64,000 nucleotides of DNA from Beijerinckiaceae bacterium. Lineage in GTDB: Bacteria; Pseudomonadota; Alphaproteobacteria; Rhizobiales; Beijerinckiaceae. Where the stretch lies: positions 1-64,000 of the forward strand of contig JALOTF010000006.1 in assembly GCA_025458025.1 (NCBI GenBank), read 5' to 3'. The translations under genes were made by a program, and so were the position numbers. A model generated the notes under the pieces. It was not told the DNA's origin. It did not search any database and was given only the letters and a program-made list of their open reading frames with translations. Positions 1 through 64,000 of this stretch are shown here, in pieces (within the stretch, counting starts at the first letter, position 1; every line of letters starts with the position of its first letter).

Positions 1-318
1 GCGAATTTCCTGAAGCTCGTCGCTTCCAAGCGCCGCCTCTTCCTCGCCCGTGCCATGGTCGCCGCCTTCCGCGCGCTTGTTGCGGAAAAGAAGGGCATCG
101 TGGCCGCAGAAGTGACGGTGGCTGCGCCCCTTTCTGACAAGAATCGCCAGGCTGTGCTGGATGCGCTCCAGACCACCTCCGGCCAGAGTATCGCGCTCAC
201 CGAGCGTGTCGATCCCGCGATCATCGGGGGTCTCGTCGTGAAGATGGGCTCGAAGATGATTGACGCCTCCCTCAAGACCAAATTGAACGCGATGAAAATC
301 GCGATGACGAACGTTTAA
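1..318 (+). CDS. atpH: ATP synthase F1 subunit delta, 5'-truncated by the window edge
   Basis: Frame 1 is open from base 1 (ANFLKLVASKRRLFLARAMVAAFRAL...) and ends TAA at 316-318; C-terminal 'GGLVVKMGSKMIDASLKTKLNAMK' is typical of AtpH; directly upstream of atpA. Confidence 0.93.
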   Translation, partial: ANFLKLVASKRRLFLARAMVAAFRALVAEKKGIVAAEVTVAAPLSDKNRQAVLDALQTTSGQSIALTERVDPAIIGGLVVKMGSKMIDASLKTKLNAMKIAMTNV

Positions 319-336
319 AGCGAAAGGCACGCCCCG

Positions 337-1828
337 ATGGATATCCGCGCCGCTGAGATCTCCGCGATCCTCAAGGAGCAGATCAAGAATTTCGGCTCCT
401 CCGCCGAAGTGACCGAAGTTGGTCAGGTGCTTTCCGTCGGTGACGGCATTGCGCGCGTCTATGGCCTCGACAAGGTTCAGGCCGGTGAGATGGTCGAGTT
501 CGAGAACGGCATCCGCGGGATGGCGCTCAACCTCGAAACCGACAATGTCGGCGTCGTGATCTTCGGCTCCGACCGCGACATCAAGGAAGGTCAGACGGTG
601 AAGCGCACGGGCGCCATCGTGGACGTTCCGGTCGGCAAGGAGCTTCTCGGCCGCGTCGTGGACGCGCTCGGCAACCCGATCGACGGCAAGGGCCCGCTCA
701 AGGCCAAGGCCCGCTCGCGCGTGGACGTGAAGGCGCCGGGCATCATTCCCCGCAAGTCGGTCCATGAGCCGATGGCGACCGGCCTTAAGGCCATCGACGC
801 GCTGATCCCGATCGGCCGTGGCCAGCGCGAACTGATCATCGGCGACCGCCAGACCGGCAAGACCGCCGTGGCGCTCGACACCATCCTGAACCAGAAGCCG
901 CTGAACGAAGGCAATGACGAGAGCCAGAAGCTCTATTGCGTCTATGTCGCGGTGGGCCAGAAGCGTTCGACCGTCGCGCAGTTCGTGAAGGTCCTCGAGG
1001 AGCGTGGCGCGCTGGATTACTCCATCGTCGTCGCTGCCACCGCGTCCGATCCGGCTCCGATGCAGTTCCTGGCGCCGTTCTCGGGCTGCGCCATGGGCGA
1101 GTATTTCCGCGATAACGGCATGCATGCCGTGATCATCTATGACGACCTCTCCAAGCAGGCCGTCGCCTATCGCCAGATGTCGCTGCTGCTGGTTCTATCT
1201 CCATTCCCGCCTGCTCGAGCGCGCGGCGAAGATGGGTGATGCGGCCGGCAAGGGCTCTCTGACCGCTCTCCCGGTCATCGAGACGCAGGCGAACGACGTG
1301 TCCGCCTACATCCCGACCAACGTGATCTCGATCACCGACGGCCAGATCTTCTTGGAAACGGACCTCTTCTTCCAGGGCATCCGCCCGGCGGTGAACGTGG
1401 GTCTGTCGGTGTCGCGCGTCGGCTCCGCCGCGCAGACCAAGGCGACCAAGAAGGTCGCAGGCAAGATCAAGGGCGAACTCGCGCAGTATCGCGAGATGGC
1501 CGCCTTCGCGCAGTTCGGTTCGGATCTCGACGCGGTGACCCAGCGCCTGCTGAACCGTGGCGCGCGCCTCACCGAACTCCTGAAGCAGCCGCAATTCTCG
1601 CCGCTGAAGATGGAAGAGCAGGTCGCGGTGATCTATGCCGGCGTGAACGGCTATCTCGACAACCTTCCGGTGAACCGCGTGCGCGCCTATGAGGATGGTC
1701 TCCTCAGCCTGCTGCGCGGCACGCATGCCGACCTCCTCAACGAGATCGGCAAGACGAAGGATCTTTCGGACGCGAATGCCGCTAAGCTGAAGGATATCGT
1801 CGTGAATTTCACGAAGTCCTTCGCGTAA
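337..1828 (+). pseudogene. atpA: ATP synthase F1 subunit alpha, reading frame broken by an apparent ~38-nt deletion near 1191
   Basis: ORF 337-1239 carries the N-terminal and P-loop regions ([15 protein letters not shown]) and runs out of frame after [11 protein letters not shown] 1139-1828 resumes at [51 protein letters not shown]; the conserved RRPPGREAYPGDV segment is missing. Confidence 0.93.
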
Positions 1829-1883
1829 GCCTCTCCGGCGCGGGGTCAGCCCCGCGCCAGTCGCCGGCCAGACGGGAAAACCC

Positions 1884-2753
1884 ATGCCCTCGTTGAAAGA
1901 CCTTCGCAACCGCATCGCTTCCGTGAAGGCGACGCAGAAGATCACCAAGGCCATGCAGATGGTGGCCGCGGCGAAGCTTCGTCGCGCGCAGACGGCCGCC
2001 GAGGCCGCGCGCCCCTATGCGAAAAAGATGGAATCGGTGCTCGCCAATCTCGGCGCGGGCGTTTCGGGTGCGGATGCCCCGAGGCTGCTGGCCGGCACGG
2101 GCTCGGATCAGGTCCAGCTGCTGATCGTCTGCACGGCCGAGCGTGGCCTGTGCGGCGCGTTCAACTCCTCCATCGTCCGCCTCGCCCGCGAGCACATCAA
2201 CAAGCTCCAGGCCGCCGGCAAGACGGTGAAGATCCTCTGTGTCGGCCGCAAGGGTTATGACATCCTGAAGCGCCAGCACGACAAGCAGATCGTCGATCTC
2301 ATCGAATTGCGCTCAGTGAAGCAGGTCGGCTACATCAATGCTGACGAGATTGCCCAGCGCGTGATGACGATGTTCGCCAATGGCGAATTCGATGTCGCGA
2401 CCCTGTTCTATTCGCAGTTCAAGTCGGTGATCGCGCAGATCCCGACCGCGCAGCGCATTATCCCGGCGGAAATTCCCGCAAGCGCTGCGCCCTCGACCGC
2501 GACGTATGAATACGAGCCGGATGAGGCCTCGATCCTTGCTTCGCTCCTGCCGCGCAATATTTCGGTGCAGGTCTTCCGGGCTCTGCTCGAGAACGCCGCC
2601 TCCGAGCAGGGCGCGCGCATGAGCGCCATGGACAACGCCACGCGCAATGCGGGCGAGATGATCAAGAAGCAGACGCAGAAGTATAACCGTTCGCGTCAGG
2701 CGATGATCACCAAGGAACTGATCGAAATCATTTCCGGCGCGGAAGCGCTCTGA
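1884..2753 (+). CDS. atpG: ATP synthase F1 subunit gamma
   Basis: [36 protein letters not shown]...; operon position. Confidence 0.97.
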
Positions 2754-2766
2754 GCGGGAGACGAGC

Positions 2767-3189
2767 ATGGCCCTGACCCCTATCATGACGACTTCTGCCG
2801 TCGCCGGCGGCGGCCGCAACGGGCGTGCATCGCTCGAAGGCGGCAAGCTCGTTCTGGCCATGAGCCTGCCGAAGGAACTCGTTCCCGGCGGCCCCGATGG
2901 CATGAACCCCGAGCAGCTTTTCGCGATGGGCTGGGCCTCCTGCTACAATCAGGCCATTATCGTGCTCGCATCCAAGCATGGCGTGGATGGCCAGCGCGCG
3001 AACGTCACCTGCGAGGTGACGCTTAACAAGGATGAAGGTGGCGGCTTCGCGCTGAGCGCGGTGCTGAAATGCGCCATTCCGGGCGCCGAGCCCGACAAGG
3101 TGAAGGCGCTCATGGAAGACGCCCACACTATCTGCCCCTATTCGAAGGCGACGCGCGGCAATGTGCCGGTGACGCTTCAGGTCATCTGA
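2767..3189 (+). CDS. OsmC/Ohr-family peroxiredoxin-like protein
   Basis: NPEQLFAMGWASCYNQAI...CPYSKATRGNVPVTLQVI matches the Ohr/OsmC two-Cys pattern; lies between atpG and atpD. Confidence 0.9.
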   Translation: MALTPIMTTSAVAGGGRNGRASLEGGKLVLAMSLPKELVPGGPDGMNPEQLFAMGWASCYNQAIIVLASKHGVDGQRANVTCEVTLNKDEGGGFALSAVLKCAIPGAEPDKVKALMEDAHTICPYSKATRGNVPVTLQVI

Positions 3190-3200
3190 TCAAGGTTTGA

Positions 3201-4649
<1,449 letters not shown>

Positions 4650-4652
4650 CCC

Positions 4653-5042
4653 ATGGCTAGCTTCAATTTCGAACTTGTCTCCCCGGAGCGGGTTCTCTTC
4701 TCGGGTGATGTGAACTCGGTGGTCGTTCCGGCCGCCGAGGGCGATGTCACCGTGCTGGCGAACCATGCGCCGTTCATGTCGGCCGTGCGTCCGGGCATTG
4801 TCACCGTCGATGGCGGCAAGCGGCTCTTCGTGCGCGGTGGCTTCCTTGATGTGAATACGTCGGGGCTCACCCTGCTCGCCGAGCAGGCCGTGCCGGTCGA
4901 GGAAATCGACCGCGAGAAGGTCGCGGCGGATATGAAGGCGGCGGAGGATGAACTCCGCGCGGCTTCGACCGAAGAAGCCCGCACGCTGGCTTCCGAGAAG
5001 ATCGCGGCGCTCGCCGCCATGATGGGCGCGGTCCGCAGCTAA
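4653..5042 (+). CDS. atpC: ATP synthase F1 subunit epsilon
   Basis: MASFNFELVSPERVLFSGDVNSVVVPAAEGDVTVLANHAPFMSAVRPGIV; follows atpD. Confidence 0.96.
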   Translation: MASFNFELVSPERVLFSGDVNSVVVPAAEGDVTVLANHAPFMSAVRPGIVTVDGGKRLFVRGGFLDVNTSGLTLLAEQAVPVEEIDREKVAADMKAAEDELRAASTEEARTLASEKIAALAAMMGAVRS

Positions 5043-5064
5043 GCCGGTTACAATTCACGACATC

Positions 5065-5090
5065 AAGGTCGCCTCCGGGCGGCCTTTTTC
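5065..5090. terminator. Rho-independent terminator of the atp operon (convergent genes)
   Basis: aaggtcgcc-tccg-ggcggcctttttc: GC stem followed by a T-run on the + strand. Confidence 0.75.
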
Positions 5091-5093
5091 GTT

Positions 5094-5873
5094 TCAGAAC
5101 CGGATTGTCGCGGAAACGCGCGGCTGGATCGTGAAGCTTTTGTAGCGGTTGGGCTGATAGCTCGAAAAGGTGCGGCTGAAGCTGCCGCCGATCGCGATCT
5201 CCCGGTCCTTCGCCCATTCATATCCCACGCCGAGGCGTGCGCTGACCGTGCGATCATTGATGCGCGGCAGGAAGGGCGTCTTGTCCTCCAGAGCGTAGCT
5301 GAAGCCGCCACCCATGCGCCACGACCACGCGACGGATTTGTAGGTCAGTGTGCCGTTGATGGATCCGCGCCATTGGTCGTATGTACCGTCATTCAGCAGG
5401 CGACGCGCCGCGCGCGTGAAAACCAGAAGGCTCCAGCGATCATCCAGTGCAATGGTTCGGCTAATATTCAGCCCGAATTCGGTGCTGGCGCTGTCATGCC
5501 GCGCAAAATCATGGCTCAGCGCCTTCCGTTGGCCCAGAGTGAAGGCGAAGAAGGTGCCTTGCCAGATATGGCTGATGGAGGCGGTTGCGCTCGCGCGCTG
5601 CACGCCCGCATTTCTCTCACGCGCATAGAATTCCGAGCCTGCGCTGACCGAGAGCGTGAGCGCTCCACCCTCCCAGAGCGGCTGACGATAGGCGAGGCCA
5701 ATCTCTGGCGAGAGGAAGCCATCACCTTTGGATCGCGTGGAGATTTCGTTGGGGTTGGAATGCCAGCCGGCGCCGAAGCCGAGGCTCAGCGCCCAGCCCG
5801 CCGGGGGCGGCGTCTGCGCTATGGCGGGCGCCGACACAAGCGCGAAGGCCAGAGCCAACCCTTTCCGCGCCAC
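5094..5873 (-). CDS. Putative outer-membrane beta-barrel protein
   Basis: Signal peptide MARKGLALAFALVSAPAIAQ, alternating amphipathic strands, C-terminal aromatic (ATIRF). Confidence 0.6.
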   Translation of the reverse strand: MARKGLALAFALVSAPAIAQTPPPAGWALSLGFGAGWHSNPNEISTRSKGDGFLSPEIGLAYRQPLWEGGALTLSVSAGSEFYARERNAGVQRASATASISHIWQGTFFAFTLGQRKALSHDFARHDSASTEFGLNISRTIALDDRWSLLVFTRAARRLLNDGTYDQWRGSINGTLTYKSVAWSWRMGGGFSYALEDKTPFLPRINDRTVSARLGVGYEWAKDREIAIGGSFSRTFSSYQPNRYKSFTIQPRVSATIRF

Positions 5874-6748
5874 GCCTGCCTCCCCACATCCCTCCGCGAA
5901 CGCTTATCGCAATCGGCTGATCCAGCAAGGCCTCAATCTTCCGAAAGCGACATCAGGCTTGCGTTGCCGCCAGCCGCCGCGGAATTGACCGAGATCACCT
6001 GCTCGGTTGCGAAGCGCAGCAGGTAGTTCGGCCCGCCCGCCTTGGGGCCGGTGCCCGAAAGGCCATGCCCACCGAATGGCTGCACGCCCACTACCGCGCC
6101 GATCATGTTGCGGTTGACATAGATGTTGCCGGTCTGCAGCCGGTTCGTGACCTTCTCGACATCGCTGTCGATGCGCGAATGCATGCCGAAGGTCAGGCCA
6201 TAGCCGGTGGCCTCGATGGCCTCGATCACCTTGGTCAGTTCGCCCGCCTTGTAGCGCACGACATGCAGCACCGGCCCGAAGATCTCCTCGCCGAGATCCT
6301 CGACGCGCTTCAGCCCGAAGACATGCGGCGCCACATAGAGCCCCTGCGGCGCGGTGCCAGCATAGAGCACCGTCGCCTCGCGCTTCATCTTGGCGATATG
6401 CGCGTCGAGCCGTTCCTTCGCCTCGGCATCGATCACCGGGCCGATATGCGTCTCGGGCCGGGTGGGATCGCCGAGGCGGAGTTCCTTCGCGGCGCCGATG
6501 ATCATCTCGATCATTCGGTCGGCGACATCCTCCTGCAGGCAGAGCAGGCGCAGGGCCGAACAACGCTGGCCCGCCGAGCGGAAGGCCGAGAGCACCACAT
6601 CATCCGCCACCTGCTCGGGTAGGGCGGTGGCATCCACGATCATCGCGTTGATGCCACCGGTTTCCGCGATGAGCGGCACGATCGGGCCATCCTTCGCGGC
6701 GAGCGCACGATTGATACGGCGCGCAGTTTCGGTCGAGCCGGTGAAGAC

Positions 6749-6818
6749 CACGCCGGCAATCGCCGGATGCTCCACGAGGGCCGCACGCCGGCAATCGCCG
6801 GATGCTCCACGAGGGCCG
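6749..6818. repeat. 35-bp tandem duplication inside putA
   Basis: Unit cacgccggcaatcgccggatgctccacgagggccg present twice back-to-back (identity continues to 38 bp). Confidence 0.98.
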
Positions 6819-8096
6819 CACCGATCGCGCCATCACCGAGCACGAGATGCAGCGCATCCTTCGGGATTCCCGCCTCATGCAGCAATTCCACCGCGAGCAT
6901 GCCGATGAGCGGGGTCTGCTCGGCCGGCTTTGCCACCACGGTATTGCCGGCGGCCAAAGCGGACGCGACCTGCCCGAGGAAGATGGCCAGCGGGAAATTC
7001 CACGGCGCGATGGCCACGATCACCCCGCGCGGGCGATAGAGCAGTTGATTGTCCTCGCCCGTGGGGCCGGGGAGCGAAATGGGTGCACCCATCACCCGTT
7101 CGGCCTCGCCTGCATAAAAGCGCAGGAAATCGACGGCCTCGCGGATCTCGGCGGTGCAATCATCCAGCGTCTTGCCGGCCTCGCGCTGGAGGAGCGCGAC
7201 AAGGCGGCCGGTTCTGGCCTCAAGCTTGTCAGCCGCCGCGCGCAGTAGGGTTGCGCGGAGCGGAGCGTTTGTGCGGCCCCAGCGATGGAAGCCCTCGCGG
7301 GCCGCTTCAATCGCTGCGCGCGCATCCGCCGGCATGGCGTTGAAGACGGTGCCGATGGGCTTCCCGTCGACGGGTGACTTTGCCTCCACCGAGCCGTGCT
7401 TCACGACGCGCCCGGAGATCAGGCTCGTGGCTGTGGCGGGCGCGAAATCGCGCGATTCCAGCAGTTTCGCCAGCGTTTCCGCATGGCCCAACTCATAGCC
7501 CCGGCTGTTCTTGCGGCCATCGGGGAAAAGCGCGTCGGGGCGCGCAAGCCGCTTGTGGCGGGCGCGATCCGGCGTGCCGATCTGCGCGGCGGGGCGGGTC
7601 AGCAGCTTCGAAACCGGCACGGTGGCATCCGCTGCCTCATGCACGAAGGAGGAATTGGCCCCGTTTTCGAGCAGGCGACGCACGAGATAGGCGAGAAGAT
7701 CGCGATGCCCGCCCACTGGCGCATAAACGCGGCAGGCCGCATCCGGGCTCTGCGCGAGTAGCGCCGAATAGGCGGCCTCGCCCATGCCGTGCAGGCGCTG
7801 GAATTCGTAGCCCTCGGCATTGCCGGCCATGGCGCGGATGGTCGCGATGGTCAGTGCATTGTGGGTCGCGAATTGTGGGTAGAGACGAGGGCGCGCTTCC
7901 AGCATCGCCTTGGCGCAGGCCGCATAGTTCAGGTCGGTCATCGCCTTGCGGGTGAATACCGGGAAATCCGGCAGGCCGCGCTCCTGCGCGCGCTTCACTT
8001 CCGTATCCCAGTAAGCGCCCTTCACGAGGCGCACCATGAAGCGGCGGCCCGTGGCCTGCGCGAGGCTGTCGAGCCATGCGATCACCTGCCGGCCCC

Positions 8097-8130
8097 GCTT
8101 CTGGTAGGCCTGTGCTTCTGGTAGGCCTGT
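8097..8130. repeat. 17-bp tandem duplication inside putA
   Basis: gcttctggtaggcctgt x2 perfect. Confidence 0.98.
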
Positions 8131-9190
8131 ACGGCGAGGCCGAGGCCATCCCAGCCCGCGAGTTTTGAATCCTGCGCGAGGAGCTGAAACAGATCCAGCG
8201 AGAGTTCGAGGCGATCCGCCTCCTCCGCGTCGATGGTGAAATTCAAGTCGAAGCTCTTGGCCTGCTCCGCCAGCGCCACCACGCGCGGGGTGAGTTCGGC
8301 CAGCACCGCCTCACGGTTCGTGGCTCGTAGCGCGGGTGGAGCGCGGAGAGCTTCACCGAGATGCCGGGGCGGTTCGGCAATGCGGCGTTGCCGGCCTTCG
8401 CGCCGATATGGCGGATGGCATCGGCATAGCTCTGGAAATAGCGCTCGGCATCATCGGCCGTGCGCGCGCCCTCGCCGAGCATATCGAAGGAATAACGATA
8501 GCTGCGCGCGGCACCGGAATTAGCCCGGCCCAAGGCTTCGTCGATGGTCTGGCCGAGCACGAAATGGTTGCCCATCACGCGCATGGCCTGCCGCGCGGCG
8601 GTGCGGATGGTGGGCAGGCCGATGCGCTTCGCGAGGCTCGCGAGAATGCCGTCGGGCGTCTCGCCCGGCTGTATGATGCGCGCGCCAATGCCCAAAGCCC
8701 AGGCCGAGGCATTGATGAGGAGGGCATCCGATTTCGGCTGATGCTCCAGGAAGTTGCCCTGGCCCAGCTTGTCCTCGATCAGCTTGTCGGCGGTGATGGA
8801 ATCCGGCACGCGGAGCAGGGCTTCCGCCAGCACCATCAGCGCCAACCCCTCCTTGGTGGAGAGCGAATATTCCTGCAGGATCTGCTCGATTCCGCCGATT
8901 CCGCCCTGTCCCGCGCGGATCGCCTCGATCAGGTGGCTGGCCTCGGCGTCGATTTGCCGCTCGCTCGCAGGGGGCAGGCTCGCTTCGGCCAGCAAGGCAG
9001 CGGCGAGGGATTCATCCTCCGGCGCGAAGGCAGCGCGAAACGGGGCGGGCGTGGCGGATTGAGCCATGGGTTCCTCGGGAAGGCAGAAATCGATTGGCGA
9101 CTTTCACAGGGTAATCGAGTGTGAGCATGGTTTCCATATTGAAATTTACGTCAAAATAGTGACTTACTATCTTAATATGCCAAGAGGGGT

Positions 9191-9661
9191 GTGAAAGTGA
9201 CAACTGATCTGGATCGTGCGGATATCAAGATCCTCAGGGCCTTGCAGCGCGACGGCCGCCTTTCCACTGTGGCTCTGGCCGAGAATGTCGGCCTTTCCCC
9301 CACCGCCACCACCGAACGCGTGAAGCGTCTCACGCGGGAAGGATATATCAAGGGTTATCACGCGCATCTCGATCCGGTGATGTTGAACCGTGCGCTGCTG
9401 GTTTATGTGGAAGTGACGCTCGACAAGACCACGCCTGATGTCTTCCAGCGCTTCGCGCAGGCCGCGCGCTCCTCGCCGGAAATCCTTGAGTGCCATCTCG
9501 TGGCGGGCGGGTTCGATTACCTCATCAAGACCCGCGTGAAGGATATGGAAGCGTATCGCGTGCTCCTCACGCAGACCATCCTCACCTTTCCGGGCGTGAA
9601 GGAATCGCGCTCCTACGCGGTGATGGAAGAGGTGAAGGCCGATCCGCATCTGCCGATCTGA
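9191..9661 (+). CDS. putR: Lrp/AsnC-family transcriptional regulator, probably PutR (proline catabolism)
   Basis: LDRADIKILRALQRDGRLSTVALAENVGLSPTATTERVKRL; divergent from putA; GTG start. Confidence 0.88.
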   Translation: MKVTTDLDRADIKILRALQRDGRLSTVALAENVGLSPTATTERVKRLTREGYIKGYHAHLDPVMLNRALLVYVEVTLDKTTPDVFQRFAQAARSSPEILECHLVAGGFDYLIKTRVKDMEAYRVLLTQTILTFPGVKESRSYAVMEEVKADPHLPI

Positions 9662-9669
9662 GCCTTTTC

Positions 9670-9705
9670 AAAAACGAAAAACGCCGCCCCGGGGAGGGGG
9701 CGGCG
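9670..9705 (-). terminator. Terminator downstream of terC
   Basis: Stem cgccgcccc/ggggcggcg flanked on its minus-strand 3' side by cgtttttcgttttt. Confidence 0.7.
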
Positions 9706-9736
9706 CGTGTTCTGGCCAGAGATGGCGGGTCGAGGG

Positions 9737-10753
9737 TTACTCGGCCGCCTTGGTGTGCAATTCCGGCTTGTCATTGCGCGTCTTCCAGAGCGAGAAGAGC
9801 ACGCCGCCCAGGATGAGCGCCAGCGTCACGCCCAGCGAGATCGCGGGGTTCAGCTTGCCGACCATCTCATTCCAGAAGATCTTCAGGCCGATGAAGACCA
9901 GGATCATGGCGAGGGCATATTTCAGGTAGTGGAAGCGATGAACCATGGCCGCGAGCGCGAAATACAGCGCGCGGAGGCCGAGGATCGCCATGATATTCGC
10001 GGTGTAGACGATGAAGGTGTCCGTGGTGATCGCGAAGATCGCCGGCACCGAATCGACCGCGAAAATCAGGTCCGCAACGTTGATCACCACGAGCGCCAGG
10101 AAGAGCGGCGTGGCAAACAGCACCAGCTTGCCGGTGGCGGGATCAGGCTCGCGCACGAAGAATTTCTGGTCATGCAGCTTTTCGCTGACGCGCATATGCT
10201 TCTTGAGGAAGCGCACGACCGGGTTCTTCGACACATCCGGATCGCTTTCCGGCACCACGAGCATCTTGATGCCGGTGGCGATGAGGAAGGCGCCGAAGAT
10301 GTAGAGCACCCACGAATACTGCTGCACCAGAGCCGCACCGAGCGCGATCATCAGGCCACGCAGGATGATGACGGCGAGGATGCCCCAGACCAGCGCGCGA
10401 TACTGATATTTGCGCGGGATGGCGAAGAAGCCAAAGATCAGCGAAATGACGAAGACGTTGTCGACCGACAGCGCTTTTTCGATGAAGAAGCCCGTGAAAT
10501 ACGCGATGCCGGCATGTGTGCCGTCTTCGGTCACGAGGCGGCCTGTTTCGTAGGCCCACCAGATATAGGCGCCGAAAACCATTGCGAAAGCGATGTAGAA
10601 GGCCGACAGCCACAGGCTTTCGGCCACGCCCATTTCCTTGTCGTCCTTGTGCCAGATGCCAAGGTCGAAGGCGAGCAAGGCGACGATGATGGCGAGAAAG
10701 CTCAGCCACATCCAGACAGGCTTCCCAAGGAAGCCGCTCATCAAGAGTTCCAT
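9737..10753 (-). CDS. TerC-family integral membrane protein
   Basis: FFIEKALSVDNVFVISLIFGFFAIP, NVADLIFAVDSVPAIFAIT. Confidence 0.93.
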   Translation of the reverse strand: MELLMSGFLGKPVWMWLSFLAIIVALLAFDLGIWHKDDKEMGVAESLWLSAFYIAFAMVFGAYIWWAYETGRLVTEDGTHAGIAYFTGFFIEKALSVDNVFVISLIFGFFAIPRKYQYRALVWGILAVIILRGLMIALGAALVQQYSWVLYIFGAFLIATGIKMLVVPESDPDVSKNPVVRFLKKHMRVSEKLHDQKFFVREPDPATGKLVLFATPLFLALVVINVADLIFAVDSVPAIFAITTDTFIVYTANIMAILGLRALYFALAAMVHRFHYLKYALAMILVFIGLKIFWNEMVGKLNPAISLGVTLALILGGVLFSLWKTRNDKPELHTKAAE

Positions 10754-10949
10754 GTTTGATTACCAGTTTGAGCCCGGAGAAACAAAAGTTCTCGGTTCCG
10801 ACATCGTGCGAAGCTTCTGCTCGCACCAGAGGGGCCCGGTACCGTGAGCGGCAAAATGGCGCATCCGGCTCGCCCGTCAAGTAGCTTTCTCAAAAAAACG
10901 ACCACATTGGGCAAAAATGGTGAAGTTTGATTGATTTTGCAGCCGCACT

Positions 10950-10980
10950 CGCCCAAAGCAGGGCAGTTTTTGGGCGTTTT
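10950..10980 (+). terminator. Terminator-like hairpin in the leader just upstream of the acyl-CoA synthetase gene
   Basis: cgcccaaa-gcagggcagtt-tttgggcg followed by TTTT, 12 nt before the ATG at 10993. Confidence 0.45.
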
Positions 10981-10992
10981 GAGGGATGAAAC

Positions 10993-12633
10993 ATGGGCGG
11001 TTCGCTGCTTTCCGGCCCCGGTGATTACGAGGCGATCCGCTCTGCGTTTCGCTGGCCCGTGCTCGACCGGCTGAACATCGCGCGGGTCTGCTGCGATGAA
11101 TGGGCGGAGCGCGAACCGGCTCGCGCAGCGGTCATCGAGGTGGGGCCGGATTTCGCCCTCACCACCATGACCTATGGCGAAATGCGTCGCGAAGCAGAGA
11201 CGCTTGCGGCCGCCTTTGCCCGTGCGGGCCACGGCGTAGGCGATCGCATCGCGATTTTCCTGCCGCAGGGGCGGTTCGTGCCCATCGCGCATATGGCGAT
11301 CTACAAGCTTGGCGCCATTGCGGTGCCGCTGGCGGTTCTGTTCGGGCCGGAAGCCATCACCTATCGCGCTGCGGATGCCGGGGTGCGGCTCATCGTGACG
11401 GATCGCGCGGGGGCGTCGCGGCTGAACGCCTTGCGATCCGATATGCCGGCGGTCGAGACCATCCTCTCCATGGATGGCGAGGCGGAGGGCGCGGTGGCGC
11501 TCGCGCACTTCACGGAAGGCGCTGCCGAACGCTTCCCCACCCGCGACACGCACGCGGATGACCCCGCTTTGATGATCTACACCTCCGGCACCACGGGACA
11601 CCCCAAAGGGGCGCTCCATGCGCATCGCGTGCTGATCGGCCATCTGCCGGGGGTCGAGATGCACCATGATTTCCTGCCGCAACCCGGTGACCGGCTTTGG
11701 ACGCCCGGCGACTGGGCATGGGCGGGGGGATCGCTGAATGTGCTGCTGCCCGGCCTCTATTCCGGCGTGCCGGTGGTCGCCTGGGCCTTCCAGAAATTCG
11801 ATCCCGAGGCCGCCTTCGCGATGATGAATGTCGCGGGCGTGCGCAATGCCTTCATTCCGCCCACGGGTTTGCGGATGATGCGCAGCGTGGAGAACCCGCT
11901 GGAACGCTTCGGCCTCAACCTGCGCACGCTGGCTTCGGGCGGGGAATCGCTCGGCACACCCACCTTCGATTGGGGCCGGGAGGTGCTGAAGCTGCCGATC
12001 AACGAGTTCTACGGCCAGACCGAGTGCAATCTCGTGCTATCTGCCTCACGCGCCATGGGCGTGATGCGCCCGGGCATGATTGGCAAGCCGGTTCCCGGCC
12101 ATACGGTCGCGGTGATCCGTGACGATGGTTCGCTTTGTGATCCCGAGGAGCCGGGGCAGGTGGCCATCCGCCGGCCCGACCCCGTCATGTTCCTCGGCTA
12201 CTGGAACAAGCCGGAGGCCACGAAAGAGAAGTTCATCGGCGACTGGATGACCACGGGGGATCGCGGTTTCTGTGACGCCGAGGGCTATATCGGCTTCTTC
12301 GGTCGCGATGATGATGTGATCACCTCCGCCGGCTATCGCATTGGGCCGGTGGAGATCGAGGATTGCCTCATCAAGCACCCGGCCGTGGCGCTGGCGGCCG
12401 TGGTCGGCAAGCCCGATCCCCTGCGAACGGAGATCGTCACGGCCTTCCTCGTCCTGAAGCCAGGGCAGCAGCCAAGCCCGGCTTTGGCCGACGAGATCCG
12501 CGAGCATGTGCGCAAGCGGCTCTCCGCGCATGAATATCCGCGCGAAATTCACTTCATCGACGAGATGCCGCTGACGACCACCGGCAAGGTGATCCGCCGC
12601 ATTCTGCGCGACAGGCTGGCTTCAGCCGCTTGA
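10993..12633 (+). CDS. AMP-binding acyl-CoA synthetase
   Basis: MIYTSGTTGHPKGALHAHR, EFYGQTECNLV, TTGDRGFCDAEGYIGFFGRDDDVITSAGYRIGPVEIE, TGKVIRRILR. Confidence 0.93.
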   Translation: MGGSLLSGPGDYEAIRSAFRWPVLDRLNIARVCCDEWAEREPARAAVIEVGPDFALTTMTYGEMRREAETLAAAFARAGHGVGDRIAIFLPQGRFVPIAHMAIYKLGAIAVPLAVLFGPEAITYRAADAGVRLIVTDRAGASRLNALRSDMPAVETILSMDGEAEGAVALAHFTEGAAERFPTRDTHADDPALMIYTSGTTGHPKGALHAHRVLIGHLPGVEMHHDFLPQPGDRLWTPGDWAWAGGSLNVLLPGLYSGVPVVAWAFQKFDPEAAFAMMNVAGVRNAFIPPTGLRMMRSVENPLERFGLNLRTLASGGESLGTPTFDWGREVLKLPINEFYGQTECNLVLSASRAMGVMRPGMIGKPVPGHTVAVIRDDGSLCDPEEPGQVAIRRPDPVMFLGYWNKPEATKEKFIGDWMTTGDRGFCDAEGYIGFFGRDDDVITSAGYRIGPVEIEDCLIKHPAVALAAVVGKPDPLRTEIVTAFLVLKPGQQPSPALADEIREHVRKRLSAHEYPREIHFIDEMPLTTTGKVIRRILRDRLASAA

Positions 12634-13651
12634 ATTGTTGGTCAGCGCTTTCCAGAAGCCTTCGATGGTCTGGCGCACTTCGCCCTGCGCGATGATGACC
12701 AGCCGGGTGCGCCTGTCACGCGAGGGCCAACGCGCAAGGCGCTGAGGCGCATCGGCCACGGATTGCACGGCGTGGATGAGCATGGGCCGCTCTGGGTCGT
12801 CGGTCATGGCGATGAGGCCCTTGAGGCGCAGCAGCTTCGGCCCGAGCATCAGGCGCATCGCCTCGCGAAACACGGTCAGTTGCCCTTCCGTGACTTTCGC
12901 ATCCGAAACGAGGGCAAAGGCCTCGATCTCCGAACCATGCTGATTAGGGTCGTGCCCCGCGACATGGCTGCCGCCCTCATGCTCGCCAAGCCAAGCCAGA
13001 AGATCGGCATCTTCCAGCTTTTCGTGGCGGAATCGCGGGGTGGAGAGCGCCTCGGGTTGCAGGGCTGCCTCAGCCTCCAGCCACGGCGCGAAGGGGTTCA
13101 GCGCCTGCGTGGCGGCTCGCGTGGCGGTTATGGCCTCGGGCTTGGCGATATCTGCCTTCGTGAGGATCAGCGCATCGGCCAAAGCCACCTGCCGGCGTGC
13201 CTCGGCATGGCTGGCCAGCGTTTCCGCCCCATGCACGGCATCAACCAGCGTCAACCGCAGCGACGCGGAAGCGTTTGCCGAGATAGGGGTGCTGCAACAC
13301 CGCCTGCAAAATTGGCAGCGGGTCGGCTAGGCCAGTCGTCTCGATCACCACGCGGCGGAAAAAGCGGATGCGATCATTGTCGCGCCGGCGCAGCAGGTCT
13401 TCCAGCGTCGCCACGAGGTCACCGCGGATGGTGCAGCAGAGACAGCCCGCAGCCATCAGCAGCATGTCGCCCTGCGCTTCCTCGATCAGCAGGTGATCGA
13501 GCCCCACGGCCCCGAATTCATTGATGATGACGAGGGTATCTGCGAAGGCCGGATCCTTCAGCCACGCATTGAGGCGCGTGGTCTTTCCCGCGCCCAGAAA
13601 GCCCGTCAGAACAGTGAGCGGAATGGGCTCCAGTGGGTCGCGCGCGCTCAT
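12622..13651 (-). pseudogene. CobW/YjiA-family G3E GTPase split by a frameshift near 13250
   Basis: ORF 13241-13651 has GFLGAGKTT and the GCLCCTIRGDL metal motif; ORF 12622-13254 continues with TLVDAVHG...ILTKADIA and the C-terminal domain in another frame. Confidence 0.88.
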
Positions 13652-13664
13652 GCTGCCATCATCC

Positions 13665-14564
13665 TCAAGGGTCCTTGCTGCCCATGCGGATTTCTGCAGC
13701 GAGCGCCACGAGAATCAGCGCGACGCCCAGCGCCTGCACCGGCGTGAGAACCTCGCCAAGGAATAGCCCGGCCATCGCGATGGCGACTACCGGCTCGAAG
13801 AGGAACAGCAGCCCCGCGCGGTCGGCGCTGATCTTCTGCGCTGCCACGAGTTGCAGCCAATAGGCCAGCGCATAGGCTCCCATGGCCAAAGCGACGGCGA
13901 AAGGCGCGATCCCGACAGCCACGGAAGGGTCCACCGGCCCGCCTTGCAGCCACGCGAAGAGAAAGGCGAGCGGCCCCATGAAGGCCTGCGTCCAGAAGGC
14001 ATTGCGCAAGGGCGCGTTCGGCACATGGCTCGCCGTGATGAAGAGATAGGCGCAGGCAAAGGCCGCGCCGAGCGCGAAGAGCATGCCCTTCAGCGAAAGC
14101 CCTGCGAGCGATGGCCCCACCGCGGTCACCAGCCCGGCAAAAGCGACCACGAACACGCCCATCTGCACCCGCGAGATGCGCCGCCCCTCGATCCGCGAGG
14201 CCAGCACGATCACAAAAAGCGGGAACATGTAGAACAGCACCACCGCCATCGGCACGGGCAGGTGATCGACCGAGGAGAGGTAGAAAATGGCTGTCAGGCT
14301 TGCGCTGATGGAGAGGCGCAGGGTTGGCCCAACTTCGGCGGGTAGCAGGCGCAGACGCTCGCGCACGATGAAGGCCAGCACGACGAGCACAGGCAGAAAC
14401 CACGCCGCACGCCAGGCGATCAGATCAGCCCCCGGCATGCCCGCCTGCGAGGCCACACGCGCAGCCGGCACATTCGCGCCATAGAGCGCCGCACTGATCA
14501 GGGCGAGGCCGGTGCCGACACGCAGGGCGTGCCGGGCATCCCGAAAAACAGGCGAATCACTCAC
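13665..14564 (-). CDS. DMT/EamA-family transporter
   Basis: About 10 hydrophobic segments; AEVGPTLRLSISASLTAIFYLSSVDHLPVPMAVVLFYMFPLFV. Confidence 0.85.
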   Translation of the reverse strand: MSDSPVFRDARHALRVGTGLALISAALYGANVPAARVASQAGMPGADLIAWRAAWFLPVLVVLAFIVRERLRLLPAEVGPTLRLSISASLTAIFYLSSVDHLPVPMAVVLFYMFPLFVIVLASRIEGRRISRVQMGVFVVAFAGLVTAVGPSLAGLSLKGMLFALGAAFACAYLFITASHVPNAPLRNAFWTQAFMGPLAFLFAWLQGGPVDPSVAVGIAPFAVALAMGAYALAYWLQLVAAQKISADRAGLLFLFEPVVAIAMAGLFLGEVLTPVQALGVALILVALAAEIRMGSKDP

Positions 14565-16054
14565 GGCTGGCGGCTGGCATTCGCCGGTCGCTGCCGGGCA
14601 GGGGCTTGTGCAGCGGCCCTGGGCGGCTGCTTCTTCGCATCAGCCTTGGCCTTCGCGTCAGTCTTGGCCTTGGGATTGGCCTTCGCCTTGGCTGGTGTGA
14701 CTTTCTGCTTCGATTCCGATGCCGGTGCCACAGCCGCCGCCGGGCGGCGATTCGCGGGGCTGATTGCGGCCTGAGCACCCGGGCGCTGGCTGCCCGCATT
14801 CAGGCGACCGGGGGCGGTGATCGCGCCGGGAAGCGCCATCGGCGCGCCGGATGCACGCGTGGCGGGTTGCGCTGCAAAGGCGGTCGCCTGTGCCCGCTCT
14901 GCCGGCAGGCCGGGGCGGCGTGCCACGGCCGTGCTGCCCGGCGCCCGACCGAGATAGACCGGAATGGGCTCGGACAACGCGCGCGGGCCGAGTTGGATTG
15001 AATTACCGGAGCGCAGGCCCACGGCCATGGATTCCGAAGGCGCGCGCTGCATCATCACCAGCGCGCTGGGATTATCGGCATGGAGCTGCACGATGGCCGC
15101 ACCCGTGTCCTCGGTCTCGCTCGCGGGAGCAGCGCCCTTGCGGCAGATGTCCTGCCGGCGGTTGGGTGCCGTGGTCTCGAAGCTCGTGGTCAGCGTTTCA
15201 AGCGTGCGGCCATTGGTGGTCGAGCCCCAGCCGCGCCCGGCATTGAAACCCGAATCGAGCAATTGCGCGGCCTTCAGCGTGCGATCCGCGCCATTCGAGG
15301 CGCCGAGCACCACCGCAATGAGCGTGCGGCCGTTGCGTTGTGCCGCGCCCACGAGATTGAAGCCGGAGGCGCAGATGAAGCCGGTCTTCATGCCCATCGC
15401 GCCGGAATAGCGGCCCATGAGGCCGTTGGTGTTGTTGTAGACGCGGTTGCCGAGCTTCAGCGCGCCGATGCCCCAGAGATCGCCATGCTCAGGGAATTCG
15501 GTCAGCAGCGCGCGGGCGAGAATGGCGAGATCACGCGCGCTGGAATATTGCCGCGCATCTTCCCAGCCATGCGGGTTCACCCAGTTGCTCTCGCGCATGC
15601 CGATGCGGCGGGCCTCGCGGTTCATCATCGCCGCGAAGTTCTCGACCGTGCCGCCCACGCCCTCCGCCACCACGACCGCGATGTCGTTGGCGGATTTCAC
15701 CATCAGGAATTTCAGCGCGTTATCGAGCGTCACTTCCTGCCCCGGCTTCACGCCGATCTTGGACGGGCGCTGCTTCGAGGCGAGCGGGGAGACGACGATG
15801 GGTGTGTCGAGCGTGATGGCGCCGGTCTTCACCGCGCGCAACGCTACATAAGCGGTCATCAGCTTGGTGGTGGAAGCGGGATACCACGGCCGCGTGGCGT
15901 TATTTGCCTCGATTACCTCGCCGGTATCGGCATCGACCACGAGGGTGGGAACCATGGGGTTCTGTGCTTGCGCCGCACCCGACATCAAACCGAAAGCGAA
16001 AAGCGCCGGTGCAAGGCCAAGGCGCGCGAAGCGGGGAACGGAAAAGACCGGCAT
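14561..16054 (-). CDS. D-alanyl-D-alanine carboxypeptidase (serine-type) with Ala/Lys/Pro-rich C-terminal tail
   Basis: PASTTKLMTAYVAL (SxxK), VKSANDIAVVVAEGVGG (SxN), MKTGFICASG (KTG). Confidence 0.93.
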   Translation of the reverse strand: MPVFSVPRFARLGLAPALFAFGLMSGAAQAQNPMVPTLVVDADTGEVIEANNATRPWYPASTTKLMTAYVALRAVKTGAITLDTPIVVSPLASKQRPSKIGVKPGQEVTLDNALKFLMVKSANDIAVVVAEGVGGTVENFAAMMNREARRIGMRESNWVNPHGWEDARQYSSARDLAILARALLTEFPEHGDLWGIGALKLGNRVYNNTNGLMGRYSGAMGMKTGFICASGFNLVGAAQRNGRTLIAVVLGASNGADRTLKAAQLLDSGFNAGRGWGSTTNGRTLETLTTSFETTAPNRRQDICRKGAAPASETEDTGAAIVQLHADNPSALVMMQRAPSESMAVGLRSGNSIQLGPRALSEPIPVYLGRAPGSTAVARRPGLPAERAQATAFAAQPATRASGAPMALPGAITAPGRLNAGSQRPGAQAAISPANRRPAAAVAPASESKQKVTPAKAKANPKAKTDAKAKADAKKQPPRAAAQAPARQRPANASRQP

Positions 16055-16333
16055 GATGCGTCGACAAAACCTTGTGCGGAAAAGAGCCGGGTGAGGGCCC
16101 TTAAGCGACGAGAGAGGCGGAACAAATCACTCCACCCGGCTTATAGGCGCAATTTGCCTTCGCGAACAGCGAGGAAACCGCGCCGGGGATTTCTGCTCAC
16201 GAGAATATGGCGTTCCTCGGGCGGCTGTGCTTAAACATCGGGCAGAGCTGGTATACCACGCGCGACAAGACCGGCTGCAACCGCCGCACCAAGCGCGTGA
16301 CGCGACAAGAAGAACATCCCTGGAGGCAATCCC

Positions 16334-17497
16334 ATGAGCGCTGCCATCATCGGCTGGTCCCACACCACCTTCGGCAAGAAGGAGGAAAGTCTCGAGGAAC
16401 TGATCGTCACGGTCGCGCGCGATGCGCTGGCTCATGCAGGGCTTGCGGCGGAGGCCGTGGATGAAATCTATCTCGGGCATTTCAATGCGGGTTTCTCGCC
16501 GCAGGATTTCACGGCCTCGCTCATCCTGCAGGCTGATCCGGCCCTGCGCTTCAAGCCGACGACGCGGGTCGAGAATGCCTGCGCCACGGGTTCGGCGGCG
16601 GTGCATCAGGCTGCGAAGGCCATCGCCGCCAAGGCCGCGAAAGTCACGCTCGTCGTGGGCGTGGAGCAGATGACGCGCACACCGGGCCCGGAGATCGGCG
16701 CGAACCTGCTGAAGGCCTCCTACCTGCCGGAAGATGGCGATACGCCGGCCGGCTTCGCCGGCGTGTTCGGCAAGATCGCCGGGGGCTATTTCCAGCGCTA
16801 CGGCGACCAATCCGATGCGCTTGCGAAGATTGCCGCCAAGAACCACAAGAATGGGGTCTCGAACCCCTATGCGCAGATGCGCAAGGATCTGGGCTTCGAA
16901 TTCTGCCGCAACGAGAGCGACAAGAACCCGTTCGTGGCGGGCCCGCTGAAGCGCACGGATTGCTCGCTTGTTTCCGACGGCGCGGCGGCTCTGGTGATCG
17001 CCGATGTGGAAACCGCGATGCAGGCCAAACGTGCGGTGATGCTGCGCAGCCTCGCCCATGTTCAGGATTTCCTGCCGATGTCGAAGCGCGACATCATCGC
17101 CTTCGAAGGCTGCGCGATGGCCTGGAAGAAGGCGCTGTCGCAGGCCAAGCTCACGCTGGATGACCTCTCCTTCGTCGAGACGCATGATTGCTTCACCATC
17201 GCCGAGCTCATCGAATACGAGGCGATGGGGCTCACCAGGCCCGGCGAGGGGCATCGCGCCATCGCCGAGGGTTGGACGGAGAAGACGGGCAAGCTACCGG
17301 TGAATGCCTCCGGAGGGCTCAAATCAAAGGGCCATCCGATTGGTGCGACCGGCGTTTCCATGCATGCGCTGACGGCCATGCAGCTCTGCGGCGAAGCGGG
17401 CGACATGCAGATCCGCGATGCAAAACTCGGTGGCATCTTCAATATGGGCGGTGCGGCGGTTGCGAATTACGTCTCGATTCTCGAACGCATCCGCTGA
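16334..17497 (+). CDS. Acetyl-CoA acetyltransferase / thiolase-family protein
   Basis: VENACATGSAAVHQAAKAI, NASGGLKSKGHPIGATGVSM. Confidence 0.92.
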   Translation: MSAAIIGWSHTTFGKKEESLEELIVTVARDALAHAGLAAEAVDEIYLGHFNAGFSPQDFTASLILQADPALRFKPTTRVENACATGSAAVHQAAKAIAAKAAKVTLVVGVEQMTRTPGPEIGANLLKASYLPEDGDTPAGFAGVFGKIAGGYFQRYGDQSDALAKIAAKNHKNGVSNPYAQMRKDLGFEFCRNESDKNPFVAGPLKRTDCSLVSDGAAALVIADVETAMQAKRAVMLRSLAHVQDFLPMSKRDIIAFEGCAMAWKKALSQAKLTLDDLSFVETHDCFTIAELIEYEAMGLTRPGEGHRAIAEGWTEKTGKLPVNASGGLKSKGHPIGATGVSMHALTAMQLCGEAGDMQIRDAKLGGIFNMGGAAVANYVSILERIR

Positions 17498-17509
17498 TCG
17501 ATACTGCCG

Positions 17510-18730
17510 ATGACCAGCGTTTTCTCGCCCGCACGGCGGCGCGCGGTGTTCGCCGCTGCCTCGACCGGTTACATCCTCAGCCAGTTCTTCCGCTCCTTCC
17601 TGACGGTCGTGGTGGATGAACTCTCGCGCGATCTCGCCATCGGCCCGAAGGAATTCGGGGCGCTCGGCGCGGCCTGGTTTTTTGGCTTCGCGGCCCTGCA
17701 GATCCCGGTCGGCATATGGCTTGATCGTTATGGCCCGCGTCGCACCACCGCGGTGATGATGGCGCTCGCGGTTGTCGGAGCGGTTCTGTTCTCGCAGGCC
17801 ACGAGTTTCTGGACCGCCGCGACCGGCATGGCGCTGATTGGCGTGGGGTGCGCGCCGATCCTCATGGGCGCGCTCTATTTCTTCGGCCGCACGGAAGAGC
17901 CGCAGCGCTTTGCGGCGTTGGCCTCGGTATTTCTCGGCGTTGGTCTCCTTGGCGGGTTGTTGGCGGCGGCTCCGCTCGCCTATCTCGTCTCGCTCATCGG
18001 CTGGCGGATGGCTTTCCTGCTGATGGCGGGCGTGACTTTGGGTTCGCTGCTGCTGATCGCTGTCGTGATGCGCGATCCGCCCCGCGCCGAGCAATCGAGC
18101 GAGGGCGGCTCGATGATCGAGGCCTTCCTCACGCTGCTCAAATCACCGGGCATGTTGCCGATCCTTGTGATGAGCCTCGTTGTCTCCGGCGCGGTCTGGA
18201 CCGAGCGTTCGCTCTGGGTCGGGCCGTTCTTCGGCGAGGCGCATGGGCTGGCGGCACTCGATCGCAGCCAGATTGCACTGGCGATGGGCGTGGGCATGAC
18301 GCTCTGCGCGCTGCTGGCCGGGCCCATCGCGGGGAAGCTCGGACAGCCGAAATATGTGTCGCTCGGTGGCACAATCGTTGCCGGAAGCGGCTTCATGGCT
18401 CTGGCCTTCTGGCCGATGGCCCCTTTGCCTTTTGCGATTCTCTTCACAATCCAGATCGGGCTTTTTGGCGCGACCTATGCCGTGATGGTGGGCCATGCGC
18501 GGCTTTTCATGCCGGCGGAGGTGCTGGGGCGGGGCATCACGCTTGTGAATTTCATCAACATCCTCGGCACGGGGCTGATGCAATATGTCTCGGGCGCGAT
18601 GGTTGCGCATTGGAAGGCGCAGGGCCTTGCGGCGCCGGCGGTCTATTCCAACCTGCACCTGATGTTTGGCGCGCTGATGCTCACGGGCGCGATCGTTTAC
18701 AGCTTCGCGCCGGCCAAGCCGAAGGCGTGA
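17510..18730 (+). CDS. MFS transporter
   Basis: 12-TM pattern; GIWLDRYGPRRTTAVMM motif A-like. Confidence 0.87.
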   Translation: MTSVFSPARRRAVFAAASTGYILSQFFRSFLTVVVDELSRDLAIGPKEFGALGAAWFFGFAALQIPVGIWLDRYGPRRTTAVMMALAVVGAVLFSQATSFWTAATGMALIGVGCAPILMGALYFFGRTEEPQRFAALASVFLGVGLLGGLLAAAPLAYLVSLIGWRMAFLLMAGVTLGSLLLIAVVMRDPPRAEQSSEGGSMIEAFLTLLKSPGMLPILVMSLVVSGAVWTERSLWVGPFFGEAHGLAALDRSQIALAMGVGMTLCALLAGPIAGKLGQPKYVSLGGTIVAGSGFMALAFWPMAPLPFAILFTIQIGLFGATYAVMVGHARLFMPAEVLGRGITLVNFINILGTGLMQYVSGAMVAHWKAQGLAAPAVYSNLHLMFGALMLTGAIVYSFAPAKPKA

Positions 18731-18733
18731 TGC

Positions 18734-20032
18734 TTACTCTTCGCCCGCATCCCGGCGGGTGAAGAGCAGCTTGTCGATGCGGCGGCCATCCATGTCGACG
18801 ATTTCCAGCCGCCACGCGCCGAATTCCGCGATGTCGCCCTCGCGCGGGATACGGCCGAACACCTCCAGGGCGAGGCCCGCGACCGTGTGGAAGCGCGCAT
18901 CCGATGGCACAGCGATGTCGAGCGCCGATTCCAGCGCGCTGATCTCGGTGCGCCCATCCACCAGCGAACTGCCATCGGCCCGCGCGATGATGTGGCGGGT
19001 CTCGGTATCGTGCTCCTCCGGAATGTCGCCGGTGATGGCTTCCAGCACGTCGGTTAGCGTCACCACGCCTTCGAAGGTGCCGAATTCATCGAGCACGAAG
19101 GCGAAATGGTTGCGCTTCTCGCGGAACAGCTCCAGCACATCGAGGACGGAGGAGGAATCCGGCACGAAAACCGGTTCGCGCACGCTTTTCTCGATATCGA
19201 GTGGCTTGCCCTCCAGAAGCTGATCCAGCAGGTCCTTCTTGTGCACGAAGCCGAGCGGCTCATCGATGGAATTGCCCTTGGCGATGACCACGCGGCTATA
19301 GGGGCACTGGCGCAATTCCGCGCGCGCCACCTTCGGGTCATCGGCAACATCGATCCAGTAGACCGCCGAGCGGCGGGTCATGATCTGCGTCACCGGGCGC
19401 TCGGCTAGGCCGATCACCTCCTGCACCATGGCCTGTTCTGCGGGATCGATGATGCCGGATTGCGTGCCTTCCTCCAGCATCGTCTCGACTTCTTCTTCCG
19501 TCACGCGGCTGTCGCGCTCCTGCCGGATGCGCAAGGTGCGCAGAATGAGGGCGGTAGAGGCCGAGAGCAGATGCACGAAGGGCCGCGTGACCAGGGCCAC
19601 AAAGCCCAGCGGGCGCGCGACACGCGCGGCAATCGCTTCCGGATGCGCCAGCGCGATGCGCTTCGGAACCAGTTCGCCCAACACGATGGAGAGGAAGGTG
19701 ATGCCGAGAATGACGATTCCATAGCCGATGGGCTCGGCATAGGTATCGATCAGTGGGACATCCGATAGCGCATCGCCGAGCTTCAGGCCGAGGGTCGCGG
19801 TGCCGAAGGCGCCCGAGATGATGCCCACCAGCGTGATGCCGATCTGCACCGAGGAGAGGAAGCGCGAGGGCTCCTGCGCCAACTCCGCAGCCTTGTGCGC
19901 ACCCGAATCCCCCGCTTCGGCCATGGCTTCAAGGCGAGCTTTCCGCGCGGAAACGATCGCCATCTCCGACATGGAGAAGAAGCCGTTCAGTAGCGTGAGG
20001 CCCAGAACGACCAGAATTTCAAAGAGTAACAT
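18734..20032 (-). CDS. Hemolysin/CNNM-CorC family protein (DUF21-CBS-CorC_HlyC)
   Basis: GFFSMSEMAIVSARKARLEAMAEAGDSGAHKAAEL, TEEEVETMLEEGTQSGIIDPAEQAMV, FAFVLDEFGTFEGVVTLTDVLEAITGDIPEE. Confidence 0.93.
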   Translation of the reverse strand: MLLFEILVVLGLTLLNGFFSMSEMAIVSARKARLEAMAEAGDSGAHKAAELAQEPSRFLSSVQIGITLVGIISGAFGTATLGLKLGDALSDVPLIDTYAEPIGYGIVILGITFLSIVLGELVPKRIALAHPEAIAARVARPLGFVALVTRPFVHLLSASTALILRTLRIRQERDSRVTEEEVETMLEEGTQSGIIDPAEQAMVQEVIGLAERPVTQIMTRRSAVYWIDVADDPKVARAELRQCPYSRVVIAKGNSIDEPLGFVHKKDLLDQLLEGKPLDIEKSVREPVFVPDSSSVLDVLELFREKRNHFAFVLDEFGTFEGVVTLTDVLEAITGDIPEEHDTETRHIIARADGSSLVDGRTEISALESALDIAVPSDARFHTVAGLALEVFGRIPREGDIAEFGAWRLEIVDMDGRRIDKLLFTRRDAGEE

Positions 20033-20125
20033 CGGCTCGAAGGGTTGCGTTTGCGCCCGGGTTTACCCCGGATTGCGCCTGTTCTTCACCATGAAGGCGG
20101 CGGAAAGTCCAGCCCCGAGGGTGTC

Positions 20126-20392
20126 TCAGGGCTCCGCGCTGCTGCGCGCGACCACCGCGAGGGCGTGCAGGCCGGTCTCGAATTCCGGCGCGAGCAGGGC
20201 GTTCACACGGCGATGCCGCTCCACGCGCGACAGGCCATCGAAAGCCTTGGCGCGGATGATGACGCGGTAATGCGTCTCGCCACCCTCGCGCCAACCGGAA
20301 TGGCCGTGGTGCTGATGGCTTTCGTCGATCACCTCGAGCGATATCGGCTCGAGGCTCGAAAGAAGGGTTTGGATGCGCTCCTGCCTGCTCAT
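20126..20392 (-). CDS. bolA: BolA-family protein
   Basis: MSRQERIQTLLSSLEPISLEVIDESHQHHGHSGWREGGETHYRV...F..LSRVERHRRVNALL. Confidence 0.93.
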   Translation of the reverse strand: MSRQERIQTLLSSLEPISLEVIDESHQHHGHSGWREGGETHYRVIIRAKAFDGLSRVERHRRVNALLAPEFETGLHALAVVARSSAEP

Positions 20393-20494
20393 GCTTGGCG
20401 TGTAGCCCGGCAGGCCATGCGGGATCAAGCCGGCAGGTTTGAGTGTGAGCGCCGCTTGCCGGGTGGGGTGGGTTTCCCCTATCTATGGGGGTTC

Positions 20495-21100
20495 ATGAAT
20501 CTGAACTCGCCCCTTTTCGACAAGGTTCGCACCCGGCCCGTGGCGGAGGAAGCCCGGACCGACGAGGCGCGCCTGTGCCAGCACCCCGGTTGCGCGCGCA
20601 AAGGCGAGCATCGCGCGCCACGCGGACGCGACTATGAGGGGCAGTACCTGTTCTTCTGCCTCGACCATGTTCGCGAGTACAACCAGACCTACAATTACTT
20701 CAATGGCATGTCGGATGATGCCGTGCAGGCCTACATGAAGGATGCCCTCACCGGCCATCGCCCCACCTGGCAGAGCGGCGTGAATGGCGCGCCCGATCCC
20801 GGCACGACCTCCAAGATCGATTCGGCCGCCATCTTGCGCGAGCGCATCGAGAGATTGCGCCGGATGCGCCAGGAGGCCGCAGCCGAAAGCAAGCGCGTGC
20901 GGGTTGGCAAGGCGGCGATGAAGGCCTTGGAATTGTTGGGGCTTGACGAAACCGCCGACAAGGCGTTGGTGCGTCGTCGCTTCAAGGAAATGGCCAAGCG
21001 CCTCCATCCCGACCTCAATGAGGGGGACAGGTCGCGCGAGGACAAATTGCGCGCGATTATCGATGCCTATAACTACTTGAAGTCGGTCGGCCTCGCCTGA
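20495..21100 (+). CDS. J-domain (DnaJ-like) molecular chaperone
   Basis: LLGLDETADKALVRRRFKEMAKRLHPDLNEGDRSREDKLRAIIDAYNYLKS (HPD). Confidence 0.9.
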   Translation: MNLNSPLFDKVRTRPVAEEARTDEARLCQHPGCARKGEHRAPRGRDYEGQYLFFCLDHVREYNQTYNYFNGMSDDAVQAYMKDALTGHRPTWQSGVNGAPDPGTTSKIDSAAILRERIERLRRMRQEAAAESKRVRVGKAAMKALELLGLDETADKALVRRRFKEMAKRLHPDLNEGDRSREDKLRAIIDAYNYLKSVGLA

Positions 21101-21160
21101 GGGCTGATTCTAACGTTTCCACGAACACGGCGGCCCCGCCGGGGTGGCCGGAGGTGATGA

Positions 21161-22168
21161 ATGTCTGTGACGGCCCTTGCGAGCGCAAACCCGGCGGATG
21201 CCATTCCTGCCGAGCCGGATACCATGGTCAGCGCCAAGGCGCTGTTCGGCATCGAAACCGAGATGCAGGTTCCGGCCTATTCGAAAACCTCCGAGAATGT
21301 GCCGGAGACGGATCCGGATTACCTCTTTGATCGCGACACCACGCTCGCGATCCTTGCGGGATTTGCCTTCAACCGTCGCGTGATGGTGACGGGCTATCAC
21401 GGCACGGGCAAATCGACGCATATCGAGCAGGTCGCGGCGCGCCTCAACTGGCCCTGTATCCGCGTGAACCTCGACAGCCATGTGAGCCGCATCGATCTCG
21501 TCGGCAAGGATGCGATCGTGCTCAAAGAGGGCAAGCAGATCACCGAGTTCAAGGACGGTATTCTGCCTTGGGCCTATCAGCGCAACATCGCGCTCGTCTT
21601 CGACGAATATGATGCCGGTCGCCCGGACGTGATGTTCGTGATCCAGCGCGTGCTGGAATCGTCGGGCCGCCTGACGCTGCTCGATCAGAGCCGCGTCATT
21701 CGCCCGCACAAGGCGTTCCGCCTATTCGCGACCGCCAACACGGTTGGCCTTGGCGATACCTCGGGCCTCTATCACGGCACGCAGCAGATCAATCAGGCGC
21801 AGATGGACCGCTGGTCCATCGTGACGGTGCTGAACTACCTCGCCCATGACAAGGAAGTGGATATCGTTCTCTCTAAGGCGAAGCATTACCAGAACAAGGA
21901 AGGCCGCGAGACCGTGAACCGCATGGTGCGCGTGGCGGACCTCACCCGTCAGGCCTTCATGAATGGCGAGCTTTCCACCGTCATGTCGCCCCGCACGGTG
22001 ATCACCTGGGCGGAAAACGCCGCGATCTTCGGCGATCTCGGCATGGCTTTCCGGCTCACCTTCCTCAACAAGTGCGACGAACTCGAGCGTCAGCTGGTGG
22101 CGGAGTTCTACCAGCGGTCCTTCGGCGTGGAATTGAAGGAAAGCGCGGTCAATGTCGCGCTGAGCTGA
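21161..22168 (+). CDS. cobS: Cobaltochelatase subunit CobS
   Basis: MoxR-like AAA+ ATPase: [44 protein letters not shown]; pairs with cobT downstream. Confidence 0.95.
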
Positions 22169-22174
22169 GGCCGG

Positions 22175-22594
22175 ATGCCTGCGATCGAGCGCGATACCGC
22201 CCGGTTCGACGAGGTTCGCGCTGCGGTCCTCGACGGGTTGTCGCGTTACAATGATCGCTTTCTGCCCAAGAACCGCGAGCGCATTCCCTATGCGCTTTCG
22301 GTGCGGGACGAGGCGGGCCAAATCGTCGGCGGGCTCATCGGCGAGCAGCGGATGGATTGGCTTTATGTCGACCTGCTCTGGGTGGATGACAGCCAGCGCA
22401 AGCAGGGCTGGGGCTCGAAGCTTCTGGCGGAGGCCGAGGCCCATGCCCGCGCCGAGGGCCTCACGCATATCCACCTCTCGACCTGGCAATTCCAGGCACC
22501 GGATTTCTACCGCGCGCAGGGTTTTCGCGAGTTCGGGCGGCTGGAGAACCATCCGGCGGGGCTCACCAACTTCTATTTCGTGAAGGTGCTCTGA
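22175..22594 (+). CDS. GNAT-family N-acetyltransferase
   Basis: LYVDLLWVDDSQRKQGWGSKLLAEAEAHARAEG. Confidence 0.88.
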   Translation: MPAIERDTARFDEVRAAVLDGLSRYNDRFLPKNRERIPYALSVRDEAGQIVGGLIGEQRMDWLYVDLLWVDDSQRKQGWGSKLLAEAEAHARAEGLTHIHLSTWQFQAPDFYRAQGFREFGRLENHPAGLTNFYFVKVL

Positions 22595-22595
22595 G

Positions 22596-23285
22596 GTGGC
22601 GATCCGCGCGCTGTTCTTCGATGTCTTCGGCACGTTGGTCGATTGGCGCGGCAGCATCGCGCGCGAGGTGAGGCGCCTCGGATTGCCCGTGGAAGCGGAA
22701 GCCTTCGCGGATGCGTGGCGCGATGCCTACCAGCCCGCGATGGAAGCGGTGCGCTCCGGCGCGCGCGGCTATGTGAAGCTCGATGTGCTCCATCGCGAGA
22801 ATCTCGATCTCATCCTGCCGCGCTTCGGGCTCGGGGGCATGCCGGAAGCGGACCGGCAGGCGTTGAACCTCGTCTGGCACAAGCTCGATGCCTGGCCGGA
22901 TACGGTCGCGGGCCTCCGGAAGCTACGCGAGACTTTTCGCCTCGCGCCGATGTCTAACGGCAATATCGCGCTGATGGCCGACATGGCGCGCCACAATGGC
23001 TTTCATTGGGATGCTATCCTTGGCGCGGATGTCGCGCGCGATTACAAGCCGAAGCCCGGCGTCTATCTCGCGGGCTGCGATGCCTTCAGCCTCAAGCCCG
23101 AGGAATGCATGATGGTCGCGGCCCATTCCTCCGATCTCTTGGCGGCCGCGGCGGTTGGCCTCAAGACCGCCCATATCGCCCGGCCCAATGAGCATGGGCC
23201 GGGCAAGGGCGAGGCCGGGCCGGAATGCCCGGTTGACATCGCCGCCGCCGACCTGCTCGATCTCGCCGAAAGGCTTCGCCCATGA
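22596..23285 (+). CDS. Haloacid dehalogenase, type II (HAD superfamily), GTG start
   Basis: [65 protein letters not shown]. Confidence 0.92.
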
Positions 23286-25195
23286 CTCTCATTTCTAACC
23301 GCAAGCCGGGCCAGCCGGAAAACTCGCCCACCGAGCCGCTGAAGAAGGCGGTCTCTTCAGCCTTGCGCGCCATGGCGGGCAAGGAAGAGGTGGAGGTGCA
23401 GTTCGCGGCGGATCGTCCCTCGCTGATCGATGCGGGCGAGATGGCCCGCGCGCGCCTGCCGGAGCCACCGCGCAAGCCATCCGCCAAGGATGTCGCGATC
23501 CTGCGCGGCCATGCCGACAGCTACGCCCTGAAGCTCGCGCTGCATGACCAGAAGCTGCACCGGAAGGTCGCGCCCGAAGTGCCCGAGGCGCGAAAGGTGT
23601 TCGATGCTGTGGAGCAGGCGCGCTGTGATGCCATCGGCGCGCGGCGCATGATGGGCGTCGGCACGAATATTGGTGCCATGCTCGAAGATCGCTATGCTCG
23701 CGCCAATCTCGCGCAGATCTCGGAGATCGGCGATGCGCCGATCGAGGACGCGATGGCGATGCTCGTGCGCGAGCGGCTCACGGGCCTCGCCCCGCCACCT
23801 TCCGCGCAGAGGCTCACAGATCTCTGGCGCGGCCGAATCGAGGAGAAGGCGGGCGCGACGCTCGACCAGCTCGTGAGCCAGGTGCAGGACCAGCAGGCTT
23901 TCTCGAAGCTGGTGCATCAGATGCTCGTGCAGATGGGCCTTGAGGAAGGTGATCCGCTCGGCTCGAATGATGACGACCAGCAATCCGACGACCAGGACGA
24001 CAAGGGCGAGCAGGAGCCGCAGGAGGGCGAGAGCGGCGAGGCCGAGGAGCAGGATGGCTTCGAGATGCAGGAAACCGAGGCGCTTTCCGAGGAAAGTGCC
24101 GAGGGCGCGCAGGAAGCTGCCGATGCCCCGCCAGGCGATTACCCCGACGAGAGCGAGATGGTGGATGCGGAAGAACCCGCCGAGGCTTCCCGCCAGCCGC
24201 AGAAGCCGGATAACAGCCGTCACGCCAGCGAATACAAGGCTTTCACCACCAAATACGATGAAACCATCGAGGCTGAGGAACTCTGCGATGCCGAGGAACT
24301 CGATCGCCTCCGCGCCTATCTCGACAAGCAGCTTTCCTCGGTGCAGGGCGTGGTTTCGCGCCTCGCGAACCGGTTGCAGCGCCGGCTACTGGCCCAGCAG
24401 AGCCGCGCCTGGGAATTCGACCTCGAGGAAGGCACGCTCGACCCCGCGCGCCTCACGCGTGTGATCATCGATGACATGCGCGGCACCTTCGCGCCCCTCT
24501 CGTTCAAGCGCGAGAAGGACACGAATTTCCGCGATACGGTGGTGACGCTGCTCATCGACAATTCCGGCTCCATGCGTGGTCGGCCGATTACGGTTGCCGC
24601 GACCTGCGCCGATATTCTCGCGCGCACGCTGGAGCGTTGCGGCGTGAAGGTGGAGATCCTCGGCTTCACCACCAAGGCCTGGAAGGGCGGGCAGAGCCGC
24701 GAGGCCTGGCTCCAATCCGGCAAGCCAGCTAATCCGGGACGGCTGAACGATCTGCGCCACGTCATCTACAAGAGCGCGGATGCGCCCTGGCGGCGTGCGC
24801 GGCGCAATCTCGGCCTGATGATGCGCGAGGGCCTGCTGAAGGAGAATATCGACGGCGAGGCGCTCGATTGGGCGCATAATCGCCTGCTGGCGCGCTCCGA
24901 ACAGCGCAAGATCCTGATGATGATTTCCGACGGCGCCCCGGTGGACGACACCACGCTGTCGGTCAATTCGGGCAATTATCTCGAGCGCCACCTGCGGCAG
25001 GTCATCGAGGCCATCGAGACCCGCTCGCCGGTGGAACTCATCGCCATCGGCATCGGGCATGACGTGACGCGCTATTACCGTCGTGCGGTGACGATCGTGG
25101 ATGCAGAGGAGCTCGGTGGCGTGATGACCGAGAAACTCGCCGAACTCTTCAGCGAGGATGCCGCCAGCGGCGGCAACGGTCGGCGCGCGGCCTGA
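23282..25195 (+). CDS. cobT: Cobaltochelatase subunit CobT
   Basis: Acidic low-complexity hinge followed by a VWA/MIDAS domain ([48 protein letters not shown]). Confidence 0.95.
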
Positions 25196-26232
25196 TGGCG
25201 AGGCTATCGCGTCGCGGCCTGCTGGCTGCCCTCCCGGCCCTGGCCGCGTTTCCGCGCGTGGCTTTCCCGCAGGCTGCGCCCGCAACCGAGACATTCGACT
25301 GGCAGCCGGTGCGCCTGAAGGTGCACCAGCTCTCCGGTTTTTCCGTGCTGGAACCTGAAAGGCGCGATTTCGGCCCGCTGACCTTTCTCGGCGGCATCGA
25401 GATGCGCGGAGACCGGCCCGATTTCGGCGGAATCTCCTCGGGCGTGATCGAACCCGACGGCAAGGGCTTCATTGCCGCGTCTGATCAGTCGCACTGGATT
25501 CTCGGGCGCTTCATCACCGATGCCGAGGAGCATCTGCTGGGCATCGAGAATGTGCGGCTCGCGGCGATGATGGCGCCGGATGGCCGGCGGATGAAGAACA
25601 CCCGCTTCTTCGATACCGAGGGCATGGTCCGGCAGGGCAACCGGCTTTATGTCAGCGTCGAGCATGCCCATCAGGTTTTGCGGTTCGAGATCGGGCCCAA
25701 TGGCCCCGCCGGTCGCGGCACCGTCGTGCCGACGCCGGATGACCTGCGCAAGCTCAACAACAATCAGGGCATCGAGGCGCTGGGCATCATGCCGCCCGGC
25801 TCGCGCTCGCCGGGCTCGCTGATCGCGATTGCCGAGCATGCGCCGCGCGGCATGGATCCGGCCCGCATTCCAGGCTGGATCATCGGCGGGCCGCAGCCCG
25901 GCGCGTTCTTCCTCAGCCGCAGCGGCAATTTTGATATTACCGATCTCGGCTTCCTGCCGGGTGGCGACATGCTGGTGCTGGAGCGGCGTTTCTCGCCCTT
26001 CTGGGGTGTGGCGATGCGTTTGCGTCGCATTCCACTCGCGCGGATCACGGCCGGCGCGCTGCTCGATGGCGAGGTGCTGATCGACGCCAACATGGCCTAC
26101 CATGTCGACAACATGGAAACGCTGATGATCCACCGCGCGGCGGATGGCCGCGTGATTCTCACCATCCTCTCGGATGACAATTTCTCGATCCTGCAGCGGA
26201 ATATCGCGCTGCGCTTCGCCTATCGCGAATAG
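25195..26232 (+). CDS. Esterase-like-activity-of-phytase family protein
   Basis: Tat-like signal [65 protein letters not shown]. Confidence 0.85.
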   Translation: MARLSRRGLLAALPALAAFPRVAFPQAAPATETFDWQPVRLKVHQLSGFSVLEPERRDFGPLTFLGGIEMRGDRPDFGGISSGVIEPDGKGFIAASDQSHWILGRFITDAEEHLLGIENVRLAAMMAPDGRRMKNTRFFDTEGMVRQGNRLYVSVEHAHQVLRFEIGPNGPAGRGTVVPTPDDLRKLNNNQGIEALGIMPPGSRSPGSLIAIAEHAPRGMDPARIPGWIIGGPQPGAFFLSRSGNFDITDLGFLPGGDMLVLERRFSPFWGVAMRLRRIPLARITAGALLDGEVLIDANMAYHVDNMETLMIHRAADGRVILTILSDDNFSILQRNIALRFAYRE

Positions 26233-26283
26233 CGCGTTATCCGGCGAGATGGGCACCGGATTGGTCGAAGGCTTTCCGGACAA

Positions 26284-26308
26284 CAAAAAAGGCGGCCGGA
26301 GCCGCCTT
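26284..26308 (-). terminator. Terminator downstream of rpmB
   Basis: aaggcggc-cgga-gccgcctt with an A-run on the + side (U-run on the minus transcript). Confidence 0.75.
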
Positions 26309-26330
26309 GATCATTTCGCTGGAAACGGCC

Positions 26331-26615
26331 TTAGGCGTTCAGCTTCTTGGTGATCTCGCGCTTGAGATCGAGCGCGGTCTGCGACAGATCCGCTTCGCCC
26401 GCCTTCATCAGAAAGGCATCGAGACCGCCGCGATGCTCCACCGAGCGCAGGCCATTGGCCGAGATGCGCAGCTTCACGGAGCGGTTCAGCGCATCCGACA
26501 TCAGCGTCACGTTGACGAGGTTCGGGAGGAAGCGGCGCTTCGTCTTCCGGTTGGAGTGGCTAACCTTGTGGCCAACCAGGGCACCCTTGCCTGTGAGTTC
26601 GCAACGACGCGACAT
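26331..26615 (-). CDS. rpmB: 50S ribosomal protein L28
   Basis: [41 protein letters not shown]. Confidence 0.97.
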
Positions 26616-26927
26616 GATCCTAATCCTTCGGGTCTCGCCATGAGGGCGGGAGGACAACCCAAACGCCGGGAGCTGTGCTGTCGCACCCGCCTTCCGCCGC
26701 AAGGGTTCGGGAAATCGAGAGTGGGCGTATAGTCGAAGCCATTCGCCGGGTCAACCGCGAAGCGTTGGAAGATGCGCGGATGCGTCGTGTTGCGCCGAAT
26801 CACGCTTGCGTTCAAGAGTAGTTGGTATCCGCGCGCTTCAGCCCGCATTCAGGCGGCGCGACGGATGTTCGGGCGCGGGGGGCGTCCAGTTGCGCCTGCG
26901 GGCGCCATGCAGAGGCAGGCAGAACGA

Positions 26928-27731
26928 ATGAAAGCCTTGCGGAAGCGGTCGACGCCCATCGCCCTCACCGGTCTTCTTCTGGCTTCTGGTGCGGGGCAAG
27001 CTGGCACGGTGGATGCCACCTATTCCATTACGCTTGCAGGCCTCACCATCGGTCGCGCCAGCCTCTCCGGCGTGGTGGAGAACGGGTCCTACAGCATCAA
27101 TGTCAGCGCAGCGCTCACGGGGCTTGTAGGGGCCGTCACGAATGGTTCGGGCTCCGGCACGGCGCGCGGGGGCCTGGGTAGCGCCTTGCCTCTTTCCAAT
27201 GGCTTTGCAGTGACCGCGACCAATGGCAGTGCCAAACGCACCATCCAGATCGGCGCCTCCAGCGGCAATGTGCGCGGCGTGACCATCGAGCCGCCGCTCG
27301 AGCTGCCCATGGAGGGCCGGATTCCCCTGCGCGACCAGCACAAGCAGGGCGTGCTCGATCCGATCAGTGCGCTGGTGATGCCCGTGCGAAACGGCAATCC
27401 GCTCGACAAGGCGAATTGTGAGCGCCGCCTGCCGGTTTTCGATGGCACCCAGCGTTTCGATGTGGTGCTGACCTTCGCGGGCATCCGCAATGTGCAGGCT
27501 GAGGATGGTTATGTCGGCCCGGTTCTCGTGTGCACGGCGCGCTATGTGCCGGTGGCGGGGCATCGGCCGGATCGGCGGGCCGTGAAATTCATGACTGAGA
27601 ATCGCAACATCGATACCTGGCTCGCCCCGGTGAATGGCGGGCGGGCGCTGATGCCCTATCGCATTTCGGTGCGCACGATGGTCGGCACCTCGGTGATCGA
27701 GGCGCGGCGCTTCCAGTCGAGCACTCAATAA
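26928..27731 (+). CDS. DUF3108-domain periplasmic protein
   Basis: Signal peptide then VDATYSITLAGLTIGRASLSGVVENGSYSINVSAALTGLVGAVTNG. Confidence 0.75.
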   Translation: MKALRKRSTPIALTGLLLASGAGQAGTVDATYSITLAGLTIGRASLSGVVENGSYSINVSAALTGLVGAVTNGSGSGTARGGLGSALPLSNGFAVTATNGSAKRTIQIGASSGNVRGVTIEPPLELPMEGRIPLRDQHKQGVLDPISALVMPVRNGNPLDKANCERRLPVFDGTQRFDVVLTFAGIRNVQAEDGYVGPVLVCTARYVPVAGHRPDRRAVKFMTENRNIDTWLAPVNGGRALMPYRISVRTMVGTSVIEARRFQSSTQ

Positions 27732-27898
27732 CGCTCCAGATCGGCACAGCGCCTTAACGCTGCGTGTGCGCGTTCGCACGCGGATGCGGCTTGGTGCCTT
27801 GGCCCGGAACGGTCGCCGTCGCCCGCATCGTCACGGCATAAGCTCATGTGAAAAAAGCGGAAAATGCGAAGCGCGGCATTTTTGCGAAAAAGATCCGC

Positions 27899-28231
27899 GA
27901 ATCAAAAAATCTGATTCGTCGATGGTTCGTTCCGCATCCGCACCAATTCTTAACGCTTCCATGGGAAAAGAAGCCTTGCCGGTGCAAGCAAGTATTAACC
28001 ACGATTTCACGTCGGTTTCACTTGACAGCCTGTCCGGCTCGACCCGGCTGGCGAGTCGAGCGCGGTCCGGCAAGCGCCCCTCCCGAGTCGAGTGGAATCA
28101 CAAAATCTGGGAGAGTCGCAGATCGACTCAGCCACATCTTGTGCGTGAACAAAACGTGACTCAGGAAGAGTCGCCGATTCGGTTGCGATTCGTTCCAGTC
28201 CCGTTCGAATGCTTTCCGAAGACTCTGATTC
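27899..28231. promoter_or_regulatory. Dense GANTC (CcrM methylation) cluster in the intergenic region upstream of the helicase
   Basis: 13 GANTC sites starting at 27899, 27913, 28053, 28085, 28095, 28113, 28125, 28158, 28168, 28176, 28187, 28221 and 28227; several arranged as inverted repeats (CGAATCA-n7-TGATTCG; GAGTCG-cagat-CGACTC). Confidence 0.7.
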
Positions 28232-28381
28232 CCGCGCGGTTTCTGTTCGCAATCGGCACAGCCTGAAAGCGCCACCGGGGCTGCAAGCCTTGCGAAACGG
28301 TGCGCCGCGCGCCACATCTGGAATGACAAAGCGGCCCTTCCAGGCCTCCGGGCTGGGCCCGGCCCATTCCCGGAGACGGTT

Positions 28382-31300
28382 GTGACGCGTCCGCCTTCCC
28401 TCGCGCATTCCGGCCCCGTCGGCAGCGGGCGCGGCGTCACCGCCGTTCTCGGTCCGACCAATACCGGCAAGACGCATCTCGCGATCGAGCGGATGCTCGG
28501 CCATGATTCGGGGCTGATTGGCCTGCCACTGCGTCTGCTCGCGCGCGAGGTTTACAATCGGTTGGTCGCGCGCGCCGGGGTGAATGCCGTGGCGCTCATC
28601 ACCGGCGAGGAAAAGATCAAGCCTCCGAATCCGCGCTACTGGGTCTCGACCGTCGAGGCCATGCCGCGCGATCTCGTGGTGAGCTTTGTTGCGATCGACG
28701 AGGTGCAACTGATTGCGGATGCTGATCGCGGGCATGTGTTCACGGATGCGGTGCTGAACCGGCGCGGGCGCAGCGAAACGATGCTCCTCGGCGCCGGCAC
28801 GGCGCGCGCGTTGATTGAGCGATTGCTGCCGGGCGTGACGATTGCCACGCGCCCCCGGCTTTCCAAGCTCAGTTTTGCCGGCGAGAAGAAAATCACGCGA
28901 TTGCCCTCGCGCTCGGCCGTCATCGCGTTCTCGGCCGAGGAAGTTTACGCGATTGCGGAACTCGTGCGCCGTCAGCGCGGAGGCGCTGCGGTGGTGATGG
29001 GCTCGCTCTCGCCCCGCACGCGGAATGCGCAGGTCGCGATGTTCCAGGCCGGCGAGGTCGATCATATCGTCGCAACCGACGCCATCGGTATGGGCCTGAA
29101 CCTCGAAATCGGGCATGTGGCCTTCGCCTCGGACCGGAAATTCGACGGCAAGCGCCATCGCCGCCTCACGCCGGCCGAAATGGCGCAGGTTGCGGGCCGC
29201 GCGGGGCGCGCACAGGAGGATGGCACCTTCGGCACCACGGGCCGCTGCGCTCCATTTGAGGAAGAGCTCGTCGAGGCCATCGAGGAGCATCTCTTCGATC
29301 CGTTAACCTTCGCGTGGTGGCGAAACGCCAATCTCGACTTTGCATCGCTCGAAAAACTGGAAGCGAGCCTTTCGCGCAACGCTCCGCAAATCGACCTCAT
29401 CCGCGCGGGAAAAGCCGAGGATGAGGTGACGCTGGATATCGCCAGCGGAAGGCCCGGCATTCGTGCCCTGGCCTCTACGCGTGATGGTGTGCGCCGCCTG
29501 TGGGACCTCTGCCAATTGCCGGATTATCGCAAGGTTTCCCCGAATATTCATGCAGATCTCGTGGTTTCGCTCTACGAGCCGATCATGCGGAAGGGGGCGA
29601 TCGACAATGACTGGTTCGCCCGCGAAATCCGCGCTTGCGACCGGCTCGATGGCGACATTGATACCCTCGCCTGGCGCCTCGCTTATATGCGCACGTGGAG
29701 CTATTGCGCGAACAGGCCGGACTGGCTCGCTGATCCAGTGCATTGGCAGAACGTGACGCGCGCGCTAGAGGACAGGCTTTCCGATGCGCTTCACGAAAAG
29801 CTGATGCAACGTTTCGTGGATCGGCGCACCTCGGTTCTGATGCGGCGCTTGAAAGAGAATGCGATCATGGATGCAGACGTGAGCCCGACCGGAGAGGTCA
29901 TCGTCGAGGGCCAGAATATCGGCCGCCTCGCCGGTTTCCGCTTCACGCCCGATCCGAATGCCGAGGGGCAGGAGGCGAAGGCCTTGCGCGCAGCCGCCTC
30001 CAAGGCGCTCGCGGGCGAGATCGAGGCGCGTGCGACGCGGCTCTCCACCGCGAACGACGACCAGATCACGCTGTCTCTCGATGGCATCATCCGCTTCATC
30101 GGCGAGCCGATCGCGGTGTTGCAGGCCGGTGCCAAGGCGCTGGAGCCGCGCTTCCTGCTGCTGGCGGATGACGAACTCGCGGGCCTGCATCGCGAGATGG
30201 CGGAAACGCGCCTCGGCCTCTGGCTGAAGGCGCATGTGACGAAGCATCTGGGACCGCTCTTCGCGCTCGAAAGCGGCGAGGGTGCCACGGGTCTTGCGCG
30301 CGGCATTGCTTTCCGTCTCGCCGAGAACCTAGGCGTGCTCGATCGCAACGCGGTGTCGAACGACGTGCGCGCACTCGACCAGAATGCGCGCGGCGAACTC
30401 CGCAAGCTCGGCGTGCGCTTTGGCGCGCATCACCTGTTCCTGCCGGTGCTGATGAAGCCCGGCCCGCGCAGCCTGGCGGCGCAGCTGCACGTGCTCTTCA
30501 CGGGCGGCGACGATTCCGGCCTGAAGGAGGTGAGCCATCTCGCCTATTCCGGCCGCACCTCGATTCCGGTCGATCCGGCGATTCCGGGTGAACTTTATCG
30601 CATTGCCGGCTATCGCGTGGCGGGTCCGCGTGCGATCCGCATCGATATTCTCGAGCGCCTCGCCGATCTCATCCGCCCGGCCATCGCCTATCGTCCTGGC
30701 GTCACCGAGGGCGAGCCGCCGGCGGGGGCCGCTGATGGCGATGCCTTCGTCGTCACCGGTGCGATGACTTCGCTGGTGGGTGCCGCGGGTGCCGATTTCG
30801 CCGAGGTTCTGAAGGCGCTGGGTTATCGCTCCGAAACGCGCACCGGCCCGGCCATCACCGTGCAGATCAAGCGTGCGGTGATTGCGCCGATGGAGCCCTT
30901 CAAGCCGGCGGAAGCGGGTGCCGAAGGGGAAAGCACGGCTGAAACGGTCGAAGGCGATGCGACCGAGGTTGTCGCCGCCGAGCCGGAAGCGGCTCCCGCG
31001 GAAGCCGAGGCTTCGGTTGACGTTCCGGTCGAGGTCGCTGCGGAAGAGGTTCCGCAGCCTGCATCCGACACGATGGAAACCTCCGCTGCCGAAGCCGCTG
31101 CTCCGGCTGAGCCTGTGGCCATCGAAGTCTGGCGGATGGGTCGCGCCGAGCGGCCGCAGCATCGTGGCGATCGTCGTCCCAACCGGGGTGGCAATCGCCC
31201 GGGCCAGCAGGCCGAGGGTGCGCCCGGCGAACGCACGGGTGAGCCGCGTCGCGGTCCGCCGCCCTGGAAGCGCGGTTCGAAGCCCGGAGACGCTCGGACT

Positions 31301-31639
31301 GGCGAGCAGCCGCCACGCCCGGTTGCGGAAGGTGCTCAGGCTGATGGTGGTGAGGCTCCGCGCCGGCATGATGACCAGCGGCGGGATCGCCGTGACAAGT
31401 TCGAGAAATTCGGCAAGCGCGAGGATCGTCCGCAAGGCGAAAATCGTGGTGATCGCGGTGGCAAGCCGTTCCACAAGGGCGGACGCCCGGATCGCGAGAA
31501 CCGCGAGCGTGGGCCGGAACATCGCGTTTTTGCGACTAGCGGTCCCCAGCAGGGCCGCAAGGGCGAGAAGGCGGCGGACCCGGATTCGCCCTTCGCCAAG
31601 CTCGCGGCCCTCAAGGCGCAGCTCGAAGGCAAGAACTGA
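28382..31639 (+). CDS. Suv3-like superfamily 2 RNA helicase with acidic then Arg/Gly/Asp-rich C-terminal tail
   Basis: TAVLGPTNTGKTHLAIERML, FVAIDEVQLIADADRGHVFTDAVL, QVAGRAGRAQEDGTFG. Confidence 0.9.
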   Translation: MTRPPSLAHSGPVGSGRGVTAVLGPTNTGKTHLAIERMLGHDSGLIGLPLRLLAREVYNRLVARAGVNAVALITGEEKIKPPNPRYWVSTVEAMPRDLVVSFVAIDEVQLIADADRGHVFTDAVLNRRGRSETMLLGAGTARALIERLLPGVTIATRPRLSKLSFAGEKKITRLPSRSAVIAFSAEEVYAIAELVRRQRGGAAVVMGSLSPRTRNAQVAMFQAGEVDHIVATDAIGMGLNLEIGHVAFASDRKFDGKRHRRLTPAEMAQVAGRAGRAQEDGTFGTTGRCAPFEEELVEAIEEHLFDPLTFAWWRNANLDFASLEKLEASLSRNAPQIDLIRAGKAEDEVTLDIASGRPGIRALASTRDGVRRLWDLCQLPDYRKVSPNIHADLVVSLYEPIMRKGAIDNDWFAREIRACDRLDGDIDTLAWRLAYMRTWSYCANRPDWLADPVHWQNVTRALEDRLSDALHEKLMQRFVDRRTSVLMRRLKENAIMDADVSPTGEVIVEGQNIGRLAGFRFTPDPNAEGQEAKALRAAASKALAGEIEARATRLSTANDDQITLSLDGIIRFIGEPIAVLQAGAKALEPRFLLLADDELAGLHREMAETRLGLWLKAHVTKHLGPLFALESGEGATGLARGIAFRLAENLGVLDRNAVSNDVRALDQNARGELRKLGVRFGAHHLFLPVLMKPGPRSLAAQLHVLFTGGDDSGLKEVSHLAYSGRTSIPVDPAIPGELYRIAGYRVAGPRAIRIDILERLADLIRPAIAYRPGVTEGEPPAGAADGDAFVVTGAMTSLVGAAGADFAEVLKALGYRSETRTGPAITVQIKRAVIAPMEPFKPAEAGAEGESTAETVEGDATEVVAAEPEAAPAEAEASVDVPVEVAAEEVPQPASDTMETSAAEAAAPAEPVAIEVWRMGRAERPQHRGDRRPNRGGNRPGQQAEGAPGERTGEPRRGPPPWKRGSKPGDARTGEQPPRPVAEGAQADGGEAPRRHDDQRRDRRDKFEKFGKREDRPQGENRGDRGGKPFHKGGRPDRENRERGPEHRVFATSGPQQGRKGEKAADPDSPFAKLAALKAQLEGKN

Positions 31640-31645
31640 GGCCGT

Positions 31646-32044
31646 ATGGCGCGACACGGGAACCGGGCTGAACCTTCGGGATCACCCCTTCCCGCGCGCC
31701 AGCGCATCGACCTTTTCATCTGGCATGCGCGCTTCCTGCGCACCCGTTCCGCCGCCGCCGATCTCGTGCGGAAAGGCCATGTGCGGGTGAATGCCCTGCG
31801 CATGACGCAACCCGGCCATTCGTTAAAGCCCGGCGACGTGCTGACCCTCGCGCTTCCCGGCCGGACCTGGATCATCCGTGTCGAAGGCTTCGCCGAGCGG
31901 CGTGGATCCTCGGAGGAGGGGCTGGCGCTCTACACCCGGCTTGATGGCGCCGGTGTTGATCAGGGACAATCGCTCTCTCGATTGGTCAAAGGAGAGCAAG
32001 CCTTTCCAAGCGAGGCTCTTGCCCCGAAGGCCAATCGGCATTAG
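31646..32044 (+). CDS. S4-domain RNA-binding protein (Hsp15-like)
   Basis: RQRIDLFIWHARFLRTRSAAADLVRKGHVRVNALRMTQPGHSLKPGDVLTLAL. Confidence 0.9.
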   Translation: MARHGNRAEPSGSPLPARQRIDLFIWHARFLRTRSAAADLVRKGHVRVNALRMTQPGHSLKPGDVLTLALPGRTWIIRVEGFAERRGSSEEGLALYTRLDGAGVDQGQSLSRLVKGEQAFPSEALAPKANRH

Positions 32045-32111
32045 CGAAGCAGAAAGCGCCTCGTATGTTCCCCCCGGGCCTTGAACCCGCGGTTCCAGAC
32101 GGAGAACGTTG

Positions 32112-32450
32112 ATGACCTATGTCGTCACCGAAAATTGCATCAAGTGCAAATACATGGATTGCGTGGAAGTCTGCCCGGTGGACTGCTTCTACGAGGGCGA
32201 GAACATGCTCGTCATCCATCCCGATGAATGCATCGATTGCGGCGTCTGCGAGCCGGAATGCCCGGCGGAAGCCATCAAGCCGGATACCGAGCCGGGCCTC
32301 GAGAGCTGGCTGAAGCTGAACTCGGACTATGCCAGCCAGTGGCCCAACATCACCATCAAGCGCGAAGCCCCTGGCGACGCCAAGGAATGGGATGGCAAGC
32401 CCGGCAAGTTCGAAGCGCATTTCTCGCCCAAGCCCGGCGAGGGCGACTGA
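32112..32450 (+). CDS. fdxA: Ferredoxin FdxA (7Fe-8S type)
   Basis: [55 protein letters not shown]. Confidence 0.96.
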
Positions 32451-32470
32451 GCCTGTTAACCAATCGCCTT

Positions 32471-32518
32471 AACGGGGAAAGCCGGCGGCTGCGCTTGCTT
32501 TGATTTTCCCCGTTTTTC
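32471..32518 (+). terminator. Terminator downstream of fdxA
   Basis: aacggggaaa ... ttttccccgttttt. Confidence 0.65.
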
Positions 32519-32783
32519 GTGCTATGCACAATCAACAGGCGATTTCGGTGGCATCCTCTTTGCGCCCACTTTTTTCACATTGAACGGATTCATCCGGCTC
32601 CAGCGTCTTCCGGGCGCGAGGGCCGGCTTTTCTGTCTCGTGAAGGGGCATGTCCTCCGCTTTGTCTGTTGAGCCCTCGGCTCCGGCGCTTCTGGCCCGGA
32701 GCCGGTCTTTGGTTTCGCGTGCGTGAAGCACGCCACTCTCGCCCCGCCCTCGCGAAAGCGGCGCGTGGCGACAAGAGGATGAA

Positions 32784-33362
32784 ATGAGCACCAAGAAGAC
32801 GACGCAGCGGGATATTTTCAAGCCGGGCGAGTTCATCGTTTATCCGGCCCATGGTGTGGGCCAGGTGACGACGATCGAGGAGCAGGAAATCGCGGGCTTC
32901 AAGCTCGAACTGTTCGTGGTGAATTTCACGAAAGAGAAGATGACCCTGCGTGTTCCGGTGGCGAAAGCCGCGAGCGTGGGCATGCGCAAGCTTTCGGACG
33001 CTTCGGCCATCGCTAAGGCGCTCGACGTGCTTACCGGCCGTGCGCGCGTGAAGCGCACGATGTGGAGCCGCCGCGCCCAGGAATACGAAGCCAAGATCAA
33101 TTCGGGCGACCTCATCGCCGTGGCCGAGGTCGTGCGCGACCTCTATCGTTCGGAAGCCCAGCCGGAGCAGTCCTATTCCGAGCGCCAGCTGTTCGAGACC
33201 GCGCTTGCGCGCCTCGTGGACGAGATCGCGGCGGTGGATGGCTCCACCGAGACCGAAGCGATGAAGCGCGTCGAGACCAGCCTCGCCAAGGGGCCGCGCC
33301 GCACGCGTGGTGCTGACGCTACGGATGCTGACAACGACGACGCCAGCGACGAAGCGGCCTGA
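32784..33362 (+). CDS. carD: CarD-family transcriptional regulator
   Basis: FKPGEFIVYPAHGVGQVTTIEEQEIAGFKLELFVVNFTKEKMTLRVPVAKAASVGMRKLSD. Confidence 0.95.
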   Translation: MSTKKTTQRDIFKPGEFIVYPAHGVGQVTTIEEQEIAGFKLELFVVNFTKEKMTLRVPVAKAASVGMRKLSDASAIAKALDVLTGRARVKRTMWSRRAQEYEAKINSGDLIAVAEVVRDLYRSEAQPEQSYSERQLFETALARLVDEIAAVDGSTETEAMKRVETSLAKGPRRTRGADATDADNDDASDEAA

Positions 33363-33387
33363 GCCCTTCTGCCAAGGCAAGAATTCC

Positions 33388-33416
33388 AGGCCCGCTCTTA
33401 CCGGCGGGCCTTTTTC
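33388..33416 (+). terminator. Terminator downstream of carD
   Basis: aggcccgc-tcttaccg-gcgggcctttttc. Confidence 0.8.
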
Positions 33417-33478
33417 GTGCCGATTTCAAGGGGGATGCGCCAATTGTGCAAATCGCCTTTGGAAAGAATCCGTTAGCC

Positions 33479-33540
33479 GCTGTGATCCGGCCGCACAGCC
33501 TCCTCGTAATGCCATAAAACAAGTGACACGGGGAGGTCAC
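33479..33540 (+). promoter_or_regulatory. rpoH 5'UTR hairpins, including an anti-SD/SD helix (candidate RNA thermometer)
   Basis: CCTCCTCG (33499-33506) is complementary, with one G-U, to CGGGGAGG (33529-33536), the SD 6 nt before the ATG at 33543; preceding GCTGTG/CACAGC stem. Confidence 0.5.
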
Positions 33541-33542
33541 AT

Positions 33543-34421
33543 ATGGCGCAGCTCGTTGGAGTTCGTCGGTCTTTTGTCCGGGCGGCAATGGACGCCCCAT
33601 TCCTGACGCGGGAAAATGAGCACGCTTTGGCTGTGCGCTGGCGCGACCATCAGGACAAGGATGCACTCCACCAGCTGACAACCGCGCATATGCGTCTCGT
33701 CATCGCGATTGCCGCGCGCTTCCGGAATTACGGTCTCCCCGTGTCCGATCTCATTCAGGAAGGCCATGTGGGCCTGCTAGAAGCCGCGGCGCGGTTTGAG
33801 CCCGACCGTGAGGTCCGATTCTCCACCTATGCCACCTGGTGGATCCGTGCTTCTATTCAAGACTTCGTGCTCCGTAACTGGTCGATTGTCCGCGGCGGCA
33901 CCAGCTCGGCCCAGAAGGCCCTGTTCTTTAACCTGCGCCGCCTGCGTCTGCGCATTCTCCAGAAGGCCGACGGCGATCCGAATGTCGATGTGCATGCTGA
34001 GATCGCGGCGGCCGTAGGGGTACAAAAAGCCGATGTGATGGCCATGGAGGCCCGGCTTTCGGCGCCCGATATGTCGCTGCATGCTCCGGTTTCCGAGGAG
34101 GATTCTTCCGATTCCGTCCGCCTGGATTTCTTCGCGGATGACAAGCCGCTGCCGGATGAACTGGTCGGCGACCAGATCGACACCGAGCGCCGGCATGACT
34201 GGCTGCAATCGGCGCTGACCGTGCTCTCCGAGCGTGAATTGCGCATCCTGCGTGAGCGTCGCCTGTCGGAAGATGGCGAGACGCTTGAGGCGCTGGGCAC
34301 CAAACTCGGCATCTCGAAGGAGCGCGTGCGTCAGATCGAGAACCGCGCGCTGGAAAAGCTGAAGAAAGCGCTGATCGAGCGCAACCCGCGCTTCGCCGAG
34401 GCCGCAGCCATTTCGGGCTGA
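33543..34421 (+). CDS. rpoH: RNA polymerase sigma factor, RpoH (sigma-32) family
   Basis: DLIQEGHVGLLEAAARFEPDREVRFSTYATWWIRASIQDFVLRNWSIVRGGTSSAQKALFFNLRRLR; LGISKERVRQIENRALEKLKKAL. Confidence 0.93.
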   Translation: MAQLVGVRRSFVRAAMDAPFLTRENEHALAVRWRDHQDKDALHQLTTAHMRLVIAIAARFRNYGLPVSDLIQEGHVGLLEAAARFEPDREVRFSTYATWWIRASIQDFVLRNWSIVRGGTSSAQKALFFNLRRLRLRILQKADGDPNVDVHAEIAAAVGVQKADVMAMEARLSAPDMSLHAPVSEEDSSDSVRLDFFADDKPLPDELVGDQIDTERRHDWLQSALTVLSERELRILRERRLSEDGETLEALGTKLGISKERVRQIENRALEKLKKALIERNPRFAEAAAISG

Positions 34422-34429
34422 GGCTGTCT

Positions 34430-35932
34430 TCAGCCGCCCGTGATGATCTTGTAGAATTGGCCGGGCGTGAGCATGTCGTCCGGCGTCAGCCCATTGAGCA
34501 CATAGAAACGCTCGAGTCCTTGCGGTACATTGCTCATATGGTTCGCAACGAGGTCTTCCGGGCGGTTCCCGGCGCGGGCCATCATGAGGCCAAGCCTCTG
34601 GCCACGCAGGCCTTTCGCCTCATCCTCGGTGAGCTGACGGAAGCTTTTCGCCACGTTCATGAAGCGCTGGTCAGCCTCGGCGCTAAAATTCTGCGCGGCG
34701 AAGATGAAGCGGAACACATTTTCGCCCACGCGGATGAGCACCACACGGAAGGTCCAGTCCGGCCCGCGCGCAAGGCCCATCGCGGCAGGCAGGCTGCCGA
34801 TTGTCATCTCGTTGAGGTCGGTGATCGGAATGCCCTCGATCGGGTTCAGCGCGAGAAGGGCGCTCAAGGTGCGATCTGGCTCGCCGCGCGAGGAATCGAG
34901 CCGCAGCGCCTCGTTCCCACCCTGCGAAACGCCGAGCACCGCGTGGGGTGAGTTCTCCAGCGCGAATCCCTCCGGCGCATCGAAGGTGAAGCGCAGGCGC
35001 GGATGCAGGAAGGAGCGGCCACGAATGAGGCCCTGATTGGCATCCTCGCCATAGGCGATGCCATTGATGGCCTGCAGCCATTGTGTGCGGTTGGCCTCGC
35101 CCACGCCCGGCGCGCCGAACTGGCGGGCAACCGCAATGGCCTTGTCGAGCCGTTCGGGCGTCGTTGGGTGCGTGGCAAGAATGTCGTTCGGCTCGCTCCC
35201 GGCCGTGTGGTCATCCATGCGGGTGCGCATGCGGCTGGTGCGATCAAGTGCCACGAGAAAGCGCACCGCGCCATGGGCCTCGAAACCGGCTTTCGCGATA
35301 GCGCGCACGCCGAGTTCGTCGGCATCGATCTCCTGTTGGCGGGAGAAGCTTGCCAGCGCGATCTTGCTCTGGTCGCGCATCAGGCGGCTCGTGCCGGGAT
35401 TGGCGAGCACCTCTTGATGCACGCGGCTGACGAGCACCGAGCGGCTTTCCAGCTCCGCGCGCTCCATCGCGTGCCGTCCCGTGACATGCGCGATCTCATG
35501 CGCAATGACGGAAGCGGCTTCTGCCGTGTCATTCGCGAGGGCGAGCAGGCCGCGCGTCACATAGACATAGCCATTGGGCAGCGCGAAGGCGTTGACGCTG
35601 GGTGAATTGAGGATCGTCACCCGGTAGGTTTCGTTCGGCCGATCCGAGACAAGGCGCAAGCGATTGGCGATCTCGCTCAGCAAGGCCTGAAGACGCGGCG
35701 CGCGGTATTCGCCACCGAAGCTGCGGATGAGGCGCTGATGCTCGCGCTCCAGCGCAGAGCCCGGCTCCAGCATGGGCATGGTGCCGGGCAGTTCCACGCG
35801 CGCCGGCTCATCCATCGAAATGGGGATGGTGTCACTGACGCATGCCGAAAGAAGCCCCGCAAGCACGAGCGTGGCGGCCACGCGGGAAAGCGGGGCGAGA
35901 GGATAGGGTCTAGGCAGGGTCGTCAGGAGCAT
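34430..35932 (-). CDS. M48-family metalloprotease, predicted lipoprotein
   Basis: Lipobox LSAC; ASVIAHEIAHVTGRHAMER (HExxH); QQEIDADELGVRAIAKAGF. Confidence 0.92.
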   Translation of the reverse strand: MLLTTLPRPYPLAPLSRVAATLVLAGLLSACVSDTIPISMDEPARVELPGTMPMLEPGSALEREHQRLIRSFGGEYRAPRLQALLSEIANRLRLVSDRPNETYRVTILNSPSVNAFALPNGYVYVTRGLLALANDTAEAASVIAHEIAHVTGRHAMERAELESRSVLVSRVHQEVLANPGTSRLMRDQSKIALASFSRQQEIDADELGVRAIAKAGFEAHGAVRFLVALDRTSRMRTRMDDHTAGSEPNDILATHPTTPERLDKAIAVARQFGAPGVGEANRTQWLQAINGIAYGEDANQGLIRGRSFLHPRLRFTFDAPEGFALENSPHAVLGVSQGGNEALRLDSSRGEPDRTLSALLALNPIEGIPITDLNEMTIGSLPAAMGLARGPDWTFRVVLIRVGENVFRFIFAAQNFSAEADQRFMNVAKSFRQLTEDEAKGLRGQRLGLMMARAGNRPEDLVANHMSNVPQGLERFYVLNGLTPDDMLTPGQFYKIITGG

Positions 35933-35988
35933 GAAACCGCGAGGCGCCCGGAAAATACGGCTCTCTGTAGCCTGAAGCGGTGATTGTG

Positions 35989-36774
35989 TCATCGCTGTGG
36001 TGCGGTTTCGGTCTTTTCGAGCGTCGAAAGATGATCCGCACTGTCGAGCCGCGAGCGGCGCAGGCCTTCGCGCGCGACAAGAAAGCGAATCACCGCGCGC
36101 TGGCCTGCCAGCTTTTCCGGTGTTTGGCCTCGTTGCGTGAGCGCGGAAATGGTCGCGGATGTCGCTGAAAGCGACGGGCCGGTGCGGCCCGCCCCCCGGA
36201 TGTTGAGGAAGAAGATCTCGCGCCACGGGCGAACTGCCGAGATGGTCCAGATCACCACCATGCGTCGTCCCGCATGGCGGCCGGGATCGCCCTCGATGGT
36301 CGCGAGGCGCTGCGCCTGCACGCGCGGCGCCCAATGCCCGCGCCGCTCGCGGATCGCAATGGCCTCATGGGTGAGGAGTTCCTCCCAGCAATGGCCCGTT
36401 GCATCGGGCCAGCCCGGCACAAGGCCGGCTTCGACCATGCCCGCCTGCAACCAGAAGGGCGGGAGCGTCGAATCAGGCTCTTGGACGAAAAGATAGGCGG
36501 GCGTGGCGCCCCAGCGATCCGGCGGGGCGACCGCCTTCCAGCTCACGCGCTGGCCGTGCAGGGATTCCGTGAGCCCCTTCGCGAGCTTCGCGCGCATGTT
36601 GGGTTCGAGGTGATCTGGCCAGACGATGTTCGCGAGCTTCAGGGCCGGCCCTTCCGCGAGGGTGAGTGTGCCATCGGCATCGATTCGCTGGATATTCGCC
36701 GGCAGGGCCGCCTCCGGCGTGCAGGCACGGGGCGTGACGGATTGCCCCAGCGCGAACCCTGCGGTGAAGAGCAC
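35989..36774 (-). CDS. Thermonuclease (SNase-fold)-like secreted protein; start uncertain (GTG suggested)
   Basis: LKLANIVWPDHLEPNMRAKLAKGLTESLHGQRVSWK...DRWGATPAYLFVQ; the longer ORF call crosses the tRNA on the opposite strand and is not credible. Confidence 0.6.
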   Translation of the reverse strand: MLFTAGFALGQSVTPRACTPEAALPANIQRIDADGTLTLAEGPALKLANIVWPDHLEPNMRAKLAKGLTESLHGQRVSWKAVAPPDRWGATPAYLFVQEPDSTLPPFWLQAGMVEAGLVPGWPDATGHCWEELLTHEAIAIRERRGHWAPRVQAQRLATIEGDPGRHAGRRMVVIWTISAVRPWREIFFLNIRGAGRTGPSLSATSATISALTQRGQTPEKLAGQRAVIRFLVAREGLRRSRLDSADHLSTLEKTETAPQR

Positions 36775-36842
36775 TGCGACCCATGGGCGCAGGAGAGGGA
36801 TGCATCCGCCGCGAAAACCTGCTAGGAGCGCTCGACCGGAAA

Positions 36843-36919
36843 GGTCCCGTAGCTCAGCAGGATAGAGCGGCAGTTTCCTAAACTGTAGGCCACAGGTTCG
36901 AATCCTGTCGGGATCGCCA
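36843..36919 (+). tRNA. tRNA-Arg (anticodon CCT)
   Basis: Cloverleaf: acceptor GGTCCCG/CGGGATC, D-arm GCTC/GAGC, anticodon stem GCAGT/ACTGT with loop TTCCTAA, T-arm ACAGG-TTCGAAT-CCTGT, encoded CCA. Confidence 0.95.
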
Positions 36920-36984
36920 ATTCTCGTGCCGTTTCCGTCGAACCTGTGGTTGGTCTTGCCCGTCATCGCCAGAGCTCGACGGGT

Positions 36985-37009
36985 GGTTCGAATCCTGTCG
37001 GGATCGCCA
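36985..37009 (+). repeat. 25-bp duplicate of the tRNA-Arg 3' end (T-arm/acceptor/CCA)
   Basis: ggttcgaatcctgtcgggatcgcca is identical at 36895-36919 and 36985-37009. Confidence 0.95.
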
Positions 37010-37159
37010 GCTTCGGCTTCTGGGCCTTTCAGCCAGACGCCTTCTTGCAAATTTGCCAATATTTCTACGGCCTGCCCCCGGGGTTCTGTTTCGGAAGCTA
37101 GTGCAGTGCCCGCGAAACTCTGCTGTTTTGCTGCCCTGTTGCCGGCGAAGAATGCCCCC

Positions 37160-37199
37160 TTGTCATCGTCCGGACATTGTTCTTTCATGAACCTGTTGC
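37160..37199 (+). promoter_or_regulatory. Candidate PhoB (Pho box) array upstream of ugpB
   Basis: 11-bp phased heptamers TTGTCAT-cgtc-CGGACAT-tgtt-CTTTCAT-gaac-CTGTTGC, resembling CTGTCAT repeats; about 75 bp before ugpB. Confidence 0.45.
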
Positions 37200-37273
37200 C
37201 GACCCTGCGGATAAGCGCGGCCTGAAGACGCCGCGTGACGAAGTGAGACAGGGCGGCCAAGGAGGATTGCTTC

Positions 37274-38596
37274 ATGAATATCAATCGTCGTCTCCTCTGC
37301 GGAGCGGCCTTCGCGCTTTCAGCTCTCGCAACCACGCCGGCTTTCGCGCAGGTCGAGCTGCAATGGTGGCATGCCATGACGGGCGCCAACAACGACGTCA
37401 TCGTGCGCCTCGCCGAAGAGTTCAACCAGAGCCAGAAGGAATTCAAGGTCGTCCCGACCTACAAGGGTTCCTATCCGGATACGCTGAATGCCGGCATCGC
37501 CGCCTTCCGCGCGGGCAATGCGCCGCATATCCTTCAGGTCTTCGAGGTGGGCACCGCTACGATGATGGGCGCCAAGGGCGCGATCAAGCCGGTGCAGGAC
37601 CTCATGAAGGAAGCCGGTGAAACCTTCGATCCGAAGAGCTATCTCCCGGCTATCACGGGTTATTATTCCACGGTGAAGGGCGAGATGCTCTCCTTCCCGT
37701 TCAACTCATCCTCGGCGGTGATGTGGATCAACAAGGACCAGTTCCGGAAGGCCGGGCTCGACCCCGACAAGCCGCCGAAGACCTGGCCGGAAGTGTTCGA
37801 GGCTGCCAAGAAGCTCAAGACCGTGAGCCCTACCTGCGGTTTCTCGTCGGCTTGGATCACCTGGCTCAACATCGAGCAGCTTGGCGCCTGGCACAACACG
37901 CCGATCGGCAGCAAAGCGAACGGCATGGACGGCTTCGACACCACGTTCCAGATCAACCAGCCGCTCTTCGTGCGCCACCTGCAGAACCTGATGGACCTGC
38001 AGAAGGACAAGACCTTCGATTATTCGGGCCGCACGAACACGGGTGAGGGACGCTTCACCTCGGGCGAATGCCCGCTGTTCCTCACGTCTTCGGCCTTCTT
38101 CGGCAATGTGAAGGCGAATGCGAAGTTCGAATGGACCAACGCCGTGATGCCGTATTACCCGGATGTCGCCGGCGCGCCGCAGAATTCGATCATCGGCGGG
38201 GCCTCGCTCTGGGTGATGGGCGGCAAGAAGGCGGATGAATACAAGGGTGTCGCGAAGTTCTTCACGTTCCTCTCGAATGTGGACCGCCAGGTGAAGCTGC
38301 ACACGGAATCGGGCTATCTCCCGATCACTAAGGCGGCCTACGAGAAGGTGAAGGCCTCGGGCTTCTACCAGCAGAATCCGCATCTCGAGACGCCGCTCAT
38401 CCAGCTCAACAACAAGGAACCGACCGAGAATTCCCGTGGCCTGCGCTTCGGTGGTCTCGTGCAGATCCGCGACATGTGGGCCGAGGAATACGAGGCTGCG
38501 CTGACCGGCAAGAAGACGGCGAAGGAAGCGATGGACGCTGCGGTGAGCCGTGGCAACGAAGTTTTGCGCCAGTTCGAGCGCACGGTTTCGCGCTAA
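37274..38596 (+). CDS. ugpB: sn-glycerol-3-phosphate ABC transporter substrate-binding protein
   Basis: VELQWWHAMTGANNDVIVRLAEEFNQSQKEFKVVPTYKGSYPDTLNAGIAAFRAGNAPHILQVFEVGTATMMGA. Confidence 0.95.
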   Translation: MNINRRLLCGAAFALSALATTPAFAQVELQWWHAMTGANNDVIVRLAEEFNQSQKEFKVVPTYKGSYPDTLNAGIAAFRAGNAPHILQVFEVGTATMMGAKGAIKPVQDLMKEAGETFDPKSYLPAITGYYSTVKGEMLSFPFNSSSAVMWINKDQFRKAGLDPDKPPKTWPEVFEAAKKLKTVSPTCGFSSAWITWLNIEQLGAWHNTPIGSKANGMDGFDTTFQINQPLFVRHLQNLMDLQKDKTFDYSGRTNTGEGRFTSGECPLFLTSSAFFGNVKANAKFEWTNAVMPYYPDVAGAPQNSIIGGASLWVMGGKKADEYKGVAKFFTFLSNVDRQVKLHTESGYLPITKAAYEKVKASGFYQQNPHLETPLIQLNNKEPTENSRGLRFGGLVQIRDMWAEEYEAALTGKKTAKEAMDAAVSRGNEVLRQFERTVSR

Positions 38597-38609
38597 TTCC
38601 TGAAATTTG

Positions 38610-38636
38610 CGGCCGGGCGACACAAGTGCCCGGCCG
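38610..38636 (+). promoter_or_regulatory. Intercistronic hairpin between ugpB and ugpA
   Basis: cggccgggc-gacacaagt-gcccggccg; likely 3' stabiliser/partial terminator. Confidence 0.55.
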
Positions 38637-38663
38637 TTTCATCTCGCGGGGGAGGGGTGAGGC

Positions 38664-39545
38664 ATGGAAAAGCGCGTGGTGTTCCACGGCAAACTGTTGC
38701 CGTTCCTGCTGCTCGCGCCGCAATTGCTTGTCACGCTGATCTTTTTCTACCTGCCGGCCGGGCAGGCGGTTTGGCAGAGCTTCCTCGTGCAGGATGCCTT
38801 CGGGCTTTCCACCGAATTCGTCTGGTTCGAGAACTATCAGATTCTGTTCTCGAAGGCGGATTACTACCGCACCATGCTGACGACGGCGATTTTCTCGTCG
38901 CTGGTGGCGTTCTTCTCGCTTTCGATCGCGCTGCTTTTCGCGGTGCAGGCCGACAAGCACATCAAATTCGCGACGGGCTACAAGACGCTGCTCATCTGGC
39001 CTTATGCGGTGGCGCCGGCCATTGCAGGCGTGCTCTGGCTCTTCATGTTCCAGCCTTCGCTTGGCCTTGTCAGTCAGTCCATCCGCGCGGCGGGCTTTGA
39101 ATGGAACCCGCTGCTGAACCAGAACCACGCCATGGCTCTCGTGGTGATGGCCGCGACCTGGAAGCAGATCTCCTACAATTTCCTGTTCTTCCTCGCTGGC
39201 CTGCAGGCGATCCCGAAATCGGTGATCGAGGCCGCTGCGATTGACGGCGCAACGCCGATGCGCCGCTTCTGGACCATCATCTTCCCGCTGCTCTCGCCCA
39301 CCACCTTCTTCCTGCTCGTTGTGAACATCGTCTACGTGTTCTTCGATACCTTCGGCATCATCGACGCAGCCACGCAGGGTGGCCCCGCGAAGGGCACCGA
39401 AACGCTCGTCTACAAGGTGTTCTCCGATGGCAAGAGCGGCGGCGATCTCGGTGGTTCGGCCGCGCAATCCGTGGTGCTCATGGTGATTGTGATCGCGCTG
39501 ACCGCGATCCAGTTCCGCTATGTCGAGCGCAAGGTGCAATATTGA
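38664..39545 (+). CDS. ugpA: sn-glycerol-3-phosphate ABC transporter permease UgpA
   Basis: [83 protein letters not shown] (EAA motif). Confidence 0.94.
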
Positions 39546-40066
39546 AACGGCACGCCCTCGCCTCCCTTGCCGCCCTGCTTTTCTCTGCCTTCGCGAGCGT
39601 CGCATCGGCACAATCGGCCGCACCGCAGCGCGTGGTGGATGGTTTTTCGGGTGTGATCCTCATCTGCAATCCTGCGGTCGCCCAGGCCTGGGGTATCCCC
39701 ATCTGTGAGGTGACCGCGCAGGAATTCACCGCGAGGGCCAAGGCCGGGAATATGCGCCATCTCGTCGGCAAGCCGGGCGCGGTTGATTCGATGCCGGAAC
39801 ATGCAACCCCGAAGGGGCCGATCGAGACCGCGAAATCCCTGCGCCTGCTCATCTGGTTTGATCGGCTCGACCGCCCGGAAAAGGGCTGGCAGATGAACCT
39901 TCGCGCCTATAGCGAGCTTCGCGGGCCGGGCGGGCAAAGGATGTGGCGGAATGTTTTCGTTCAGAGCGCGATCTTCGAGGCCGGGCGCGAGGAAAGGCAG
40001 GCCCGGGAGGCTATGCCGCTCGTGATCCGGGGCTTCATGGATCTCATGTCAAAGCCGCAATCATGA
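39542..40066 (+). CDS. Secreted hypothetical protein embedded in the ugp operon
   Basis: TTG start overlaps the ugpA stop; signal peptide [20 protein letters not shown]; no recognised domain. Confidence 0.6.
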
Positions 40067-40118
40067 GCCTCGCGATGCTTTTCCAAGATCCTGCGATGCC
40101 TACAAGCAAGGTTCAGTT

Positions 40119-40880
40119 GTGATGGCCTCGGTGATGTGGAAAGAGCGCACGGCGCCGGAACTCAACGCGCTCGCGAAAGCGGGGGCACTGGTGATTTTGC
40201 CGGTGGCCTCCATGGAACAGCATGGCCCGCATCTCGCGGTGGGTGTGGATACCTATCTCTGCGAGTCGGTGTGTCGTCTCGCGGCCGAGCGGGTGGCGGA
40301 AGGCGCTTGCGTGGTTGCGCCCACGCTCTGGGTCGGCATGGCCGAGCATCACATGGCCCTAGGCGGTACCTTCACGCTCGATATCCCGACCTATCGCGCG
40401 GTTTTGCTCTGCCTGCTGAAGAGCATCGAACGGCACGGCTTCAAGCGCGTGCTGATCGTCAACGGGCATGGCGGGAACATCGCAGCGCTTGGCGCCTTCC
40501 TCCCGGATTTCGCGCGCGAGACGACGCTCTTCATCCGCGCGGTCACCTATTTCGAACTGGCGAAACCGGCCATCGCGCCGCTGCTCGAGAAGCAATCCGG
40601 CACCATGCATGCCTGCGAGGTGGAAACCTCGATGATGATGGCCTTGCAGCCTAATGAGGTGCGTCCTGATCGCCTCGCCGATGCCCATGGCATGCTGGAG
40701 GCGGAATCGGGCTCGCTGATGCGCCCGGTCGTCGCGCGATACCGCCCATTCGCCGATCTGACGCCCTCGGGCGTGATCGGTGACGCGCGCGTGGCAAACC
40801 GCGAGAAAGGCGAGGCACTCGTCGCGGCCTGCGCGCAAGCGCTCGCCGACTGGATTTCGGGACCGGAGGGCCAGAGCTGA
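40119..40880 (+). CDS. Creatininase-family amidohydrolase
   Basis: [56 protein letters not shown]. Confidence 0.92.
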
Positions 40881-41728
40881 TGGTCGAACGCAAGCGCCTT
40901 CTCGATTTCCTGCCGCATCTCGTGCTGCTCCTGGGCATCGCGATCGTGGCATTCCCGGTCTATGTGGCGTTTGTCGCTTCCACCTGGGATGCCGCGACGA
41001 TCTCCAACGGCCAGATGCCCCTTCGGCCGGGCCCGTACTTCCTCGAGAATTACTATCGCACGATCTTCGTCGGCACCTCGTCCTCCACCCGCGAGCCGGT
41101 TGGCACGATGATGCTGAACTCGCTGATCATGGCGATGTGCATCGCGCTTGGAAAAATCGCGATCTCGCTGATCTCGGCCTTCGCGGTCGTTTATTTCCGC
41201 TTTCCCTTCCGCATGGCGGCGTTCTGGATCATCTTCATGACCCTCATGCTGCCGGTGGAAGTGCGCATCTTCCCCACCTACAAGATCGTCGCAGATCTGC
41301 GGCTGCTCGATACCTTCGCTGGTCTCACGATCCCGCTCATCGCCTCGGCGACGGCGACCCTGCTTTTCCGGCAGTTCTTCATGACCGTTCCGGACGAACT
41401 GGTGGAAGCCTCGAAGATCGATGGTGCTGGGCCGATGAAATTCTTCTTCGACACCCTCGTGCCGCTCTCGATCACCTCGGTCGCGGCGATGTTCGTGGTG
41501 CAGTTCATCTATGGCTGGAACCAGTATCTCTGGCCGCTGCTCATCACCACCAAGGACAACATGCAGACCATTGTCATCGGCATCAAGAAGATGATCGTGA
41601 CACAGGATGCGCTGACGGAATGGCAGCTCGCCATGGCCACCGCCATCCTTGCCATGCTGCCCCCGGTGATCGTGGTCGTGGTGATGCAGAAATTGTTCGT
41701 GAAGGGCCTCGTGGAGACCGAAAAATGA
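40880..41728 (+). CDS. ugpE: sn-glycerol-3-phosphate ABC transporter permease UgpE
   Basis: [51 protein letters not shown]. Confidence 0.94.
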
Positions 41729-42771
41729 GTGATGTGAGGCTCGAAGGCGTTCGCAAGGTCTATGCGGGCGGGGTGGAAGCGGTGAAGGGGGTGAGTCTCG
41801 ACATCGCCGATGGCCAGTTCTGTGTGCTCGTTGGCCCTTCGGGCTGCGGTAAATCCACGCTCCTGCGCATGGTCGCGGGGCTGGAAACGATTTCCGGCGG
41901 CACCTGTGCCATCGATGGCCGTGTCGTGAACGAGATCGAGCCGGCCGAGCGGGATATCGCGATGGTGTTCCAGAATTACGCGCTCTACCCACACATGTCG
42001 GTCTACGACAACATGGCCTATGGCCTGCGCAATCGCGGCACGCCGAAGGACGAAATCGACGCGCGTGTGAAGGAAGCTGCGCGCATTCTGGAGGTCGAGC
42101 CGTTTTTGCAGCGCAAGCCGAAGGCGCTCTCCGGCGGCCAGCGCCAGCGTGTGGCGATGGGTCGCGCCATCGTGCGCAAGCCCAAGGTGTTCCTGTTCGA
42201 CGAGCCGCTTTCGAACCTTGATGCCAAGCTGCGCATCCAGATGCGCGTCGAGATCAAGAAGCTGCAGCGCGCGCTGAAAACCACCTCGATCTACGTCACG
42301 CATGATCAGCTCGAAGCGATGACTCTCGCCGACCAGCTCGTGGTGATGAACAAAGGGCAAGTGGAGCAGGCCGGCGCGCCGCTCGAACTCTATGAAAAGC
42401 CGCAGACAGTGTTCGTCGCGGGCTTTATCGGCGCGCCGCCGATGAACCTCGTCACGGTGCCCGAGAGTGGTTTGCCGGGCCTTACCTTGCCCGAACGACC
42501 GCCGGGGCCGGTGGTGCTGGGCGTGCGCCCGGAACACCTTCATGAGGATGGTGCGTCACCCTTCGGTCTTGCGATTGAGATTGTGGTGACGGCGGTGGAG
42601 GCGGTGGGCGCCGAGACCTATCTCTACGGCGCGCTCAACGGCGATGGACCGGAGCTTATCGTCCGTGTGGCTGGCCGCGCGACGCATGTGCCCGGCCAGC
42701 GCCTCACGGCGACAGCTGCGCCGGATCAGCTGCATTTCTTCAACCCGCAGACGGGCAAGCGGATCGGCTGA
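41725..42771 (+). CDS. ugpC: sn-glycerol-3-phosphate ABC transporter ATP-binding protein
   Basis: [41 protein letters not shown] overlap with ugpE. Confidence 0.94.
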
Positions 42772-42773
42772 AT

Positions 42774-43547
42774 TCAGCCGCTCGCCTCGCGATATCGGAT
42801 CGCGCGCCAGCTTCGGAAGGCAGCGCGCAGTGCGGGCGCGTCATCCAAGGCGGCGGAAACCGCGCTGATCGCCTTGAGGCTCAGCAGGGTCGCGGCGACG
42901 ATCTCGCCCATCTGCACCCGCCCGCTGATGGCGAGCGCGCCGCCCAGTGTCAGCAGCAGGATCTGCATCGCATCCCGCAAGCTGCTGGTCGCCAGTCGCC
43001 TTGTCCGCTCCTGCGCACGAAAGGTCGCGTCGGGCCGGGGTGAAGGCGGCTCGACGCTAGCACCGAAGCGCAGGAGTGCCGCGAGCGCCAAACCCGTCGC
43101 CAAAGCGAAAAGCGGATGCAGCACCAGCACCGTGAGCAGAAAAACCGGCACCCAGACGAGATCCGCCGCGAGCAGAAAGCTGCGCGTGCGCAAGGCCCGC
43201 ACAAGCGGAAGCCCGGCTATCCGGGCGGCTTCGCCCAGTGTTTCCAGTCGAGCCATCAGTTCCCGGCTGGCCTCATCCGCCATATGCCCGGCGCTGCCGC
43301 GCATCAGCGCTTGTAGGGCCACCAGCGCCAGAGCCGCGCCGCCCACCACCAGCAGCATCGCATGGGAGCCCGCCGGGATAAGCTGCCCGTAGAGCAGGAT
43401 GACGAACAAGGCTCCTGCCGCGCCCAGCAAACCGGAGCAAATCACCAATGCAACAGCACGAAGCAGCCTTGTTTCGAAGGGGGCGAGCTGCGACGGCGGC
43501 GCCGCTCGCCGGGCGGGAAATTCGGCAAGAGCCATCGGGTCGCTCAC
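42774..43547 (-). CDS. Type-I-secretion (PrtD-like) ABC transporter transmembrane domain without a nucleotide-binding domain
   Basis: FVILLYGQLIPAGSHAMLL and AADLVWVPVFLLTVLVLHPLFALATGLAL match the PrtD-like TMD pattern (QVYDRVLPSRS / DLPWVPLFL..LFLLHP); the ORF ends before any Walker motif; GTG start overlaps the upstream TGA. Confidence 0.7.
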   Translation of the reverse strand: MSDPMALAEFPARRAAPPSQLAPFETRLLRAVALVICSGLLGAAGALFVILLYGQLIPAGSHAMLLVVGGAALALVALQALMRGSAGHMADEASRELMARLETLGEAARIAGLPLVRALRTRSFLLAADLVWVPVFLLTVLVLHPLFALATGLALAALLRFGASVEPPSPRPDATFRAQERTRRLATSSLRDAMQILLLTLGGALAISGRVQMGEIVAATLLSLKAISAVSAALDDAPALRAAFRSWRAIRYREASG

Positions 43548-44152
43548 GCAGCAAGGGGTTCGGGTTTGTCCACGGCCTTGGTGTGCTCGCGCAAGAAGGC
43601 GTTGAACTCATCCGTGCTCCAGCGCATGCGGCGTAGGAGGCGTTGGACCGGTGGCCAGCAATGAACAACCCTTGATTGCATGGCGCCGAAATTCTCGATA
43701 TAACTCGCGAAGAAAGAGAGAAGTCTTTCCGCATTCTGCCGAACGCGTTCCGGGCTGAAGTCGGCACCGGCCAGCGCGGGGCCCTTTTCGGCCTTCTCGG
43801 CAATCATGCGTTCCGCGCGGGCCTCCGCTTCCGCCCAGGTGATGGAGGCATCCGGCTGATCGCGGGAATCGTGGTGCATGAAGCGCCCACTCGGCAAGGA
43901 TTGGCACAGTTTCTCGTATTCGCGGGTCTGCATGATCCAGAGATGCCAGAGATCGTCCAGTTCTTCGCCAAAGAGGATGTTTCCCGGGAATTCATGCGCG
44001 AGAATGAGAAATTTCAGCAGTTCGGTGAGACGAATCCGCAACTCGCCTGGCTCGATCTCCGGGCATTTGACCCGGAAGTACACAAAAAGCGATGGCGAGA
44101 AGAATAATTCAAATAATTGATCGTCTGATCGCGTTTTTTGATCGTTTATCAT
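43544..44152 (-). CDS. GRDP-like (glycine-rich-domain-containing-protein-like) protein of unknown function
   Basis: ELDDLWHLWIMQTREYEKLCQSLPSGRFMHHDS resembles the (D)xxWHxxIxxTRxYxxxC...G.F.HH motif of GRDP-like proteins; good SD (GGGGGAC, 7 nt). Confidence 0.6.
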   Translation of the reverse strand: MINDQKTRSDDQLFELFFSPSLFVYFRVKCPEIEPGELRIRLTELLKFLILAHEFPGNILFGEELDDLWHLWIMQTREYEKLCQSLPSGRFMHHDSRDQPDASITWAEAEARAERMIAEKAEKGPALAGADFSPERVRQNAERLLSFFASYIENFGAMQSRVVHCWPPVQRLLRRMRWSTDEFNAFLREHTKAVDKPEPLAA

Positions 44153-44176
44153 CGATAGTCCCCCAATATAAATCTA

Positions 44177-44202
44177 ACAATTATATCTTAAGATATAATT
44201 GT
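44177..44202. promoter_or_regulatory. Perfect 26-bp palindrome in the AT-rich divergent intergenic region
   Basis: acaattatatcttaagatataattgt equals its own reverse complement. Confidence 0.85.
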
Positions 44203-44209
44203 GATCGCA

Positions 44210-44229
44210 AACATGTCCCCCGACATGTT
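44210..44229. promoter_or_regulatory. Second dyad: AACATGTC-CCCC-GACATGTT
   Basis: 8-bp perfect arms, 4-nt spacer. Confidence 0.7.
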
Positions 44230-44346
44230 CTTAAAGGCTGTCATGCAGAGGAATTAATTGTCAAGCATGGATTTTTTAACTTTGTCGTATTGACACGTTA
44301 ACCAATTTGAACATGCTTTTCTCGTTGCCATACGACAACGGGGGAC

Positions 44347-44610
44347 ATGACGATGACGATCGCTTTGAGCCGGGTTTCGATCCGGGTGGAGCATGAGGCC
44401 GTGCAAGCGTTGATGGGGCGGATGACCGAAGCCATCGCTGCCATGGAAAAAGCAGATTGCGGTTGCGGCGGGGGGAGTGGCGGAGCCTGCTCCGGTGGTG
44501 CGAGCTGCGGCTGTTCCGGCTGCGGCTGTGGCACTGGCGCAACTTGTGGCTGTGGCTGCAGTGGTTCCGGAAATGGCGGTGGTGGCGGGATGTCCGGCAC
44601 TGAACCCTGA
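44347..44610 (+). CDS. Cys/Gly-rich small protein, candidate modified-peptide precursor (start 44347 or 44353)
   Basis: Leader-like MTIALSRVSIRVEHEAVQALMGRMTEAIAAMEKAD followed by CGCGGGSGGACSGGASCGCSGCGCGTGATCGCGCSGSGNGGGGGMSGTEP (10 Cys, 23 Gly in 50 aa); preceded by gggggac SD-like sequence and TTGACA. Confidence 0.7.
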   Translation: MTMTIALSRVSIRVEHEAVQALMGRMTEAIAAMEKADCGCGGGSGGACSGGASCGCSGCGCGTGATCGCGCSGSGNGGGGGMSGTEP

Positions 44611-44786
44611 TGGCCGATCCGGTTGCGGCAATGAAGCGCGCCTTGCCGGGCGCGCTTCTTCTGCGTTGTGTTTTCCCCTGAAAGGCAGCGCAAGCCCCGC
44701 GAAAAGCGGACAGACGCGCTGCCTTCTGCCATTCTCCCGCCTGATTCGAGCGGCTTCGCGGAGAGGTCGCAACGGCAAGGTTGGAG

Positions 44787-47237
44787 ATGCGGATGATGCG
44801 GGGGATGCAGGCCCTTCTGCGCGGCTGGCTCGTGGTCTTGGCGCTGGGTTTCGGAGTTAGCGCCATCGCACAGAATACGGCGCCGGCTCCTCAACCCACG
44901 GGCTCGCGCGCCGTGCTGGAAACGACGCGCCTTGATCTCCAGCAGGTTGAAGCCGCGCTCCAGCGTGAGGTGCTCGATGACAGGCGCCTCGCCGATCTGC
45001 GCCAGCGCCTTCTGCCCCTCACCCAGAGTGTCGAGGAGGTGATCGCGAGAGAGCAGCCGGTTGCCGACGAAATCAAGGCGCGACTGGAGCAGCTTGGCCC
45101 TGCACCGGATACCGCGAAGGGGCAGACCGAGAGCCCGGATGTGGCGCGTGACCGTGCCGAGCAGAACCGCCTCTGGCGCGATGCCGATGAAACCCTGCGC
45201 AGCGCGCGTGCGCTGGCCTTGCGCATCGACCAGACCGCCCAGGCCATCGCGGATCGCCGCCGACAGAACTTCACCCGCGAAATTCTGGCCCAGCATGCCG
45301 CAGTGGCAAGCCCCTGGCTTTGGCTTGACGTGGCCAAGGCTCTGCCGCGCGATGCGGTGGCTCTGAACTTTCTGGGGCAGCAATGGGCGGCGGCGATCTT
45401 TGCCAATCTCGATTGGTATGAAGCGCTGGTGCTTCTGTTGATGGCCGGTGGCATGATCGCCTTCCTGCCGCGCGCCAAGGGGTGGGTGGAAACCGGCTCC
45501 TTCCTGCGCGTGGGCGTGGCGGATGGCGAAACGCGGACGCCGGTTCAGAAGATCCTGCGTGCGCTGCGGCGCGTGGCTTTGGCCACCATCGTTCCCGGCA
45601 GTGCGCTTCTGTTGCTCGATCTGCTGCTGGATCGGTTCGAATTGTTGCCGGGCCGTGCGGCGCAGGTCGCGGATGCCATGATCTATGGCCTGATCTTCAT
45701 CACGTTCCTGCGTGGTCTCGCGCGCGCCCTGCTGGCGCCGGGCCGCCCGAACTGGCGGTTGGTGGATCTTTCGGACGAGCGCGCCATTGTCTTCACGGGC
45801 GCCATTGTTTCCATCGCCATCATCGTGGTGGTCGGTCGCGTGGTGGATGCGGTACTCGCGGCGATTGTCGCGTCCTTTCCGCTCACGGTGGCGACCCGCG
45901 GGGTGTTTGCCATCCTCGTGAGCATCACCGTCATGAGTTGCCTGCGCCGCGCCTTTGGCCAGCGTGGCGAAGCTCAGCTCGAGCGCGAGAAGGCAGGTGA
46001 GGCAGAGCAGCCCATGCTGCCCCTGCGCGTGTTCGGCTGGGCGGTGGCGCTCATCATTCTGGGCGCGGCGCTTCTCGGCTTCGTGCCGCTGGCGACCTTC
46101 CTCGTCACGCAGCTCACCTGGGTGATCACGCTGGCGCTGGGGCTGCTGCTGCTTCTGACGATCATCGAAGAGATCATCAGCACGGGTCTTTCGGCCAATG
46201 GCTTTCTCGGCCGGCGCGTGCGGGAGGCAACCGGCATGGCGGCCTCGTCGCTCGATCAGGCCAGCGTGCTGGGCTCGGGCTTCCTGCGGCTTGTGCTGTT
46301 TGTGGCCTTCGGCATGCTGCTGCTGGCGCCATGGGGCGTGGATTCGCAATCCTTCCTCTACAACATCCGCGCGGCCTTTTTCGGCTTCCAGGTCGGCGGG
46401 GTGACGATCTCACTCTCGACGATCGCGATCGCGTTGCTGCTCTTTGGCCTCGGCTATGGCGCAACGCGCGCGGTGCAGAATTGGCTCGATACGCATTATC
46501 TGCCGCGGACGACGCTCGATCCCGGCCTGCAGAACTCCATCCGTACGATCCTCGGCTATATCGGCATCGTCATTGCTGCGATGGTCGCGCTGTCGCAGCT
46601 CGGCCTTTCTATCGACAAGCTGACTATCGTGGCTGGTGCCCTTTCGGTGGGTATCGGCTTCGGGCTGAAATCCATCGTTGAGAATTTCATCTCCGGCCTC
46701 ATCCTGCTCTGGGAGCGGCCGATCCGCGTCGGTGACTGGATTGTGGTGGGCGACGAGCAGGGCACGGTGAAGCGCATCAATGTGCGCTCCACGGAACTCC
46801 TCACCTTTGATCGCGCCAGCCTGATCATCCCGAATTCGGAATTCATTTCGGGGCGCGTCAAGAACTGGGTCCATGCCGATCGTACGGCCCGGATCATCAT
46901 TCCCGTGGGGGTGGATTACAGCGCCGATCCGGCTCAGGTGCAGAAGATCCTGATGGATGCCGCGCTCGCCCATATCGAAGTGATGAGCGAACCAAAGCCG
47001 ATGGTGATCTTCAAGAATCTCGGCGAGAACGGTCTGGATTTCGAACTGCGCTGCTTCACGGATGTCGATTCCATGTCGACAACCCGATCCGACCTGCTGT
47101 TTGATATCTATCGCCGGCTTCAGCAGGCGAATGTCATGCTCTCGGCGCCCACGCGCAAGCTGGAGATCACCAACCTGCCGCCCATGGTCGATCCGCGCGG
47201 GCTTCCCCCGGCGGATGATGACCATCGCGACGGTTGA
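44787..47237 (+). CDS. DUF3772/MscS-family mechanosensitive ion channel
   Basis: Large periplasmic N-terminus, multiple TMs, KLTIVAGALSVGIGFGLKSIVENFISGLILLWERPIRVGDWIVVGDEQGTVKRINVRSTELLTFDRASLIIPNSEFISGRVKNW. Confidence 0.93.
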   Translation: MRMMRGMQALLRGWLVVLALGFGVSAIAQNTAPAPQPTGSRAVLETTRLDLQQVEAALQREVLDDRRLADLRQRLLPLTQSVEEVIAREQPVADEIKARLEQLGPAPDTAKGQTESPDVARDRAEQNRLWRDADETLRSARALALRIDQTAQAIADRRRQNFTREILAQHAAVASPWLWLDVAKALPRDAVALNFLGQQWAAAIFANLDWYEALVLLLMAGGMIAFLPRAKGWVETGSFLRVGVADGETRTPVQKILRALRRVALATIVPGSALLLLDLLLDRFELLPGRAAQVADAMIYGLIFITFLRGLARALLAPGRPNWRLVDLSDERAIVFTGAIVSIAIIVVVGRVVDAVLAAIVASFPLTVATRGVFAILVSITVMSCLRRAFGQRGEAQLEREKAGEAEQPMLPLRVFGWAVALIILGAALLGFVPLATFLVTQLTWVITLALGLLLLLTIIEEIISTGLSANGFLGRRVREATGMAASSLDQASVLGSGFLRLVLFVAFGMLLLAPWGVDSQSFLYNIRAAFFGFQVGGVTISLSTIAIALLLFGLGYGATRAVQNWLDTHYLPRTTLDPGLQNSIRTILGYIGIVIAAMVALSQLGLSIDKLTIVAGALSVGIGFGLKSIVENFISGLILLWERPIRVGDWIVVGDEQGTVKRINVRSTELLTFDRASLIIPNSEFISGRVKNWVHADRTARIIIPVGVDYSADPAQVQKILMDAALAHIEVMSEPKPMVIFKNLGENGLDFELRCFTDVDSMSTTRSDLLFDIYRRLQQANVMLSAPTRKLEITNLPPMVDPRGLPPADDDHRDG

Positions 47238-48065
47238 TCAGCGGCCCGGCGGCAGGGGCGGCGCTTCACGCACCACCAGAATCGAGATGCGGCGGTTCGG
47301 CGCGATATAGGGATCATCCGGGAAGAGCGGCTCGGTATCGGCCTTGCCGATCACCGATTCGAATCGCTCATCCGGAATGCCAGTGTTCGACATCAGGTCA
47401 CGCACGCCCAGCGCTCGCTCGCTGGAGAGGCGCCACATCTCCGAGCGATCACGCCCCTCGCCGCGGCCAGAACTCGTATGGCCGGTGATGCGCAGGCGGT
47501 TTGGCATGCGGCGCAGGGTGGGCGAGATGCCGGCGATGGCCTTGCGCATGCGCTCATACGGCCAGGCGGAGCCCTCGGCGAACATCGAGCGGCCTTCCTG
47601 ATCCGTGATCTGGATATGCAGGCCCTCTTTCGTCTCCTCGACGATGACATTGCGCGAGACTTCCGTGAGTTCCGGAAGTTCCTGCAAGGCCTGACGCAGG
47701 GAGGCGGCGGCCGTGGTGAACCCGCGATCGGACAGGAAGGTGCCGTTGGCCATCGTGTCGCGCTGGATGTTCTTCAGCGGCGTCGTCTGGTCGGAAGCGT
47801 AATCCGGCGTGACCTTCGCGACGTTCTTGATGGCCGAACGCGTGGGCACGCCATCGGATTCGATCACCGCGCTCTGCCGCGAGTTCTTCTGCACGCCGAA
47901 AGCCTCACGCATGGAGCCCGCGACGATCTGCTGCTTCTTCTGGTTCGGCGAAGAAAAGGCAACGAGCATCACGAAGAAGCTCATCATCAGCGCCATCAGA
48001 TCCGCGAAGGTCACGAACCAGCCGTGACCGCCGCCAGCATGCCCGCCACCCCTTTTGCGTGCCAT
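47238..48065 (-). CDS. motB: MotB/PomB-like OmpA-domain motor protein
   Basis: GWFVTFADLMALMMSFFVMLVAFSSPNQKKQQIVAGSMREAFGV; C-terminal OmpA-like RITGHTSSGRGEGRDRSEMWRLSSERALGVRDLM. Confidence 0.87.
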   Translation of the reverse strand: MARKRGGGHAGGGHGWFVTFADLMALMMSFFVMLVAFSSPNQKKQQIVAGSMREAFGVQKNSRQSAVIESDGVPTRSAIKNVAKVTPDYASDQTTPLKNIQRDTMANGTFLSDRGFTTAAASLRQALQELPELTEVSRNVIVEETKEGLHIQITDQEGRSMFAEGSAWPYERMRKAIAGISPTLRRMPNRLRITGHTSSGRGEGRDRSEMWRLSSERALGVRDLMSNTGIPDERFESVIGKADTEPLFPDDPYIAPNRRISILVVREAPPLPPGR

Positions 48066-48092
48066 GAGCGCCTCCTCAACCCCACCGATGCG

Positions 48093-48866
48093 TTACGCGG
48101 CTTCCGCCTCGAGGAACTGCACCTTGTGATGATCGGGCAGATACGAGATCAGCATTTCGCGGATGATGGACGGGCTCTTGGCCTGCCGGATCTGCAGCAC
48201 GCCGTCGATGATCAGGCTGCGCGAGACATCCTCTTCCTCGAGCTTAACATGCAGCTTGTCTGCGATGGGGAGGCAGAAGAGGTTCGCGACCACCGCGCCA
48301 TAGAGCGTCGCGAGCAGCGCGACCGCCATGAAGGGGCCGAGCTTGGAGGGATCTTCCATGTTCGCGAACATGTTCACCATGCCGAGCAGCGTGCCGATCA
48401 TGCCCCAGGCTGGTGCGCAATCCCCGATGGCGCGATAGATCTTCTGGCCCTCGTCGAGATGCATCAGGAAAGTGTCGCGATCCTGTTCCATCGTGGATTT
48501 GATGAAATCGGCGTCGTAGCCATCGACCACGTAGCGAATGCCCTGCGCGAGGAACGGATCATCCACCTGATAGGTTTCCAGCGCCATGGGGCCGGATTTG
48601 CGCATGATCTCGGCAATCTTGGTGATTTCCTCGATCAATGCGCGTGGATCGAGCTTGCGCATCTGGAAGACAAAGCGAAGGCCCATCGGCAGGCCGTGCA
48701 GCATCATCGAGAAGGGATACCGGATGAGCGTGGCCGATATCGCGCCGCCGAAGATGACGATGAAGGCGTGCTTGTCGACGTAAATTCCGAAGCTGCCATC
48801 CATCAACACGAGCACGGCGATGGTCAGGCATCCCATCAGCAGGCCGATTGCGGTTGCTAAATCCAT
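48093..48866 (-). CDS. motA: MotA/PomA-like stator protein
   Basis: MDLATAIGLLMGCLTIAVLVLMDGSFGIYVDKHAFIVIFGGAISATLIRYP; PAWGMIGTLLGMVNMF. Confidence 0.9.
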   Translation of the reverse strand: MDLATAIGLLMGCLTIAVLVLMDGSFGIYVDKHAFIVIFGGAISATLIRYPFSMMLHGLPMGLRFVFQMRKLDPRALIEEITKIAEIMRKSGPMALETYQVDDPFLAQGIRYVVDGYDADFIKSTMEQDRDTFLMHLDEGQKIYRAIGDCAPAWGMIGTLLGMVNMFANMEDPSKLGPFMAVALLATLYGAVVANLFCLPIADKLHVKLEEEDVSRSLIIDGVLQIRQAKSPSIIREMLISYLPDHHKVQFLEAEAA

Positions 48867-49058
48867 CTCGCCGTCCTCGTCACGCGAATCGGAGCCGACC
48901 CGAACGAGCGGGTTGGCAGTCTTGATCAACGTGAAGTTTAGGCTGAACGGGCTGAAGGAACGGTTAAGCGTTAAACATTGTCCTGCTCAGGTAGCGTTCA
49001 TGCTCTCTTGGCGATAAGCCGGGCGCGAAGAACGGCTTGCTCGAAAAGTGAGATGCGC

Positions 49059-50837
49059 ATGGCGCTGGCGAGGCTTTACATCCGGGTGCTGCTCCAACTG
49101 GGGCCGGAAATGCGTTTGGCGCTTCTGCTGGTGCTCGCGAATCTGCTGCTGGCCGTGGCGCAATTCGTCGAACCCTGGCTCTTCGGGCAGATCATCAACG
49201 TGCTCACCGCCGCGCAGGGTACGGGCGGCAAGCCGAAGGTGGATCAGCTCGTTCCGCTCATCGGCGCCTGGCTGGTTTTCGGCCTTTTCACGATTGGCGC
49301 GGGCGTGCTCATCGCGATGCATGCCGACCGGCTCTCGCATCGCCAGCGCTTGCAGATGATGGCGAATTATTTCGAGCATGTGCTCACCCTGCCGCTGTCC
49401 TACCATACCTCCACCCATTCGGGCCGCACACTGAAGGTGATGCTCGATGGCGCGAACGGCATGTTCTGGCTGTGGCTGGGATTCTTGCGCGACCATTGCT
49501 CGGCCATCGTGGCGCTGCTGGTTCTGCTGCCGCTGACTTTGCTCATCAACTGGCGCCTGGGCCTGCTGCTGGTGGTGCTGGTGGTGTTCTTCGCGGTGAT
49601 GATGGCGATTGTCGTCAACCGCACGGCGCGCATGCAGGACAGCGTGGAAGGTTACCATTCAGAACTCGCCGAACACACCTCCGATGCCATCGGTAATATT
49701 CCGGTCATCCAGAGCTTCACGCGCGTGCAGGCCGAATTGCAGCACCTGCGCACGGTGATTGATCGCCTGCTCTCCGCGCAATTGCCGGTGCTCGCCTGGT
49801 GGGCGCTGGTTTCGGTGGCGACGCGCGCCTCCTCGACGATCACAGTGACTGCGATCTTCCTGCTCGGCACCTATCTGCACCTCAACGATCTCGCGACCAT
49901 CGGCGATATCGTGACCTTTGTCGGCTATTCGACGCTGCTCATCGGCAAGCTGGAGGCTGCCGTGGGCTTCATCAACCAGCTGTTCATGCAGGGGCCGAAG
50001 CTGAAGGAATTCTTCGATGTGATCGACACCGTTCCGCAGGTGCAGGATCGCTCGAATGCAGCCGATGCCGGGCGCCTCACGGGCGAAGTGGTGTTCGATG
50101 GCGTGAGCTTCTCCTATGACGGGAAGCGTCCGGCGATCCTCGATCTCTCGCTGGTTGCTAAGCCCGGCCAGACCATTGCTTTGGTGGGCTCCACGGGCTC
50201 GGGAAAATCCACGACGCTTGGTTTGCTGCATCGTGCGTTCGATCCGCAATCCGGCGGCATTCGCATCGACGGGCGGGATATCCGGGAATTCACGCTGCAA
50301 TCGCTCCGGCGCAACATCGCCGTGGTGTTCCAGGAGCCGATGCTCTTCGCGCGGACCATCCGCGAGAATCTCGAGGTCGGCCGCTCCGGTGCCACCAACG
50401 AGGAGATGATGGCGGCTCTGGAGCGCGCGCAGGCCCTCGAATTCATCGAGAGGCAATCGAACGGGCTCGATACCATCGTGGGCGAACGCGGGCGGTCGCT
50501 CTCCGGCGGCGAGCGCCAGCGCCTGTCCATCGCGCGCGCTTTGCTGAAGGACCCGCCGATCCTCATCCTCGATGAGGCGACCTCCGCGCTCGATGCCGGC
50601 ACTGAACAGAAGCTGCAACTGGCGCTGGAAGAGGTGATGAAGGGGCGCACGACCTTCGTGATCGCGCATCGCCTCGCGACCATCCGCAATGCCGATCACA
50701 TCATCATGCTGGATCAGGGCAAGATCATCGAGCAGGGTACTTTCGATGAACTTGTGACCCTGAACGGCCGCTTCGCTTCGCTCGCCAAGGCGCAGTTCAT
50801 GGCCGGCGCGCAGGGCGAGCCGACGCCGGCGACATAA
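49059..50837 (+). CDS. ndvA: Cyclic beta-1,2-glucan-type ABC exporter (NdvA/ChvA-like), fused TMD-NBD
   Basis: [92 protein letters not shown]. Confidence 0.87.
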
Positions 50838-51968
50838 CTAGCCGCGCCGGCTTTCCGTTTCGAGGAAGGCGCGGAGCGGCGCTTCCTCCACGCCCTTCGC
50901 GATGAAGCTCTGGCCGATCCCTCGCGTGAGGATGAAGGTGAGCGAACCCTGGCTCACCTTCTTGTCCTGCCGGATGGCCTCGATCATCTGGTCGGCCGTC
51001 GCGTTCCAGCCGGGAATGGCCCCGATTTCGGTGGGCAGGCCAACCGCCGCGAGATGACGCTCGACGCGCGTCGCATCCTGCCCGCTGCACAAACCCTGCT
51101 GCACCGAAAAGCGATGCGCCATGGCCATGCCGATGGACACGGCCTCGCCATGCACGAGGCGGGCGGAATCATATTGCGTGAGCGCTTCCAGCGCGTGGCC
51201 GAAGGTGTGGCCGAGGTTCAGAAGCGCCCGATCACCGGTTTCATGCTCATCGCGCGCCACAATCGCGGCTTTCGCCGCGCAGGCGACACGCACGGCCTCC
51301 TCGCGCTCTGGCCCGCCAGCGAACAATCCGCGCCAGGCCCCCGCTTCCAGCCATTCGAAGAAATCGGGCCGGTCGATGAGGCCGTACTTCACCACCTCGG
51401 CATAGCCCGCGCGCATCTCGCGGATCGGCAATGTATCGAGCGCGCCGGTATCGCAGAGCACGAGAATGGGCTGGTGGAAGGCGCCAATGAGGTTCTTGCC
51501 GGCAGGTGAGTTGATGCCTGTCTTTCCGCCGACGCTCGAATCCGATTGCGCGAGCAGGCTCGTGGGGATCTGCACGAATTTCATGCCGCGCCGGGCAATG
51601 GCCGAAGCGAAGCCGGTGAGATCGCCGATGACACCACCGCCCAGCGCGATCACGGCATCGCCGCGCTCAAGCTTCTCGGCGAGGATGCGCTCCACCACCT
51701 GTTCGAGGAAGGGCCAGCTCTTTGTCTTCTCGCCGGGCGGGAGGATCAGGCTCGCGGCGGGGATGTTTGCCCCGGAAAGGCTCGCAAGCAGCGGCGGCAG
51801 GTGGCGGTTTGCTACGTTTTCATCCGTCACCACCAGCACCCGGCGGCGCGGCAGGAGCGGGGCGAGATGCACGCCGGCCTCTGCGATGAGATCGCGCCCG
51901 ATGAGGATATCGTAGCTGCGTCCGGCCAGATCGACGCGAACGGTTGCGGGAGATGCGGAAGACGTCAC
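50838..51968 (-). CDS. aroB: 3-dehydroquinate synthase
   Basis: DAVIALGGGVIGDLTGFASAIARRGMKFVQIPTSLLAQSDSSVGGKTGINSPAGKNLIGAFHQP. Confidence 0.97.
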   Translation of the reverse strand: MTSSASPATVRVDLAGRSYDILIGRDLIAEAGVHLAPLLPRRRVLVVTDENVANRHLPPLLASLSGANIPAASLILPPGEKTKSWPFLEQVVERILAEKLERGDAVIALGGGVIGDLTGFASAIARRGMKFVQIPTSLLAQSDSSVGGKTGINSPAGKNLIGAFHQPILVLCDTGALDTLPIREMRAGYAEVVKYGLIDRPDFFEWLEAGAWRGLFAGGPEREEAVRVACAAKAAIVARDEHETGDRALLNLGHTFGHALEALTQYDSARLVHGEAVSIGMAMAHRFSVQQGLCSGQDATRVERHLAAVGLPTEIGAIPGWNATADQMIEAIRQDKKVSQGSLTFILTRGIGQSFIAKGVEEAPLRAFLETESRRG

Positions 51969-52597
51969 GCCGTCATGTCCTTGGCGGGGTTCTCGACCGG
52001 GTTCGTATCGAGATGCTGGGTGATCGCGGCAATCACGCGGGTGACCATCGCATCATGCGGCTGCTCGTCCGAGAGGATGCAGACATCCGCCTCGGCATAG
52101 ATAGGATAGCGCTTGGCCATCAGGTCGCGCATCGTGGCTTCGGGATCGGAATTGGCGAGAAGCGGGCGGTCCTGCCGGCGCAGCACGCGGCGCATCAGCA
52201 CCGGCAATTCGGCCTTCAGCCATACGGAAATGCCCTGCTCGCGAATACGAAGGCGTGTTTCAGCATCCATATAGGCGCCGCCGCCGGTCGCGATGACCTG
52301 TTGCGGTTCATTCAGCAGGCGCGCGATCACCCGGCGCTCGCCGGCGCGGAACTCCGCCTCGCCCAGCGATTTGAAGATGTCGGGGATCGACATGTTCGCC
52401 GATTCCTCGATCGCATTGTCGCTGTCGACGAATGGCAGGTGCAGGCGCTGCGCGAGACGCTTCCCGACGGAGGTCTTGCCCGCGCCCATCAGCCCGACCA
52501 GCACGATGTGCCGGCCAGCAAGGCGCTCGCGCAAGGCGTCTGCGGCGGTGCTGTCCCGCTCGTCCGCTCCCCGCAGGATGGTCGCTTCATCAGCCAT
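51965..52597 (-). CDS. aroK: Shikimate kinase
   Basis: IVLVGLMGAGKTSVGKRLAQRLHLPFVDSDNAIEE; ATGGGAYMDAETR; overlaps aroB start. Confidence 0.96.
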   Translation of the reverse strand: MADEATILRGADERDSTAADALRERLAGRHIVLVGLMGAGKTSVGKRLAQRLHLPFVDSDNAIEESANMSIPDIFKSLGEAEFRAGERRVIARLLNEPQQVIATGGGAYMDAETRLRIREQGISVWLKAELPVLMRRVLRRQDRPLLANSDPEATMRDLMAKRYPIYAEADVCILSDEQPHDAMVTRVIAAITQHLDTNPVENPAKDMTA

Positions 52598-52764
52598 GCT
52601 GTTGCAAAACCCTAGTCTTCCGGGCGAACCTCAAGCAGAAAAATCCGGCGAAGGCTACCCTTCAATTCGCTTTCCGACCCCGTCGATCACTGGGAAGGCT
52701 TGCGCCGAATCGCGCGCCTTCGGATAACAGGGCAAGCGTGGCGGGTTAGAAGGAGGCCAGCTCG

Positions 52765-52923
52765 ATGGGTCTTCTGCTGCGGATTCTCGTGGGTCTCGCG
52801 CTTTTCGGCGCATTCATCTATGGTGGCCTCTGGGCGCTCGGACACCTTGTGGAACCCGAGCCGCGCGAGATTGTCGTCCCCGTGCCGATGCCCAAGGCGG
52901 CACCGGCCAATCCGGGCGCATGA
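52765..52923 (+). CDS. 52-aa single-TM small protein
   Basis: MGLLLRILVGLALFGAFIYGGLWALGHLVEPEPREIVVPVPMPKAAPANPGA; strong aaggagg SD; below the 60-aa ORF track cut-off. Confidence 0.6.
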   Translation: MGLLLRILVGLALFGAFIYGGLWALGHLVEPEPREIVVPVPMPKAAPANPGA

Positions 52924-52926
52924 GCC

Positions 52927-53853
52927 ATGACTTCGCGCCTCGTTCGGGGGTTTCTCGCCATGCTCGCGGCGGAGCGTGGTGCCGCGCAGAACACGATTTC
53001 AAGCTATGAACACGACCTTGAGGATTATACGAGCGCGCTTGCCGCGCGGAAGCTCGATCCGCTGAATGCAGATGTCGCGGCGGCGCGGGTCTATCTGCAA
53101 GGCCTCTCCGAGGCTGGGCTCGCACCCGCCACCATCGCGCGGCGGCTCTCGGCGCTCCGGCAGTTCCACGGCTTTCTCTACACCGAGGGGTATCGCGGTG
53201 ATGACCCGACCGTGACATTGCAGGGCCCGCGCAAGACGATGCGCATCCCGCATGTTCTCACGCTGGATGATGTCGATCGCCTGCTGAAAACGGCGGAAGC
53301 GGGCATTGCCGAGGCGCAGACGTCCGCCGCGCGCTTCGCGGCTTTGCGGCTCGCGGCGCAGGTGGAGTTGCTCTACGCCACGGGCCTGCGCGTGAGCGAA
53401 CTCCTCGCCTTGCCCGCCGCGAGCATCAACACGACGCGCGACCATCTCGTGGTGCGCGGCAAGGGCAACAAGGAGCGGATCGTGCTGCTGACGGAAGCCG
53501 CGCGGCAGGCGGTGGCGCGGTATCGCGCGGCGCTGGATGAGAAGAAGGACCGCGAGCCCTCGCGGTTTCTCTTTCCGGCGGATGGCGCGGCGGGACATCT
53601 CGCGCGGCAGGTTTTCGCGCGCGACCTCAAGCGCCTCGCGGGCCGGGCGGGCATTTCAGCGGAGAGCCTCACCCCGCACGGCATGCGCCACGCCTTCGCG
53701 ACGCATCTGCTGCAAAATGGGGCTGATTTGCGCATCGTGCAGCAACTTCTCGGGCATGCTGATATTGCGACAACCCAGATCTATACCCATGTTCTGGATG
53801 ATCGCGCCCGATCCATGGTGCGCGATCTGCACCCGTTGAACGACGAGGGGTGA
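52927..53853 (+). CDS. xerD: Site-specific tyrosine recombinase XerD
   Basis: LYATGLRVSELLALP, GKGNKERIVLLTEAA, TPHGMRHAFATHLLQNGADLRIVQQLLGHADIATTQIYTHV. Confidence 0.94.
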   Translation: MTSRLVRGFLAMLAAERGAAQNTISSYEHDLEDYTSALAARKLDPLNADVAAARVYLQGLSEAGLAPATIARRLSALRQFHGFLYTEGYRGDDPTVTLQGPRKTMRIPHVLTLDDVDRLLKTAEAGIAEAQTSAARFAALRLAAQVELLYATGLRVSELLALPAASINTTRDHLVVRGKGNKERIVLLTEAARQAVARYRAALDEKKDREPSRFLFPADGAAGHLARQVFARDLKRLAGRAGISAESLTPHGMRHAFATHLLQNGADLRIVQQLLGHADIATTQIYTHVLDDRARSMVRDLHPLNDEG

Positions 53854-53964
53854 GGGCCTACTCAGGCTTTTTGCTTGACGCGAGGGCCTCACATCGCCAG
53901 TTTGCGGCGCCTTTCCGGTCCCCTGCGGGACGCGAACCCCTAGAGGCAACTCGAAAAGGGAATC

Positions 53965-54918
53965 ATGCGCGCCTATCTCGATTTCGAAAAGCCGGTCGCG
54001 GAGCTTGAGGCGAAGATCGCCGAACTCCGGGCTCTCACGGATGGGCAATCAGGTGCAGCCATCACGGATGAGGTCGTGCGGCTCGAAGGCAAGGCCCAGC
54101 AGGCCCTCCGTGATGTCTATGCCGCGCTGACGCCCTGGCAGAAGACGCAGGTCGCCCGGCATCCCGAGCGGCCGCATTGCGTGCATTACATCGCGCAACT
54201 CATCACGGATTTCACGCCGCTCGCGGGCGATCGCTATTTCGGCGAGGATTCCGCGATCATTGGCGGTTTCGGGCGCTTCCGCGGCCAGCCTGTCTGTGTG
54301 ATCGGGCAGGAAAAGGGCCACGACACGGAAACGCGGTTGAAGCACAATTTCGGCATGGCGCGTCCCGAGGGCTATCGCAAGGCCGTGCGCCTGATGGAAC
54401 TCGCGGATCGCTTTGGCCTGCCAGTCATCAGCCTGGTTGATACCGCCGGCGCCTATCCCGGCATCGGCGCGGAAGAACGCGGGCAGGCGGAAGCCATCGC
54501 GCGTTCCACCGATGCCTGCCTCGCGCTGGGCGTGCCGAATGTGGCGCTGATTCTCGGCGAAGGCGGCTCGGGCGGTGCGATTGCGATTGCCACGGCCAAC
54601 CGCGTGCTGATGCTCGAACACGCGATCTATTCGGTGATCTCGCCGGAAGCGGCAGCGTCGATCCTCTGGCGCGATTCGACCCGCGCGCAGGAGGCAGCCT
54701 CGACCATGCGCATCACCGCGCAGGATCTGCTGCGGCTCAAGGTGATTGACATGATCATCTCCGAGCCCGTGGGCGGTGCCCATCGCGCGCCGGACGCGGC
54801 GATCCAGGCGGCGGGTGATGCCATCGCGCATTCTCTCTCCGATCTCGCCGGGATGTCGCCGGAGCAGCTGCGCGAGGGGCGTGCCGACAAATTCCTCGCA
54901 ATCGGCCGGAAATTGTGA
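53965..54918 (+). CDS. accA: Acetyl-CoA carboxylase carboxyltransferase subunit alpha
   Basis: [19 protein letters not shown]...[11 protein letters not shown]...[44 protein letters not shown]. Confidence 0.97.
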
Positions 54919-55067
54919 GCGGCCGGTTATCGCAGTTAACGAAGCCTTGAGCCTATTGGCAGGATTTGTAGAATTTGATCCGTGCCCTGGCTAGAATGCC
55001 ATGGTGGCGCCATAGTATGCGACCAGACGGACCGGGCAATTGTCCCGGATACAGGACGGGTAGAGGC

Positions 55068-56468
55068 ATGAAGCGTTCGGTTTCTGGGCGGACGGTTGGT
55101 TTGGGTGTTGCGCTGGCGTCGGCCCTGCTGCTGGCTGGCTGCAACGACAATGGCTATTTGCCGCGCGACTCCCGCCACTGGGTCGCACTTTCTCCGGAAA
55201 TCCAGAGCAAGATGAGCGAAATCGGCGTTAACCGACATTCGCCTATGCTCATCCGTGCCTACAAGAAGGAAAGCGAGCTGGAGGTCTGGAAGGCCGATGC
55301 CAGCGGCGAGTACAAGCTTCTGAAGACCTTTCCCATCTGCCGCTGGTCCGGCCAGCTGGGTCCGAAGAAGGTGGAAGGCGACCGACAGGTGCCGGAAGGG
55401 TTCTATTCCATCACCCCGCAGATGATGAACCCGAACTCCTCGTTCTACCTGTCGTTCAATGTGGGTTACCCCAATAATTTCGACCGGCAGTTGGGCCGCA
55501 ACGGCTCGAACATCATGGTGCATGGCGCCTGCTCGTCGCGCGGCTGCTTCTCGATGACCGACAAGCAGATCGCAGACATTTACGCGTTGGCGCGCGAAAG
55601 CTTCGCCGGGGGCCAGAAGGCCATCCAGATGCACAGCTTCCCCTTCCGTTTCACGCCTGAAAACCTCGCGAAATACCGCGCGGATGACAATCTTCCCTTC
55701 TGGAAGAACCTGAAGGAAGGTGCTGACCGCTTCGAGGTCTCTAAGCGCGAGGTGCAGGTTGCAGCGTGCAACGGCAAGTATCGCTTCGGCTCGAACGCCT
55801 CGGATACGAGCGCGCTCTGCAGCAATCCCGCGGCGGATGATCCGGTTTCCATCGCGGCACGCCAGAAGGCGCAGCAAGATGAAATCCGCGTTGCCGAACT
55901 CACCAAGGCTGGCCACAAGGCGTTGAAGCGCATCTATCAGGATGGCGACCAGCACCACAGCTTCAAGCACACGGTGTTCGCGTCTGTCGGCAGCGAGAAT
56001 GTCTCGCGCGCCGCGACCGTGCCGCAGGGTACTTCGCGCGTGGCGGAAGTCTCACAGCCGGATGCCCTCGATGTCGGCCCGGTCGATGTCCCGGCTGAAA
56101 AGGCGCGCGGTCTGAACCGCCAGCAGCTTCTTGCTCTGGCACATCGCGAGCGCTTCGCGGCCGAACCTGCCTCGGCTCCGGCCACGCCGGCCGCACGCCC
56201 TGCGAATGCGACGGCCGTGGCTGCCACGTCCGCTCCGGCGACCCCCGCTGCGCGCACGACCCAGAGTGCGGCTCGCCCGGCCACGACGCCGCCGGCAGTG
56301 CAGGCCACCGCCCTTGTCGCTGAAGAGAAAAAGGGCGAGAAGCCGGCTTTCTATGATCGCTGGCTCGGTGCCCTCTCTGGCCTCACAGCCAGCGCCACCG
56401 GCACCACGGAAACGGCTCCTGCCGCCGCTGCGCCGGCTGCACTGCCGACCCCGCCGCAGCGCCGCTGA
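55068..56468 (+). CDS. L,D-transpeptidase (YkuD/YafK-like) lipoprotein with Ala/Pro/Thr-rich C-terminus
   Basis: Lipobox LLAGC; NGSNIMVHGACSSRGCFSMTDKQIADIYALA (HGxxSxxGC). Confidence 0.9.
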   Translation: MKRSVSGRTVGLGVALASALLLAGCNDNGYLPRDSRHWVALSPEIQSKMSEIGVNRHSPMLIRAYKKESELEVWKADASGEYKLLKTFPICRWSGQLGPKKVEGDRQVPEGFYSITPQMMNPNSSFYLSFNVGYPNNFDRQLGRNGSNIMVHGACSSRGCFSMTDKQIADIYALARESFAGGQKAIQMHSFPFRFTPENLAKYRADDNLPFWKNLKEGADRFEVSKREVQVAACNGKYRFGSNASDTSALCSNPAADDPVSIAARQKAQQDEIRVAELTKAGHKALKRIYQDGDQHHSFKHTVFASVGSENVSRAATVPQGTSRVAEVSQPDALDVGPVDVPAEKARGLNRQQLLALAHRERFAAEPASAPATPAARPANATAVAATSAPATPAARTTQSAARPATTPPAVQATALVAEEKKGEKPAFYDRWLGALSGLTASATGTTETAPAAAAPAALPTPPQRR

Positions 56469-56537
56469 TCCACCGGGCGCTTGTTCATCGGATGATGTTG
56501 TGAAGCAGGCCGGGAGGGTTGACCATTCCGGCCTTTC

Positions 56538-57140
56538 TCATGCCGCTTTGCGCGGTTCGAGGATCAGGATGTTCGCCTCGATCCGGCAATGAAAGCGGCC
56601 ATGGGCGGTGAGGCTGGTGATCAGCCGACCGATTTCCGGATAGCCGCCCTGATCCGAGAACTGATCGACATCATCGATCAGCACGACATGGCCCGCGACG
56701 GGTGAGGCCAGAATCGAATCCAGCTCGCGGCTGATCGGTGAGGCATCGATGCCATGGGCGGTGTTGCCGGCCGAATAATGCCCGTCGAGCCAGAAGAGTG
56801 CCGGCTCTCGCAGGCTCGCGACCAGCGGCGGCAGCACGTCGCCGGAATCGCCGTGCAGCAATTCGATATGCTTGCGTCCCTCGAAGCGTTTGCGCGCCCG
56901 GGCATGGAACTCATCCGAAAGCTCGATGGAGATCGCCCGCTTCACGCGGCTGGCCATTTCGTTGAGCGTGTCACCCTTGAAGGTGCCGGTCTCGACGAAG
57001 ACCTGCAGATTATGCTTCTGCTGGTAGGCCGCGAGGATGCGCCGCTTCACCGCCGGGGGGGGCGGAACGGGGCAGCCATGGCTGACCCATCCGAGGATCT
57101 GGGCATTGTGCCGGAGGATGGCGAGCGGGTTGGCGGTCAT
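56538..57140 (-). CDS. Class-I SAM-dependent methyltransferase-like protein
   Basis: VFVETGTFKGDTLNEMASRVKRAISIELSDEFHARARKRFEGRKHIELLHGDSGDVLPPLV. Confidence 0.75.
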   Translation of the reverse strand: MTANPLAILRHNAQILGWVSHGCPVPPPPAVKRRILAAYQQKHNLQVFVETGTFKGDTLNEMASRVKRAISIELSDEFHARARKRFEGRKHIELLHGDSGDVLPPLVASLREPALFWLDGHYSAGNTAHGIDASPISRELDSILASPVAGHVVLIDDVDQFSDQGGYPEIGRLITSLTAHGRFHCRIEANILILEPRKAA

Positions 57141-57152
57141 TCCGCTGCCGCC

Positions 57153-60038
<2,886 letters not shown>

Positions 60039-60152
60039 GGATGTCTCTTTCTCTGGCTTCCGCGGAGTGACGCGAACCGCCCTGGCTCCGGCCCGGCTGA
60101 TGCCGGGGCGAAGCAATGAACCCCGTGCAAGGGGCCGAATAATGCGAGCGGG

Positions 60153-60181
60153 AGATAAGAATTGCGAGCCCCGATTGTCAA
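60153..60181 (-). promoter_or_regulatory. Candidate sigma70 promoter of secA
   Basis: Minus strand TTGACA (60181-60176) - 17 nt - TTATCT (60158-60153). Confidence 0.6.
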
Positions 60182-60189
60182 CGTTTGCG

Positions 60190-60220
60190 GCCCGAATCCT
60201 TTGGCGAATTCGGGCTTTTT
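60190..60220 (+). terminator. Terminator-like hairpin between divergent secA and ppi
   Basis: gcccgaat-cctttggcga-attcgggcttttt. Confidence 0.55.
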
Positions 60221-60334
60221 GCCGTTTCCGTGCCTGCTCGCGGCAGCGTGAAGGGGGCGCGGCAAGGTTGTGCTCGCCAAAGGAAGCGCTTTCCGCTAAC
60301 CCTCGCGGCCATTGCTTCGTTCCGGAGATCCTCC

Positions 60335-61144
60335 ATGGCCGCCCGTCTTTTCGCCTCCGCCCTTGCTCTTGCCGTCCTGACCACGGGCTCCACTTTCGCG
60401 CAAAGCTCGAAAGTGCTCGCAACCGTGAATGGAGAAGCGATCACCGAAGCCGAGGCAAAGGTCGCGCTGGAAGACCTGCTCACGCAATTGCCGAACGTGC
60501 CGGAAGACAAGCGCCTCGAAGTCGCGGTGGATTTCCTGATTGAGGTGAAGCTCGCCGCGCAGGCCGCCAAGAAGGCCAAGATCGACCAGACGCCCGATTT
60601 TGCGCTCAAGATGACCTACGCGAAGGATCGCATCCTGATGGAGCGCCTATTCGCGGCGGAAGGCAGCAAGGCCACGGGCGAGGCCGCCGTGAAGAAGTTC
60701 TATGACGAGCAGGTCGCGAAGCTCACCCCGGTCGAGGAGGTGCGCGCGCGCCACATTCTCGTGGAGGGCGAGGACGAAGCGAAGAAGATCCATGCCCGCG
60801 TGAAAGGCGGGGAGGATTTCGCCAAGGTCGCGACGGAAGCCTCGAAGGATCCCGGTTCGGGCAAGGGTGGTGGTGATCTCGGCTATTTCTCGAAGGATCG
60901 CATGGTGCCGGAATTCGCCGAAGCCGCGTTCGCGCTGAAGGCCGGCGAGATTTCCGCCCCGGTGAAGAGCCAGTTCGGCTGGCACATCATCAAGCTGGAA
61001 GAGCGCCGCAACCGCCCGGCTCCGGCTTTCGCGGATGTGAAGGATCGGCTCAGCCAGGCGCTGGCCGAGCGTGCGCAGGGCGAATTGCTCGAAAAGCTCC
61101 GCAAGGAAGCGAAGATCGATCGCCCCGGCGCCCCGAAGAACTGA
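60335..61144 (+). CDS. Periplasmic peptidyl-prolyl cis-trans isomerase (parvulin/PpiC type)
   Basis: [88 protein letters not shown]. Confidence 0.94.
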
Positions 61145-61152
61145 ACTCTGCC

Positions 61153-61968
61153 TTACTCGTCCGCGATCTGGTTGAACTCGACGACCACGCCATCCAGATA
61201 GGGCGAGATGTTCACCTCGAAGCGGCCATTCACGCCGTCTGCGCGGTATTCGATGGTCATGTCGGTGGGCACGCGGGTGCTGCCCACCTCGATGTAACGG
61301 TCCCAAACGCCCGCTTCCCTGAGATACGGAAAAATCTGCAGGGCCGAATAGGTCGTCAGCTCGTCATAGCGCAGGTTGGTCATCTGCCGCGCCAGCGCGT
61401 TGGCGCTGATGATCTGTGCATCCTGGATTGTGCCTGCCTCGTCCCGGATGAATTGCAGGAAAAACAGGCCTCGTCCGCGCGCCCTGGCGAACAGGTGGCT
61501 GATCTCCTTCTCCTGCTCGCGGATGGTATTCACGACATAAAGGCGCGAGAGCTCGCCATCCTGGGCTACCGGCAGGATGATCCGCTCCCAAAGCGGGCGC
61601 TCCGTAAAACTGCCGAGCCGGTGAACCGTTGCCAGCGGACGCTTTTCCTCGCTGACGCGCGCATAGACCTTGACGAAGAAATCCCTGAGATTGCCCTTGA
61701 AATCGCTGACCTTCTTGCCGTTCATGTCGAATTCGGCATGTTGGGCAATGTGCCTGCCATAGTGCTCGTAGAGCCAGTCTCTCTCGCCAATAGGCTTGAG
61801 GATCATCAGCTTGTCGCGAAGATAATCGATGCGGCTGCTGGGAAGATCCTTCTCTTCCGGCATCACGCGGTCACCCTTCGCCATCGTCCAGAGCAGGTGA
61901 AGCAGGCTCGCTTCCGGACTGATCAGGTGCGTCTCGAAATTCGTTTCGAAGATTTCGGCGAACATCAT
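61153..61968 (-). CDS. Hypothetical PAS-like domain protein
   Basis: [70 protein letters not shown]: layout resembles PAS_5-type proteins; weak call. Confidence 0.5.
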
Positions 61969-62108
61969 GGCAACAGGGTATCACCGGGTCTCTTTCTTTT
62001 GAATGGCGAAGACGCATGAATGGCGCTGAAGCCGGGCGGCCTTGTCAGGCCAGCCGGTTTCAGGCACAGCCCCGGATGTGTTTCCTCCCTGTCTCGAAAG
62101 GCTTCGCC

Positions 62109-63359
62109 ATGGCCGGAAAATCCGTTCCTGTTTCCCCGCTCGCCCCGAAGAAATACCCGAAGATGCCGGCGGTGGATGGCGTGGCCTTCGCCACGGCGGA
62201 AGCGGGCATCCGCTACAAGGGCCGGACGGATGTGCTGCTCGCGCGGATGGACAAGGGCACGGCCATGGCCGGTGTCTTCACGCGGTCGAAATGCCCCTCT
62301 GCCCCCGTGGATTGGTGCCGCTCGATCCTTGCGGGTGGCCGCGCGCAGGGTCTGGTCGTCAATTCCGGCAATGCGAATGCCTTCACAGGGCTAAAGGGCC
62401 GCGAGGCCGTCGCACTCACAGCGAAAATTGCCGCGAAGGCTTTGGGCTGCAAGCCCGAGGAAGTGGCTTTGGCCTCCACCGGCGTGATCGGCGAGCCGCT
62501 CGATGCCACGAAATTTGAAGGCGTGCTGGCGGATTGCGCGAGCCGCGTGAGCCCTACGGCCTTCCTTGAGGCCGCCAAGGCCATCATGACCACCGATACT
62601 TTCCCCAAGGTCGCGACCCGCAAGGCGAAGATTGACGGCATCACGGTCACGATCGGCGGCATCGCCAAGGGCGCGGGCATGATCGCGCCGGATATGGCGA
62701 CGATGCTCTCTTTCGTCTTTACCGATGCCGCGATCGCGCCGAAGGCGTTGCAGGCTTTGCTCTCGAAGGGCGTAGGACCGAGCTTCAATGCGGTGACGGT
62801 CGATAGCGATACCTCGACCTCGGACACCCTGCTACTCTTCGCCACCGGCAAGGCTGCCGCGCGCGGCCAGGCGGAAATCACGGATGCGAAGGATCGCCGC
62901 CTGTCGAGCTTCAAGCGGGCGTTAAATGCGCTGCTGCTGGATCTCGCGGTGCAGGTCGCGCGCGATGGTGAAGGCGCGCGCAAGCTCATCACCGTGAAGG
63001 TGGAAGGCGCCGTTTCCGCCCGTTCTGCCAAGAAAATTGCGATGTCCATCGCCAATTCGCCGCTCGTGAAGACCGCCGTGGCTGGCGAGGATGCGAATTG
63101 GGGCCGCATCGTCATGGCCGTAGGCAAGGCGGGAGAGCCGGCGGATCGTGACCGGATTTCCATCGCGTTCGGCGATATCCGCGTGGCGCATGAAGGCGCG
63201 CGTGACCCCGCCTACAGCGAGGAGGCCACTACGGCCTACATGAAGGGCGAGGCCATCGACATCACGGTGTCACTGGGCATGGGGCGCGGCAAGGCCACGG
63301 CCTATACGTGTGATCTCACCAAGGCCTATGTCGAGATCAACGGGGATTACCGTTCGTGA
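62109..63359 (+). CDS. argJ: Bifunctional glutamate N-acetyltransferase / amino-acid acetyltransferase
   Basis: [33 protein letters not shown] (ATGVIG-like autocleavage site), [14 protein letters not shown]. Confidence 0.97.
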
Positions 63360-63754
63360 AGCTGCTGCTGGTCGCAGCCGTCGCGCTGGTCGATGCGGAT
63401 GGGCGCGTGCTCATCGCGCAGAGGCCGGAGGGCAAGCAACTCGCTGGCCTCTGGGAGTTTCCTGGCGGAAAGGTGGAGCCCGGCGAGCGACCGGAGGAAA
63501 CACTGATCCGTGAACTTGCCGAGGAACTGGCGATCAGCGTGAAGGAACCTTGTCTCGCTCCACTGACATTTGCGAGCCATCGTTATCCGGATTTTCATTT
63601 GCTCATGCCATTGTTCATCTGTCGCCGATGGGAAGGAACCCCGCAGGCGGTGGAGCATCAGGCCCTGCGCTGGGTTGAGCCGACGCGGCTTCGGGAATAC
63701 CCGATGCCCCCGGCTGACGAGCCGCTGATCCCGATGCTTCGAGATCTGCTCTAG
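63356..63754 (+). CDS. mutT: MutT-type (8-oxo)dGTP diphosphatase
   Basis: [30 protein letters not shown] (Nudix box). Confidence 0.94.
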
Positions 63755-63815
63755 GCGCAACTCTCCCGCAGGAACGGGGCCGGGTTTTGCCTGACCCTTG
63801 TGAAATGGCGAGTCG

Positions 63816-63992
63816 ATGAAGCGCATCCTGACCGCATTCTGGCACGACGAAGACGGCGCCACGGCGATCGAGTATTCGTTGATTGCCGCCCTGATTTTCG
63901 CAGCTATCCTCGCGGCTTGGCCGGCTTTCTATGATGGCTTCATGACATCCTGGACCAATGCCGGTTCGGTGATCAAGAACGCCGTTCAATAA
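63816..63992 (+). CDS. Flp-family type IVb pilin
   Basis: MKRILTAFWHDEDGATAIEYSLIAALIFAAILAAWPAFYDGFMTSWTNAGSVIKNAVQ; GATAIEYSLIAALI pilin signature; too short for the ORF track. Confidence 0.9.
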   Translation: MKRILTAFWHDEDGATAIEYSLIAALIFAAILAAWPAFYDGFMTSWTNAGSVIKNAVQ

Positions 63993-64000
63993 GCCTAGTC

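Follow-up and report, generated by a model that had tools for sequence, protein, structure and literature searches.

A conserved three-gene cassette in which a GRDP-like protein and a Cys/Gly-rich peptide are encoded separately

The GRDP-like family (PF07173, DUF1399; plant AtGRDP1/2) comprises plant and bacterial members that were named for their Gly-rich tracts. In the literature found, no biochemical activity has been assigned to any GRDP protein of plants, bacteria or viruses, and our searches for bacterial GRDP/DUF1399 function and for Cys/Gly RiPPs returned nothing relevant. Precursor-enzyme arrangements that are either fused or split have been described for the borosins, a group of RiPPs (PMC8429565). 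In this study, we analysed a 64,000-nucleotide stretch of Beijerinckiaceae DNA (hereafter the window) containing a GRDP-like gene, a gene for a Cys/Gly-rich peptide and a gene for an ABC-type transmembrane domain (TMD). The cassette is real and conserved, and is undescribed in the literature searched. As the best explanation, to which we assign a probability of about 0.55, the locus would represent the split (trans) form of a widespread pairing of GRDP with a Cys tail, organised here as a clade-specific three-gene unit.

In the window, the peptide gene (44353-44610, + strand, 85 aa) is divergent from the pair formed by the GRDP-like gene (43544-44152, - strand, 202 aa, without a Cys tail) and the TMD-only membrane gene (42774-43547, - strand, 257 aa, GTG start), the latter encoding a degenerate type-1-secretion ABC transmembrane domain without an NBD. 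Translation from the ATG at 44347 would give a peptide of 87 aa; because all five relatives begin at the position of the second ATG (with MTI, MTF or MSI there), the start was placed at 44353. A first-pass annotation of this DNA had described three ORFs, 10 Cys and 23 Gly in the peptide core, and an AT-rich intergenic region, all of which were confirmed. It had also pointed to a GTGA overlap at 43544-43547; this 4-base overlap of the GRDP-like and membrane ORFs is present in the window but is not kept in the relatives, where the two genes are always adjacent.

The distribution of the cassette was determined in a genus set of 17 genomes (appearing in the public set as Methylobacterium-labelled and Hyphomicrobiales MAGs), which was searched with each of the three proteins separately; for the membrane protein, strong matches were counted. 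All three genes were found intact and together in one set of six genomes (G000, G003, G004, G005, G007 and G010), identified by matches to the peptide N-terminus and to the GRDP-like and membrane proteins, and none was found singly. The gene order was identical in all six carriers: UgpC-like ABC-ATPase, TMD, GRDP, divergent peptide, MscS-type channel, motB, motA. The earlier proposal that the three genes form one unit is upheld by this co-occurrence in identical order; failure to co-occur and a frameshifted peptide gene had been named as outcomes that would speak against it, and the genes were found to co-occur, with the peptide gene intact in 6 genomes. All three genes are under purifying selection, dN being lower than dS in every pair with estimable dS, and reading frames and linkage were retained among carriers at 40-95% protein identity. 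The neighbouring MscS protein showed 83-85% and 70% identity in carriers and at most 62% in the other genus genomes, suggesting that the carriers are one clade. Because the carriers seem to be one clade, the probability of such co-occurrence (1 in 12376 under independence) is confounded by descent. The six cassettes thus amount essentially to one evolutionary event plus long conservation, and the weight of the conservation case lies in the retained linkage and reading frames. Many of the genomes used were MAGs, and gene calls outside the window were ORF-based. That the cassette came from a mobile element or phage was considered and rejected, as no relative was present in viral contigs and the flanks consist of syntenic chromosomal genes.

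The divergent intergenic region (44153-44352) has a GC content of 38% in the window and 36-48% in the relatives, and is AT-rich in all six genomes. Upstream of the peptide gene lies a promoter-like TTGACACGTTAACCA (44290-44304, + strand); its motif TTGACNNGTTAACCA occurs as a single copy in the window's genome and at the same place in five of the six cassettes, and the promoter-like element TTGACnnGTTAACCA likewise precedes the peptide gene in five of six. A CtrA site at this promoter was suggested by TTAACCA and was rejected, given that the second half-site does not fit the consensus TTAA-N7-TTAA (PMC11264516). The region also contains an operator-like 26-bp perfect palindrome, ACAATTATATCTTAAGATATAATTGT (44177-44202), to which a palindrome of 25 bp corresponds in position in G004 and in none of the others, as well as a second operator-like perfect inverted repeat (44210-44229); both repeats are not conserved in most relatives. 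No Rfam element was found in the locus.

The N-terminal segment of the peptide (MTIALSRVSIRVEHEAVQALMGRMTEAIAAMEKAD; 44353-44457, + strand) is leader-like and spans the 35 residues that precede the first Cys. Its length is constant, with no indels, in each of the six orthologues, whereas the core is rich in indels. In the 50-residue core (44458-44607, + strand; alignment and counts), 10 Cys would be expected with P ~7e-11 at 1% Cys. The motif GCGCGxGxTCGCGC is conserved in five of the six peptide cores, 8-10 Cys per peptide and a repeated C-G-C spacing are kept across the six genomes, and the core contains no aromatic residues. No signal peptide was seen on the peptide, no GG site was found in the window peptide, and family profile searches gave no match to metallothionein families. 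A strong amphipathic leader helix was rejected, as the hydrophobic moment of the 35-residue segment did not exceed that of shuffles. The first-pass annotation had likened the peptide to microcin B17 McbA. This likeness stands as a compositional one, but homology of sequence was rejected (phmmer E = 1.8, bias 30.8). Moreover, YcaO was found in none of the 17 genus genomes by a search whose control was positive in 5/14. As far as known machinery goes, its absence rules out a product of the microcin B17 type and is consistent with the previous statement that this would not be a known RiPP class.

For the window GRDP-like protein, neither Pfam nor NCBIfam returned a match, in Pfam even at E<=1, and the protein lies below the PF07173 gathering threshold; some tailed relatives also fall just under it, as exemplified by L060 (20.3 versus a cut-off of 22.7). 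When the cassette GRDP was compared with tailed GRDPs by hhalign, a match of 98.5% (E = 4e-15, 84 columns) was obtained. Alignment of 21 divergent members revealed the core motif D66..W69-H70..T76..Y79..C83..G89..H93-H94 (43871-43957, - strand), in which D, WH, T, Y and HH never vary and at least 90% of members have C83 and G89; such a core would suit a metal or catalytic site. The AlphaFold model was all-helical and of moderate confidence (pLDDT 72.8, 7 sequences). It had no fold match in the PDB, and its top match in BFVD carries a GRDP-like annotation, with prob 0.99 but an E of 0.12. The earlier GRDP-like label is therefore sustained by the hhalign result and the best viral fold match, and the assignment of the window protein holds by conserved core homology. 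The tail of the window protein contains 1 Cys and is without a Gly tract, the Gly/Cys tract being encoded by a gene of its own.

Weak GRDP relatives were detected by profile search in 15/399 Proteobacteria, 40/349 Rhizobacter-order genomes and 25/385 Alphaproteobacteria, and relatives also occur on Rhizobium and Streptomyces plasmids and in one Klebsiella phage. The tails were surveyed in 81 GRDP ORFs, 7 of them cassette-type and 74 from elsewhere (Proteobacteria, a Streptomyces plasmid and a Klebsiella phage). Cys was present in the tail or at the terminus in 65 of these 74 non-cassette GRDPs (39 Gly/Cys, 20 other multi-Cys and 6 single terminal Cys) and in none of the remaining 9. Across the 81 ORFs, Cys made up 5.8% of the final 40 residues beyond the domain versus 1.0% before it, and at least two Cys in the last 40 residues were found in 53/81 GRDP ORFs versus 58/315 control ORFs, spurious ones among these controls included (Fisher p ~1e-15). 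The tails comprise Gly/Cys/Asp tracts, CSSSSC runs and tandem repeats such as AAAAFCSIEPSQ; among them are GGGCGGGCGGD, CSSSSCSSSSCSS, AALCVPSKE repeats, MCGGMLKEDEALNLKP repeats, DCLREA and CVHDCTPA, alongside short ends, for example AAFCS or AICSR. Most tails are Gly/Asp/Ser/Cys low complexity, and tails other than Gly-rich ones also keep Cys. Many tailed GRDPs carry a hydrophobic TM-like N-terminal segment. No consistent neighbours were found around tailed GRDPs, so that their surroundings provide no pointer to function. A separate Cys-rich peptide gene adjoins all seven tail-less cassette-type GRDPs. Nine other GRDPs lack both a tail and a visible Cys partner, and two of these are neighbours of a tailed GRDP. 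The occurrence of the Cys tract in fused and in separate form argues for a functional link in the Rosetta-stone manner, here from low-complexity tracts whose homology is unprovable; fusion of the Cys-rich tract to GRDP in most other bacteria suggests that the two parts work together.

Several of the surveyed loci had features of their own. In an alphaproteobacterial locus (L201:1700-4731, - strand), the gene for a GRDP with AALCVPSKE repeats precedes a small ORF (RTTSGCGICSVLMAV), which resembles a C39-type cysteine peptidase and has no Pfam match, and then a gene for a PPDK_N/PEP-utilizer protein; this is a possible further peptide-processing cluster. Gene_95 of Klebsiella phage 05F01 (L154:2941-3801, + strand) encodes a GRDP-domain protein with the C-terminal end CSSCSTSSCSSSSCSSSSCSSSSCSS. 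The Streptomyces plasmid GRDP (L153:4812-5384, + strand) has a Cys-containing tail, and nearby are genes for a DUF6415 natural-product protein, a flavin reductase and an acyl-CoA dehydrogenase, and VlmB-like genes. On a Rhizobium gallicum plasmid, a GRDP with the tail SCKGCNGCAAGCVS (L152:4758-5348, + strand) is located within a nif/fix region beside nifW and nifS. Finally, the gene for a GRDP with a CGSCD end (L099:2732-4216, - strand) lies immediately before that for an unrelated 356-aa protein with the end CSSCSSCSSCSSCS.

The seventh tail-less cassette-type GRDP was found in a Rhizobacter MAG (L051); it is full-length, with 30-34% identity. The genes there are ordered Cys-rich peptide, GRDP, HlyD and C39-peptidase ABC transporter, the best NCBIfam match of the transporter being NHLM_micro_ABC1. 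The peptide, MQTKTTRHDIPEASTATLPTTFVTAEETAELTKMLELEFEQAQQVAGG-LASTIRCCACHCCSCH, consists of a double-glycine leader and the Cys-rich core LASTIRCCACHCCSCH, divided at a putative cleavage site. This is the only case of a GRDP with a peptide in trans outside the six-cassette clade. The same MAG encodes a second GRDP (L106:5731-6579, + strand) with about eleven AAAAFCSIEPSQ repeats.

Residues 177-251 of the membrane ORF match TIGR01842 PrtD (E = 2e-7), and no ATPase domain is present. Its AlphaFold model (pLDDT 80.9) matched PrtD 5l22 in Foldseek (prob 1.00, TMq 0.72, E 3.7e-5), as well as the transmembrane domains of PCAT1 and HlyB (probability 1.00). When aligned with the full PrtD of the genus, the protein lacks the NBD, has a 6-11-residue gap in coupling segment 1 and has lost ~35 residues spanning segment 2. 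These three lines of evidence agree with its earlier description as a PrtD-like TMD without ATPase. A working ABC exporter by itself was rejected: export by the membrane protein is unsupported, given that it lacks the ATPase and the greater part of both coupling segments. Full PrtD-type exporters are encoded elsewhere in every one of the 17 genus genomes; a borrowed partner therefore stays conceivable, and the membrane protein may rely on an ATPase or exporter of this kind. For the role in peptide maturation or export proposed in the first-pass annotation, the Rhizobacter operon provides indirect support, but export by the window membrane protein is not supported, and that interpretation as a whole is partly supported.

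Under the split pairing of GRDP and Cys tract that we favour, the GRDP-like protein would bind the Cys/Gly-rich peptide, probably via its constant-length N-terminal segment, and would act on or with the peptide Cys tract, whether by covalent modification, processing, folding, metal loading or simple binding, as other GRDPs would with their own fused tails. The membrane protein, presumably co-transcribed, would hold GRDP and peptide at the inner membrane or serve as a passive or borrowed conduit. A possible but less probable explanation is a metal-binding module, in which the peptide would be a small cytosolic metallothionein-like Cu/Zn thiolate protein, the GRDP-like protein a metal chaperone or loading partner, and the membrane protein an anchor. 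The conserved Cys number and C-G-C spacing, the latter a lead that we take to resemble short fungal copper metallothioneins, would fit such a protein, as would the lack of a visible signal peptide, and a metal site could be built from the invariant D and three H, together with the near-invariant C, of the GRDP core. However, the peptide resembles no metallothionein family, a constant N-terminal segment is atypical of metallothioneins, the Gly content is far beyond metal-binding need, and the cassette includes no metal-efflux or metal-regulator gene.

The Rhizobacter locus, with its double-glycine leader peptide, HlyD and C39-peptidase transporter, brings to mind a secreted bacteriocin or signalling RiPP, whose cysteines would be modified covalently by GRDP and which would lose its leader and be exported, the membrane protein being an exporter or immunity protein with an ATPase from elsewhere. 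The multi-copy Cys repeats fused to other GRDPs resemble multi-core precursors, and the full exporters of the genus could supply what is missing, but the cassette offers no GG site, C39, HlyD or NBD gene, most of both coupling segments are lost, YcaO is absent from 17/17 genus genomes, and we know of no modification chemistry for GRDP; we consider this explanation unlikely. Equally doubtful is a purely structural role, whereby the Gly/Cys tract would be a low-complexity tail (for oligomerisation or membrane/envelope attachment) of a housekeeping GRDP complex, split off by gene fission without any peptide chemistry. The low complexity of most tails, the TM-like start of many tailed GRDPs and their lack of conserved neighbours are consistent with this role. 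It accounts poorly for the Cys kept in non-Gly tails, tandem repeats included, for the conserved N-terminal segment and promoter-like element of the detached peptide, and for the processing-type leader of the Rhizobacter peptide.

With the Cys/Gly tract encoded by its own gene, the GRDP domain can be assayed in trans with the partner that it is presumed to have. Should it act on that tract, a large family of so far unassigned function would be explained, and the cassette would point to a new peptide maturation or metal-handling system. More speculatively, and with low expectation, GRDP domains could be a widespread, unrecognised family acting on and possibly modifying cysteine peptides, with the substrate usually fused as tail or repeats and sometimes split, as a new RiPP-like class; it is just as tentative that the window cassette and Rhizobacter, with their leader-plus-core peptides, would be its split cases.

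Compared with known systems, the window peptide shares with metallothioneins its C-x-C clusters, small size and aromatic-free core, but differs in its leader-like N-terminus, far higher Gly and lack of a family match, the likeness being one of composition alone. With microcin B17 (McbA, TOMM class) it shares a Gly/Ser/Cys core composition and a short leader-like N-terminus, whereas no YcaO cyclodehydratase accompanies it (0/17 genomes) and the sequence match is not significant. The membrane protein has the TM fold of PrtD/HlyB/PCAT-type exporters (TIGR01842) and their segments YxxxIPSGS, D-WVPxF...HP and GGALxIxG...GEIVAA, but lacks the NBD, the greater part of coupling segment 1 and all of the coupling-helix-2 segment. 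As in NHLP-type/double-glycine C39-exported RiPP loci, represented by Rhizobacter L051, a small Cys-rich peptide gene adjoins the GRDP gene; unlike these, all six cassettes are without a GG leader and C39 transporter, and that of the window also has no HlyD or ATPase. Borosins provide an analogy only, in that one domain occurs with a fused C-terminal peptide tract or a separate peptide, the GRDP locus being without a methyltransferase. With the GRDP-like family, the window protein has in common the D..WH......T..Y...C.....G...HH core; it differs from that family in having no Pfam match or tail, its Gly/Cys tract being a separate gene, and in being linked to an ABC TMD.
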